This document shows positions 1 to 47,630 of a stretch of 47,630 nucleotides of DNA, one piece after another. The DNA lies in assembly GCA_030614785.1 (NCBI GenBank), contig JAUWTJ010000026.1, forward strand, positions 1 through 47,630, written 5' to 3'. The notes below the pieces were generated by a model. That model was not told the origin of the DNA. It ran no database searches and saw only the letters and a program-made list of their open reading frames with translations. Every line of letters starts with the position of its first letter. Within the stretch, counting starts at the first letter, position 1. The DNA is from Alphaproteobacteria bacterium. Lineage in GTDB: Bacteria; Pseudomonadota; Alphaproteobacteria; M2410. The position numbers and the translations under genes were made by a program.

Positions 1-1
1 A

Positions 2-157
2 GGGCAGCTCGTGGTTCGCGGCGTTTCTCTCGATAGCGCCCAGTTTGGCGATAGTCAGACAGACCAGTTCTCCATGCGCGTTCAGTTTGACCTCGGTGAA
101 ACGACTTTTGTTGAAGAGGTGCAAACGGGGTTTGCGCCTCTTGCCCACGCGATCTAG
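2..157 (+). CDS. C-terminal end of an unknown protein (5' truncated)
   Basis: The frame is open from the window edge to a TAG stop at 155-157 and gives about 51 residues ending in FAPLAHAI. The piece alternates hydrophobic and polar residues (QLVVRGVSL, MRVQFDLGE), as in beta strands, but I recognise no family. It is read as a real gene end because it enters the window in an uninterrupted frame and is followed by a non-coding gap. A competing 67-codon frame over the same bases (45-248) has a composition unlike a protein. Function cannot be assigned from this fragment. Confidence 0.5.
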   Translation, partial: GQLVVRGVSLDSAQFGDSQTDQFSMRVQFDLGETTFVEEVQTGFAPLAHAI

Positions 158-411
158 TTATTTTCCGAGCAGCGTATATTGCTCAACGATGGCAAGAGCG
201 TCGTATTTATCTGAACTGAAATTTCAGACTGTGACATTCGTCGCATGAGGTGGATTGATGGCTAGTCTGCTGAAGTCATCGTCACGCTTGTATGGAATTT
301 GCGACGCTCTCTGTCAGGTTGATCAATAGTGTGTAAAACACCCTTATTGGCCCCTGACCTTTCCTGTGCCAGCACTTCTTAGCAAAGCTTTTACAATGCT
401 TGTTGATACTG
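158..411 (+). other. Intergenic region upstream of a histidine kinase
   Basis: About 250 bases without a convincing gene. It holds a 12-bp perfect palindrome, CTGAAATTTCAG, at 216-227 and a short GAGCA/TGCTC inverted repeat near 170-187, but no clear terminator with a T tract. A promoter for the downstream kinase should lie here; I cannot place -35 and -10 boxes with confidence. Confidence 0.3.
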
Positions 412-2100
412 ATGGCCATACGTTTGGTAACATCGGGTATTGACATTTTGAAAGAACAAGCAAGCCGGAACAGATCTTGGCTGGAGGGTGCCGATATTGA
501 TGGGCATCATCTGCGAGAGGTTTTTGATCACTTTACGGATGTTTTCTATGTGACCAATAGCGTCGGAGAGATTGTCTTCATATCGAAAGCCGCCTACGAT
601 CATCTGGGGTACCAACCCGAAGAAATGATTGGTCAGCCAATCTCGAGTTTTTATGTTGACGCCAGTAACCGCGACGAAGTTGTCGGCTTGCTTGTCGCCA
701 ATCCGGGTGAAGTCGTCAATGTCGAAAGTCAGATGCGATGCAAGGATGGTAGCGCCGTCTGGGCCTCAACGGATGCCCGGCTCATTCTTGGCGACGATGG
801 AAAACCGGAGAGTATTGAAGGTGTCGCGCGTAATATTACCGAGATCAAGGAAGCGGCCCGTATCCTGGAGGCCAATCAAGTGGAGCTTGCCAGAGCTCGT
901 GACCAGGCCATAAAAATGGAAGAGGCGGCTCGAAAGGCCAATGAGGCAAAGACCCGGTTTTTGACAAATGTTAGTCACGAGATGCGAACGCCGTTGACCG
1001 GTATTCTGGGCGCGCTTGATCTGATTGACGATCCGAACCTTTCCGACCGGTCTGATGTGTTGATTGAAACCGCCAGATCTTCGGGCAAAGCACTGCTTGA
1101 TCTGATCAATGAGCTGCTGGATGTTGCACGTCTTGAATCCGGAGAAGTGGTGATCCAGGCATCCGAGTTTCCCCTCGGGGAATTGCTGCTCGAACTGGGG
1201 GCCTCTTTCAGAGTTCTCGCCGCACAGAAGGGTCTTGCGTTCCTTCTTGAGGTTGCGGATGATTTTCCGGCAAGTATCGTGGCGGATCGACGAAGAATTG
1301 TTCAGGTCCTGAACAATTTTCTTGGCAATGCGATCAAGTTCACACAAGCCGGACAGGTTAACTTGCGAGCGTCCATGCGCGATATTGGTGGTGGGCAGGC
1401 TCATGTTCGCATTGAGGTGGAGGATACCGGCGTGGGTATCGCGCCACATCAGATTGAAAAAATCTTTGAGCGGTTTGAGCGTGTTGAGGAAGACAAAACC
1501 CGGCAAATCGGAGCGGGGCTCGGGCTTGCGATATCTCGCGAGTATATTGAGCTTATGGGCGGGAGCGTTGATGTTTCGAGCGAACATGGCAGAGGGAGTG
1601 TGTTCTCCCTGGAGTTCGCGGCCCCATCGGTCGCCCCGGCGGAGGGTTCTTGTGAGGACCAGAATGGCGCCCAACATACGCTGTCCCCGGATTTGAAAAT
1701 TCTTGTTGCTGATGACAAGGCGACCAACCGGATGCTGGTTGGCTTTATGCTGGAGCGCTTCGGCATCAAGGGGGATTTTGTTGAGAGTGGCGAAGAGGTT
1801 CTGGAGCGGCTTGAAAAAGCCGAGTGCGACTATGACGTCATCCTGATGGATATTCAAATGACTGGCATAAACGGGATCGAAGCTACAAGACAAATTCGCG
1901 ACCTGGGCGGTCGCCACAAGAATGTTCCTATCTTGGCTTTCACAGCGGATATTTTTCCAGAACAAATGTTGGCTTATTGGGAAGTGGGCATGAATGGCTA
2001 TATTGCAAAACCAATTGAACTGGACAGACTGGTCAAGGAAATCAATTCTGTGTTGCGAAGCCGGTCGCCCTTGACCGTGGATCGTAAAGCCAGCGCGTAG
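412..2100 (+). CDS. Soluble PAS-containing hybrid sensor histidine kinase
   Basis: Predicted cytosolic two-component sensor of about 562 residues that autophosphorylates on His and relays to its own receiver domain. Domains in order: PAS (about 35-145), HisKA with H-box SHEMRTPL (His near 189), HATPase_c with N-box NFLGNAIKF, G1 box DTGVGIA and G2 box GAGLGLAIS, then a C-terminal REC domain (about 428-550) with the acidic DD pair, phospho-acceptor Asp in LMDIQM (near 480), Thr in AFTAD and Lys in AKPI. There is no transmembrane segment, so the signal is probably intracellular, sensed by the PAS domain. Start: ATG at 412 is preferred; TTG at 400 is in frame, and neither has a strong Shine-Dalgarno sequence. 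No partner regulator lies next to it, and the substrate of the phosphorelay is unknown. Confidence 0.9.
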   Translation: MAIRLVTSGIDILKEQASRNRSWLEGADIDGHHLREVFDHFTDVFYVTNSVGEIVFISKAAYDHLGYQPEEMIGQPISSFYVDASNRDEVVGLLVANPGEVVNVESQMRCKDGSAVWASTDARLILGDDGKPESIEGVARNITEIKEAARILEANQVELARARDQAIKMEEAARKANEAKTRFLTNVSHEMRTPLTGILGALDLIDDPNLSDRSDVLIETARSSGKALLDLINELLDVARLESGEVVIQASEFPLGELLLELGASFRVLAAQKGLAFLLEVADDFPASIVADRRRIVQVLNNFLGNAIKFTQAGQVNLRASMRDIGGGQAHVRIEVEDTGVGIAPHQIEKIFERFERVEEDKTRQIGAGLGLAISREYIELMGGSVDVSSEHGRGSVFSLEFAAPSVAPAEGSCEDQNGAQHTLSPDLKILVADDKATNRMLVGFMLERFGIKGDFVESGEEVLERLEKAECDYDVILMDIQMTGINGIEATRQIRDLGGRHKNVPILAFTADIFPEQMLAYWEVGMNGYIAKPIELDRLVKEINSVLRSRSPLTVDRKASA

Positions 2101-2219
2101 CCGGTTCAATAACCATGCCGGAGCTGGCCAGCCCTTGCGACCGGGAGAGCTCCATAGTTTTCCTGTCAGGGTGGTTGGACGAAACTCAACAAAGCGCTGG
2201 ACTTTTGGGGGAATTTCCG

Positions 2220-2240
2220 TTTGTTCATGAAAAGAACAAA
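2220..2240. promoter_or_regulatory. Inverted repeat upstream of the acyl-CoA ligase
   Basis: Perfect 7-bp arms TTTGTTC and GAACAAA around a 7-base AT-rich centre, ending 20 bases before the ligase ATG and just upstream of its Shine-Dalgarno (GGGAG). Size and position fit an operator for a dimeric repressor, but no regulator gene is adjacent. A chance palindrome is possible. Confidence 0.3.
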
Positions 2241-2260
2241 TCCAACAGGGAGATCGCCTG

Positions 2261-3886
2261 ATGAAAGGCCTGATGCAGCCAAACCCGATGAACCTGGTTC
2301 ATGTTCTGGAGCATGCCGCGCGGTTTCACGGGCGCCGGGAAATTGTTTCCAGCACTGTGGAAGGCGGCATCCATCGCTACACCTACTGCGACGCTCTGGC
2401 GCGAACAAAGAAGTTTGCCAATGCGCTTCGGAAGCTGGGCGTTGATGTTGGTGACCGGGTCGGGACGCTGGCGTGGAACGGTTATCGTCACTTTGAAGCC
2501 TGGTATGCAATTTCGGGACAAGGTGCGATTACACACACGGTGAACCCGCGACTGTTTCCTGATCAGGTCGCATATATCATCAATCATGCGGCGGACAAGT
2601 TTCTCGTGTTGGACACAACCTTTGTCTCCCTCGTTGAGGGTATTCAGGATCAGCTGCGGTCGGTTGAGGGTTTTATCATCCTGGCCGACCGTGAACACAT
2701 GCCGCAGACCAGTCTTAAAAACGTTCATTGTTATGAGGATCTCATTGCCGGCGAGCCGGAAGAGTTCGCCTGGCCGGAGCTTGACGAGGAAACCGCCAGT
2801 TCGCTTTGCTATACATCGGGGACGACAGGCAATCCCAAGGGCGTCATGTATTCGCACCGATCCAATATTCTGATGGCCCTTGCGGTCAACGGGGCGGAGG
2901 GCTTTGGACTGACGACCATGGACTCGGTGCTTATGGTGGTGCCGCAGTTTCATGCCAATTCCTGGGGTCTGGTCTACAGCGCACCGATGTCCGGAGCGAA
3001 GCTGGTTCTGCCGGGGCCAAATCTCGACGGCAAATCAACCTATGATCTCATTACCAATGAACAGGTGACTTTCTCGGCAGCGGTGCCGACGGTGTGGAAT
3101 ATTTTCATCGCCTATCTGGAAGAGATCGGCGGCAAACTTCCCACGCTTCGCGAGGTTGTTATCGGTGGCTCCGCCGTGCCTCGCTCGATGATCAAGATCT
3201 TCGATGAAAAATATGATGTGAAGGTTCTACAGGCCTGGGGGATGACCGAAACCAACCCGCTTGGCACGCTTAATCGCACGGTTCCCGAGGTTATGGCGCT
3301 CGATCATGAGGCGCAGCTTGACTACGCCACCAAACAGGGCCGGCCACTTTTCGGTGTGGATATCCGGATTACCAATGAAGCGGGCACTTCCCTGCCACAT
3401 GACGGCAAGACACCGGGGCGGCTTATGGTGCGTGGTCCCTGGGTGATCCAGTCCTACTACGGGCTTGAGGAAAGCGTTCTTGATGCGGATGGCTGGTTTG
3501 ATACCAGTGATATTGCCACCATCGACGAGCTTGGCTTTATGCAGATCACCGACCGGGCCAAGGATGTTATTAAATCAGGCGGCGAATGGATCTCCTCGGT
3601 TGATCTTGAGAATACTGCCATGGGCCATGAAAGCGTTGCCATGGCGGCGGTGATCGGGATGGCGCATCCCAAGTGGGACGAGCGACCGCTGCTCATCTTG
3701 CAACTGCGCGAGGGCGCGTCAGTGTCAAAGGATGAGATGCTGGACTATCTGGGTAGCCGCGTTGCCAAGTGGTGGCTGCCGGATGATGTGGTCGAGATCG
3801 ACGTGATCCCGCTTGGCGGCACCGGCAAGATCAACAAGCTGTCGCTGCGCGAGACCTTCAAGGATCACGTGCTGCCGACTATTTAG
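2261..3886 (+). CDS. Long-chain/medium-chain acyl-CoA synthetase (FadD-like AMP-forming ligase)
   Basis: ANL-superfamily enzyme, 541 residues, the usual length for bacterial FadD-type ligases. It activates a carboxylic acid with ATP to an acyl-adenylate and then to the CoA thioester. Visible motifs: the AMP-binding P-loop [16 protein letters not shown] (about 184-199), A5 motif [12 protein letters not shown], the DGWFDTSD hinge-proximal motif, the region [17 protein letters not shown] and the C-terminal GGTGKINK carrying the adenylation Lys. No signal peptide, so cytosolic. ATG 2261 is preceded by GGGAG at suitable spacing. The substrate (fatty, terpenoid or sterol acid) cannot be read from sequence, although the window is rich in genes for branched-chain CoA catabolism. 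A small membrane protein follows 12 bp downstream. Confidence 0.92.
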
Positions 3887-3898
3887 TGAGGATCAGGT

Positions 3899-4228
3899 GT
3901 GAACCAGGAAGAAATGCAAGATCGTCTACGATGGGTCGGAGAGGGTGTCGCTCTTCCATTTGCCATCTCGTGCGGGTTTTTTGTTATAGGGATTGTTGGA
4001 TCGTTGTTTTTGGGTGGATCGAAGCCACTGTCGGAGCACATAACCATCGGTTGGTTGTCTGTGAAATACCTTTCTGCGGCGGGTGTTGTTGGTGGCTTCA
4101 GTGTTTCTCTTTTTGCGTTTGGACTTACGATGGAGGTGTTTACCCCAAAAGGGGGGCACCGTCTGCTAGGATGCGTTATCTACCTTGTGGCACTTGGTGT
4201 TGTGCTTCTGAACACTCCGTGGGAATGA
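3899..4228 (+). CDS. Small integral membrane protein, unknown function
   Basis: Predicted 109-residue protein with a short charged N-terminus (MNQEEMQDRLRWVGEG) and three hydrophobic stretches at roughly 18-38, 52-77 and 88-105, consistent with a three-helix inner-membrane protein. The GTG start lies 12 bp after the ligase stop and has GAGGA upstream, so it is probably co-transcribed and perhaps translationally coupled. I recognise no family. A competing frame one base away (3886-4254) has Cys/Arg-rich noise composition. It could be a membrane accessory to fatty-acid activation, but only the gene order suggests this. Confidence 0.6.
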   Translation: MNQEEMQDRLRWVGEGVALPFAISCGFFVIGIVGSLFLGGSKPLSEHITIGWLSVKYLSAAGVVGGFSVSLFAFGLTMEVFTPKGGHRLLGCVIYLVALGVVLLNTPWE

Positions 4229-4256
4229 TGAGACTGCCTTTCAGACTGGAGTGATC

Positions 4257-5075
4257 CTACTCTTTCATCCTGCTTTCCATGAAGGCCTTGATGGCTCGTC
4301 TGTGGTCTTCGGTCCCAGCGGTTCGCATCATGTTTTCGGCCTCCCGGTCGAGGCTTTCAAGCAGGCTGTGGTCGGCTGCAAAGTCGAGATTGTCCTTCAT
4401 GGCGACGAAGGCGGCAGTCGGACCATTTGCCAGTTTTTTTGCATAGGCGAAGGCAGTATCCTGCAACTCTTCATTCGGCACCACCTGATTAAAAAGGCCA
4501 AGAGCAAGGGCTTCGTCTGACTGAATGCGCCGGGCTGAAAACATGAGATCGCGGGCACGGCCTGTTCCGACGAGGCGGGTGAGCGCCCAGCTCATGCCGT
4601 AGTCGCCGGAAAGCCCGATATTGGCGTATGCGGTCGTCAGGAAAGCACGTGTCGCCGCGATACGGATATCGCAGGCGAGCGCGATGGACATGCCCGCACC
4701 GGCAGCAGCGCCGGGCAGGGCGGCGATCACCGGTTTGGGGCATGCCGCGATGCGGCCGGTCAGGGTGCGCTGCTTTTCTTTCAGGCCATCGATGCGTTCT
4801 TCCATGGTTATCGGGTTTGACGGACCGGAACCAGAACTCATGTCCTTGACGTTGCCGCCGGAACAAAAGGCATCGCCCGCGCCTGTTATGAGAAGAGCGC
4901 CGACGCCTTCATCCTCGCTCATTTCGAGAACCATGCGGCGCAGCGCCGGCGTCAGCTCATCAGAAAGAGAGTTCTTCGCCCCGGGTCTGTTGAGCGTGAT
5001 AGTGGCGACGCGGTCCTCGACCTCGCAGAGGAGTTCACCTGTTCCCGTGTCGATGGATCGCGCCGCCATAATCAT
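4257..5075 (-). CDS. Enoyl-CoA hydratase/isomerase family protein (crotonase fold)
   Basis: Crotonase-superfamily protein of 272 residues. The oxyanion-hole segments are clear: AFCSGGNVKDM (about 66-76) and PGAAAGAGMSIALACDI. At the positions of the two catalytic Glu of mitochondrial enoyl-CoA hydratase I read Ser (GAGMS) and Asn (YANIGL), with an Asp in SGDYG; this pattern is commoner in isomerase or PaaG-like members than in true hydratases. It is the last gene of a five-gene minus-strand operon, and its ATG directly abuts the stop codon of the VOC gene upstream. It probably acts on an unsaturated CoA ester from the same pathway. Exact reaction unknown. Confidence 0.88.
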   Translation of the reverse strand: MIMAARSIDTGTGELLCEVEDRVATITLNRPGAKNSLSDELTPALRRMVLEMSEDEGVGALLITGAGDAFCSGGNVKDMSSGSGPSNPITMEERIDGLKEKQRTLTGRIAACPKPVIAALPGAAAGAGMSIALACDIRIAATRAFLTTAYANIGLSGDYGMSWALTRLVGTGRARDLMFSARRIQSDEALALGLFNQVVPNEELQDTAFAYAKKLANGPTAAFVAMKDNLDFAADHSLLESLDREAENMMRTAGTEDHRRAIKAFMESRMKE

Positions 5076-5444
5076 TTAACCTTGAGCGAAGAAAGCCAGT
5101 TTGTGACCTTCCGGGTCGCGGACATAGGCGAAGTTCATGCCGGGCATGCGGGGGCCGGGTTCGCCTTCGTCGGAGGCGCCGAGTTCGAGTGCCCTGGCGT
5201 GAAGCTTTGTAATTGTCTCGAGATTGTCAACGCCAATTGCAATCATGCAGCCGTTGCCGCAGGTGGCAGGTTCCTCATTAAATGGCTTGATGACCCCGAA
5301 CATTCCCTTGCCGGATGCATCGGTCCACAGGGTAATGCGGTCGTTGGGGGACATTTTATTGACACCGAGATCGCTGAAGAGCGCGTCATAGAAGGCGACG
5401 GCTTTTTCAGGATTATTGGTGCCGATGGTGGTGTATGCGATCAT
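5076..5444 (-). CDS. VOC (glyoxalase/dioxygenase-fold) family protein
   Basis: Single-domain vicinal-oxygen-chelate protein of 122 residues. It has the typical start MIAYTTIGTNNPEKAVAFYDALF, a middle strand with MIAIGVDNLETI, and the ending MNFAYVRDPEGHKLAFFAQG, where YVRDPEGHKL is the usual C-terminal VOC motif. Members bind a metal or small ligand and include glyoxalase I, extradiol dioxygenases and epimerases; this one cannot be assigned to any of these by eye. It sits 52 bp downstream of the isomerase-like gene and its stop abuts the crotonase start, so it belongs to the same transcript. Confidence 0.85.
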   Translation of the reverse strand: MIAYTTIGTNNPEKAVAFYDALFSDLGVNKMSPNDRITLWTDASGKGMFGVIKPFNEEPATCGNGCMIAIGVDNLETITKLHARALELGASDEGEPGPRMPGMNFAYVRDPEGHKLAFFAQG

Positions 5445-5496
5445 GGTGTTTCTTCCTGTCGTTGGTGTCTGGTTAGTGTGGATGGACTATAGTCGG

Positions 5497-6126
5497 CTAT
5501 TTCAGTTCGGGAATTATTTCTTCAAAGTCACGCAACTTGTCTTTGCCGAAGAACATTTCATCCCTCGCCCCGCCTTTGGCAAAGAAAGTCGGTGAGCCGA
5601 AATTGCCGCGTTTGACAGAGACTTCGGTGTTCTCGATTAGCTTCATCTTGACTTCGGGCTCCTGCGACCGGGCCATGAGCTTCTCGCCGTCAAGTCCGGC
5701 TGCGGTCAAAACCTCCAGAATGATCTCCGGGTCATCCATTTTTTTTCGGTCGACCCACATGGCGCGGTAAACCGTATCGACATATTTCTCGAAGACACCT
5801 TCAAGTCGGGCGGCGATGGCGCCGCGCATGATGTGCAGGGTGTTGACCGGGAAGTGGGGATTGAAAGTGTATTCGGTAATGCTGTGCTTCTTGAGGAAAC
5901 GTTCGGTTTCCTTCTGTTGATATTGCGGCTTGTTTTCGATGCCGGCGAGGGAGATGGCGGGCGAGACATTGCCCGTTGCCTTGAAGACGCCGCCGAGGAG
6001 TACGGGCACGTAGTCGATTTTGACGCCAGTGCGCTCTTCGATCCCCGGGATCACAAGGTGGCTGAGATAGGCATTGGGGCTGCCAAAGTCGAAATGAAAT
6101 TCAGCAGTAATGTTTTGGGTTGTCAT
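5497..6126 (-). CDS. 2-hydroxychromene-2-carboxylate isomerase / DsbA-like (kappa-GST) family protein
   Basis: 209-residue thioredoxin-fold protein of the HCCA isomerase / kappa-class GST family. The N-terminal strand and active-site loop read FHFDFGSPNAYLSHLVIPG, with the catalytic-type Ser rather than a CxxC pair, so it is not a disulfide oxidoreductase. The C-terminus has GNFGSPTFFAKGG, the usual cis-Pro segment. HCCA isomerases are glutathione-dependent enzymes of naphthalene-type aromatic breakdown, but many family members have other unknown roles. The frame is open further upstream, but ATG 6126 with the preceding GAGAAATGG and one base after the SDR stop is the natural start. Third gene of the operon. 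Confidence 0.85.
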   Translation of the reverse strand: MTTQNITAEFHFDFGSPNAYLSHLVIPGIEERTGVKIDYVPVLLGGVFKATGNVSPAISLAGIENKPQYQQKETERFLKKHSITEYTFNPHFPVNTLHIMRGAIAARLEGVFEKYVDTVYRAMWVDRKKMDDPEIILEVLTAAGLDGEKLMARSQEPEVKMKLIENTEVSVKRGNFGSPTFFAKGGARDEMFFGKDKLRDFEEIIPELK

Positions 6127-6127
6127 C

Positions 6128-6880
6128 TTACCATTTCTCCGCATAGGGACGGACGTCAAGCTCAAAGGTCCAGGCGTCCCGGGGTTGTGTGTGTAAGTAC
6201 CAGTAGGTGTCTGCGATGGAGTCAGGCTTCATCAGGCGGTCCGGCGGCATGTTATCGACAGCCTCATCGCCCAGGGCGGCGCGCATGCGGTCCTTGACCC
6301 AGGCGGTCTCGACCCCTGCGTCAATCACAAGATGGGCGACATGAATATTTTTCGGGCCAAGCTCGCGTGCCATGGCCTGAGCGTGGCCGCGAAGCCCGTG
6401 TTTGGCTGCGGCAAAGGCGGAATAACCGATGCCGCCTCTGAGGCTCGCCGTTGCGCCGGTGAAAAAAATACTTCCGGTCTCACGCGGCACCATGTGGCGT
6501 GCGGCTTCGCGGCCCGCCAGGAAACCGGCGTAACACGACAGCTCCCAGACTTTGCGGAAGACCCGCTCGGTGGTTTCAAGAATGGGGAAGTTGACGTTGC
6601 CGCCGACATTGAAAATGCAGACGTCGATGGGCGCTTCGGCCTCGGCCTCGGCGAAGAAGTCAATGATGGCCTCCTCGCTGCGGGCATCCAGCGTCTTGCC
6701 GCGGCACTGGCCGCCCGCCGCCTCAATCTCTTCAACCAGAGGGGCGAGCTTGTCACCGTTTCTGCGCCCGGCGTGGACTATGTAGCCCTCGGCAGCAAAG
6801 CGTCTGGCGATGGCGGATCCGATATAGTCGCCTGCGCCGATCACCAATGCTGTTTTGGGAGCAGTTTTGTTCTTGTTCAC
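6128..6880 (-). CDS. Short-chain dehydrogenase/reductase family protein with Phe at the catalytic Tyr position
   Basis: Classical-length SDR of 250 residues. The nucleotide-binding loop is VIGAGDYIGSAIA (about 13-25), an incomplete match to the usual glycine motif, and the NNAG-type segment reads NVGGN (91-95). Ser146 lies in TGATAS, and Lys160 is present in SAFAAAKHG, but the Tyr of YxxxK is Phe156, encoded by TTT at 6415-6413; a Tyr lies three residues earlier (Tyr153). SDR subgroups without the Tyr are known, so this may be a binding protein or a dehydrogenase with altered chemistry. The GTG start overlaps the upstream hydrolase stop (GTGA), indicating translational coupling. Confidence 0.88.
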   Translation of the reverse strand: MNKNKTAPKTALVIGAGDYIGSAIARRFAAEGYIVHAGRRNGDKLAPLVEEIEAAGGQCRGKTLDARSEEAIIDFFAEAEAEAPIDVCIFNVGGNVNFPILETTERVFRKVWELSCYAGFLAGREAARHMVPRETGSIFFTGATASLRGGIGYSAFAAAKHGLRGHAQAMARELGPKNIHVAHLVIDAGVETAWVKDRMRAALGDEAVDNMPPDRLMKPDSIADTYWYLHTQPRDAWTFELDVRPYAEKW

Positions 6881-7992
6881 TGGAAGTCTCCTTCACTCGG
6901 AGCACCGCCGAGGAACCAGTCCATGATCCGGGCGTTTTCCTCGCGCGGGTAGGTGTGCGACAGATCCTCAATGGGCCGATAGATAACATTTGCGCCTTTG
7001 GCTTTTAAAGCTGCCTGCGCCGCCTCGGCGATCTCGAGGGGGAACATCCAGTCGAGGGCGCCGTGGGTGACATAGACGGGAAGATCCTTGATCCGTTCGT
7101 CCTCGACGAATTCCAGTAGCATGGGATGGAAGCTCGCCGAAACGGGCGCCAGGTGTGTGAAGGGCGATGTGTCCAGCAGCCCACTGACATAGGAAAACGT
7201 GCCGCCGTCGCTCATGCCGGTCAGGAGCAGGCGGCTCTGATCCACGTTCCATTCTTCGGAAACAAACCCGAGGATGCGTTCGATGTTGGCCGTGTCCCTG
7301 TCCGGCCCGGCAAGCGACCAGGTCGTATCGATGGAGGACGGGCTGACAAGAATGGCGCCGCGGGCTCGGGCCTCTCTGATCCATGTCCACAGGAAGCTGC
7401 GTCCGTGACCGCTGCCGCCGTGCATCGCCATGATGACGGGATATGATATTTCCGCGTCATAGTGCTCGGGTACGTAAAGCGAGAAGCCACCGCGGTCTGA
7501 TTTTTCGTTGTTGGCGTGCATGACACCGACATTGTCGCGGGACGGATCTGCGCCGCCGAGCCTCGCCAGGAGCTCCGCGTCTTCGCGTGAGGCCTGATCG
7601 AGGAAGAACTGGCTGACCGGGCCAAACATGGCAGCAAGCGGATAAAGCGCTTCGGTGGCGCGGGCGTTTTCACCCAGTGCCCGATAGGCTTTCATGATGC
7701 CGTTGGGGTCGTCCTTTGCCTCTGCAAGTCCGTCAAATGCCCGGCAGGCCGCCTCGCATGACGTGTCGACGCGCGCCTTGAATTCAGTGAGGTGATCCGG
7801 CCAGTCGACGCTCTGGAACTGCTTTAACTGCTCTCGCAATGGCTCATCGACAGGCCCGATAGCCTCCAGAACCTGAGCAATTTGAGGAGGATGCAGATGA
7901 CGCCCAATAAAGCCCAGCGCGTCCATGGCGCGCAGGAGCGGCGGCATGATGTTGCTGATGGCGTCAAGCACCTCTGTGTCATCGTCTGTCAT
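6877..7992 (-). CDS. Alpha/beta-hydrolase (esterase/depolymerase-like)
   Basis: Predicted serine hydrolase of 371 residues. An N-terminal helical region of about 170 residues precedes an alpha/beta-hydrolase core with oxyanion motif MAMHGGSGHGR, nucleophile elbow GMSDGG (GxSxG), Asp in HGALDWMFP and His in LSHTYP. This arrangement resembles phospholipase/carboxylesterase and PHB-depolymerase-like proteins. No signal peptide, so cytosolic. The frame is open to 8310, but that extension overlaps the opposite gene; ATG 7992 begins the well-behaved MTDDDTEVLDA sequence. First gene of the five-gene operon, with about 100 bp to a divergent gene. It may release an acid or alcohol that the downstream enzymes process. 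Confidence 0.85.
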   Translation of the reverse strand: MTDDDTEVLDAISNIMPPLLRAMDALGFIGRHLHPPQIAQVLEAIGPVDEPLREQLKQFQSVDWPDHLTEFKARVDTSCEAACRAFDGLAEAKDDPNGIMKAYRALGENARATEALYPLAAMFGPVSQFFLDQASREDAELLARLGGADPSRDNVGVMHANNEKSDRGGFSLYVPEHYDAEISYPVIMAMHGGSGHGRSFLWTWIREARARGAILVSPSSIDTTWSLAGPDRDTANIERILGFVSEEWNVDQSRLLLTGMSDGGTFSYVSGLLDTSPFTHLAPVSASFHPMLLEFVEDERIKDLPVYVTHGALDWMFPLEIAEAAQAALKAKGANVIYRPIEDLSHTYPREENARIMDWFLGGAPSEGDFQ

Positions 7993-8094
7993 GGGTACAG
8001 CCTGGCACAGATATTTGCGTTCAACCAGAACCTTTACCTCACTCGGTTTGTGCGGCACACTCGGCGCAAAAGAACAAGGGAAGGAACCAAAGCC

Positions 8095-9207
8095 ATGCTG
8101 ACCAGAGGCGATGATTATCCAATTCACCAGACGCCGGAGCCAGTTGCCTATTCCGGCACCGACCGCAATTTTTATGACCGGTATTTTTTCAATGGCTATT
8201 CCCCGGATGGCGAGGTGTTTTTTGCGGCGGCGCTCGGGGTTTATCCGCACCTCAACATCATGGATACCTCGTTCACTGTGGTTGTCGACGGGGTGCAACA
8301 CGCCGTGCATGCCTCAAAGGTCCTTCATATGGAACGGCTCGATATGAGTGTCGGGCCAATTTCAATTGAGGTTGTCACACCGCTCGAGGTCTTGCGGGTC
8401 AAGATCGATGATGCAGAAAATGGCATCAAGGCCGATCTTCTTTTTACACGGCGCTGCTCGCCGCTGGAAGAGCCAAGGTTCCAGTTCCGCAATGGTCCGC
8501 GCACGATCATGGATTATACACGCATGACCCAAAATGGTTTCTGGCAAGGGACCATGAGCGTGCAGGGCAAGGAGATATCGGTGACGCCGGAGTATCTGGG
8601 AACGCGGGACAGGTCCTGGGGCGTGCGCCCGGTTGGGGCCGGGGACGCGCAGGTTATGGCGCCAGCCTCTCCGCAACAATTCTATTGGATCTGGATCCCG
8701 GTCAATTTTGAGGATCATGTCAGCTTCTATCACATCAACGCCCGGGCCGATGGCAGCCCGTGGAATGAAAGCGCGGTCTTGACGCCGCTTTCGGGTGATG
8801 GCTTTGCCGAACATCACAAAATGTCTTCTTACGGATCAAAACTTCACTTCAAACCCGGAACGCGTCATGCCAAGACGGTCGAAGTGTGGATGAAGGACGC
8901 AAGCGGCGGTGAAAGCCTTCTCGATCTGCAAATCGAATATAATTTTCAGATGGCGGGGCTTGGCTATACGCATCCGGAATGGGGCCACGGTCATTTCAAA
9001 GGTGAGTTGGCTGTGGGCTACGAGACCTATGACATCGCCACGCTTAATGAGAATGAATTTCATCATCTTCATGTGCAGGCGATCAGCAAGGCGACACTCA
9101 CCCTGCCGGACGGTTCAAAGCGTCAGGGTCGCGGTATCGTCGAGCAACTCATCATTGGTCCGCATGAGCCGTCAGGCTTCAAGGAACTGATGGACTTTGC
9201 ACCCTGA
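8095..9207 (+). CDS. Conserved hypothetical protein, possible CrtC/AttH lipocalin-like fold
   Basis: 370-residue protein without signal peptide or membrane segments, rich in aromatic residues and beta-strand patterns (NFYDRYFFNGY, FYWIWIPVNFEDHVSFYHIN, GTRDRSWGVRP). The RDRSWGVR motif and general layout recall the hydroxyneurosporene synthase/AttH family, whose members include carotenoid 1,2-hydratases; this is a weak resemblance by eye. ATG 8095 follows AAGGAACC and is chosen over an upstream in-frame start at 7882 that overlaps the divergent hydrolase. In CoA-degradation neighbourhoods such proteins are often present without known function. Confidence 0.75.
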   Translation: MLTRGDDYPIHQTPEPVAYSGTDRNFYDRYFFNGYSPDGEVFFAAALGVYPHLNIMDTSFTVVVDGVQHAVHASKVLHMERLDMSVGPISIEVVTPLEVLRVKIDDAENGIKADLLFTRRCSPLEEPRFQFRNGPRTIMDYTRMTQNGFWQGTMSVQGKEISVTPEYLGTRDRSWGVRPVGAGDAQVMAPASPQQFYWIWIPVNFEDHVSFYHINARADGSPWNESAVLTPLSGDGFAEHHKMSSYGSKLHFKPGTRHAKTVEVWMKDASGGESLLDLQIEYNFQMAGLGYTHPEWGHGHFKGELAVGYETYDIATLNENEFHHLHVQAISKATLTLPDGSKRQGRGIVEQLIIGPHEPSGFKELMDFAP

Positions 9208-9434
9208 TGAAAGCCGTGGTGACTGTCCTGTGAAAAGTCTTGTTACCCCGGATGTGTCGCATCATTTCTCGGTGTTCCGGATCCGGTATGCCGAAGGACA
9301 TTTGTCATAATTGTGCACTTCAATTCGGAACATTGCCTAGGCAGATGCCACGCCATAGGTCGATGGGCGTTGTTGAAGCCTGCACGAGCGACCTTGTTAC
9401 GGTCGGGCTGCCCGACTGATTCTGCGCGCGGGGC
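9208..9434. other. Intergenic gap between convergent genes
   Basis: 227 bases between two convergent stop codons. I see only weak dyads (for example CGACC/GGTCG near 9390-9410) and no hairpin with a T tract; no gene is supported. Confidence 0.3.
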
Positions 9435-10373
9435 CTACATATTCAGAAGCGGTTTTACTTCTTTGGCGAAGCGTTCAATTTGGTCGCTGCGATCGCCGGT
9501 CGGGCCGGTGAGGTCGAGGACAAAGTGGCGACAGCCAGCCTTAATGTATTCATTGACCTTTTCTGCCACATCAGCAGGCGAGCCCAGGGCACTGTATTTT
9601 ATCGCAGCGTCTCTGAAGTCCATGGCATAGCGCGTGGAAAGATGTTTGGTCGCGTGATCCAGCGCCTTTTCAAACGTATCATCGACACGCATGAAAAGGA
9701 GATGGCCGGAACCGAATGTTTCAAGCGTGCGGTTTTCGGCGTCAGCGGATTGTTCGATCTGGATCAGGGCTTCGGCGTACATGTCAGGTGTCACCACATA
9801 GGAAAACCATCCGTCCGCCATTTTGCCAGCGCGCGCAAGAGCCGGGGCCGAACGCCCGCCCGTCCAGATTGGTGGGCCGGAAGGCGTTGTGCTGGCCGGC
9901 TTCATAGTGAGATTTTCGAAGGGGTAGAATTTTCCATCGTTCGACGTGGTTTTGCCGGTCAGAAGTTTTTTGAGAACGGGAATGCCTTCGGACATGCGTG
10001 CACCACGCTCACCCAGTGACACACCTGTTGCGGCCCATTCATTGATGAACTCACCGCCGACCCCGGTACCAAAAATAAGCCGCCCTTCGGTCAGCTGATC
10101 AAGCGAGGTTAGTTGTTTGGCAACATGAACGATGTGGCGCATGGGGAGGAGATAGACACCTGTACCAAAGGTGAGTTTGGAGCTCATGCCTGCGGCTTGG
10201 GCTATTTGCAGCAGCGGATCGAGAATGGGAACGGGAAACTCTATGTGATCTCCAACCCACAGCGAATCATACTCGAACCTCTCGGCCAGATCGACCGTGA
10301 CACGCGTCATGGCCGGGTTGTGCATGGCTGTGATGAAGCCAAATTTCAGATCACTGCTGAGAGGCAGGGTCAT
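9435..10373 (-). CDS. LLM-class (luciferase-like) flavin- or F420-dependent oxidoreductase
   Basis: 312-residue TIM-barrel protein of the bacterial luciferase-like family. Family features: FEYDSLWVGDHIEFPVPILDPL near residues 33-54, LTFGTGVYLLPMRH, then TSLDQLTEGRLIFGTGVGG, and the C-terminal TYMDFRDAAIKYSALGSPADVAEKV-type region with the usual G(S/T)P-V motif. Members use FMN or F420 to oxidise or reduce small organic substrates; which cofactor is used cannot be decided here. The RBS AAAGGA sits just before ATG 10373. The gene is divergent from the thioesterase gene, with a 124-bp shared promoter region. Confidence 0.88.
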   Translation of the reverse strand: MTLPLSSDLKFGFITAMHNPAMTRVTVDLAERFEYDSLWVGDHIEFPVPILDPLLQIAQAAGMSSKLTFGTGVYLLPMRHIVHVAKQLTSLDQLTEGRLIFGTGVGGEFINEWAATGVSLGERGARMSEGIPVLKKLLTGKTTSNDGKFYPFENLTMKPASTTPSGPPIWTGGRSAPALARAGKMADGWFSYVVTPDMYAEALIQIEQSADAENRTLETFGSGHLLFMRVDDTFEKALDHATKHLSTRYAMDFRDAAIKYSALGSPADVAEKVNEYIKAGCRHFVLDLTGPTGDRSDQIERFAKEVKPLLNM

Positions 10374-10403
10374 TTCATGTCCTTTAAATCTGACAACTCG
10401 CGA

Positions 10404-10434
10404 TTGCCAATCCAGCGTGCCCGTGTATCATAAT
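10404..10434 (+). promoter_or_regulatory. Possible sigma70-type promoter for the thioesterase gene
   Basis: TTGCCA at 10404-10409 and CATAAT at 10429-10434 with a 19-base spacer (18 if TCATAA is used), about 65 bp upstream of the thioesterase ATG. The spacer is slightly long, so this is only a candidate. Confidence 0.3.
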
Positions 10435-10497
10435 ACTCAATTGCCGATTGCTGCAAGGCAGCCTCTGGAGAGGCTTTCGAGCCGGAGGGAACATGAC

Positions 10498-11349
10498 ATG
10501 AGTGATGTAAAGTCCTGGGTTGAGGATAGTGCCTATTCAAGGGCGCTTGGCGTTGAAGTTCGAAGCATTTCTGATGAAGGCGCCGAGCTCTGTCTTCCTT
10601 TCAACGAGGACAACTCAAATCCTGGCGGGGCGCTGCACGGCGGCGTCTATGCCTCCCTGTCGATCATCGGTGCTCACGCTGCCGCCCGAACTGCGCTGGG
10701 GCCGGGTGTCGGTCCGTTTCACACCGCCAGTTTTCAAATCAACTATCTGTCAGCGGCAATCAATGAGGCGGTGACGGCGAAGGCAAGGCTTCTGCGCCGC
10801 GGTCGAGATCTCGGCTTTGTCGAAGTTACCTGCACCAGTGAAGCGGGCAAGGATGTCTCCCACGCGACGCTGGTAATTCGTGGGCGCAAGGGTGCCGAGG
10901 CCAATATCGGCCCGGCAAGCAAGGGCGACGAGGGCGGTAACGATCCGGGACCTATGGGTCCTGTTGTAGCCGAATCGGTTCCCTTTATCCGCAACCGGGG
11001 TATTGTGTTTGGGCATATGGCAGGTGGTTGCTCGCGGCTTGTAATGCCATGGAAGGCGAATCACGGGGACAAGGCAAGCGGCGGTACTCACGAGGGCGCG
11101 GTGCTGGCCTTGCTTGATACGGCGGGGGCGATGGCGGCCTGGGCGGTCACCGGGCCCGGGCCCTACAAGGCCTCGACGACATCAATGCAGACGCAGGTTC
11201 TCGCAGCCCCTCCGGCGCAGGATCTGGTTGCCTATGGGAAAGCAACGTATCAGGACAATGAGATATTCTATTGTGATGTGGAAGTTGCCGGGACGCTTGA
11301 CCACAAGGTTTGCGCGCGCGGCACTGTTATCTACCGCATTGTGACGTAA
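10498..11349 (+). CDS. Double-hotdog acyl-CoA thioesterase (PaaI-type)
   Basis: 283 residues with two consecutive hotdog units. The first has NPGGALHGGVYASLSI (about 41-56), the PaaI/4HBT signature with the active-site loop HGG; the second has KASGGTHEGAVLALLDTAGA, the equivalent HEG loop with the central helix. A tandem arrangement gives an intramolecular dimer. Predicted to hydrolyse acyl- or aryl-CoA esters in the cytosol, perhaps releasing trapped CoA during catabolism of the acids handled in this window. ATG 10498 has a strong SD GGAGGG; an upstream in-frame start at 10297 would overlap the divergent gene and is rejected. Confidence 0.88.
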   Translation: MSDVKSWVEDSAYSRALGVEVRSISDEGAELCLPFNEDNSNPGGALHGGVYASLSIIGAHAAARTALGPGVGPFHTASFQINYLSAAINEAVTAKARLLRRGRDLGFVEVTCTSEAGKDVSHATLVIRGRKGAEANIGPASKGDEGGNDPGPMGPVVAESVPFIRNRGIVFGHMAGGCSRLVMPWKANHGDKASGGTHEGAVLALLDTAGAMAAWAVTGPGPYKASTTSMQTQVLAAPPAQDLVAYGKATYQDNEIFYCDVEVAGTLDHKVCARGTVIYRIVT

Positions 11350-11420
11350 GGCCTTCGGTTAATTCTCTTCAATATTTTCCTTGCCAGCCAGACAGGAGGG
11401 GCGTAGAAGCGTCTTCTTGC

Positions 11421-11635
11421 TGAAGGTGTTCCTCTCGCGCCCGTTTGGGTGTGAAAGGAATGAAACGGGAAAACGGTGCGCTTCTTTCCAGGAAGCAATT
11501 CCGTTACTGCCCCCGCAACGGTAAGTGAGTGATCAGGCTGCCTCAAGCCACTGTGCCTCTCATGGCATGGGAAGGTGGCAGCCCTCAACGCCCCCTCCAG
11601 GGCGCTGTGCTCACAAGTCCGGAGACCGGCCTCCA
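11421..11635 (+). ncRNA. Cobalamin (AdoCbl-type) riboswitch
   Basis: The 416-bp gap before the TonB receptor contains the conserved cobalamin-riboswitch elements in order: GGTG-type 5' segment (11424 on), GTGAAAGGAA (11451-11460), the core ACTGCCCCCGCAACGGTAA (11506-11524), GCCACTGTG, a CATGGGAAGG segment, and the B12 box AAGTCCGGAGACCGGCC at 11615-11631. In this class, binding of adenosylcobalamin lowers expression of the downstream gene. The distance from the B12 box to the GTG start of the receptor (about 135 bp) leaves room for an expression platform; I could not decide between terminator and RBS-sequestering modes. Confidence 0.93.
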
Positions 11636-11765
11636 GCTGCGAATCAAGCACGGCTCACGGTGGGTGGTCGGATGATTGAAAGCCCGGGGTCCTCCCGTTT
11701 TCCTCATCCATCTTTCTGTCCGAGCCCTCAAATTAATGTCCGGGGATGGACGGGAAGGATGACAC

Positions 11766-13685
11766 GTGACGATATCACGCTTTGGCTGCCTTGCACTTGC
11801 AGCGACGATCTCAATTTCACTTTCAAATTTTGCAGAGGCGGGCGATGACTTTTCGCCTGACAACATCATCATCACCGGTGTCAGGACACCGATCGCTGCC
11901 GGGGATATGTCAACTGCGGTCACCGTGATTGGCCGTGATGAACTCGACCTGAGGCAAAGTTTTCAACTCGCAGACGTGTTGCGCGACGTGCCGGGGCTAA
12001 CGGTTGCGCGCAGCGGTTCTGCAGGTAGTCAGGCGCAGATCCGCATGCGCGGGTCGGAAGCCAATCATGTCCTTGTGCTGATTGATGGCGTCGAGGCCAA
12101 TGATCCGGCCAGCGGCGACGAGTTTCTGTTTGAACATCTCTCCGCCATGGAAGTGGAGCGTATCGAGGTTATCCGTGGACCGCAGAGCGCTCTTTGGGGC
12201 AGTGATGCGGTGTCGGGTGTGATCAATATTGTGACCCGTAAGGGCGTTGAGGGTTTCGACGGCGGTATGACGTTCGAAGGTGGCAGTTTTGATACGATGC
12301 GCAGTTCGGCACGGGTTGCTTTCGGCAATGAAAAATGGCGCGCCAGTCTGGGCAAGAGCCAGAGTGAAAGCGACGGGACGAATGTTTCGCGCAGCGGCGA
12401 CGAAGACGACGGCTATGACCTTGATACAGTTCAGGCCCGCCTGTCGTTCGATCCGAGCGAGGCCGTGAGCCTTGATTTCACAGCTCGTCATGTGGAAGCC
12501 CACAATGAATTTGATCCGACCGATTATTTCGTCACCGGATTACCTGCCGATGGCGACCGTGTGAACGAGGCAGACCGTACGGTTTACAGCGGTGCTGCCA
12601 GCATTGTCGGTGGTCGGTGGACCCACAAACTGGGTGTCAACTGGCTCGAAAGCAACAATGCCAGCTTTGCCGATGGGGCCCAGGAAGGAACCGTTGGGGC
12701 GGAACGGTTGAAAGCCTCCTGGCAGTCAACTGTTGAGGTCTCGGACGGGCACCGGCTGACCGGCGCTATTGACTACCGCGACACTGATTTCATGCAGACC
12801 GGACCGATCGGTTGGGGTGATCCCAATCAGAATCAGTCCCTGACCAATACCGGCTATGTGTTGGACTATGTTGGCGAAGTGGAAGAGACTTTTACGATCA
12901 CCGCCAGCATCCGCTATGATGATAATTCCGATTTTGATAATGTTACGACCTGGCGTCTTGGTGCGAGCTATGATCTGCTTCCCGATACGCGGCTGCGGGG
13001 CAGCTATGGTCTGGGGCAAAAGGCACCGACGTTCATTGAACGCTACGGGTTCTTTTCAAGTTCCTTTATCGGCAACTCGGATCTCACACCGGAGATTTCA
13101 AATTCCTGGGAGATCGGTATCGACCACGTGGCTCATGAGGGCCGTGTGCTGCTTGGTTTGACATACTTCAATGCCGAGCTGGAAGATGAAATTGACGGGT
13201 TTGTCTGGGATAACGTGAACTTTGCCTATACTGCCGCCAACAAGGACGGCGAGAGCAAGCGACAGGGTGTTGAGACCACCATGGATGCGCAACTTTCGGA
13301 TAAAGTTGTCCTGAGTGCGAACTATACGTGGACCGATGCCGAGGAACCGAACGGGGCGGGTGGCTTCAGGAAAGAGCTGCGGCGACCCGAGCATGCCGGC
13401 GCCGTGGCGCTGACCTGGAGCGCAGAGGGCGGCACGGTGATCAATGTCAACGCCGCTTATGTTGGAGATGCTGAAGACATCTTCTTCCCGCCGTGGCCGC
13501 TGCCGTCGGAAATTGTCACGCTCGACTCTTATGTTCTCGTCAGTGCCTCCGTCCAGGTGCCGATTGCGGATGGGGCGCAGCTTTTCGGCCGCGTTGAAAA
13601 TGCTCTCGATGAGACCTATGAAGACGTCTATGGCTTTGCAACGCCTGGTATCGCTCTCTATGGCGGTATCAGGGTCAGCTTTTAG
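11766..13685 (+). CDS. btuB: TonB-dependent outer-membrane receptor, BtuB-like (vitamin B12 uptake)
   Basis: 639-residue outer-membrane protein. Signal peptide about 1-25 (LALAATISISLSNFAEA), a TonB-box-like DNIIITGVRTP just after cleavage, plug domain (about 45-155) with VLRDVPGLTVARSG, RIRMRGSEANHVLVLIDGVE and VERIEVIRGPQSALWGS, followed by a 22-strand-type barrel ending in GGIRVSF, with the terminal Phe needed for outer-membrane assembly. Length and plug motifs match BtuB, and the cobalamin riboswitch directly upstream makes B12 or another corrinoid the likely ligand. The GTG start at 11766 has GAAGGA upstream. No btuCDF genes are visible in this window. Confidence 0.9.
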   Translation: MTISRFGCLALAATISISLSNFAEAGDDFSPDNIIITGVRTPIAAGDMSTAVTVIGRDELDLRQSFQLADVLRDVPGLTVARSGSAGSQAQIRMRGSEANHVLVLIDGVEANDPASGDEFLFEHLSAMEVERIEVIRGPQSALWGSDAVSGVINIVTRKGVEGFDGGMTFEGGSFDTMRSSARVAFGNEKWRASLGKSQSESDGTNVSRSGDEDDGYDLDTVQARLSFDPSEAVSLDFTARHVEAHNEFDPTDYFVTGLPADGDRVNEADRTVYSGAASIVGGRWTHKLGVNWLESNNASFADGAQEGTVGAERLKASWQSTVEVSDGHRLTGAIDYRDTDFMQTGPIGWGDPNQNQSLTNTGYVLDYVGEVEETFTITASIRYDDNSDFDNVTTWRLGASYDLLPDTRLRGSYGLGQKAPTFIERYGFFSSSFIGNSDLTPEISNSWEIGIDHVAHEGRVLLGLTYFNAELEDEIDGFVWDNVNFAYTAANKDGESKRQGVETTMDAQLSDKVVLSANYTWTDAEEPNGAGGFRKELRRPEHAGAVALTWSAEGGTVINVNAAYVGDAEDIFFPPWPLPSEIVTLDSYVLVSASVQVPIADGAQLFGRVENALDETYEDVYGFATPGIALYGGIRVSF

Positions 13686-13847
13686 ACAGGAAAATTGGGC
13701 CGGGGGCGAATGCGTGGTCTTCTTCCCCGGCCGGTTTCCCACACACTACTCTCCTCTGGATTCTCTGTTGAGTAATACCCGGATCGTCTGTTAGCGTTGT
13801 GCAGGGCTCGGTACTACGCCGATTCAGACTATTCGAGAGGGAATTTT

Positions 13848-15395
13848 ATGCGCCACCGCACGGGGAAACATCTATGTCTGACACTTCCGGGGCTCTTTAT
13901 CGTGAGCTCTCCGGCTTTGGCGGTCGGGATCGACGAGGCCGTTGATCGGGCGTTTCAGCCGATTGCGGAAGGGATCAAGGCCGTTGTGTTTTTTACGGTG
14001 CCAATTGGTAGCGCCGATCTTCCGCTGGTGGTTCTCTGGCTTATCGCCGGTGCGGTTTTCTTCACATTTTATTTGCGCTTCATCAATCTCAAGGGCTTCA
14101 GGCACGCCATAGAAATTGCGCGCGGGCACTATGCGGACCCGGCGCATCCTGGTGAGGTGTCTCACTTTCAGGCGCTGGCAACGGCGGTTTCCGGAACCGT
14201 CGGTATCGGGAACATCGGCGGTGTCGCCATTGCCGTAACCGTTGGCGGGGCTGGAGCCACCTTCTGGCTGATTGTTGCCGGGTTCCTGGGGATGTCGACC
14301 AAGTTTGTTGAATGTACTCTGGGGGTCAAATATCGCCGCGATAATCCGGATGGTTCGGTCTCGGGCGGTCCGATGTATTACCTTGAGCGCGGCTTTGCGG
14401 ATCGCGGCATGAAGGGTTTTGGCCGGTTCATGGGGGTCTTTTACGCTGTCGGCATTTTCATTGGCGCGCTTGGCATCGGCAACATGTTCCAGTCAAACCA
14501 GGCCTTCGAACAATTCGTCACCGTGACAGGTGGGACCGAGGTCAGCTGGTTTGCTGACAAGGGCTGGCTCTTCGGCCTCCTCATGGCCTTTGTTGTTGGC
14601 CTGGTGATCATCGGCGGCATCAAGTCCATCGCGCGGGTCACCGGCAAGGTCGTGCCCTTTATGGCGGTTTTCTATTGCCTCTTCGCGGGTATCGTCATCT
14701 TGATGAATTATGCCTTCATTCCTGCGGCGATCCTCAACGTCTTCCAGGAAGCCTTCACGGGTGAGGGTGTTGCCGGCGGCGCGCTTGGCGCCATGATCAT
14801 CGGGTTTCAGAGGGCAGTGTTCTCCAATGAGGCCGGGATCGGCTCTGCCTCCATTGCCCATTCGGCGGTGCGCACCGACGAGCCGATTACCGAAGGCATG
14901 GTGTCGCTGCTCGAGCCCTTTATTGATACCATCGTCATTTGCACCCTGACCGCTCTTGTCATCGGAACGGCTGCGGTGGCCAATCCGGACTTTGCCGGCG
15001 GGGCGACAGGCATTGTCATGACCTCGGCGGCTTTTGAGGCACAGATTTCCTGGTTCCCGATCCCGCTCGCCATTGCTGCGATGCTGTTTGCCTTTTCAAC
15101 CATGATTGCCTGGTCCTACTACGGCCTGAAAGGCTGGACCTATCTTTTCGGCCACAGCCCGGTTTTCGACAAGGTCTATATGCTGGTGTTTTGCTGCTTT
15201 ATCGTGATCGGCGCCATGCTCAATATGGGTGCGATTATCGATATATCCGATGCGATCGTCTTCCTGATCTGTGTGCCGAATATCCTGGGGCTCTATTTCC
15301 TCGCGCCGATTGTGAAGAAGGAACTGGATAGTTATTGGGCACGTGTGGAGAGTGGTGAGATCAGCAAGTATACGCCGGTCGTTGCGGGAGACTGA
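13848..15395 (+). CDS. Alanine/glycine:cation symporter (AGCS family)
   Basis: 515-residue inner-membrane transporter of the sodium:alanine symporter family (AlsT/DagA type), importing small neutral amino acids with Na+ or H+. The family signature is clear around ATAVSGTVGIGNIGGVAIAV, followed by GFLGMSTKFVECTLGVKYR and the later RAVFSNEAGIGSASIAHS. About eleven hydrophobic segments follow an N-terminal hydrophobic stretch that may be a signal-like helix. ATG 13848 has GAGAGGG upstream; the in-frame start at 13797 lacks an RBS. A strong terminator follows at 15418. It is separated from the receptor by 162 bp, which include a GGCCGGGG/CCCCGGCC dyad near 13697-13733, so it is probably a separate unit. 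Confidence 0.93.
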   Translation: MRHRTGKHLCLTLPGLFIVSSPALAVGIDEAVDRAFQPIAEGIKAVVFFTVPIGSADLPLVVLWLIAGAVFFTFYLRFINLKGFRHAIEIARGHYADPAHPGEVSHFQALATAVSGTVGIGNIGGVAIAVTVGGAGATFWLIVAGFLGMSTKFVECTLGVKYRRDNPDGSVSGGPMYYLERGFADRGMKGFGRFMGVFYAVGIFIGALGIGNMFQSNQAFEQFVTVTGGTEVSWFADKGWLFGLLMAFVVGLVIIGGIKSIARVTGKVVPFMAVFYCLFAGIVILMNYAFIPAAILNVFQEAFTGEGVAGGALGAMIIGFQRAVFSNEAGIGSASIAHSAVRTDEPITEGMVSLLEPFIDTIVICTLTALVIGTAAVANPDFAGGATGIVMTSAAFEAQISWFPIPLAIAAMLFAFSTMIAWSYYGLKGWTYLFGHSPVFDKVYMLVFCCFIVIGAMLNMGAIIDISDAIVFLICVPNILGLYFLAPIVKKELDSYWARVESGEISKYTPVVAGD

Positions 15396-15417
15396 CGTCC
15401 TCTCAATCTGGCATCAA

Positions 15418-15449
15418 AAAAAGGCGGGTCACTCGGGACCCGCCTTTTT
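15418..15449. terminator. Bidirectional intrinsic terminator
   Basis: Perfect 13-bp arms AAAAAGGCGGGTC (15418-15430) and GACCCGCCTTTTT (15437-15449) around a 6-base loop. A and T tracts on both sides allow it to work for the symporter on the plus strand and for the orphan gene ending at 15515 on the minus strand. Confidence 0.9.
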
Positions 15450-15470
15450 CGTTTGTTTCGGATGCGCTTT

Positions 15471-15519
15471 AATCAAGCAACAACCCTGCCAGTCTCTTCC
15501 TGTGATAGACCGCATCACC
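15471..15519 (-). repeat. 49-bp direct repeat, copy A (remnant of an acyl-CoA dehydrogenase 3' end)
   Basis: Matches 17040-17088 at 45 of 49 positions in the same orientation. Read on the minus strand it still encodes GDAVYHRKRLAGLLLD followed by a TAA stop, against GDAVYHRKRLAELLLD and TGA in the intact gene at 17038. The stop codon of the AT-richer gene at 15515 lies inside this copy. It is therefore a gene-end fragment: either an attachment-site-like duplication or the remnant of a decayed paralogue. Confidence 0.85.
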
Positions 15520-16864
15520 TCTTCGGGAACTGGCGGTCAATCTTTTTCGCCATCTTCTTCCAGCTCAAATTTGCGTCTGGTGAGAATTCAATGACGTAAC
15601 GCCATTCGCCATTATCCAACGTAGTCAAGCACTTGACGGACTCTTGAGCTGGATCAGCTCCCTTGCACTTTAGTATGCGGTAAGGGTCGCCCTCTCTATT
15701 CGACCGATAGACGTAGAGAGCTGTCGTATCTGACTGTGGGAGAGGAACCTCAACAAACTTCCAATCCTTTAAGTTGACGCCGTAATTGTCAATGCGATAG
15801 AGCACGTTCCTTTTTGCGTTGTCAGCGGCCAGAAAATCAATTCTGCCTTTTGGATCATATTTCCTCGCGCGCGCGATTTCCGATTTGATCCTTTCTCGTT
15901 GATCCAGAAGTTGAAGGGATGGATAGGACTCATAATCCAATAGTTTCTTATGACTTGTTCCATCGGTTGAAATCGTCTGAATTGGGACTCCAGCTGTCAT
16001 AGCAAGCACTGTGTTGAAGTCAGATTCACTCAATCGAGGCTCTGTCGACATGGACTTCCAGACTTGTGATACTTCGATTTTGGTCAATTGAGATTTCCTG
16101 CCAACAGGTTTTGTTAATAGTTTGGCTCCACCTATCAGAACTCTGTCAGGAAGTGCCTTTTTGCCATGATTGTCTGTGAGCTGGAATTGTTCATTTGTAA
16201 TGTTCGTAGGGTTGCGGCATTTCAATACTTCATCGTAGCTATTTTGACTCTCGTTTGCTTTGGCAAAAGCGGTTTTTATACCTGTACTGATTGTAGCTAA
16301 AAGCTCACCAAGTGTCCTGTTTTCCAGTTGTGAGAGCCTTTCGTTATCGCTTACATTCCAGTTGATGGACAATCCATCGAAATGTGTGCTGGCATAACAC
16401 TCTTTGTTTTGGAATTCACAGGAACTTTGCACACTAATTTCAACAGATCTCTCACCACCTGTCTGCACTTTCAATCTGCGAAACTCCAGGGTTGCTTTGG
16501 GGTAAATTACCGTCATCCCTTTAGGAGAGGATTCTCTGGTCTCGGTCCAGTTGTTGCTCTCGGTGTCAAAGAAGAACTTGAAATGCCTTAATACCTTGCC
16601 ATTTTTGAGCCTGCCAATTTCCGCATATCCCTCGTCAATGAGGTAAGTTCCGGAAGCTTCATCGCGTTTGAACACCCATGTATTCGAAGGGGCGCCGCTG
16701 ACTCCATAGCTCGCGTCGCTGTGGTTAAAATTCAAAACGCAGAGTCTTTGATGCAAATTCTCGACAGGAAGGTCCTCGGCCATCGCATTCGTGGTCAGCA
16801 ACAGAGTCTGGCTGGTGGCAGCTAATACCAGCGAAAGGCCCATGCCCAGAGTGAGTTTGCGCAT
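15515..16864 (-). CDS. Orphan exported protein of unknown function, AT-richer than its surroundings
   Basis: Predicted 449-residue protein with a signal peptide (MRKLTLGMGLSLVLAATSQTLLLTTNAMA, cleavage before EDLP). Four or so Cys residues (RLCVLNF, SSCEFQNKECY, KCRNP, LKCKG, VKCLTT) suggest disulfides in the periplasm. No known domain is recognised. Base composition is clearly lower in GC than the flanks (for example 25 G/C in 16141-16200) and codon use is less biased. The gene lies between two copies of a 49-bp repeat, and its TGA stop falls inside copy A, so its 3' end was formed at the repeat junction. ATG 16864 is chosen because it starts the signal peptide; the open frame to 16978 has no RBS. 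Probably horizontally acquired. Confidence 0.7.
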   Translation of the reverse strand: MRKLTLGMGLSLVLAATSQTLLLTTNAMAEDLPVENLHQRLCVLNFNHSDASYGVSGAPSNTWVFKRDEASGTYLIDEGYAEIGRLKNGKVLRHFKFFFDTESNNWTETRESSPKGMTVIYPKATLEFRRLKVQTGGERSVEISVQSSCEFQNKECYASTHFDGLSINWNVSDNERLSQLENRTLGELLATISTGIKTAFAKANESQNSYDEVLKCRNPTNITNEQFQLTDNHGKKALPDRVLIGGAKLLTKPVGRKSQLTKIEVSQVWKSMSTEPRLSESDFNTVLAMTAGVPIQTISTDGTSHKKLLDYESYPSLQLLDQRERIKSEIARARKYDPKGRIDFLAADNAKRNVLYRIDNYGVNLKDWKFVEVPLPQSDTTALYVYRSNREGDPYRILKCKGADPAQESVKCLTTLDNGEWRYVIEFSPDANLSWKKMAKKIDRQFPKR

Positions 16865-16984
16865 TATGATGTCTTTCAGTGTTGGGTGTGCTTGGCCTTG
16901 GATACTATAGTTAGGCGGGTGCGATGTTTGCAAGCTGTGACTGTGGTTTGTTCTCAATTCAGCAGCTGATTGCATCACAAAAGG

Positions 16985-17010
16985 AAAGGCCGGCCTTACA
17001 GCCTGCCTTT
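16985..17010 (-). terminator. Probable terminator of the Atu-like operon
   Basis: Imperfect hairpin AAAGGCCGGC / GCCTGCCTTT (one mismatch, 6-base loop), followed on the minus strand by TTTCCTTTTG. It lies about 28 bp after the acyl-CoA dehydrogenase stop at 17038, and before the orphan gene, which would isolate the latter from operon transcription. Confidence 0.6.
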
Positions 17011-17037
17011 CGCATTAGTTCAGGTTTTTTCCTGGTA

Positions 17038-18159
17038 TCAATCCAGCAGCAACTCTGCCAGTCTCTTCCTGTGATAGACCGCATCGCCGTGCTGGTTTGT
17101 ATTCCACATTGCGCGGCGGCGGTAGAGCTGGGCGTCGCATTCGTAGGTGAAGCCGAAGCCGCCGTGGAACTGGATGGCGCGGTCACCGGCCCACGAGAAA
17201 ATCTCGCTCGATTGTGCCTTGGCCATACGAACAGCCGTCTCGCCGTCCTCCTCTTCAATCACGGTTGCTGCGTGATAAAGGAAGGAGCGCGCCGCTTCCA
17301 TGCCGGTCAGGATATCAACCGCCGTGTGCTTCAAGGACTGGTAGGAGCCGATGAAACGGTCGAACTGACGCCGAGTGGTGAGATATTCCAGCGTTTCGTT
17401 GAGACAGGCTGCCGTACCGCCGCAGGCTTCGGCCGATAGCAAGAGGCAGGAGAGCTTGTGGTGACGGGCAAGGGCGCTTTGGGTCTTTGCGGCATTAAGC
17501 ACATTGGCTGCCGGGACGCTGACACCGTCCAGCGAGATGCGGAAACTGCGCCGGGTTTCATCGATGACGGTTTCACGGGTCAGGGCGCTGTCGGCAAGGG
17601 CGCTTCGGTCGATCAGAACGAGAGCCGTTTTGCCGCCGAGTTTTACCGACGCCAGAATGATCTCGGCGCGCTTTGCGTCAGTGACCAGGGTCTTGGTGCC
17701 GGAGAGGGTGAGCGTGTCACCGTTCTTTACGGCCTCGCATGTTACGTGATTGAGGTCCCAGTCACCGTGTTCTTCGGAGAGCGCAAGGGCTGTGATGGAA
17801 CCTTCAGCAATGCGCGGAAGCCAGTCGCTCTTTTGCGCATCGGTGCCTGCGTCAAGGATCAGCTGAGCTGCGAGGGTGGTGGCTTCAAAGGGTGTCGCGA
17901 GCAGATTGCGGCCAAGCGGTTCGGCAATGGTGACAACCTCGCCCATGCCAAGGCCGGAGCCGCCGAACTCTTCGGGAATGGCGATGCCGAGCCAGCCCAG
18001 ATCAGCCATCTCTTTCCAGATGCCGGTGTCAAACCCGTCCTCGACTTCGATTTGTGTGCGCACTGCTGCAACGGGGGATTTGTCGCGGCAGAAATTCTCT
18101 GCGATCTCGAGCAATTGTTGCTGCTCTTCGGAGAACTCAATATCTCTTCTCGTGTTCAT
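17038..18159 (-). CDS. Acyl-CoA dehydrogenase, small subunit type
   Basis: 373-residue FAD-dependent acyl-CoA dehydrogenase-like protein. N-terminal helical domain with GWLGIAIPEEFGGSGLGMGE (about 53-72), a beta domain around LSGTKTLVTDA, and the C-terminal helical domain with YLTTRRQFDRFIGSYQSLKH and QFHGGFGFTYECDAQLYRRR. It is shorter than typical homotetrameric enzymes and lies 17 bp downstream of a second, longer acyl-CoA dehydrogenase. Adjacent long/short pairs of this kind form heterotetramers in steroid side-chain degradation (FadE28-FadE29 type). Last gene of the Atu-like operon. Its 3' end is duplicated at 15471. Confidence 0.9.
   Translation of the reverse strand: MNTRRDIEFSEEQQQLLEIAENFCRDKSPVAAVRTQIEVEDGFDTGIWKEMADLGWLGIAIPEEFGGSGLGMGEVVTIAEPLGRNLLATPFEATTLAAQLILDAGTDAQKSDWLPRIAEGSITALALSEEHGDWDLNHVTCEAVKNGDTLTLSGTKTLVTDAKRAEIILASVKLGGKTALVLIDRSALADSALTRETVIDETRRSFRISLDGVSVPAANVLNAAKTQSALARHHKLSCLLLSAEACGGTAACLNETLEYLTTRRQFDRFIGSYQSLKHTAVDILTGMEAARSFLYHAATVIEEEDGETAVRMAKAQSSEIFSWAGDRAIQFHGGFGFTYECDAQLYRRRAMWNTNQHGDAVYHRKRLAELLLD
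17040..17088 (-). repeat. 49-bp direct repeat, copy B (intact gene end)
   Basis: The last 16 codons plus part of the stop of the acyl-CoA dehydrogenase gene at 17038-18159. Differs from copy A (15471-15519) at four positions. Distance between copies is about 1.57 kb. Confidence 0.85.
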
Positions 18160-18176
18160 GTTTATATCCTCCGGCT

Positions 18177-19394
18177 CTAGTTCGTTCGGGGCGGCTTGGG
18201 CAGGCCAAGGACTCGCTCACCAATGATGTTCTTCTGAATCTGGCTGGTGCCGCCGCCGATGGTTGCGGAGAAAGCATTCAGATAGCCGCGCGGCCAGCGT
18301 CCGCCGTCGATGGCATTGTCATCGCCGACATAGTAGGAGGCGTTGGCGCCTTGCAACGAGGTTGCGACCTCACCCAGTTTCTTGGCATATTCCGAGCCGA
18401 GCAGCTTGCCTGACATGGGGATCGAGGCGGGGCGCTCGGACACCAGTGCCGGGATGCGTGCCCGGGCGGCATTGAGCCCCATGGCCCGGCTGGTCATGAT
18501 CAATTTGACAAGCTCGTCGCGGATGAGCGGGTCTTCGGTCGAACACGCGCCATCGCGGTCAGTGCGTTTGGCAAGATCGATGACCTCTTCAATAGTGGTG
18601 CTCATCATCGAGTGACCGCCGGCCTGGCCGCCTGTTGCGCCGCGTTCGAACATCAGTGTTGTCATGGCAACCTGCCAGCCTTCGCCTTCCTTGCCGATGA
18701 TGCAGTCTTCGGAAATGCGGGCATTATCGAAATAGGTCTGACAGAAGCCGTATTCACCGGTCATCTTTTTGATCGGAACCGGGTCGACGCCTTCGATGTC
18801 CATGGGGTTGAGGAAGAAGGTCAGGCCTTCGTATTTTGAGTTGGTGTTCGGGTCGGTCCGGGCCAGCAGGATCATGTGCTTTGCGTAGGTGCCGAGCGAG
18901 GTCCAAATTTTTGAACCGTTGCAGATGAAGTCCTTGCCGTCGCGCTCTGCCTTGAGCTGTGCATTGCCGAGGTCTGACCCGTGGTCGGGCTCGGAAAATC
19001 CCTGACACCAGATTTCCTCACACGAAAGGATCTTCTTGATGAAGGCCTTCTTTTGTTCTTCCGATCCCATGTGGAGAATGAGCGGCCCGGCCCAGTTGAG
19101 GCCGATGGTGTTTACCATGAAGGGGGTCTTCTGGCGTGCCAGTTCGCGGGAGGCGATGTCCTGGTATTCCTGCGGCATGCTGCGCCCGCCATATTCCTTT
19201 GGCCAGGACATGCCGAGGTAACCCGCCTCGTAAACCTTGTTTTGCCAGTCACGCAAAAATTCGAACTGCTGGTCCGTGCCAACTTCCATGAAGCTTTGCG
19301 GCAGGAGGAAATCCTGTTTTCCCGGCTTGTTCTTTGTGACCCAGTCGCGGACTTCTTCGGTGAAGGCCTCGATATCGGGGAGGGTTTCGCTCAT
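18177..19394 (-). CDS. Acyl-CoA dehydrogenase, large subunit type
   Basis: 405-residue acyl-CoA dehydrogenase. Motifs: YLGMSWPKEYGGRSMPQEYQ, WCQGFSEPDHGSDLGN (FAD/substrate loop), ICNGSKIWTS and MTGEYGFCQTYFDNARI. At the C-terminus the segment that carries the catalytic Glu in MCAD-type enzymes (YEGT) reads TIGGGTSQIQKNIIGERVLGLP, with Gly at the Glu position, as in several heteromeric or steroid-type dehydrogenases. It probably functions with the short subunit encoded immediately downstream, oxidising a branched acyl-CoA to the 2-enoyl-CoA. Start ATG 19394 is preceded by AAAGGAGC; the extension to 19445 would overlap the carboxylase gene. Confidence 0.92.
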   Translation of the reverse strand: MSETLPDIEAFTEEVRDWVTKNKPGKQDFLLPQSFMEVGTDQQFEFLRDWQNKVYEAGYLGMSWPKEYGGRSMPQEYQDIASRELARQKTPFMVNTIGLNWAGPLILHMGSEEQKKAFIKKILSCEEIWCQGFSEPDHGSDLGNAQLKAERDGKDFICNGSKIWTSLGTYAKHMILLARTDPNTNSKYEGLTFFLNPMDIEGVDPVPIKKMTGEYGFCQTYFDNARISEDCIIGKEGEGWQVAMTTLMFERGATGGQAGGHSMMSTTIEEVIDLAKRTDRDGACSTEDPLIRDELVKLIMTSRAMGLNAARARIPALVSERPASIPMSGKLLGSEYAKKLGEVATSLQGANASYYVGDDNAIDGGRWPRGYLNAFSATIGGGTSQIQKNIIGERVLGLPKPPRTN

Positions 19395-19425
19395 AGCTTG
19401 CTCCTTTCGGGAGAGGGAGTATTTT

Positions 19426-21075
19426 CTAAAGGCGCAGGACGCCAAAACTGTTGGGCTGGGTGTCGCGGTGCGGTGTTTCCTTGACTGTCGTCAGGCAGAA
19501 AGAAATTACGTGACGCGTATCGCGCGGGTCGATGAGGCCATCGTCCAGCATGCGGGCGGAGGTGTAGATCGCCTCCGATGAGACTTCCATCCCGCCAATG
19601 ATGCGCTCGCTTTGTTCCTCCAGACCCTTCCTGACTTCATCCGGGACTTCCTGACCCATGTTTCGGTAGCGGTCTTCGGTGATAATGGTCATGACGCCGG
19701 CGGCCTGTGCCCCGCCCATGACAGCGGTCCGGGCGGTCGGCCAGGAGAAGCAGAATTCAGGCTTGAGCGAGTGGGAGCACATGGCGTAGTTCCCGGCGCC
19801 GTAAGAGTTGCCGACAACGATCGTGAGTTTTGGCGGACGGAAGTTTGCCACCGCCTGGATCATCTTCGAGCCATGTTTGACCTGCCCGCCTTGCTCGGCT
19901 TCGAGACCCACAAGGAAGCCTGTAGTGTTGTGCAGGAACAGCATCGGCGTGTTGGACTGATCGCACAATTGCAGGAATTGCGCCGACTTGATGGCCCCTT
20001 GCGGTGTGATCGGGCCATTGTTGGTGATGATGCCCATGCGCCAGCCATCGATATAGCAATGGCCGCAGACGGTGTCGGAGCCAAAGTCCGGTTTGAACTC
20101 AAGGAATTCAGAGCCGTCGGTGATCCGGGCGATGACTTGCTTCATGTCGTAGGGAATGCGCTTGTCGGAGGCGACGATGCCCATGAGTTCCTGCTTGTCG
20201 TAGAGCGGTTCGCGCGGGGCCTTGTCGCGTTCCAGCTGGCGAATGGCAGGGGGTGGAAGCTGGTCAACAATGTCGCGGGCGACGCGGATGCCATCAGCAT
20301 CGTCCTCAGCCAAATACTCACCTGTTCCGGCAAGGGACGCATGCATCTCGGCGCCACCAAGTTCCTCGTGGTCCGCGTCTTCGCCAGTTGCGGCCTTAAG
20401 GAGCGGAGGGCCGGCAAGGAAGAGGTGGGTTTGTTCGCGCACGAGGACGATGTAGTCCGACAGCGCGACGTGATAGGCGCCGCCTGCGGTCGCGTTACCG
20501 TGAGCCACGCAAATTTGCGGGATGCCTGCAGCGGAAAGTTCGGCCTGCTGACAATAGCTGCGCCCACCGGCAATAAAGCCGTATGCCCCCCAGGGGTCGG
20601 GTGGTCCGCCGCCGCCAGCCAGGTTTCCACCGCCGCTTTCGCTCAGTGAAATGGTTGGCAGGCGCATGCGGAACGCCAGTTCCTGCAACCGCGCGTGTTT
20701 GCGGTTGGTCGCGCCATTGATGGTGCCGCCCTTGATGGCGTAGTTCCAGACCATGACGAGGACGCGGCGGCCCTTGACGAAGCCGATGCCCATGATGAGG
20801 CTGCCGCCAGCGGTGGTGCCGTCGGTATCGCCCTGCATCATGTAGCCGGCAAAGGAATTGAGCTCAAGAAAAGGTGCGCCCGGGTCGAGCAAGTGGGCGA
20901 GACGTTCACGGGGCAGGAGCTTGCCCTTCGTCGTGGCGCGTTCGCGATACTTTTCCTCACCGAGACGAATCTGGTTTTCGATGTGCCGAACCTTGCCGAC
21001 ATATTCGGTCATGAACTCGACGTTGGCAGCGTATTCTTCGCTGTTTGTATCAATGTTTGATTGAATAGGGTTCAC
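19426..21075 (-). CDS. atuC: Acyl-CoA carboxylase beta subunit (carboxyltransferase; geranyl-/methylcrotonyl-CoA type)
   Basis: 549-residue biotin-dependent carboxyltransferase that transfers carboxyl from biotin to an acyl-CoA. Carboxyltransferase motifs: GKLLPRERLAHLLDPG, ISLSESGGGNLAGGGG, GIPQICVAHGNATAGGAYHVALSDY, and the C-terminal GFLVGLEAEQGGQVKHGSKMI and VGNSYGAGNYAMCSHSLKPEF. The region AYGFIAGGRSYCQQAELS has Gly where methylcrotonyl-CoA carboxylases have Phe (HFGRIF), which would widen the acyl pocket as described for geranyl-CoA carboxylase. The GTG start overlaps the alpha-subunit stop (GTGA). The symbol is proposed from operon context and could be wrong if the substrate differs. 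Confidence 0.82.
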   Translation of the reverse strand: MNPIQSNIDTNSEEYAANVEFMTEYVGKVRHIENQIRLGEEKYRERATTKGKLLPRERLAHLLDPGAPFLELNSFAGYMMQGDTDGTTAGGSLIMGIGFVKGRRVLVMVWNYAIKGGTINGATNRKHARLQELAFRMRLPTISLSESGGGNLAGGGGPPDPWGAYGFIAGGRSYCQQAELSAAGIPQICVAHGNATAGGAYHVALSDYIVLVREQTHLFLAGPPLLKAATGEDADHEELGGAEMHASLAGTGEYLAEDDADGIRVARDIVDQLPPPAIRQLERDKAPREPLYDKQELMGIVASDKRIPYDMKQVIARITDGSEFLEFKPDFGSDTVCGHCYIDGWRMGIITNNGPITPQGAIKSAQFLQLCDQSNTPMLFLHNTTGFLVGLEAEQGGQVKHGSKMIQAVANFRPPKLTIVVGNSYGAGNYAMCSHSLKPEFCFSWPTARTAVMGGAQAAGVMTIITEDRYRNMGQEVPDEVRKGLEEQSERIIGGMEVSSEAIYTSARMLDDGLIDPRDTRHVISFCLTTVKETPHRDTQPNSFGVLRL

Positions 21076-23054
21076 TTGTCTTCCTCACTCTCATCCAGGT
21101 CCAACACGGCCATGACCTGGCCCTTCTTGACCTGTGTGCCGGTCTGGGCGTTGACTTCTGAAACGACACCGTCGCCGTCAGCGAGCAGTCTGTGTTCCAT
21201 CTTCATGGCTTCAATGGTCACGAGCAGGTCGCCTTTTGTAACGCGCGCACCAACCTCGACAGCAACCGCGATGACGAGACCTTCGGTGTTGGCAAGAATA
21301 CGCCCGCTGCCAGCTGCGTCATCTGACAGAGCCGGTTGATAGGTGCGATTCTCGATTTCGATGGTCTGGCCCGAGGCATCGAGCCAGAGGGTGGTGCCGT
21401 CAATGGCATATTGAGCGCTGCGCCTGACGCCGTCGATGGTTGCCGTGACCTGCGCTCCTTCGATAGCGTGAATGGTAATCTCGTGGGTGATATCCTTGAA
21501 GGTGGCCTTGAAGTCGAGACCGTCAAATGTGATGCCAATGACATCATCGGTTTCGGCTGTCGTCAGGCGTTCGCGTTTTTCCATGCCAGCAGCATTCGAC
21601 CAGCTCCAGCCCACGACATCCTCGAAACTTTCTTCCTCCGCCTCGTCGATGAGATAGAGCACCGCGGCGAGGGCAAGATTTGAATCCTCGGGTTTGGCCG
21701 CATGTGAGGCTTTTTCAAGGGTCGCATCATCGATAAAGGCAGTTGTGGCCTCGCCGGTGATAAAGCGTTCGTCCTCGAGGATTTGTGTGAGGAACGGCTT
21801 GTTGGTAGTGACACCCAGAAGATGGGTCTCGCGCAGGGAGCGCAGGAGACGCCGCCTTGCATGTTCACGTGTGGGGCCCCACGAAATAATCTTGGCGACC
21901 ATGCTGTCATAGTGAGGGCTGATTTCGCAACCTGTCTGCATGAAATGGTCGTTCCTGAGGTCTTCGCCTTCGGACTCTTTCCAGTAGAGCACCTTGCCGG
22001 TTTGCGGCATAAAGCCGTTGGCCGGGTCTTCCGCATAAAGACGGGCCTCGATCGCATGACCTTCGAGCTCGATATCGTCTTGCTCAAACGGAAGCGGTTC
22101 GTTTGAGGCGATTTGCAGCTGCAGGTCGACAAGGTCGATACCGGTGATGAGTTCGGTCACCGGGTGTTCGACCTGCAAACGGGTGTTCATTTCAAGGAAA
22201 TAGAAGGAACCGTCTGCATCGACCAGAAACTCGACTGTGCCAACGCCTTGATAGGCGCAGGATTTGGCCGCATTCACAGCCGCTTCGCCCATATGCTGGC
22301 GCAGGCCCTCGCTGACGAAAGGAGAGGGGGCTTCTTCAATGACTTTCTGGTGACGGCGCTGGATGGAGCAGTCGCGCTCGCCCAGATAGATAGCATTACC
22401 ATGGGCGTCGGCGGCGACCTGGATTTCAATGTGGCGCCCGCCCACGACCGCGCGCTCGAGGATGAGCTCGTCGGAGCCAAAGGCGTTGAGGGCTTCGGTG
22501 CGGGCTGACTGGATCGCTTCTGCAAGACCCTCTTCGGACATCTGGAAGCGCATGCCGCGCCCGCCGCCACCGGCCGCGGCCTTGACCATCAGCGGGTAGC
22601 CGATGTCCTTTGCTTCTCTCAGGAGTGTGGCGTCTGACTGGTCCTCGCCCTGATAACCGGGAATGCAAGGCACGCCCGCCTCAATCATGGAAGACTTGGC
22701 GATGCGCTTGTTGCCCATCAGGTCAATGGCTTCGGGCGACGGGCCGATAAAGATAATACCGGCGTCCGCGCAGGCTTTTGCGAAAGCTGCATTTTCTGAA
22801 AGGAAGCCATATCCCGGATGTATCGCGTCAGCGCCGGTTTTCTTCGCAGCGTCGAGAATATTCTCGACGACGAGGTAGGACTGACCCACCTGAGCTGGTC
22901 CAATGCAGACAGCTTCATCGGCGATCTGGACATGCAGGGCATTTTCATCGGCCTCGGAGAATACGGCGACGGCATGATAGCCAGCTGCTTTCACGCTCGC
23001 GATGACCCGCACCGCAATTTCGCCGCGGTTGGCAATGAGAACTTTATTGAACAT
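21072..23054 (-). CDS. atuF: Acyl-CoA carboxylase alpha subunit (biotin carboxylase + BCCP)
   Basis: 660-residue subunit carrying biotin carboxylase and the biotin carrier domain. N-terminal KVLIANRGEIAVRVI, ATP-grasp glycine loop KAAAGGGGRGMRF (about 158-170), GTVEFLVDADGSFYFLEMNTRLQVEHPVTE with the catalytic Glu and Arg, then a linker (BT-type) domain, and the C-terminal BCCP motif IEAMKMEH with the biotinyl Lys near 618. It carboxylates biotin with bicarbonate and ATP. Layout and length match the alpha subunits of methylcrotonyl- and geranyl-CoA carboxylases; the latter is suggested by the adjacent atuA-like gene. Overlaps the beta gene by 4 bp, ensuring equal synthesis. Confidence 0.88.
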   Translation of the reverse strand: MFNKVLIANRGEIAVRVIASVKAAGYHAVAVFSEADENALHVQIADEAVCIGPAQVGQSYLVVENILDAAKKTGADAIHPGYGFLSENAAFAKACADAGIIFIGPSPEAIDLMGNKRIAKSSMIEAGVPCIPGYQGEDQSDATLLREAKDIGYPLMVKAAAGGGGRGMRFQMSEEGLAEAIQSARTEALNAFGSDELILERAVVGGRHIEIQVAADAHGNAIYLGERDCSIQRRHQKVIEEAPSPFVSEGLRQHMGEAAVNAAKSCAYQGVGTVEFLVDADGSFYFLEMNTRLQVEHPVTELITGIDLVDLQLQIASNEPLPFEQDDIELEGHAIEARLYAEDPANGFMPQTGKVLYWKESEGEDLRNDHFMQTGCEISPHYDSMVAKIISWGPTREHARRRLLRSLRETHLLGVTTNKPFLTQILEDERFITGEATTAFIDDATLEKASHAAKPEDSNLALAAVLYLIDEAEEESFEDVVGWSWSNAAGMEKRERLTTAETDDVIGITFDGLDFKATFKDITHEITIHAIEGAQVTATIDGVRRSAQYAIDGTTLWLDASGQTIEIENRTYQPALSDDAAGSGRILANTEGLVIAVAVEVGARVTKGDLLVTIEAMKMEHRLLADGDGVVSEVNAQTGTQVKKGQVMAVLDLDESEEDK

Positions 23055-23096
23055 TTTTGTTTTCTAATCCCATTTTGTTTTCAGGCCCGCATGAGG

Positions 23097-23909
23097 CTAG
23101 TCCCATTTCGGTTCGCGTTTTTCAAGGAAGGCGGATATGCCTTCTTTGGCATCAGGACTTTTGAGGACGGCTGCAATTTGCGTGCGCAGAAAAGCAAGCG
23201 CTTCGTCAAAGTCCTTGTCAGACTGTTCAATGTATCCGGCGAGGCCCATCTGCATGGTGCCAGGGGCAAGGCCTGCAAATTCTTTCGCCAGAGCATCGAC
23301 TTCGGCGTCGAGCTTATCCGCAGGGACGGCGCGATTGATCAGGCCATTTCGCGCCGCATCTGCGGCTGAAATCGGCTGGCCGCGCATGATGAAATCAAGA
23401 CTCTCGCGCTTTGGCATGACGCGGAAGAGGCCGGCCATGACCATGAACGGCCAGATGCCGCGCAGGATTTCAGGGGCGGAGAACTTTGCATGGTCGGCGG
23501 CGATGGCATGGGTTGCGTTGCAGACCATGAGGAGCGCGCCGGCCAGGACCGAGCCCTGGATCTTACAAATGATCGGCTTGTTAAGGTGGCGGATGGAGTG
23601 GGCCACGTCGTTGGAGTGTTCGCGCTTTGGAACATTCGAGACCACACCGCCTTCGGGGTTGCCACTCATGGAGCGCAGATCACCGCCAGCGCAGAAGGTG
23701 TCGCCATTGGCCGCGATGACGACGCACCGTATGCGCCGCTCCTGTTTGGCCCAGTCGAGGGCATAGGCAAGCTCGGTGGTCATTTCCGCATTCAGAGCGT
23801 TCTTGCGTTTTGGCCGGTTGAGCGTAATCGTGAAGATGTGATCTTTCTCATCAAGCTCGACGGTCGTGAAGGTCAAGCCTTCAAGGGAGAGAGTTTCTGT
23901 GTCGCTCAT
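23097..23909 (-). CDS. Enoyl-CoA hydratase (possible isohexenylglutaconyl-CoA hydratase, AtuE-like)
   Basis: Crotonase-fold protein of 270 residues. Oxyanion-hole segments are TFCAGGDLRSMSG (about 71-83) and IQGSVLAGALLMVCNA. The Glu equivalent to Glu164 of mitochondrial hydratase is kept (SAPEILRG), while the other catalytic Glu position (GAL) is not. Located between atuA-like and carboxylase alpha genes, exactly where a hydratase of the Atu or Liu pathway would act on the carboxylated product. ATG 23909 lies two bases after the atuA stop. Assignment to AtuE rests on neighbourhood, not on a diagnostic residue. Confidence 0.87.
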   Translation of the reverse strand: MSDTETLSLEGLTFTTVELDEKDHIFTITLNRPKRKNALNAEMTTELAYALDWAKQERRIRCVVIAANGDTFCAGGDLRSMSGNPEGGVVSNVPKREHSNDVAHSIRHLNKPIICKIQGSVLAGALLMVCNATHAIAADHAKFSAPEILRGIWPFMVMAGLFRVMPKRESLDFIMRGQPISAADAARNGLINRAVPADKLDAEVDALAKEFAGLAPGTMQMGLAGYIEQSDKDFDEALAFLRTQIAAVLKSPDAKEGISAFLEKREPKWD

Positions 23910-23911
23910 AT

Positions 23912-25705
23912 TTACGCCTCAATGCCTTTAGCCAGGATTTCGGGAACGTCGATGTATTTGGCACGCATGTATTCGCCGAGTGACTTGGCCTGGCCATCCA
24001 CCCGTGTCGATGCCGCGACACCTTCGCCGAGCAGCCCGTGAATGTAGAAGTTGAGAGACTTGATATTAGCCATTTCAAATCGCTCGACTTCAAACTCTGC
24101 TGTGTCGGGAAGCAGTTCCTTGAGTTTTTCAACGGTCAGGAACTCATAGAGGAAGCTGTAGGCTTCGTCGGTTTTTGCCCAGACGCCGAGGTTGGCGTTT
24201 CCGCCCTTGTCGCCGGAGCGCGTGCCGTAAAGGCGGCCAAACGGGATGCGAACTGTGTCGCCCCCGGGTGCAGGGGGCACATCAATGGGGACCTTCTGGT
24301 AATAGATGTCTTCAAGGCCGAGCTGATTGGTTGGCTGAACCTCAGTGGCTTGACCACCGACATGCACTGTTTCCATGATGTGTTTTGAGTCCACCAGCGC
24401 CGGCCAGTGCACCATGAAGGGTGAGCCGGAGGCGCCGCCGGGCCGGCCCGTGTAGCCGGGAATATTGGCAAGGGCGAGTTCGACATTCTTGGCCGAATAA
24501 AGCCGCCCGACCTTCGCCTGATCCTGCGACTTGACCGTGATGCGCAGGCTCGCCTGGGCTTCCTCGTTGGTGTTCGGGTCGGTGTGATCGGAGCGGATGA
24601 GCTGTTCACGCACTGATTCAAAGCTTTCCCGGCCGCCAACGAGTTCGAAAAGCGCATCGGACAGCACCTTTGCCTTGGCCTCAATGTCGAGGCCGGTGAG
24701 GAGAATGTCGTTGGTCGTCTTGAAGCCGCCAAAGGTGTTGATGCAGACCTTGTGGGTCGGGCTTGGACTTGAACCCCTCGTGCCCGACACGCGCACACGG
24801 TCATTGCCCTGATCCTCGATGGTCATGGTGTCAAAGTGGCCGATGACGTCGGGGTTCATATAGGCGGGCGCGCCGATTTCATAGAGGAGCTGCGCGGTCA
24901 CGGTGCCGGTCGAGACCAGGCCGCCGGTGCCGGGGTGTTTGGTCACGGTGAACGAACCGTCTGCCTCGATTTCGGCGATGGGGAAGCCGATTTTGGAGAA
25001 GGTCGGGACTTCCTTGAAGAAGGAATAATTGCCGCCGGTCGCCTGTGTGCCGCATTCGATAATGTGACCTGCGGCCAGCGCGCCAGCCAACGCATCATAG
25101 TCGTCGCGTTTCCAGTTGAACTTCCAGGCTGCCGGTCCGATAACCACTGCGGCGTCAGTGACCCGAGGGGCGACGACAATGTCTGCCCCCTGATCAAGAG
25201 CTTCCTTGATACCCCAGGCACCGAGATAGGCATTGGCGGTTACGGGTTTCTTGCCGCCATCGGCAAGCGCAAGGCCGGTGTCGATATTGACGAGGCCTTC
25301 GCCGAGGTCTTTCAAGTCGCCAAGGCGCGGCAGCAGATCGTCGCCGTCAATCCAGGCGACTTTCGCGTTAACACCGAGTTCTTTTGCAATGCCCTCGATG
25401 GCCTCCGCCATGGCCTTGGGATTGAGGCCGCCGGCATTGGTGACAATCTTGATGTCTTTTTTAATGCAGTCGCCGAGGACTTCCTTGACCTGCTTCAGGA
25501 ACGTACCGACGAAGCCGCCGTTCGGGTCCTTGGCCTTTTTGGCATAGAGGATCGACATGGTGAGCTCGGCGAGGTAGTCGCCGGTCAGGACGTCGATCGG
25601 GCCGCCGTCCACCATCTCTTTGGCGGCGGAAAGCCGGTCGCCATAGAAACCACTACAATTAGCGATGCGGACGACATTGGTGTCGCCTGTTGAATCAGTG
25701 CCCAC
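23912..25705 (-). CDS. atuA: AtuA family protein (acyclic terpene utilisation, DUF1446)
   Basis: 597-residue cytosolic protein of the AtuA/DUF1446 family. Recognisable segments: RIANCSGFYGDRLSAAKEMV, GPIDVLTGDYLAELTMSIL, KIVTNAGGLNPKAMAEAI, then VVAPRVTDAAVVIGPAAWKF and the C-terminal part with GRLYGTRSGDKGGNANLGVWAK. AtuA is required for citronellol/geraniol use in Pseudomonas, but its biochemical role is unresolved. The length corresponds to the usual two-part protein. GTG start with a strong AGGGAGGA ribosome site. First gene of a six-gene minus-strand operon, divergent from a TetR gene with a palindromic operator-like site between. Confidence 0.9.
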   Translation of the reverse strand: MGTDSTGDTNVVRIANCSGFYGDRLSAAKEMVDGGPIDVLTGDYLAELTMSILYAKKAKDPNGGFVGTFLKQVKEVLGDCIKKDIKIVTNAGGLNPKAMAEAIEGIAKELGVNAKVAWIDGDDLLPRLGDLKDLGEGLVNIDTGLALADGGKKPVTANAYLGAWGIKEALDQGADIVVAPRVTDAAVVIGPAAWKFNWKRDDYDALAGALAAGHIIECGTQATGGNYSFFKEVPTFSKIGFPIAEIEADGSFTVTKHPGTGGLVSTGTVTAQLLYEIGAPAYMNPDVIGHFDTMTIEDQGNDRVRVSGTRGSSPSPTHKVCINTFGGFKTTNDILLTGLDIEAKAKVLSDALFELVGGRESFESVREQLIRSDHTDPNTNEEAQASLRITVKSQDQAKVGRLYSAKNVELALANIPGYTGRPGGASGSPFMVHWPALVDSKHIMETVHVGGQATEVQPTNQLGLEDIYYQKVPIDVPPAPGGDTVRIPFGRLYGTRSGDKGGNANLGVWAKTDEAYSFLYEFLTVEKLKELLPDTAEFEVERFEMANIKSLNFYIHGLLGEGVAASTRVDGQAKSLGEYMRAKYIDVPEILAKGIEA

Positions 25706-25860
25706 TTCTTCCTCCCTGTCAGGATTTCAAGGCTTTATCTATGTCTGGTCCACGCTTGCTGTTCGGGACAATCGGGCGGTTTTACCGTCCTCTTTGCCTG
25801 GTTACTTTCGTCCCTTCGGGCGAACCTCGCAACCAGATTCGAACCTCGCACAGTTTTCCG

Positions 25861-25894
25861 CATAAAAAAAGCCTTACGGATGGCTTTTTTTATG
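25861..25894. promoter_or_regulatory. Perfect 13-bp inverted repeat: candidate TetR operator (or terminator-like hairpin)
   Basis: Arms CATAAAAAAAGCC and GGCTTTTTTTATG around an 8-base centre. It could be taken for an intrinsic terminator, but both neighbouring genes are transcribed away from it, so a terminator has no obvious client. It overlaps the predicted -10 and start of the atuA operon promoter, as expected for a repressor operator. AtuR of Pseudomonas aeruginosa is reported to bind inverted repeats in its own atuA-atuR gap. Confidence 0.6.
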
Positions 25895-25915
25895 CTAAAG
25901 CTCAACGGGAGTCAA
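25887..25915 (-). promoter_or_regulatory. Predicted promoter of the Atu-like operon
   Basis: On the minus strand TTGACT (25915-25910) is followed after 17 bases by TAAAAA (25892-25887). This would start transcription near 25880, inside the inverted repeat, leaving a leader of about 175 nt before the GTG of atuA. Confidence 0.45.
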
Positions 25916-25949
25916 TCCGGCTCTTTTGGGCCCCTAATTTACCGAGCAC

Positions 25950-26570
25950 ATGACCGCAGCGGAAGACATTGGCAAACAGCAGGCAAAGAGCCTCAGGGCG
26001 CGCGGCGCCATTTGCGATGCGACCATCGACTGTCTCTTTGAACGAGGTTACGGCGAGACGACGCTGGCCCGTGTTGCGAGCCTTGCCGGTTTTTCCAAGG
26101 GAGCGTTGCAGCACCATTTCCCGTCCAAGGAAGATCTCATGGCCGCAACGGCCGATACGCTGTTGGCAAGACCCTTTGAGCGATCACAAAATTCGATGTC
26201 GCGAGCGACGAGTGTCGAGGCGGCACTCATTTCACCGTGGAAACGCATGACAAATACGCCGGCCTATCGCGCGCTTCTCGAAATTCTTATTGCAGCGCGT
26301 ACGGATAAAAAACTGCAAGACCGTATTTCTGAGAACCTTCATACCTGGAACAAGGCTCTGGACGAGCAAGCCATCGTGACGTTCAGGGCAGTGGAAGGAA
26401 CGGACGAGGATGTCAAGGCGCTTCTGACAATGACCCGGAGCCTGATGCGCGGACTTATTATTCAGGATCGCTATGGGGATGATCCATCGGAAAGCGATGC
26501 CCATGTGGAACGTTGGGCCAAGCTGATTGCTCCGCAACTGGCGTTCCGGGAAAGTGAATCACCTGGATAA
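25950..26570 (+). CDS. TetR family transcriptional regulator (AtuR-like)
   Basis: 206-residue repressor-type protein. N-terminal HTH: ATIDCLFERGYGETTLARVASLAGFSKGALQHHFPSKEDLM, with the typical GxxxxTL...AGxSKGxLxHHFxSKE pattern (about residues 24-66). The C-terminal helical ligand domain is unremarkable. Divergent orientation from atuA and the palindrome between them suggest that it represses the operon and is released by a pathway intermediate such as an acyl-CoA. The start ATG 25950 has only a weak ribosome site, consistent with low expression. AtuR and LiuR-like functions are both possible; the HTH does not decide. Confidence 0.88.
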   Translation: MTAAEDIGKQQAKSLRARGAICDATIDCLFERGYGETTLARVASLAGFSKGALQHHFPSKEDLMAATADTLLARPFERSQNSMSRATSVEAALISPWKRMTNTPAYRALLEILIAARTDKKLQDRISENLHTWNKALDEQAIVTFRAVEGTDEDVKALLTMTRSLMRGLIIQDRYGDDPSESDAHVERWAKLIAPQLAFRESESPG

Positions 26571-26591
26571 CGAGTTTGAAGAACTCGCCAG

Positions 26592-27125
26592 TTAGCCTGC
26601 CAGTTCCTCGCGACAGGCATCACCAAGGGCGTTAATACTCCCGGCGAGCCCGCTGAGGAGCTCCGCATTCTCACTATAAACCAGTAGCTTTTGCGTGAGC
26701 ATTTTGTCTTCGCTTTTCAGGGTTGTTCCTTCCGACGCCTCGCAAAACCTTCGCGCTTTCACCGAAGACCCCCGAAAGTAAAGGCGTTGCCGGATTGCCG
26801 GATCTCCGCCCGCCGATTTGACCAACAGTGCCTTGGAAAAGTCATCGACGCTTGCTTTCACATCAGCCACATTGAATGAAATCTCGCCGCGCTGATCCGG
26901 GCATCGGGGGTTGATTTCCTTGAGAAGAAAATCGCACGTCTGCGAGATCGAGGCTTCATAATTGTACCGGCCCAGGAAGTCAGCTGTGTTGATCCTGATG
27001 ACTATTAGCTGATCCGGCGGCACAGCCGGATCGTCCGCGGCCCAGGCCCGGGGCGGGCCTGATACGTCCGGAAGAAGAACGAAGAAAATACCTGCACTAA
27101 CAATCAGAGCACGCTTCCAATTCAT
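26592..27125 (-). CDS. Secreted or periplasmic protein of unknown function
   Basis: Predicted 177-residue protein with a signal peptide (NWKRALIVSAGIFFVLLPDVSGPPRAWA, cleavage before ADDP). The mature part has four Cys (QTCDFL, NPRCPD, RFCEA, DACREE), compatible with disulfides in the periplasm. No domain recognised. ATG 27125 follows TTGGGGGATA; the open frame to 27197 contains no better start. It is convergent with the TetR gene (22-bp gap) and so probably has its own promoter upstream, in the 27126-27302 region. Confidence 0.65.
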   Translation of the reverse strand: MNWKRALIVSAGIFFVLLPDVSGPPRAWAADDPAVPPDQLIVIRINTADFLGRYNYEASISQTCDFLLKEINPRCPDQRGEISFNVADVKASVDDFSKALLVKSAGGDPAIRQRLYFRGSSVKARRFCEASEGTTLKSEDKMLTQKLLVYSENAELLSGLAGSINALGDACREELAG

Positions 27126-27302
27126 CGGCTTATCCCCCAATGGAAAAATGCTAGCACGGGTCTTGCCTGTTAGGAAGCCGGGCGCAACTTTGGCCAAAGA
27201 CAGAGCTTAAGTCTTGCCAACCTGGCTGGCGCACTCTGCTATCCGGGGTTTTGCAATAGAGCCAGCCGCAATCATGATTTCCGATTTGGCAAATTGAACC
27301 GA

Positions 27303-27331
27303 TTGGACGCGCCGGGATGCCCGTGCTAAAT
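27303..27331 (+). promoter_or_regulatory. Candidate promoter for the class II aldolase gene
   Basis: TTGGAC (27303-27308), 17-base spacer, CTAAAT (27326-27331); start of transcription would fall about 50 bp before the ATG at 27386. Judged by resemblance to sigma70 consensus only. Confidence 0.35.
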
Positions 27332-27385
27332 TGCAATCAAGACATATTAAAATTTACGCAAGGCACAAAGCCAGGGAGAAAACCA

Positions 27386-28165
27386 ATGTCTGCTGCTCAT
27401 GATTTTGAGAATGTATCGGTCAAGGATCAGGTGTCCGAAGAAGAGTGGAAGCTGCGCGTTGATCTGGCGGCGCTCTATCGGCTCGTCGCGCATTATGGCT
27501 GGGACGATCTGATTTTTACGCATATTTCCATTCGTATTCCCGGGCCGGAGCATCACTTCTTGATGAACCCTTTTGGCTTGATGTTTGACGAGATCACGGC
27601 CTCGAGCCTTGTGAAGATCGACCTTGAGGGTAATATTATGATGCCGTCGCCCTACGGCGTGAATGCGGCAGGTTTTACAATTCACGGCGGCGTTCACATG
27701 TCGGCTCCGCAACACAACTGCGTTATTCATACGCACTCGGATGATGGGGTGGCCGTGGCTTCACAGAAAGATGGTCTGTTGCCGCTGACGCAACATGCGA
27801 TGCAGGTCGTGCCCGATCTGGCCTATCATGACTATGAGGGCGTCGCGCTCAATCATGGGGAGCGGCCGCGACTGATTGAGGATCTTGGTGACAAACACTG
27901 TATGATCCTGCGCAATCATGGACTGATGACGGTTGGCGCGACGGCTGCCGACGCTTTCCTGCGTCACTTCTTCCTTGAACGATCCTGCACCATGCAGGTC
28001 AAGGCGATGGCTGGTGGCTCGGAACTGGTTATTCCGGGGCAAGACGTTCAGGATCTTGTCGCCAAACAGGGCGGCATGACCCGGCCCGAAATGGGTGCAG
28101 AGAAGTTTTCCTGGGCGCCGCTCCTTCGCAAGCTCGATAAACTTGATCCGTCATACGCGGAATAA
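27386..28165 (+). CDS. Class II aldolase/adducin family protein
   Basis: 259-residue protein of the aldolase II/adducin head family. Features: LYRLVAHYGWDDLIFTHISIRIPG (about 31-54), FTIHGGVHMSAPQHNCVIHTHSDDG with the metal-binding HTH pair (residues near 117-119), and ILRNHGLMTVGATAADAF with the third His (RNHGL). Members are zinc-dependent aldolases or epimerases of sugar phosphates, or decarboxylase-like and non-enzymatic relatives; the substrate is unknown. ATG 27386 has AGGGAG upstream and is preferred to the in-frame 27317 start. Convergent with a crotonase gene (10-bp gap). Confidence 0.88.
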   Translation: MSAAHDFENVSVKDQVSEEEWKLRVDLAALYRLVAHYGWDDLIFTHISIRIPGPEHHFLMNPFGLMFDEITASSLVKIDLEGNIMMPSPYGVNAAGFTIHGGVHMSAPQHNCVIHTHSDDGVAVASQKDGLLPLTQHAMQVVPDLAYHDYEGVALNHGERPRLIEDLGDKHCMILRNHGLMTVGATAADAFLRHFFLERSCTMQVKAMAGGSELVIPGQDVQDLVAKQGGMTRPEMGAEKFSWAPLLRKLDKLDPSYAE

Positions 28166-28175
28166 GTGGTCGACC

Positions 28176-29024
28176 TCAGCCAGTTCCGAAGGGATTGGCG
28201 TTGCGTTTGCCAAACCCGGGTAGGGCGTCCGGGTCAACCTTGACCCAGTTGGCTGGTCGCTTTTCGAAGAAGGATGCATTGCCTTCGGCGGCATCGGGCC
28301 CGTTGATGGCCCAGGCGATGGCATCATCGTCTTCATAAATGGCGCGGTAGAGCTCGCCTTCATCCATCATGCGGCCCCAGGTCATACGTTTGACAACACT
28401 GACGGCAGACGGCGAGGAGCCGACGGCGATTTCAGTGGCAAGTTTGCGCGCCTCGGCGATGAGATCCGTCTTGGGGACAGATTTTAGCACGAGGCCCAAA
28501 TCTGCGGCTTCCCGGCCAGTGATCTTACGACCGGTCAGCAAAAGGTCAGCACATTTTTCCTGCCCGATGAGCCGGGGCAACAGCCAGGTCGCCCCCATCT
28601 CGGGGACAAGCCCCCACTTTACAAATGAGAAGGCGATGGTGGCTTCATCGGCGGCGATGCGAATGTCGCAGGTCAGCGGGTAGGCTGCGCCAAAGCCGCC
28701 GGTCGCCCCATTGATGGCGCAGATGACCGGCTTGGAAATCATGAAAGGGTAAGTCCGCAGGACGCGCTGGGTCGGCGCTGCGTTCTTTGGCGTGTCGCCG
28801 CCTGATGCATTGCGATCGCGCACATCGTTCATGTCGAGACCGACGCAAAAGGCGTCTCCGGCGCCCGTGATAATGACCACACGAACATCCGGATCCTTGT
28901 CACAGTCGCGCAAGTATTCGGTTAGCTTGATTGCCATTTGCGGCGTATAGGCATTGCGCTGTTCCGGCCGGTTAAAGGTGATGGTGGCGATGTGACCGGA
29001 TTTTTCCAGAAGCAAATGATCCAT
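28176..29024 (-). CDS. Enoyl-CoA hydratase/isomerase family protein
   Basis: Crotonase-superfamily protein of 282 residues. NRPEQRNAYTPQM (about 18-30), oxyanion-hole segments AFCVGLDMNDV and INGATGGFGAAYPLTCDI, and FVKWGLVPEMGATWLLPRLIG, where a Glu sits in the PEMG position used by isomerase-type members instead of the usual PE pair. Start ATG 29024 with AGGAGA upstream; the frame continues open to 29522 only as an overlap with the sulfotransferase gene and has no support there. Probably co-transcribed with the sulfotransferase upstream (40-bp gap). Confidence 0.88.
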   Translation of the reverse strand: MDHLLLEKSGHIATITFNRPEQRNAYTPQMAIKLTEYLRDCDKDPDVRVVIITGAGDAFCVGLDMNDVRDRNASGGDTPKNAAPTQRVLRTYPFMISKPVICAINGATGGFGAAYPLTCDIRIAADEATIAFSFVKWGLVPEMGATWLLPRLIGQEKCADLLLTGRKITGREAADLGLVLKSVPKTDLIAEARKLATEIAVGSSPSAVSVVKRMTWGRMMDEGELYRAIYEDDDAIAWAINGPDAAEGNASFFEKRPANWVKVDPDALPGFGKRNANPFGTG

Positions 29025-29064
29025 GGTGTCTCCTGATGGTCCATTGAGCTGTGTTGACAAGGCG

Positions 29065-30009
29065 TCATTCGGCTGGTCCGTCCACTGGTCCACCATTTTC
29101 AAGCCATGCGGCGCAGTCAGGGTCGAGCGTTCGTTCCATGGCGTCATGATAGAGCTGGAGCTCTGCTTTTGAAAGCACATCTTTCCAGCGGCCATTGGTT
29201 CCCTTGTTGATGAAGGTCTCGGCGCCGCCCTTGAAGGCAAAGTCAATGCCGTCACCGGTGATAGCGCGAGGGTTCTTCTTAACCGTTGCAAAGGAACAGG
29301 CCTCAACAAGGCGTGGCCATGAGGCTTCCGGCACATCAACACCGATATAATTTGCGACGCGGCGCATCTGGCCTTCAAGGTCTGCAAGCAGGTTGGAATA
29401 ATGAAAGAATTCGATGTTTGGCAAATGTCGGAATTCCCACCAGGTCTTGCAGTGATGCAAGTGAGACCAATAGGGATAGCCGTCGGCTTCCCAATCAAAC
29501 CAGCCTTTGGTGATCCAGTCATGCCAGACCTCGTGAATATCTTCTTTCATCGGAGGCAGCGGGTCGCCAGGGCGATCCGGGTTGCCGTTCATGGCTTCAA
29601 AGAATTCCGGCGTGTGATTGCCGTAGTGATTGAGCAGGGACATGAAGACGTCGCGCGGGTCGCGGCCGACGACGATGTATTTTACGTTGTCGTGAAAGGG
29701 GATGCCATCAAGGGGCAGGTGGGTCTTGATGAAGCGCTGATGTGTCTGGGCCTTGAGGCCTTGCTTCATCATCTCTTCGGGAAAGATGCGCATATCGAGC
29801 CAGGGTGACAGATCGTTGATCGCGGCAGGCGGCCCGTCTTTGTGGAAGATGATGTTGCCGATGATCGTCTGCATAAAGGTGGTGCCGGCCTTGTAGGATG
29901 TTGAAATGATGACGTCGTCCGGTCGGACTTCAAAATCGTTCCAGCGGCTGGCGTTGAAATGATGATGCTCATAGGAGTTCCTGACTTCAGGTCTGGCGAG
30001 CGTGTCCAT
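29065..30009 (-). CDS. Sulfotransferase (cytosolic type, PAPS-dependent)
   Basis: About 314 residues with the sulfotransferase_1 signature: 5'-phosphosulfate loop TSYKAGTTFMQTI (about 37-49), FIKTHLPLDGIP with the catalytic His region, the 3'-phosphate motif YIVVGRDPRDVFMSLLNHY, and the C-terminal FINKGTNGRWKDVLS, equivalent to the RKGxxGDWK motif of eukaryotic cytosolic enzymes. It transfers sulfuryl from PAPS to a hydroxyl or amine, here possibly a sterol or lipid. ATG 30009 is chosen because GGGAGG lies 9 bases upstream; TTG at 30015 is too close. Location beside a crotonase and an acyltransferase hints at lipid metabolism, no more. Confidence 0.9.
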   Translation of the reverse strand: MDTLARPEVRNSYEHHHFNASRWNDFEVRPDDVIISTSYKAGTTFMQTIIGNIIFHKDGPPAAINDLSPWLDMRIFPEEMMKQGLKAQTHQRFIKTHLPLDGIPFHDNVKYIVVGRDPRDVFMSLLNHYGNHTPEFFEAMNGNPDRPGDPLPPMKEDIHEVWHDWITKGWFDWEADGYPYWSHLHHCKTWWEFRHLPNIEFFHYSNLLADLEGQMRRVANYIGVDVPEASWPRLVEACSFATVKKNPRAITGDGIDFAFKGGAETFINKGTNGRWKDVLSKAELQLYHDAMERTLDPDCAAWLENGGPVDGPAE

Positions 30010-30122
30010 TTTCAATTACCTCCCAAAATTGGAATGAGAATTATTAAACAATGGAGTGTGCGATGAGGTCAATAGCTGGCGTGGTCGGAAGATGGCACAA
30101 GCTATGGGTAGAACGCCGGCTT

Positions 30123-30683
30123 TCAGGCGTTCTTGCCCTGCCAGGGTTTGTAAAAATCCTGTATGGTTTGAAGATCCACTTCCATATCACCGGTGGGCTG
30201 GAAGAGGGGGCCAAGTCCGGCGGTTTTGGATGGATAGTCGAGCCATGACAGCAGGATCGGGACGTCTGCTTCTACGGCGATGCGGTAGAAACCTGTCTTC
30301 CAGCGCATGACACTGGACCTTGTGCCTTCCGGGGCAATGGCCAGGGCGGCCTTTTGTCCACTCCTGAGAAAAGCGACGGCGTCGGGGGCGATGTCTTTGG
30401 CCGCACCGCGATTGACCGGCACGCCGCCAAACCATTTCATGACGGGTCCAAGCGGTCCGGCAAATAGTGTGTCTTTACCCAACCATCTGACTTCAAGGCG
30501 AAAGACCAGGGCGGCGGCGAGGAAGTAGAGGAAATCCCAATTGCTGGTGTGGGGTGCCATGACCGCGACATATCTGTCAGCACCCGGTTTTTCATTTTTG
30601 CAAGTCCAGCCGGCGACCTTCAGGAGCAGACGGGCCAGGCCACGCAGCGGTGGGGTCAAGGCTCTGTTTGTGAAAATTGTCAT
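30123..30683 (-). CDS. PlsC-like 1-acyl-glycerol-3-phosphate acyltransferase family protein
   Basis: 186-residue acyltransferase of the lysophosphatidic acid acyltransferase family. Motifs: the HX4D block HTSNWDFLY (His near 45), GGVPVNRG (motif II) and IAPEGTRS (motif III). The protein is shorter than typical PlsC (about 240) but contains all catalytic motifs, similar to the small family members found in many Alphaproteobacteria. Probably bound to the inner membrane face by hydrophobic stretches at about 12-26 and 50-62. The start ATG 30683 has only a weak ribosome site. Substrate unknown. Confidence 0.88.
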   Translation of the reverse strand: MTIFTNRALTPPLRGLARLLLKVAGWTCKNEKPGADRYVAVMAPHTSNWDFLYFLAAALVFRLEVRWLGKDTLFAGPLGPVMKWFGGVPVNRGAAKDIAPDAVAFLRSGQKAALAIAPEGTRSSVMRWKTGFYRIAVEADVPILLSWLDYPSKTAGLGPLFQPTGDMEVDLQTIQDFYKPWQGKNA

Positions 30684-30761
30684 TCACAAGAGCTAGCAGA
30701 TTTCGGAGAGGATTCAACCGGGGAATTATGTCAGCCACCGGAGGCGGTCGGCGCACCGGGC

Positions 30762-32564
30762 TCAGAGCGCAAGTTTATCGTTCCTGACATGCGGCAGGAT
30801 GAGGCGCGTTGTTGTTCCTTCGTTGACGATGCTTTCAATTTCGAGACGCCCGCCATGGAGCTCTGCGAGGCGGGTTGCGATCGAGAGGCCGAGACCTGTT
30901 CCAATTTTCTTGCTCGCCAGGGTGTTTTCCAGTTGCACAAAGGGTTCTGTGATCGTGTCAATCTGATCATCAGGAATACCGATCCCGGTGTCAGAGATCT
31001 CGACAACGATACGGCTACCGATTTGATGCGTTCGAACCATTATTGATCCGTCATCGGGCGTGAACTTCACTGCATTTGATAACAGGTTCAGGATGATCTG
31101 TTTGATCGCGCGCTCGTCCCCCATCAGAACCGGATCATCATTCGTCAGGGCCAGGTTGAGGCGGATGGACTTTTCCTGCGCGTGATGGCGGATGAGGCGT
31201 GTTGCGATTTCGACAATCTCGTTCAGATCGACTTCTTCCTGATGGAGTTCCTTGCTGTTGGATTCGATCTTGGACAGGTCGAGAATTTCGTTGATAATTG
31301 ATAAAAGGTGGATGCCGCTGGATTTGATATCTGTCATATAGCCAAGATAGCGCTCGTTGCCGATGGGGCCGAAAACTTCACTCTCCATGATATCAGAAAA
31401 TCCGATGATGGCATTGAGCGGTGTTCGAAGTTCATGGCTCATATTGGCAAGAAACTGGGATTTGGCGACGTTGGCTTTTTCGGCATCCGTGCTGGCATTT
31501 GCCAGTTCGATTTCCTTTTGTTTCTGATCGGTGATGTCGACAAAGCTTGCCAAAACCGTTTCCCCATCCGGCATGGAGAACCGCCTTGCCGACAGGAGGG
31601 CCCATCTGATTTCCCCATCTTTCGTTCGCATGCGGATTTCGTCGCAGAGAACAGAATGATCGCGCCGGAGGATCGCGACGGCTTCCTCGAAGGTGTCATT
31701 ATCAACAAAGAGCTCCCGAATTGGCAGGTCGATCCACTCTTCTTCAGTGTATTCCAGAAATGCCTTCATGCGTTTGTTGACGCGGATCAGTTCTCCAGAT
31801 GTAGTATCAATCATGCAAAGAGGAACCGGGCATGACGCGAACACTCCGTGGAAAATTTCTTCATTGGCGCCGGCATGTTTTTCTGCCTCGATCCGAACCG
31901 CTATTTCCTGGCGCAACGTTTCTGTTGTTGCCAGGAGTTCTCGACTGACGATCACTTCCTTGCGGTCCGAGATATTTCGATTGCGGACGTGAAAGAACCC
32001 GATCGTGTTGATCATGATAAGAAAGATTGAGGCAAAGGCAGCGGATTGCAAGTTGTCCAGGGACGTAAGGAGCAATATTGCGATATAGCCCAAGAAGATA
32101 CTTGAGCAAGAGAGCGACAGATCTCTGACCTTAAGGGGAACAAAGGCCCAGTTACAAAAAGTGACCATAATGACGGCCGATGTTACGATTTCGACCCCGT
32201 TTGCGCCGCTGGCAATAGCGAATAGAACAGCAATATTTGCACTTAATGTTGTGGCAAACGGGAGGGCTAGTGTGCGCTGGCTTTTTGGGACAGATTCGAA
32301 AACAAGGTATGTTGCCAGGCACAAGGCAACGGCAACAGTTCGGATCAGAATTTCACCGTAAAAAAGCGGATTGCTCCACCCGAGCACCATGCCATTGAGC
32401 GGCAGAGGCGCGGTCAGGGCGAAAGCTACCGGAATTGCCATGGCGCGCAGCTGCTGGCAATCGCGGGGCCAGATATGGGCACGGAACTCCGCCTCCAGCG
32501 CCTGATCGACAAATGTGCCGTCGCGCCGGAAGCCGGTTTCGATATTGTCCTGCCGGAGAGTCAT
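30762..32564 (-). CDS. Membrane-bound PAS sensor histidine kinase
   Basis: About 600 residues. Six or so transmembrane segments (residues about 41-193) form an N-terminal membrane sensor, followed by a coiled-coil-like linker, a PAS domain (about 233-346), HisKA with MSHELRTPLNAIIGF (His near 377), and HATPase_c with NLLSNAVKFT, DTGIGIP and GTGLGLSI boxes. No receiver domain, so it must phosphorylate a separate response regulator, which is not in this window. The ATG at 32564 is chosen over a TTG at 32630; neither has a strong ribosome site. The membrane segment type is not recognised as a named family by eye. Confidence 0.9.
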   Translation of the reverse strand: MTLRQDNIETGFRRDGTFVDQALEAEFRAHIWPRDCQQLRAMAIPVAFALTAPLPLNGMVLGWSNPLFYGEILIRTVAVALCLATYLVFESVPKSQRTLALPFATTLSANIAVLFAIASGANGVEIVTSAVIMVTFCNWAFVPLKVRDLSLSCSSIFLGYIAILLLTSLDNLQSAAFASIFLIMINTIGFFHVRNRNISDRKEVIVSRELLATTETLRQEIAVRIEAEKHAGANEEIFHGVFASCPVPLCMIDTTSGELIRVNKRMKAFLEYTEEEWIDLPIRELFVDNDTFEEAVAILRRDHSVLCDEIRMRTKDGEIRWALLSARRFSMPDGETVLASFVDITDQKQKEIELANASTDAEKANVAKSQFLANMSHELRTPLNAIIGFSDIMESEVFGPIGNERYLGYMTDIKSSGIHLLSIINEILDLSKIESNSKELHQEEVDLNEIVEIATRLIRHHAQEKSIRLNLALTNDDPVLMGDERAIKQIILNLLSNAVKFTPDDGSIMVRTHQIGSRIVVEISDTGIGIPDDQIDTITEPFVQLENTLASKKIGTGLGLSIATRLAELHGGRLEIESIVNEGTTTRLILPHVRNDKLAL

Positions 32565-32731
32565 TTTCGTCGGGATCCTGCCAATTTCCAAGATTGCAGG
32601 ATACCTTTGGAAAGTTAAGGAAGGCCTCAATTCTCGCAGTTTTTAGTCCGGAAATAGCAATCGTTCGACAGCAAACCCGCCGTGCGGGTCACCCGCAAGG
32701 TCAGAGGCGCCTCCAGTTATGGAAATCCGCT

Positions 32732-32938
32732 CTATTCCTCGGGCTTTTCGGCAGCGGCGTCTTCATCTTCACCATCTGGAATAAGAAGATCGGCTGTGCC
32801 GGTGGCAACTTTGGCGGTAGTTTTCACCGTGTGGACCGTTGCCTTGGTCGCAGCGCCCACCGTTGTCGTAACAGCCGATGCGGCGAGACATCCGGTAAGC
32901 GTGATCGAAAACAGGCAGAGGATTAAGGTGCGCAGCAT
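32732..32938 (-). CDS. Small lipoprotein, unknown function
   Basis: 68 residues: MLRTLILCLFSITLTGCLAA carries a lipoprotein signal with lipobox LTGC (Cys17), followed by a Thr/Ala/Val-rich segment (TTTVGAATKATVHTVKTTAKV) and an acidic tail (EDEDAAAEKPEE). It should be lipid-anchored to the inner or outer membrane. Ribosome site CGGGAA precedes ATG 32938. No known domain. Proteins of this style are common in Alphaproteobacteria without assigned role. Separate from its neighbours by 167 and about 150 bp. Confidence 0.75.
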   Translation of the reverse strand: MLRTLILCLFSITLTGCLAASAVTTTVGAATKATVHTVKTTAKVATGTADLLIPDGEDEDAAAEKPEE

Positions 32939-33089
32939 GATGTGTTTCCCGACGTTTTGGCCCTGTTGTCAGAGCCGGACATGCATTGTGTCACAAGAAG
33001 GCTTTGTCGGGAATTAAGAAACTACCGAGAGTTTTAGACAGCTTGCCCTATGGCGATTTGGCCACGGTCTAACCGGAGTGAAGAGGCCG

Positions 33090-33968
33090 TCAGTAGTTTA
33101 CCAGGTGTTTGCGCTCTTCCTGATAGCCGAATTGTATCATCATCGGACCGGCAATCGCATCAAATTTCACCTGTTCCTTGTCGGTCAGGAGATTGCTCTG
33201 CGGTTGATTGGCATTGATGGTGTCTCGCAGAATTTCAAATGCCTGATCCGCAGGGCCGAGCTCCATGAAATCAAACAGGCTTTGCAGGCTGGCTGGCTGC
33301 GAGACCAGATCCTCCAGATGTACGCGAGTGTGCTTGCTGTCTGGAATGTTGTCCAGCGATCTGATGATTGTGCGGTTGATTTCGGTCCAGTGGAACGCGA
33401 TGCGCTCGAAGTGATCCCAGGATTTGAAGGCCGCGGCATCAGGGTGATGGCCGCCCGGGATAGGCCACCAATATTTCTCTTCCGGCGGGGGCGGGGTGAG
33501 CCCGGAATGTGTCCTGTTGCCTTCGGCGTATTTTGCCAAGGCGGTCATTGACCGGTCGTCATAGCATTCAGCGCCCAAATTGTGGAAACAGGATGAGACG
33601 ACCTCTCGACCGTCGCGAACAAGATGGATGACGCGCGCATTTGGAAACAGTTCTGTGAGAAGATTAATAACCCAGGACGCTTTGCTGGACGCATCAATCC
33701 AGATCGGGGTCTCGGCGTATTTGATGGCGGCGCCGTAAGTTGCGCCCAAAACCTTGAGCGCTTCGCTGCGGTCTGTAAGATGCATCCAGTACCGAACAGC
33801 CATGGGCTGAATGATGTTGACCATATATTCGTGATGGGTTGTCACATCGGGGCAGTGGGAAAATGCATCTTCGAGAACTCGTGCACCTGAGTTGCCGCTT
33901 GAAACGATGAAGACGGGTGCTGCGCTATTGCCGCACTGGCGGGGTCTGGATCTGGCTGAATTTGTCAT
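33090..33968 (-). CDS. Sulfotransferase family protein
   Basis: 292-residue protein with a sulfotransferase fold. The 5'-PAPS loop is PVFIVSSGNSGARVLEDAF (about 18-36), the 3' phosphate motif is ARVIHLVRDGREVVSSCFH, and a later FHWTEINRTI segment fits the family. It differs clearly from the enzyme at 29065: it lacks the KGxxGxWK motif and resembles the bacterial sulfotransferase_3 group, which includes enzymes acting on glycans, lipids or proteins. No signal peptide. Its substrate is unknown. Divergent from the nitronate monooxygenase gene (134-bp gap). Confidence 0.82.
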   Translation of the reverse strand: MTNSARSRPRQCGNSAAPVFIVSSGNSGARVLEDAFSHCPDVTTHHEYMVNIIQPMAVRYWMHLTDRSEALKVLGATYGAAIKYAETPIWIDASSKASWVINLLTELFPNARVIHLVRDGREVVSSCFHNLGAECYDDRSMTALAKYAEGNRTHSGLTPPPPEEKYWWPIPGGHHPDAAAFKSWDHFERIAFHWTEINRTIIRSLDNIPDSKHTRVHLEDLVSQPASLQSLFDFMELGPADQAFEILRDTINANQPQSNLLTDKEQVKFDAIAGPMMIQFGYQEERKHLVNY

Positions 33969-34102
33969 TTGAATAAACTAACGCGCAAGGCGTTAATTTA
34001 TTCTTCATCGGTGCTCCAACGAGTGTGCTAAAATGGGAGAAAGAAACACCCGAGCGCTCTGGCCAGCGAAAGCCACGGCGCTTGAAGAGGAGAGGAACCC
34101 AA

Positions 34103-35041
34103 ATGAACAGATTTCTGGAACAGACCGGTGTACGTTATCCCATTATCCAGGCCCCGATGGGCTGGATCGCTCGCTCGCAACTGGCCTCGGCGGTCTCGAA
34201 TGCCGGGGCTCTGGGGATTATAGAAAGCTCGTCCGGGGATACAGCGGCGTGCCGCACGGAGATTGAGAAGATGAGCGCCCTGACCGACAAGCCGTTCGGG
34301 GTCAATCTTGCCCTGAGGTTTCTTGCCGACGACGCCATGTTGCGGTTCATTTGCGACGCATCGAATGTCAAATATGTGACGACCTCGGCGGGCAGCCCGA
34401 AGAAATGGATCAAGCCGTTGCATGATGCCGGTATTGTGGTCTATCACGCGATCGGAACCGTTGATCTGGCGATGAAATGTATTGATGCGGGCGTTGATGG
34501 TCTGGTTGTTGAGGGGGCCGAGGGCGGCGGCTTCAAGGCGCCGGAAGAGGTCTCGACGCTCGTTCTCCTGCAGGCGATCCGCGAGCAGACCGACCTTCCG
34601 ATGGTGGCGGCTGGCGGCATTGTGGACGGACGCGGGATGGCGGCGGCGTTCGCGGCAGGGGCAGAAGCTGTGCAGATGGGGACGCGGTTTGTGTCTTCGG
34701 CTGAAAGCCCGGTGCATCAAAACTTCAAACAGGCGATCCTTGATGCGCCAACCGATGGCACGCTGATGCTCAACAAAAAGTCGAGCCCGTGTTATCGTAC
34801 GCTGAAGACAGAGAGGACAGCGCATTTTTTCGATATCGGCGAGTTCGGTCCTACAGATTTTGGAAAGATCACGGACCTGTACTTTGGCGGCGATATGGAA
34901 GCCTCCATTGCCCTTGCCGGACAGTCGGCGGGCCTGATCCACGACGTGAAATCGGCAAAGACCATCATCGAGGATACGGTTTCCCAGTTTCATGAGATTG
35001 CCGGACGCATGGGTGCCATGGCCGCGTCGTCGAGTTTCTAG
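34103..35041 (+). CDS. Nitronate monooxygenase family (2-nitropropane dioxygenase-like) flavoprotein
   Basis: 312-residue FMN-dependent TIM-barrel protein. Motifs: GVRYPIIQAPMGWIAR (N-terminal FMN-binding strand), VVEGAEGGGFKAPE, PMVAAGGIVDGRGMAAAFAAGAEAVQMGTRF, the last two forming the FMN phosphate site. Members oxidise alkyl nitronates or reduce quinones or enoyl-ACP (FabK branch); all three are possible here. ATG 34103 has AGAGGAG upstream, so the open extension to 34025 is not used. Single-gene unit by spacing. Confidence 0.9.
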   Translation: MNRFLEQTGVRYPIIQAPMGWIARSQLASAVSNAGALGIIESSSGDTAACRTEIEKMSALTDKPFGVNLALRFLADDAMLRFICDASNVKYVTTSAGSPKKWIKPLHDAGIVVYHAIGTVDLAMKCIDAGVDGLVVEGAEGGGFKAPEEVSTLVLLQAIREQTDLPMVAAGGIVDGRGMAAAFAAGAEAVQMGTRFVSSAESPVHQNFKQAILDAPTDGTLMLNKKSSPCYRTLKTERTAHFFDIGEFGPTDFGKITDLYFGGDMEASIALAGQSAGLIHDVKSAKTIIEDTVSQFHEIAGRMGAMAASSSF

Positions 35042-35334
35042 CAGGCCTTTGTGATCCGGCTATCGAAAGACGGAACTGGCCCTCCCGGAGGGCATCAGCG
35101 ACCTCTCGAATGTGTGAACAAGAAATCATGAATAAAGAGCAACATGACATGCCCTTTTCAATAAGGTATGAGGGTGAAAGGCTGCCGAGCCTCTGACCGT
35201 ACAGGTCTGGCTCGCGGCTTGTGGAGGCTCCGGTCGCTATTTTGAGTTAGCCCCCGGTTCCACTACTCATAACTGGATGCTTTGCAATGCGGCTCCCATG
35301 GGGTGCGGCTGTATATGATTATTGGGAGTTTAAT
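35042..35334 (+). other. Long leader/intergenic region before the metalloprotease
   Basis: About 290 bp without a gene. It contains a GCCCTCC/GGAGGGC dyad near 35080-35095 without a T tract, probably the end of the preceding transcript, and a strongly structured GC-rich stretch at 35184-35230 described separately. No known riboswitch signature was found. Confidence 0.4.
35184..35230 (+). ncRNA. Structured leader with two alternative stems
   Basis: CGAGCC (35186-35191) can pair with GGCTCG (35209-35214), with an inner ACC/GGT pair, or the overlapping GAGCCTC (35187-35193) can pair with GAGGCTC (35224-35230). The two pairings exclude each other, as in attenuators and riboswitches. It lies 105-150 bp before the metalloprotease start. 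Not matched to a known class; it could also be chance in GC-rich DNA. Confidence 0.3.
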
Positions 35335-38037
35335 GTGAGATTTCTTACCCGAGTTCTTCGGAGCCTGTCGCTTGCACGCCTTTTGTCGGTTTCTGGCATG
35401 GCGTTTTTATTGTTGTCAGGGGTTGCGCCCGACAGTGTTGCTGCGACGCCGCCTGGCCATCCTGATGTCGTGGTCAAGGCTGAAGCGGAAAAACCATCAG
35501 AGAAAGACGCAAAAACCGACGACAAGAAGGACGACGATGAGGAAGAGGAGGAGACGCTTGAGGAGACCGTAAAGGACCTTGAGAAAATAGAAGGCCTGTT
35601 CACGTTCTACCGCGACAAGGAAGATGGCTCGCTCCTGATGGAGGTTTCCGAGGCGCAGCTGGCCGAAGGCGCCGAGTTCATCTATCACGGCGTCGTCCTC
35701 AACGGGGCTGCCGAAGTTGGATTTAATCACATCCTTGGCTCGTATGGCGAACCCTCCATTGTCAGTTTTTCCCGTTATTTTGACCGGATCGAAATTCGCA
35801 AATTGAATACGAGCTTTTACTTCGATCCGAAAAATGCGCTGTCCCATGTGTCAGATGCCAACATTCAATCCGCCCTGCTGGCGGTGGCACCGGTTGTGGC
35901 AAAGAGTGAGGACGGGACGCGCTATTTGATCGACGCAGATCCGGTTTTTCAGGACGAGGCTCTTTCGCAAATCACGCCATCGTCATTTCCGGGGCTGGAT
36001 GACAGCTTCGGGTTCAACGTTGGCGGCCTCAATGGTGATAAAACCCGGCTGGTTGATATTCGCTCCTATCCGGAAAACTCCCGTCTGATCGTTGACTACA
36101 CGTTTGATAACAGCACGCCTGTCAATTATGGCGGCCCCGACATCACCGACGGGCGCACGGTCACCATTACCTTTCAGCACTCCCTGATCGCGATGCCTGA
36201 ACCTGGCTATGTGCCACGGTTTGATGATCAGCGCGTCGGCTACTTTTCCCAACGGGTCACGGACCTTACCGATGTGTCGGTTACACCCTGGCGGGATCTG
36301 ATCGATCGGTGGCGCCTGATAAAGAAAAATCCTGAAGCAGATATTTCGGAGCCGATCACGCCGATTACATTCTGGATTGAGAATTCAACCCCGGCGGCGT
36401 ACCGCGACGCCATTCGCAACGGCATCCTTGCGTGGAACAGTTCGTTCGAGAAGGCCGGATTTCGCAATGCGATTGTAGTCAACATTCAGCCCGACGATGC
36501 TGAATGGGACGCGGGCGATATCCGGTATAATGTCATTCGCTGGATCTCTTCACCCCAGCCCTATTATGGTGGCTATGGACCAAGTCTGCCAAACCCTCGA
36601 ACAGGCGAGATCATTGCTGCCGATATCGTACTCGAGCAGGTCTATACGACGAACCGGATTATCTACACGGACCTGTTCGATGAAGCGGCTTTGCCCGCCA
36701 CCGGGCAGCACGCCGGACAAAAGCGCCTGAACGGTGTGCCGGGCCCGGAGCTTTGCGCCATGGGGCAGAGTATTCAACACAACACTCTGTTCGGGGTTGC
36801 GGCTCTGACGGCACAGGGTGCGAGCGATGAAGAGATCGGCGACCTTGTCGAAGAGGGGCTTTATGAGCTTGCGCTTCATGAAGTGGGGCACACGCTGGGT
36901 CTTATGCACAATATGAAAGGCACGCAAGCCGTTCCCTATGAAGATATTCACAGCACAGAAAGAAAGGCAAAGGGTTGGCTGACGGGGTCGATAATGGACT
37001 ACACGCCGATCAACATCAATCCTGACAGGGAAAAACAGGGGCTCTATTATTCCGTTGCCCCGGGCCCCTACGACGACTGGGCTATTGAATTTGGATATCG
37101 CACGCCTCTGAATGATCCGCAGGCAGAAGAGACCCGGGTCAAGACTCTTCTGGCCCGCTCAACCGAGCCCGAGCTGGCCTTTGGTAATGATGCAGATGAT
37201 ATGCGTAGTCCCGAGGGAGGCATTGATCCTCGTATCATGGTTGATGACCTGACAGATAATGCCATTCAATATGGCATCGATCGGATGGCGTTCATTGATG
37301 CGCGGCTCGTTGATTTGAAATCTAAATTCGAGAAAGACGGAGATACCTGGGACAGTCTTCGTACGGCTTACTTTATCCTGACCGGGCAAAAAGCAACGCA
37401 GGCAAGGGTCATCACCAACTACATCGGCGGGGTTTATCTGGAGCGCTCCGAGATCGGTCAACCAAGGTCCAAAGATCCTTACACACCTGTCGCCGGGAAC
37501 GATCAGCGCCGTGCAATGGCGGCGCTGGGTGAGTATGTGTTTGCCCCGGAGGCCTGGACTGTTCCTGAGGAGTTGATCCGGCATCTGCAGAAAAAGCGTC
37601 GCGGGTATGAACAATGGGGGCAGGAAGACCCAAGGGTGCATGACCGTGTTTTGCGCATGCAGGCCCAGGTGCTTGAAACCTTGCTGCATGCCAATACCAC
37701 TCAGCGTATGCTCGACTCAACGCTCTACGGCAATGACTACCCACCTGCGGAGGTCCTGCGGGATCTGACCGACGCCATCTTCAGTGCTGACTTGAGGACA
37801 TCGGTGAACACCTATCGGCAAAACCTGCAGATCTACTACACGGAGTTACTTGTTGGAATTGCCGGCGGGAACAGCGCCCGGGCGTATCCTGTTCAGTCGG
37901 CGGCGCTTCAGCAATTGAAGCGTATTGACCGGATGGAACGACAGGCAAAATCGCGTGACGTGGCGACGGCGGCGCACCGCGGGCATGTGCGCCATATCAT
38001 CGAGACGGCGCTTTATGGCCGGGCCTCGCGGATGTAG
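35335..38037 (+). CDS. Large exported zinc-dependent metalloprotease (DUF5117/DUF4953 type)
   Basis: About 900 residues with an N-terminal signal peptide (LARLLSVSGMAFLLLSGVAPDSVAA), an acidic low-complexity linker (DDKKDDDEEEEETLEE), a long beta-rich region, and a metzincin-like zinc site LHEVGHTLGLMH (HExxHxxGxxH, first His near 515), followed by SIMDYTP, which provides the Met-turn. Layout matches a family of bacterial zinc-dependent metalloproteases carrying DUF5117/5118 and DUF4953, found mostly in Bacteroidetes and Proteobacteria. Predicted periplasmic or extracellular. GTG at 35335 is preferred because GGGAG sits 6 bases upstream; an ATG at 35287 would add 16 residues before the signal peptide. 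Terminator follows. Confidence 0.85.
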   Translation: MRFLTRVLRSLSLARLLSVSGMAFLLLSGVAPDSVAATPPGHPDVVVKAEAEKPSEKDAKTDDKKDDDEEEEETLEETVKDLEKIEGLFTFYRDKEDGSLLMEVSEAQLAEGAEFIYHGVVLNGAAEVGFNHILGSYGEPSIVSFSRYFDRIEIRKLNTSFYFDPKNALSHVSDANIQSALLAVAPVVAKSEDGTRYLIDADPVFQDEALSQITPSSFPGLDDSFGFNVGGLNGDKTRLVDIRSYPENSRLIVDYTFDNSTPVNYGGPDITDGRTVTITFQHSLIAMPEPGYVPRFDDQRVGYFSQRVTDLTDVSVTPWRDLIDRWRLIKKNPEADISEPITPITFWIENSTPAAYRDAIRNGILAWNSSFEKAGFRNAIVVNIQPDDAEWDAGDIRYNVIRWISSPQPYYGGYGPSLPNPRTGEIIAADIVLEQVYTTNRIIYTDLFDEAALPATGQHAGQKRLNGVPGPELCAMGQSIQHNTLFGVAALTAQGASDEEIGDLVEEGLYELALHEVGHTLGLMHNMKGTQAVPYEDIHSTERKAKGWLTGSIMDYTPININPDREKQGLYYSVAPGPYDDWAIEFGYRTPLNDPQAEETRVKTLLARSTEPELAFGNDADDMRSPEGGIDPRIMVDDLTDNAIQYGIDRMAFIDARLVDLKSKFEKDGDTWDSLRTAYFILTGQKATQARVITNYIGGVYLERSEIGQPRSKDPYTPVAGNDQRRAMAALGEYVFAPEAWTVPEELIRHLQKKRRGYEQWGQEDPRVHDRVLRMQAQVLETLLHANTTQRMLDSTLYGNDYPPAEVLRDLTDAIFSADLRTSVNTYRQNLQIYYTELLVGIAGGNSARAYPVQSAALQQLKRIDRMERQAKSRDVATAAHRGHVRHIIETALYGRASRM

Positions 38038-38057
38038 TCGGCAGGACTGTGGAACAG

Positions 38058-38091
38058 AACAGGGCTCGGAAACTTCCGAGCCCTGTTTTTT
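38058..38091 (+). terminator. Intrinsic terminator of the metalloprotease gene
   Basis: AACAGGGCTCGGA (38058-38070), loop AACT, TCCGAGCCCTGTT (38075-38087), then a run of T to 38091. Perfect 13-bp stem. It also separates this unit from the convergent quorum-sensing locus. Confidence 0.92.
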
Positions 38092-38162
38092 GACTATGTT
38101 AGCAGCAGCTGGCGGACACATATTCGAACCAGAAAGCGGCACACGCGATTTGTCGATGCGCT

Positions 38163-38384
38163 CTAGTGGACGCGGTTTGTCGCACTTTCAGACAGTTTTT
38201 CGCAGGCGAATTCTATTTCGTAGTCATCGAGGAGATCCTCGATGCCATTTGCAAGATCCATTCGCCTTTGAGAGACCGCTTGAACGGCGAGAAATCTGAG
38301 ACACAGCATGATGCCTTCTATGCTTCCGGTCTTGCCTATTATGTTTGTAAACACTGTATCCATTGTCCTGTCTTCATTACTCAT
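38163..38384 (-). CDS. Small protein of unknown function, candidate quorum-sensing target
   Basis: Predicted 73-residue protein, mostly helical in character, with an acidic stretch IEDLLDDYEIEFACEKL and no signal peptide. No family recognised. It is supported by a good ribosome site (GGAGAG, 5 bases before ATG 38384) and by a 20-bp lux-box palindrome at 38459-38478, 74 bp upstream of the start, in the correct position for LuxR control. It is the next gene downstream of luxI on the same strand, so it may also be reached by read-through. The opposite-strand frame over the same bases (38166-38387) has no ribosome site. Existence is probable; function unknown. Confidence 0.6.
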   Translation of the reverse strand: MSNEDRTMDTVFTNIIGKTGSIEGIMLCLRFLAVQAVSQRRMDLANGIEDLLDDYEIEFACEKLSESATNRVH

Positions 38385-38458
38385 TGATACTCTCCATTAC
38401 CTGGTCGGTTGACCGTGAACTTATTGCTTCGTGTCTACCTTCTGAGGAACGTTCTGCG

Positions 38459-38478
38459 TAGTATCGGAACCGATACGC
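38459..38478. promoter_or_regulatory. lux box 2, upstream of the 73-residue gene
   Basis: TAGTATCGGAACCGATACGC, with a perfect core palindrome GTATCGGAACCGATAC. Identical at 16 of 20 positions to the box upstream of luxI (39148-39167). It lies 5 bp beyond the luxI stop codon, and could also act as a hairpin in the luxI transcript. Confidence 0.7.
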
Positions 38479-38483
38479 CGGAG

Positions 38484-39095
38484 TCAGGCAGCAACTTCAA
38501 TGCGTTGGGCGGGCTCCCAAAAAGATGCGTTCTGGCGCATTCTGGCGACAGTTTCCCTCGAGAATGGCTGGGTTTTGATGGCCATATGGGCTTCCCCATC
38601 AAACATTTTAATCTCTCCCAGTGGTATAAAAGGTTCGGCCTTTCGCTTGAGGCCCTGGCGAAAGATCCTGTGGGCTCCGAAGAACAGGGCCTGATTGGCG
38701 CCAAGATCGAGCAGATAATCCATACACCCGATCGAAAGACGCAGCCAGGCCATCCCCATATCCTCTTTGTTCATGGATTGATCGACCATGAACCGGGTGT
38801 TTTCGAAGAGTTTTGGTGATTTTGGCGCAGGCCTGTCGAGGAATTCAGGCCATAGTGTTTCGACCATATAGGGTGATGTGGTGGGCAAGAGGCGGCAGCA
38901 GGCGCGCGCACGTCCCCGATCATCACGCACCAGAACATAGTGGGCGACAGGCGTGTCAAATTCATCGAACTCCATGCTGTCATGGGTCCGTCCCCCGTCC
39001 CATGCTTGACGATCAATAAATTCTTTCTTGCGCAAATGGGCCTGATCGTAGAACGAGGACCCCGTCATTGTTTTAAAAGTGAATGTTTCAATCAT
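38484..39095 (-). CDS. luxI: Acyl-homoserine-lactone synthase (LuxI family)
   Basis: 203-residue autoinducer synthase that makes an N-acyl-homoserine lactone from SAM and an acyl-ACP or acyl-CoA. Conserved positions are present: Arg and Phe in LRKKEFIDRQAW with the Trp, Asp pair in EFDEFDTPVAHYVLV, Arg in ACCRLLPTTSPYM, and Glu-Arg in FENTRFMV. The C-terminal acyl-binding region (RQGLKRKAEPFIPLGEI) does not reveal the chain. The window's wealth of unusual acyl-CoA enzymes makes a non-standard acyl group possible, but this is only a thought. Start ATG 39095 is preceded by AAGGAGG with a 6-base spacer, embedded in a 10-bp inverted repeat. A lux box lies about 52 bp upstream. The partner luxR gene is broken. 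The symbol is the family name, not a species-specific one. Confidence 0.93.
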   Translation of the reverse strand: MIETFTFKTMTGSSFYDQAHLRKKEFIDRQAWDGGRTHDSMEFDEFDTPVAHYVLVRDDRGRARACCRLLPTTSPYMVETLWPEFLDRPAPKSPKLFENTRFMVDQSMNKEDMGMAWLRLSIGCMDYLLDLGANQALFFGAHRIFRQGLKRKAEPFIPLGEIKMFDGEAHMAIKTQPFSRETVARMRQNASFWEPAQRIEVAA

Positions 39096-39122
39096 TTGTT
39101 ACCTCCTTGGTTGAGGTAACAA
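39096..39122 (-). promoter_or_regulatory. Perfect 10-bp inverted repeat enclosing the luxI ribosome-binding site
   Basis: On the minus strand TTGTTACCTC, loop AACCAAG, GAGGTAACAA, directly followed by the luxI ATG. The Shine-Dalgarno AAGGAGG is in the loop-proximal part of the 3' arm, so a transcript containing both arms would hide it. Alternatively, the DNA palindrome may be an operator. If transcription from lux box 1 starts about 42 bases from the box centre (near 39115), the 5' arm would be mostly missing from that transcript. Confidence 0.65.
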
Positions 39123-39147
39123 ACTGCGCCTGGTCGTTTTGTGATGG

Positions 39148-39167
39148 TAGTATCGAAAGCGATACTA
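39148..39167. promoter_or_regulatory. lux box 1, upstream of luxI
   Basis: Perfect 20-bp palindrome TAGTATCGAAAGCGATACTA (8-bp arms, 4-base centre), the length and symmetry of LuxR-type binding sites, in the 85-bp gap between luxR and luxI. No good -10 hexamer is visible at the expected distance. Confidence 0.8.
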
Positions 39168-39180
39168 TTGTCTGATTGGG

Positions 39181-39899
39181 CTACTGATCATTGGGACGAA
39201 ACCAGTCGGGGCGTACGACGCCAAGTCCGACAAGTTTTACGATAGCACGTATGCGGCCGTTTTCTCCGGTCTTCTCATAGACTTCACCGAGGCGTTTGCG
39301 CACAGCAACTTCGCTGACGCCGCAAATATCCGCAGTATCCTGAGCAGACTTTCCTTCCGCAATCCAGTGAGCGTATTTCAGTTCTGCGGGCGTCAGCAAG
39401 TTTTTTTCCAGTTCGGACGATAGTTGCAGGCGCTGGCTGTGATAGAGGCCGGCGACGGCATTGAGTGCTGCAAGCTCGGCCCTGGTCGGGGCATCCGGAC
39501 GCCCGGAAAACGACATGGCATGGAAAGCGCCGGGCGAACGCAGGCAAAGCGAGACACCGTTTGTCAGGCCGGCATCATGGGCTTCGCTCAGGCAGAGACG
39601 TCCGCGATCAGTCGCCGCGGCTTCACAATCGCGCCACAGGATCGGAGCGGATGCGTAGGGCAACAGGGCAAAGACCGGATCAACACGGACACGTATTTTT
39701 CTTTGACATAGTGGGTCCACCATTCAGTGCTGGTGGTTGTGTAGATAAATGTGTCTGATACGACACCATTGCCATAGGTCACAAAGGGGTAGCCAAACAG
39801 CTCCCGGACGACTTCCAGGAACAGCTTGTCCAGGGCGTTGATGGATGTCTGGGCTTCATATTTTTCAGCAAACTTTGAAAACCCGCTCAGACCGTTCAT
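39181..39899 (-). pseudogene. luxR: LuxR family quorum-sensing regulator, interrupted by a frameshift
   Basis: The N-terminal autoinducer-binding part (from ATG 39899 with GGAGAGG upstream: FAEKYEAQTSINALDKLF... STEWWTHYVKEKYV) and the rest (RVDPVFALLPYASAPILWRDC ... HTH LTPAELKYAHWIAEGKSAQDTADICGVSEVAVRKRL) are in different frames, overlapping at about 39588-39723. Removing one GT from the GTGT at 39692-39689 (ACAC on the plus strand) restores KEKYVRVDPVF with the family's exact Tyr-to-Asp-Pro spacing. The conserved W, Y, D, P, W and G of the ligand pocket are all present. So this is either a recent inactivation, phase variation or a sequencing error. As written, only a 180-residue C-terminal fragment (start at 39723) or a truncated N-terminal product can be made. 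Confidence 0.85.
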
Positions 39900-40152
39900 A
39901 TCCTCTCCAACCCTTCTGCTTTCACCAAACTCCATACAATGGCGAAAGCGGCATCTCTTCTAGCATATTTCCGACAATGATTGAACGGCGTCCTCGAGTG
40001 GTAATAATTGAATTTTCGTCAGCTATTTCTCTTCATACGTGTGTGTGGGCGTTTCGGCCCAAAGAGCGTGCCAGCAAGAATGGTGTTTCGCCTGGTCTTT
40101 TCAGAACAAAGTCGCTAAGACGGCGGCGACAGGTGAATTTGTGGGAAATTTT

Positions 40153-41481
40153 GTGAAAAATCTGAACAAAAAAGCGCCGCAGGTCGGGTTTGTTTCTCTT
40201 GGCTGCCCCAAGGCTCTGGTGGATTCTGAACGTATTTTGACGCGCCTTCGCGCCGAGGGATACGAGATATCGCCGTCTTATGAGGGCGCAGATGTTGTTG
40301 TCGTGAATACCTGTGGTTTTATCGACAGTGCCCGCGCGGAAAGTTTTGATGCAATATCTGAAGCCATGGCGGCGAACGGCAAGGTGATTGTCACCGGATG
40401 TCTCGGGGTGGACGAGGCCGGGATTCGCGAGGTTGCGCCAAAAGTTTTGAGTGTCACCGGTCCGCAGCAATATGAGCAGGTGATCGAAGCGGTACACCGG
40501 GTCGTGCCTCCGATGCATGATCCGCATGTCGATCTGCTGCCGCCTGGCGGGATCAAGTTGACACCGCGCCACTATGCCTATTTGAAGATTTCGGAAGGCT
40601 GCAACAACCGTTGCAGCTTTTGTATTATTCCGCAGCTCAGAGGGGATCTGGTTTCTCGTCCGATCACCGACGTGATGCGTGAAGCCGAAGCTCTGGCTTC
40701 GGCGGGGGTTAAAGAGCTGCTTGTGGTCTCCCAGGACACAAGCGCCTATGGTCTTGATATCAAATATGCCGGCGGCTTATGGCGAGATTGTGTACTGGAA
40801 ACACGCCTCAAGGATCTGGCCGAAGGGCTTGGGGATTTGGGTCTGTGGACCCGGCTGCATTACCTTTATCCTTATCCGCATGTAGACAGTATCATTCCGC
40901 TTATGGCTGAGGGCAAGATCCTGCCTTACATCGATATTCCTTTCCAGCATGCTCATCCGGCTGTCCTGAAGGCGATGCGCCGCCCGGCCCATCAGGAAAA
41001 GGTTCTTGAGCGCATCAGGGGCTGGCGGGAGATCTGTCCGGACCTGACGATCCGTTCAACCTTCATCGTCGGGTTTCCCGGTGAGGGTGAAGAAGAATTT
41101 GAATATTTGCTGGACTGGCTGAGAGAGGCTGAAATTGATCGCCTCGGGGCTTTCAGGTTTGAATCGGTCAAGGGTGCCCCGGCCAGTGACCTTGAAGGCG
41201 CGGTGCCGCAGACTGTGAAAGACGAGCGCTATGAGCGCCTTATGGAAGTGCAACAGACTATCAGCCTGAAGCGCCAGCTTGCCAAAGTGGGCCGCACGAT
41301 TGATGTTATCATTGACGAAGTTGATGAAGAAGGCGCCATTGGGCGCAGCAAGGGAGACGCCCCGGAGATCGACGGATCGGTTTTTGTTGCCGGTGGCGAA
41401 GCCCTTGTTCCAGGCGCGATTGTCAAGGCAACGGTTACAAATGCGGATGCCTATGACTTGTGGGCTGAGCTTGCTGAATAG
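40153..41481 (+). CDS. rimO: Ribosomal protein uS12 methylthiotransferase RimO
   Basis: About 442 residues, the normal length. RimO adds a methylthio group to Asp89 of ribosomal protein S12, using two 4Fe-4S clusters and SAM. N-terminal UPF0004 domain with cluster-ligand Cys in [14 protein letters not shown] (Cys18), NTCGFI and TGCLG; radical-SAM triad CNNRCSFC (Cys150, 154, 157); C-terminal TRAM domain ending in [30 protein letters not shown] and [16 protein letters not shown] are typical of RimO. GTG 40153 with GGGA upstream is chosen from several in-frame starts (40039, 40141), as it gives the standard N-terminus. Divergent from luxR. Confidence 0.95.
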
Positions 41482-41650
41482 GCTAACGGGCCCTGCGGGT
41501 TTCTGTTGATTCCTGTCGGTGTTGGATGGTTTCCAGGAAAGGTTCCCGGTCAAGCGGGCCTTTTGACATTGCTCTTCATGGACAAAAAGCTAAAATGTGG
41601 CCCAACAGCACAACGCTGATAATGATAATAAAAAACTGGGAGTAGTGCCA

Positions 41651-42841
41651 ATGAGCGACCTGGAAGCCTTCCGCGGCGAAACGCGGGCCTGGCTGGAAGA
41701 AAACTGTCCACCAACCATGCGCACGCCGATGACGTCGGAAGATGAAACCGTGTGGGGTGGCCGCAGGGAAAAATACACCAACCCCGAAGCGAAACTGTGG
41801 CTCGACCGTATGGGCGGCAAAGGCTGGACGGCGCCGAACTGGCCAAAAGAATATGGCGGCGGCGGCCTGTCAAAGGAAGAGGCCAAAGTCCTCGGCCAGG
41901 AACTGGGCCGTATTGGCGCGCGGCCGGCGTTGGCCAGTTTCGGTCTGTGGATGCTGGGACCGGTGCTGCTTGAATATGCCACCGAGGAGCAGAAACAGAG
42001 ATTTCTGCCGCAGATTGTCCGCGGTGAGATCCGCTGGTGTCAGGGTTATTCAGAGCCGGGTGCCGGGTCCGATCTTGCCGGTCTTCAGACCCGTGCCGTT
42101 CTCGACGGTGACGAATGGGTGATCAATGGCCAGAAGGTCTGGACATCGTTTGCCGACATGGCGGACTGCATCTTTTGTCTGGTGCGGACTGACACGTCGA
42201 CGAAGCATGAAGGGATCTCCTTTTTGCTGATCGATATGGATCAATCGGGCGTGACGACCAAACCGATTAAACTGATCTCCGGCTCGTCGCCGTTCTGTGA
42301 GACATTCCTGGATGACGCAAAGACGCCAAAGGATAATCTGATTGGCCGCGAAAACGGTGGCTGGGAGATTGCCAAGAAGCTTTTGATGCACGAGCGCACC
42401 AATATTTCTTCCGGCGGTTTCGGCGGCGGTGGCCGCATGACCCCGATCGAGGCTGTTGCCAAGGAGTATCTTGGCGAGGTTGATGGCAGGATTGGCGATG
42501 CGGTGCTGCGGGACAAGATTGTTGCTCACAAGATGCGCGAACGTGCCTTTGGCTTGACTGTGAAACGCTCGCAGGCCGAGGCGAAGGCCGGAGAGGTCTC
42601 GCCTGCGTCCTCCATCATCAAATATATTGCGGCGGAGATGAACAAGTCTCGCCTGGAAATGTTGTTTGAAGTGATGGGGCTGCAGACCCTTGGCTGGGAA
42701 GGAGACTATTTCTCTGACTTTGGCCTCGGGACAACGCGAGGCATGCTGCGCTCCAAGGCGAATTCCATCGAAGGCGGGACGAGCGAGATCAATCTCAATG
42801 TTGTTGCCAAGCGCGTCCTCGGGCTGCGCGACCATCAATAG
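41651..42841 (+). CDS. Acyl-CoA dehydrogenase, large subunit type
   Basis: 396-residue acyl-CoA dehydrogenase. Motifs: WTAPNWPKEYGGGGLSKEEAKV, RWCQGYSEPGAGSDLAGLQTRA, WVINGQKVWTSFADMADCIF and the C-terminal FGLGTTRGMLRSKANSIEGGTSEINLN, in which the residue just before the GT of the TSEI segment is Gly rather than the Glu of YEGT-type enzymes. ATG 41651 has GGGAG upstream; GTG at 41597 is less likely. Followed after 33 bp by a shorter acyl-CoA dehydrogenase, so the two probably form one heteromeric enzyme. Confidence 0.92.
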   Translation: MSDLEAFRGETRAWLEENCPPTMRTPMTSEDETVWGGRREKYTNPEAKLWLDRMGGKGWTAPNWPKEYGGGGLSKEEAKVLGQELGRIGARPALASFGLWMLGPVLLEYATEEQKQRFLPQIVRGEIRWCQGYSEPGAGSDLAGLQTRAVLDGDEWVINGQKVWTSFADMADCIFCLVRTDTSTKHEGISFLLIDMDQSGVTTKPIKLISGSSPFCETFLDDAKTPKDNLIGRENGGWEIAKKLLMHERTNISSGGFGGGGRMTPIEAVAKEYLGEVDGRIGDAVLRDKIVAHKMRERAFGLTVKRSQAEAKAGEVSPASSIIKYIAAEMNKSRLEMLFEVMGLQTLGWEGDYFSDFGLGTTRGMLRSKANSIEGGTSEINLNVVAKRVLGLRDHQ

Positions 42842-42874
42842 ACATAATATAAAGATACAAAAGGAGATTGCCCC

Positions 42875-44014
42875 ATGGGCATGATATTGAACGAGGAACA
42901 AACTCTGCTGCAGGATTCCGCGCGCGAGTTCTTCAAGGAAAAAGCGCCGGTGACCGCCCTGCGCGCACTGCGTGATGAAAAAGATGCGACAGGCTATTCA
43001 AAAAACCTGTGGAAGAGCATGGTCGATATGGGGTGGCCCGGCATTATTGTCCCGGAAGCATACGGCGGTCTCGATTTCGGTTTTCAGGGTTTGACGATTG
43101 TTCTGGAACAATCCGGGCAGGGCCTGACGGCTTCGCCTCTTGTTTCGACAGTCTTGCTCGGCGCCAGCACGCTGGTGCTCGGTGGCAGCGAGGCGCAGAA
43201 GGAAACCCTGTTGCCCCAGATTGTCTCCGGTGACCTCACCATGACGCTGGCGATTGACGAAGGGGCACACTTCAATCCTGCCGGCATTGCGCTTGAGGCG
43301 ACGGCGGCAGGGGCAGGCTTTGTCCTGACCGGGCAAAAGACCCTGGTGCTGGACGGCCATGTGGCGGACAAGATTATTGTTGCAGCCCGCACAAGCGGTT
43401 CTGCTGGAGACAGAGGCGGGATCACCCTCTTTGTGGTCGATGGAAATGCGGTGGGTGTGAGCCGCGAGAAGCTTGCCATGCTGGACAGCCGCAATGCTGC
43501 GCTGGTGACCCTTTCGAACGTCAAGGTCGACGCCGATGCGGTTGTTGGCGAGATTGACGGAGGCTTTTGTATTCTCGGACAGGTTCTTGACCGGGCCGCT
43601 ATTGGGCTGGCAGCCGAAATGCTCGGCTCCATGTCGGAAGTCTTTGACTTTACCCTGGAGTATCTCAAGGAGCGGACCCAGTTCGGGCAGCTCATTGGGT
43701 CATTCCAGTCGCTGCAACACCGTGCGGCGATCATGTTCAGTGAGCTTGAGATGGCACGGTCAGTGGTCATGGAAGCGGCCAGCGCTGTGGATGAAGGTTC
43801 CGCCCAGGTGTCGCAACTTGCAAGCCTCGCCAAGTCCATTGTCAACGAGACCGCCAATCTGGTGACCCGCGAGGGTGTTCAGATGCACGGCGGTATTGGC
43901 ATGACGGATGAACATGACATGGGGCTTTACATCAAGCGCTCGCGGGTTGCAGAACGCACGTTTGGCTCGGCTGCCTACCATCATGATCGCTACGCCTCGC
44001 TTAACGGATATTGA
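42875..44014 (+). CDS. Acyl-CoA dehydrogenase, small subunit type
   Basis: 379 residues. N-terminal EEQTLLQDSAREFFKEKAPV, GWPGIIVPEAYGGLDFGFQG (about 47-66), middle domain FVLTGQKTLVLDG, C-terminal YLKERTQFGQLIGSFQSLQH and MHGGIGMTDEHDMGLYIKRS. A strong ribosome site AAAGGAG precedes ATG 42875. It shares length, motif order and the HGGxG ending with the 373-residue protein at 17038, so the two loci look like paralogous pairs. Substrate unknown; likely a branched or cyclic acyl-CoA. Confidence 0.92.
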   Translation: MGMILNEEQTLLQDSAREFFKEKAPVTALRALRDEKDATGYSKNLWKSMVDMGWPGIIVPEAYGGLDFGFQGLTIVLEQSGQGLTASPLVSTVLLGASTLVLGGSEAQKETLLPQIVSGDLTMTLAIDEGAHFNPAGIALEATAAGAGFVLTGQKTLVLDGHVADKIIVAARTSGSAGDRGGITLFVVDGNAVGVSREKLAMLDSRNAALVTLSNVKVDADAVVGEIDGGFCILGQVLDRAAIGLAAEMLGSMSEVFDFTLEYLKERTQFGQLIGSFQSLQHRAAIMFSELEMARSVVMEAASAVDEGSAQVSQLASLAKSIVNETANLVTREGVQMHGGIGMTDEHDMGLYIKRSRVAERTFGSAAYHHDRYASLNGY

Positions 44015-44044
44015 TGAACTTGAAGTCTGTGTGATTTTGAAAAT

Positions 44045-44074
44045 GGAGGCAGGCTTTGCTGAAGGCCTGCCTCC
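44045..44074 (+). terminator. Probable terminator of the acyl-CoA dehydrogenase pair
   Basis: GGAGGCAGGC / GCCTGCCTCC, perfect 10-bp stem with a 10-base loop, 31 bp after the dehydrogenase stop. The following GGTTCTGTTT is only a weak T tract, so Rho-dependent ending is also possible. Confidence 0.55.
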
Positions 44075-44244
44075 GGTTCTGTTTGGCGCTTTCTAGCCCC
44101 GGGGCCGGGGCGTCGCCCCGCCTCCCGTGAAGGAGGCGGTATCAGCGCTGGCACAAGGCGGCATAGGGGGGTCCGCCTCCAGGATGAGGGTGTGCCAGAT
44201 CAAAGGCCAACTGCCGCCTGGTTGTGTGATCAGGAGGTAACTCA

Positions 44245-44304
44245 GTGTCCGTCTTTGACAAACAGGAACATAAGGCGTCGGAGCAGAGCCGCAAAATCAA
44301 CTGA
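44245..44304 (+). CDS. Very short possible gene (19 codons)
   Basis: GTG at 44245 is preceded by AGGAGG with a 7-base spacer, the best Shine-Dalgarno in the neighbourhood. The frame reads MSVFDKQEHKASEQSRKIN and stops with TGA at 44302. It is highly polar and helical in character. It may be a microprotein, a remnant N-terminus of a lost gene, or an accidental match. Confidence 0.25.
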   Translation: MSVFDKQEHKASEQSRKIN

Positions 44305-44371
44305 TCATCACGAATGTGTGAGACGGCGCCAAAATTCTCTTTGTTCCCAAAGCCCGATGTCCCGCAAAGCA

Positions 44372-44824
44372 TTACTGAACGCGCATGCTTATGATCGTAT
44401 TGGCATAGTCAGTGATCGTATCAACGCAGACCTGCACCGAAGTTATCTGCGCCTCGGCGACGCGTCTGGCTTCCTCATAGTGCAAACGCAGCGCAAGATG
44501 TTGTTCCGAGGTGCCTCCGCGCTCGCGAAAAAACCTGAACAACTTTTTCAGTTCGTAACTTGTGTCTATCTGCAGCAGTTTGGCATAGCGATCAGCCTCA
44601 ATTGCCGAGACCAGCTGGTATCTGGCCTCTGCGTCAGCTTCGATCATGGGTATGCACATGTCGAGCAGTGCGTAAGTCTCACCAACCTCGCCAATATAGT
44701 CGAGCTTCTCCTGCATTTCCCTGTCGGTCCACGGCGGACCGTCCGATTCCGTACAAGCCACGATGGCAAACAGGATTGTGGCTGACAGGAAAACCCCGAG
44801 ACCTGCGCGTTTCATCTTTGGCAT
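44372..44824 (-). CDS. Lipoprotein of unknown function
   Basis: Predicted 150-residue lipoprotein: MPKMKRAGLGVFLSATILFAIVACTESD has a lipobox IVAC (Cys24), followed by a helical, charged mature part (YIGEVGETYALLDMC, YAKLLQIDTSYELKKLFRFFRERGG, LHYEEARRVAEAQITS) with two further Cys. No domain recognised. ATG 44824 with TGGAG upstream; ATG 44815 also possible. The frame upstream to 44917 runs through the gcrA terminator and is not translated. Confidence 0.7.
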   Translation of the reverse strand: MPKMKRAGLGVFLSATILFAIVACTESDGPPWTDREMQEKLDYIGEVGETYALLDMCIPMIEADAEARYQLVSAIEADRYAKLLQIDTSYELKKLFRFFRERGGTSEQHLALRLHYEEARRVAEAQITSVQVCVDTITDYANTIISMRVQ

Positions 44825-44882
44825 ATTGATCGCTCCACCATGTTCCTGATTTTGCGATCCTAAAGACATCACACCAAAATGA

Positions 44883-44915
44883 GAAGAGGCTCCCGACAGG
44901 GTCGGAAGCCTCTTC
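44883..44915 (-). terminator. Terminator downstream of gcrA
   Basis: GAAGAGGCT-n-CCGAC / GTCGG-n-AGCCTCTTC with a 3-base loop and one internal mismatch, followed on the minus strand by CTCATTTTGG. It lies 24 bp after the gcrA stop codon. Confidence 0.75.
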
Positions 44916-44938
44916 AAAATCAGGGTCTATTGTGTCGC

Positions 44939-45373
44939 TCAGGCGCGGCGGCGTTCGCGGCCGCGGTTCGTTGGCTGGTAGGCCATTTGGGCGTGCGCTT
45001 CGCAATAGGGCGAGGCGGCATCTGTCTGGTTGCCGCAAAAATGGAAATCGTTGGCGCCAGGATCGCCAATTGGCCAGCGGCACATCACGCCGCTCAGCGT
45101 CAGGACCGTCGCGAATTCGCCATTGCTTAGCGTGGCCTCTTCTACGGTGAGGGGTTCAGCGACCACCGGCTTTGGCTGTGGCTTGGGAATGGTGGCGCGG
45201 CGCGGGCGGTCTGCACGGCTCGTGGTCGCACGGCCTGACAGGCCGAGACGGTGCACCTTGCCAATAACGGCGTTGCGGGTGACATCGCCCATGGTCCGTG
45301 CGATCTGGCTTGCGCTCAGTCCTTCAGCCCAGAGTTTCTTCAAGAGTTCGACGCGATCCTCGGTCCAGGCCAT
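44939..45373 (-). CDS. gcrA: GcrA family cell-cycle regulator
   Basis: 144 residues. The N-terminal HTH-type region MAWTEDRVELLKKLWAEGLSASQIARTMG and TRNAVIGKVHRLGLSGRA is diagnostic of GcrA, and the C-terminal part CRWPIGDP..FHFCGN......YCEAH is the conserved sigma70-binding, Cys/His-containing domain. GcrA is a transcription factor of Alphaproteobacteria that works with sigma70 at GANTC sites methylated by CcrM and controls division and DNA repair genes. Start ATG 45373 with GGAGACC upstream. The linker between domains is short and rich in Pro/Arg. Two DnaA-box sequences lie upstream. Confidence 0.95.
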   Translation of the reverse strand: MAWTEDRVELLKKLWAEGLSASQIARTMGDVTRNAVIGKVHRLGLSGRATTSRADRPRRATIPKPQPKPVVAEPLTVEEATLSNGEFATVLTLSGVMCRWPIGDPGANDFHFCGNQTDAASPYCEAHAQMAYQPTNRGRERRRA

Positions 45374-45466
45374 GGGGGGTCTCCATTTAAATTTCGACAA
45401 ATCAGGGTAGCGGAATGAACTTCGGGCGGGTCAGGGTGCTGAAGTTGTCAACATCTTGTCACGAAG

Positions 45467-45475
45467 TTATCCACA
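45467..45475 (+). promoter_or_regulatory. DnaA box upstream of gcrA
   Basis: TTATCCACA, a perfect match to the DnaA consensus TTATNCACA, 94 bp upstream of the gcrA ATG. In Caulobacter, DnaA is known to activate gcrA. Confidence 0.6.
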
Positions 45476-45622
45476 ACATGTCGTGGGTATGAAGTCATAA
45501 TATACAAGATAGCGGCCAGGCCAAGGGGAAAATGCATCCGGTTTGTGATGGTGTGGGGGTTGCGACGGTTATTCACATGAGCTATCTGAAGAGGCTTGAG
45601 GCATGCTGCGGCGTGCAACGAT

Positions 45623-45631
45623 CTATCCACA
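45623..45631 (+). promoter_or_regulatory. Second DnaA-box-like site
   Basis: CTATCCACA, one mismatch from consensus, same orientation as the site at 45467, 156 bp apart. Confidence 0.4.
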
Positions 45632-45708
45632 GAATATTTTTTTGGAGGACAGTTCCTGATTTTTTCAGGGCGACTGGCCTGCAATCCGACAGTACGGGAT
45701 TTGCGACT

Positions 45709-46599
45709 ATGACAGTACAGGATTTGGCGCTGGAGCATCTGGAAGAAACACCTGGAACCTTGCCGCGCGGCGGCGGCCAGGGCGGCGGCGAACCGCTGGT
45801 TCGCTACTTTGGACATGTCAACTGGCTTGGCCTGTGGACGCTGCTTGGCAAGGAAGTGAAGAGGTTCTTCAAGATTCCTCTACAGACGATCTTCGCGCCT
45901 GCCATTACGTCGTTGATGTTTCTGCTTATTTTCAATCTTGCCATTGCCAAGTTCCGCCCTGATGTCGCGGGCGTGCCGTTTGCGCTTTTCATCGCGCCGG
46001 GCCTGATCATGATGGGCATCCTGCAAAACGCCTTTACCAATAACGCCTCATCGCTTTTGTCGGCGAAAATCCAGGGCAATATGGTGGATTTCCTGATGCC
46101 GCCGCTTTCGGCTGGCGAGCTTACCGCCGCCTTTGCGCTTGGCGGCGCCATCCGCGGGGTCATTGTCGCGGTGACGACGGCGGCGCTCATTATGCCGGTG
46201 CTGTATTTCTTTGAGCCTCATCTTCTCCTGAGTGTGAAGCATCCCTTTGTTGCGCTGTTCTTCGGGTTTGGTGCGGCGCTGATGTTGAGTCAGATCGGCC
46301 TTTTGGCGGGGATCTGGGCAGACAAGTGGGACCATATGTCGACGGTGACCAATTTTTTGATCATGCCGATGACATTTTTGTCGGGGACATTTTACTCCAT
46401 CAAACAGCTTCCCGGGGCCTGGTTCACGATCTCTCAGGGCAACCCGTTTTTCTATCTGATCGACGGTTTTCGCTACAGTTTCATCGGTACTCACGATAGT
46501 AATCTGATGGTTGGTGCTCTTATGGTTGTGGCCGTCAATTTTTTCCTTTGGATTTGCTCTCTGGCCGTGCTTAGAAGCGGTTACAAGCTGAAGGCCTGA
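45709..46599 (+). CDS. ABC-2 type transporter permease
   Basis: 296-residue inner-membrane protein with six hydrophobic segments. A cytosolic N-terminus with a Gly-rich stretch ([14 protein letters not shown]) precedes [30 protein letters not shown], and the C-terminal half has [18 protein letters not shown] and [16 protein letters not shown], the characteristic ABC-2/NodJ signature. It would work with a separate ATPase, which is not visible in the window. The ATG at 45709 is the first credible start; the open frame upstream has no ribosome site. Followed after 34 bp by argD. Confidence 0.9.
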
Positions 46600-46633
46600 C
46601 GGCCAAAACCCTTTACCTGACAGGAGATATATC

Positions 46634-47630
46634 GTGATCTCGCCAGTATTGCCGACCTATGGCGGCGCCGACTTTGGTTTTGAACGTGGTGAAGGCCCCT
46701 ATATCTTCGGGCGCAATGATGAGCGCTATCTGGATTTTGGCGCCGGCATTGCCGTCAATTCGCTGGGCCATTGTCACCCCGGCCTGGTTAAGGCCGTGAC
46801 GGAGCAAGCCGGCAAGCTGTGGCATACATCCAACATGTATCAGATCCCGGGGCAGGTGCGTCTTGCGGAGCGCCTCGCCGAGGCGACCTTTGCCGATACG
46901 ACGTTCTTCACCAATTCCGGCGGCGAAGCGGTCGAGTGCTCGATCAAGATGGCGCGGAAATATCACGCGGTCAGCGGGCATCCGGAGCGCTATCGCCTGA
47001 TCACCTTTGAAGGCGCGTTTCATGGCCGCACGCTGGCCTGTATCGCAGCTGGCGGTCAGGAAAAGTACCTTGAGGGTTTTGGACCGGTAACGCCGGGCTT
47101 CGACCAGGTTCCGTTTGGCGACCTTGAAGCGGTCAAGGCGGCGATCACGGAAGAGACAGCCGGTATTTTTCTTGAGCCGGTGCAGGGCGAAGGTGGTATT
47201 CGCCCGCTCCCCAATGAGACGCTGCGCGCTATTCGAGAGCTTTGCGACGAGCGTGGCTTGCTGCTTCTGCTTGATGAAGTGCAATGCGGCGTCGGGCGGA
47301 CCGGCAAGCTGTTTGCTCATGAGTGGGCCGGGATCAAGCCGGACATCATGGCGATCGCCAAGGGGATCGGCGGTGGCTTCCCGATGGGCGCTTGCCTTGC
47401 CACCGAAGAAGCCGCAAAAGGCATGACCAAGGGAACCCACGGTTCGACCTTTGGCGGCAACCCGCTTGCCATGGCGGTTGGCAATGCGGTGCTGGATGAA
47501 GTACTGGCGCCGGGCTTTCTCGACCATGTCAACGAGATGGCAAAGCTCTTGCGTCAGCAACTTGCCATGATCGTTGATACTTACAGTGATATCATTGAGG
47601 ATGTGCGCGGCGAAGGTCTGATGCTTGGTA
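46634..47630 (+). CDS. argD: Acetylornithine/succinyldiaminopimelate aminotransferase (3' truncated)
   Basis: First 332 codons of a class III PLP-dependent aminotransferase running off the window. N-terminal [101 protein letters not shown], and the PLP-binding Lys in [16 protein letters not shown]. It transaminates N-acetylglutamate semialdehyde in arginine synthesis and may also serve lysine synthesis. GTG 46634 has a strong AGGAGA ribosome site. The ending, including a possible downstream argF, is outside the window. Confidence 0.93.

Follow-up and report, generated by a model that had tools for sequence, protein, structure and literature searches.

The window analysed here, a stretch of 47,630 nucleotides, is contig C60 of a 3.86-Mb draft genome (99 % complete) and carries an acyl-homoserine lactone (AHL) locus on its minus strand. 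Gene content and the named relatives of luxI indicate an alphaproteobacterial genome. The luxR gene (39181-39899, minus strand) encodes an autoinducer-binding regulator with the domains PF03472 and PF00196, its frame being broken near 39685 in the assembly. It is followed by luxI (38484-39095, minus strand), which encodes an acyl-homoserine-lactone synthase of 203 amino acids (PF00765, E 2e-19). The next gene after luxI, on the same strand and separated from it by a gap of 99 bp, is an open reading frame of 73 codons (38163-38384, minus strand), hereafter called orf73, whose product is described below as a putative CinS/MmaP-like small protein on the basis of the ORF itself, its relatives at other luxI loci and an AlphaFold model. 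A good ribosome binding site, GGAGAG (38390-38395, minus strand), can be read from the sequence 5 nt before the ATG codon, in agreement with the initial annotation, which had also placed orf73 next after luxI and 74 bp downstream of a palindrome.

Two lux-box-like palindromes are present at the locus. Box 1 (39148-39167), TAGTATCGAAAGCGATACTA, lies 5' of luxI and has perfect 8-bp arms. Box 2 (38459-38478), TAGTATCGGAACCGATACGC, lies 5 bp past the luxI stop codon and 74 bp before orf73, and is a perfect palindrome in its inner 6-bp arms only (GTATCG-N4-CGATAC; 7 of 10 symmetric pairs). The initial annotation had regarded this site as a second lux box identical to the first at 16 of 20 positions, which was confirmed. 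Box 2 differs from box 1 at 2 of 16 arm positions, compared with 5 of 16 for the next best site in the 47.6-kb window, and a site as near to box 1 as box 2 occurred in only one of 300 random windows matched to it in composition; the resemblance is not due to chance. In the whole 3.86-Mb genome, boxes 1 and 2 were the only sites with at most one mismatch among 14 positions. A wider regulon of such boxes was not indicated, the genome containing 11 sites with at most two mismatches compared with 19 for a reversed-pattern control, and no terminator, RNA family or consensus sigma-70 promoter was found at box 2. The exact box is not conserved beyond the host genome, where the remaining luxI loci have different palindromes or box-like sequences upstream. 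At the sister locus on contig C14 the small gene starts right at the end of the luxI stop codon, which leaves no space for a box.

The frameshift in luxR, which is absent from the initial annotation, lies at approximately 39685 in the conserved DPVF motif, where the intact paralogue from C14 aligns in two frames that meet (59 and 43 % identity for the two halves). Since both halves are otherwise open, the break is either recent in origin or an error of the assembly. Other luxR genes are present in the host genome and one of them could in principle act on the two boxes. A broken luxR in a conserved region, together with an orf73 that has no close orthologue, is what would be seen if the locus were decaying and orf73 and its box were remnants with no present role, but luxI, both boxes and orf73 are intact, the ribosome binding site of orf73 is good, the luxR halves are otherwise open and further luxR genes exist, and decay is considered very unlikely.

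Direct searches with orf73 gave no match in Pfam, in NCBIfam, in plasmid sequences (tblastn), among 142 relatives or with patterns run against the genome contigs, and no close orthologue was found. Relatives emerged only once the ORFs following luxI had been collected, from luxI loci gathered by protein search in related genomes and by scanning 387 class members with PF00765 (58 genomes positive). A small ORF of one family follows luxI in approximately 30 of approximately 75 alphaproteobacterial luxI loci (counted by eye from ORF lists), in most cases within 60 bp of luxI and often overlapping its stop codon. The family is very divergent, with 59 to 108 amino acids, a recurring pattern (I..CL.YLA.EA......A..L..A.) and a helical hairpin as the structure predicted by AlphaFold, and it is absent from every library used, Pfam and NCBIfam included. 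The earlier statement that no family was recognisable is thus correct for these two libraries, but not when the other ORFs following luxI are considered. In the host genome a small ORF is found at all four luxI loci (C14, C59, C80 and, as orf73, C60), and a fifth, solitary family copy is located on C80, approximately 4.5 kb from luxI. An MmyB-like XRE gene (3233-4057, minus strand) precedes this solitary member (L184:2517-2798, minus strand) by approximately 0.4 kb.

The nearest relatives of orf73 occur in four species of one genus belonging to another order (G137, G224, G294 and G358), in each directly after luxI, the best having 41 % identity over 39 amino acids (E 4e-4). The motif S-[IL]-x-G-I-x2-C-L-x-F-L-A-x2-A is common to orf73 and these relatives. 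The frame is not lost in the nearest relatives, where dN/dS values of roughly 0-0.2 show purifying selection on the gene. Codon-position composition was also tried as a coding test for orf73, and was set aside as it fails to separate the sense from the antisense ORF. The suggestion of the initial annotation that orf73 encodes a quorum-controlled small protein, a dedicated target linked to luxI, gains support from the near-identical boxes, the linkage of the family to luxI and the purifying selection.

The assignment of orf73 to the family was assessed in several ways. Of the 2225 ORFs compared, 25 are family ORFs, and these accounted for six of the ten best matches of orf73, compared with at most three of ten for 100 shuffled copies of orf73 and at most four of ten for 150 unrelated ORFs. 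When the profile of the orf73 subfamily was compared with that of the remaining family, P was 1.4e-6 over 43 columns. With a stricter leave-out profile, orf73 had an E value of 0.5-1.7, and the ORFs ranking higher were themselves probable members. Both orf73 and the family member in the cinS position (see below) were top-ranked among approximately 2,200 ORFs in leave-out profiles, yet with E values of 0.12-1.7, and sequence support for any single pair is weak. Taken as a whole, orf73 very probably belongs to the family of small proteins encoded after luxI.

One family member may connect this group with a studied protein. The member from a Rhizobium-like genome (G391) is 94 % identical to a hypothetical protein of 67 amino acids encoded on plasmid pSK03 of R. 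leguminosarum bv. viciae BIHB 1148, on which luxR, a luxI encoding 221 amino acids and the 67-amino-acid ORF follow one another, with an overlap of 4 bp. The ORF, unnamed in the record, fits the position of cinS, the gene order matching the published cinR-cinI-cinS arrangement of Rhizobium leguminosarum (PMC4149787, PMC5977203). Reaching a named cinS through the pAt loci of A. tumefaciens was also attempted and abandoned, the gene arrangement there being different. The identity between orf73 and the CinS-position protein is 22 % overall in the family alignment, and their pairwise match is not significant; the two are connected by way of intermediate sequences. A published BLAST search for a CinS-like protein in Caulobacter found none (PMC10688885).

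In the AlphaFold model of orf73, helices are predicted at residues 3-17 (with low confidence), 22-38 and 42-72. The predicted hairpin turns of orf73 (residues 39-41) and of the G391 protein (residues 30-32) occupy the same columns of the alignment. This shared hairpin is consistent with kinship to CinS and falls short of proof, because short helical hairpins are a widespread shape and no significant match emerged from the fold searches (nothing at E ≤ 0.001 in PDB or BFVD). A profile search of PDB gave weak helical matches only, of which the best natural one, the H-NS dimerisation domain (E 0.002), was taken as generic helix similarity. The sequence has no obvious signal peptide or membrane helix. 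The idea of the initial annotation that such a protein might be toxin-like has in its favour only the small size and the quorum-linked position; there is no match to a toxin family in Pfam or NCBIfam, an antitoxin-like partner gene is absent and the relatives occupy the position of a regulator, so that orf73 is extremely unlikely to encode a small quorum-controlled toxin or secreted factor.

CinS and MmaP are both quorum-induced and have been shown experimentally to bind PraR, a regulator of the XRE type (PMC4149787, PMC10790750). CinS keeps PraR off the DNA (PMC4149787, PMC5977203) and works without AHL (PMC5977203), and it must have another partner besides PraR (PMC4149787). MmaP is encoded right behind luxI and binds a PraR orthologue, which was identified from the metK and tRNA-methyltransferase genes that follow it (PMC10790750). 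As in the case of CinS, the orf73 product is a small protein encoded directly after a luxI that is putatively LuxR-controlled, has the same predicted hairpin with a coincident turn, and occurs in a genome which also has PraR in a conserved gene context; it differs in its very low sequence identity and in gene arrangement, as cinS has a 4-bp overlap with cinI and is transcribed together with it, whereas orf73 is separated from luxI by 99 bp and has a lux box of its own. MmaP of Methylobacterium fujisawaense (mmaR-mmaI-mmaP), compared here by its published description, is a quorum-induced protein of 59 amino acids encoded immediately 3' of luxI, and its PraR orthologue adjoins metK and a tRNA-methyltransferase gene, as in the host genome, but mmaP is co-transcribed with mmaI, and MmaP is tied to swarming. 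With its own lux box rather than simple co-transcription with luxI, orf73 is unusual compared with both. SinI of Bacillus subtilis is likewise a small antirepressor, its target being an XRE regulator which controls biofilm genes, but it has no link to AHL, and CinS is stated to differ from it in structure (PMC4149787).

The host genome carries the row lnt-praR-metK-trmB, whose PraR shares 66 % identity with its counterpart in the Rhizobium-like genome G391, and four further PraR-like paralogues (five in total, on contigs C20, C127, C73, C1 and C9); there is no PraR-like gene within the 47.6-kb window. As PraR is widespread in the class, the presence of an orthologue is necessary rather than diagnostic for a protein of the CinS/MmaP type. 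In three lineages luxI and the small gene have a PraR-like XRE gene as a neighbour: in G283, where luxR, luxI, the small gene and the XRE gene form a single row, in the G137 genus, where a cytochrome P450 gene lies between luxI with the small gene and the PraR-like gene, and, more weakly, in G271. A PraR-like gene is also present at two luxI loci with no recognised small gene (G153 and G280). By a back-of-envelope estimate that takes the loci as independent and assumes approximately 2.5 PraR-like genes per genome of approximately 3.8 Mb, about 0.2 PraR-like neighbours within 2 kb would be expected by chance at the approximately 75 luxI loci, compared with five lineages seen; the survey of luxI neighbours looked for PraR-like genes and not for other XRE genes, and the comparison is one-sided. 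The small gene of G283 (L171:2946-3272, minus strand), between luxI and the PraR-like gene in one row, codes for the longest member of the family, 108 amino acids with an additional C-terminal stretch. In G153 one ORF (L087:1067-2968, minus strand) corresponds to a cytochrome P450 fused to a LuxI-type synthase, with the PraR-like gene adjoining.

Because the family includes the CinS-position protein and relatives of orf73 adjoin PraR-like XRE genes, an antirepressor is favoured over the signal-modulating or toxin-like product suggested in the initial annotation, and we consider it probable that orf73 encodes a quorum-induced antirepressor of the CinS/MmaP kind, acting on an XRE regulator of the PraR type. 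At high cell density, AHL made by LuxI would activate a LuxR protein, and LuxR-AHL would bind both boxes, raising the expression of luxI and, through box 2, of orf73. The separate box and the 99-bp gap would allow orf73 to be induced separately from, or on top of, read-through from luxI. The predicted hairpin protein of 73 amino acids would then bind the PraR encoded in lnt-praR-metK-trmB, or one of its four paralogues, and keep that regulator away from its DNA, with the result that genes under PraR control would shift with cell density; in the species studied these are adhesion, motility or secondary quorum-sensing genes. The genes, the two boxes, the linkage of the family to luxI and the presence of praR are the observed parts of this model. 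The weak similarity to CinS, the generic shape of the hairpin, the lack of a PraR-like gene in the window, the frameshifted luxR and the identification of CinS by gene order count against it.

The tight linkage to luxI and the shared box would also be in keeping with a protein that acts inside the lux circuit, binding LuxR as an antiactivator of the TraM kind or LuxI as a partner affecting its specificity or activity, and so tuning the signal. TraM of Agrobacterium and rhizobia is small, helical and linked to quorum sensing, and works through binding to a regulator, but its target is TraR itself. There are known cases of antiactivator genes close to luxI: on a Pannonibacter plasmid, luxI is followed by a TraM gene. 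The TraM models in Pfam and NCBIfam gave no match to orf73 at E ≤ 1, the studied occupants of the position, CinS and MmaP, act on PraR, CinS independently of AHL (PMC5977203), and family members are found apart from luxI as well, which makes a role within the circuit quite unlikely. Unlikely, too, is that orf73 encodes a CinS-like adaptor whose partner is another XRE-type or an unrelated regulator, not PraR-like: CinS itself needs a further partner (PMC4149787), the family is very divergent and the solitary copy on C80 lies near an MmyB-like XRE gene, but PraR-like genes were found by luxI in several lineages, even if only PraR-like ones were sought.

The CinS/MmaP kind of protein is already known, and CinS and MmaP are the two quorum-induced antirepressors studied by experiment that the literature searches brought up; what is new is orf73 as a member and the apparent breadth of the family outside Pfam and NCBIfam. 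The family profile suggests that such adaptors trail luxI in many alphaproteobacterial families and occur away from luxI too. Were this so, PraR-type XRE regulators would be a common output of AHL signalling, and the loci described here provide candidate pairs. More speculatively, and with considerable doubt, the four AHL systems of the host genome, each with a diverged CinS-like adaptor, and the one solitary copy might be wired to the five PraR-like paralogues as matched pairs, forming a parallel, insulated layer from quorum sensing to XRE regulators, and CinS-like adaptors might constitute a class-wide, unannotated family of antirepressors. The equal numbers, four luxI-linked small genes and a solitary one compared with five PraR-like genes, may be coincidental.

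Family-like small ORFs were also seen in other arrangements. Two of them (L077:272-478, plus strand, and L068:2537-2770, minus strand) lie upstream of luxR rather than downstream of luxI, and others are found apart from luxI (L197, L199, L201-L207 and L164). As read by eye from the neighbouring genes, those of L199 and L206 are near fabA-like ORFs and that of L164 is right behind a LuxR-like ORF.
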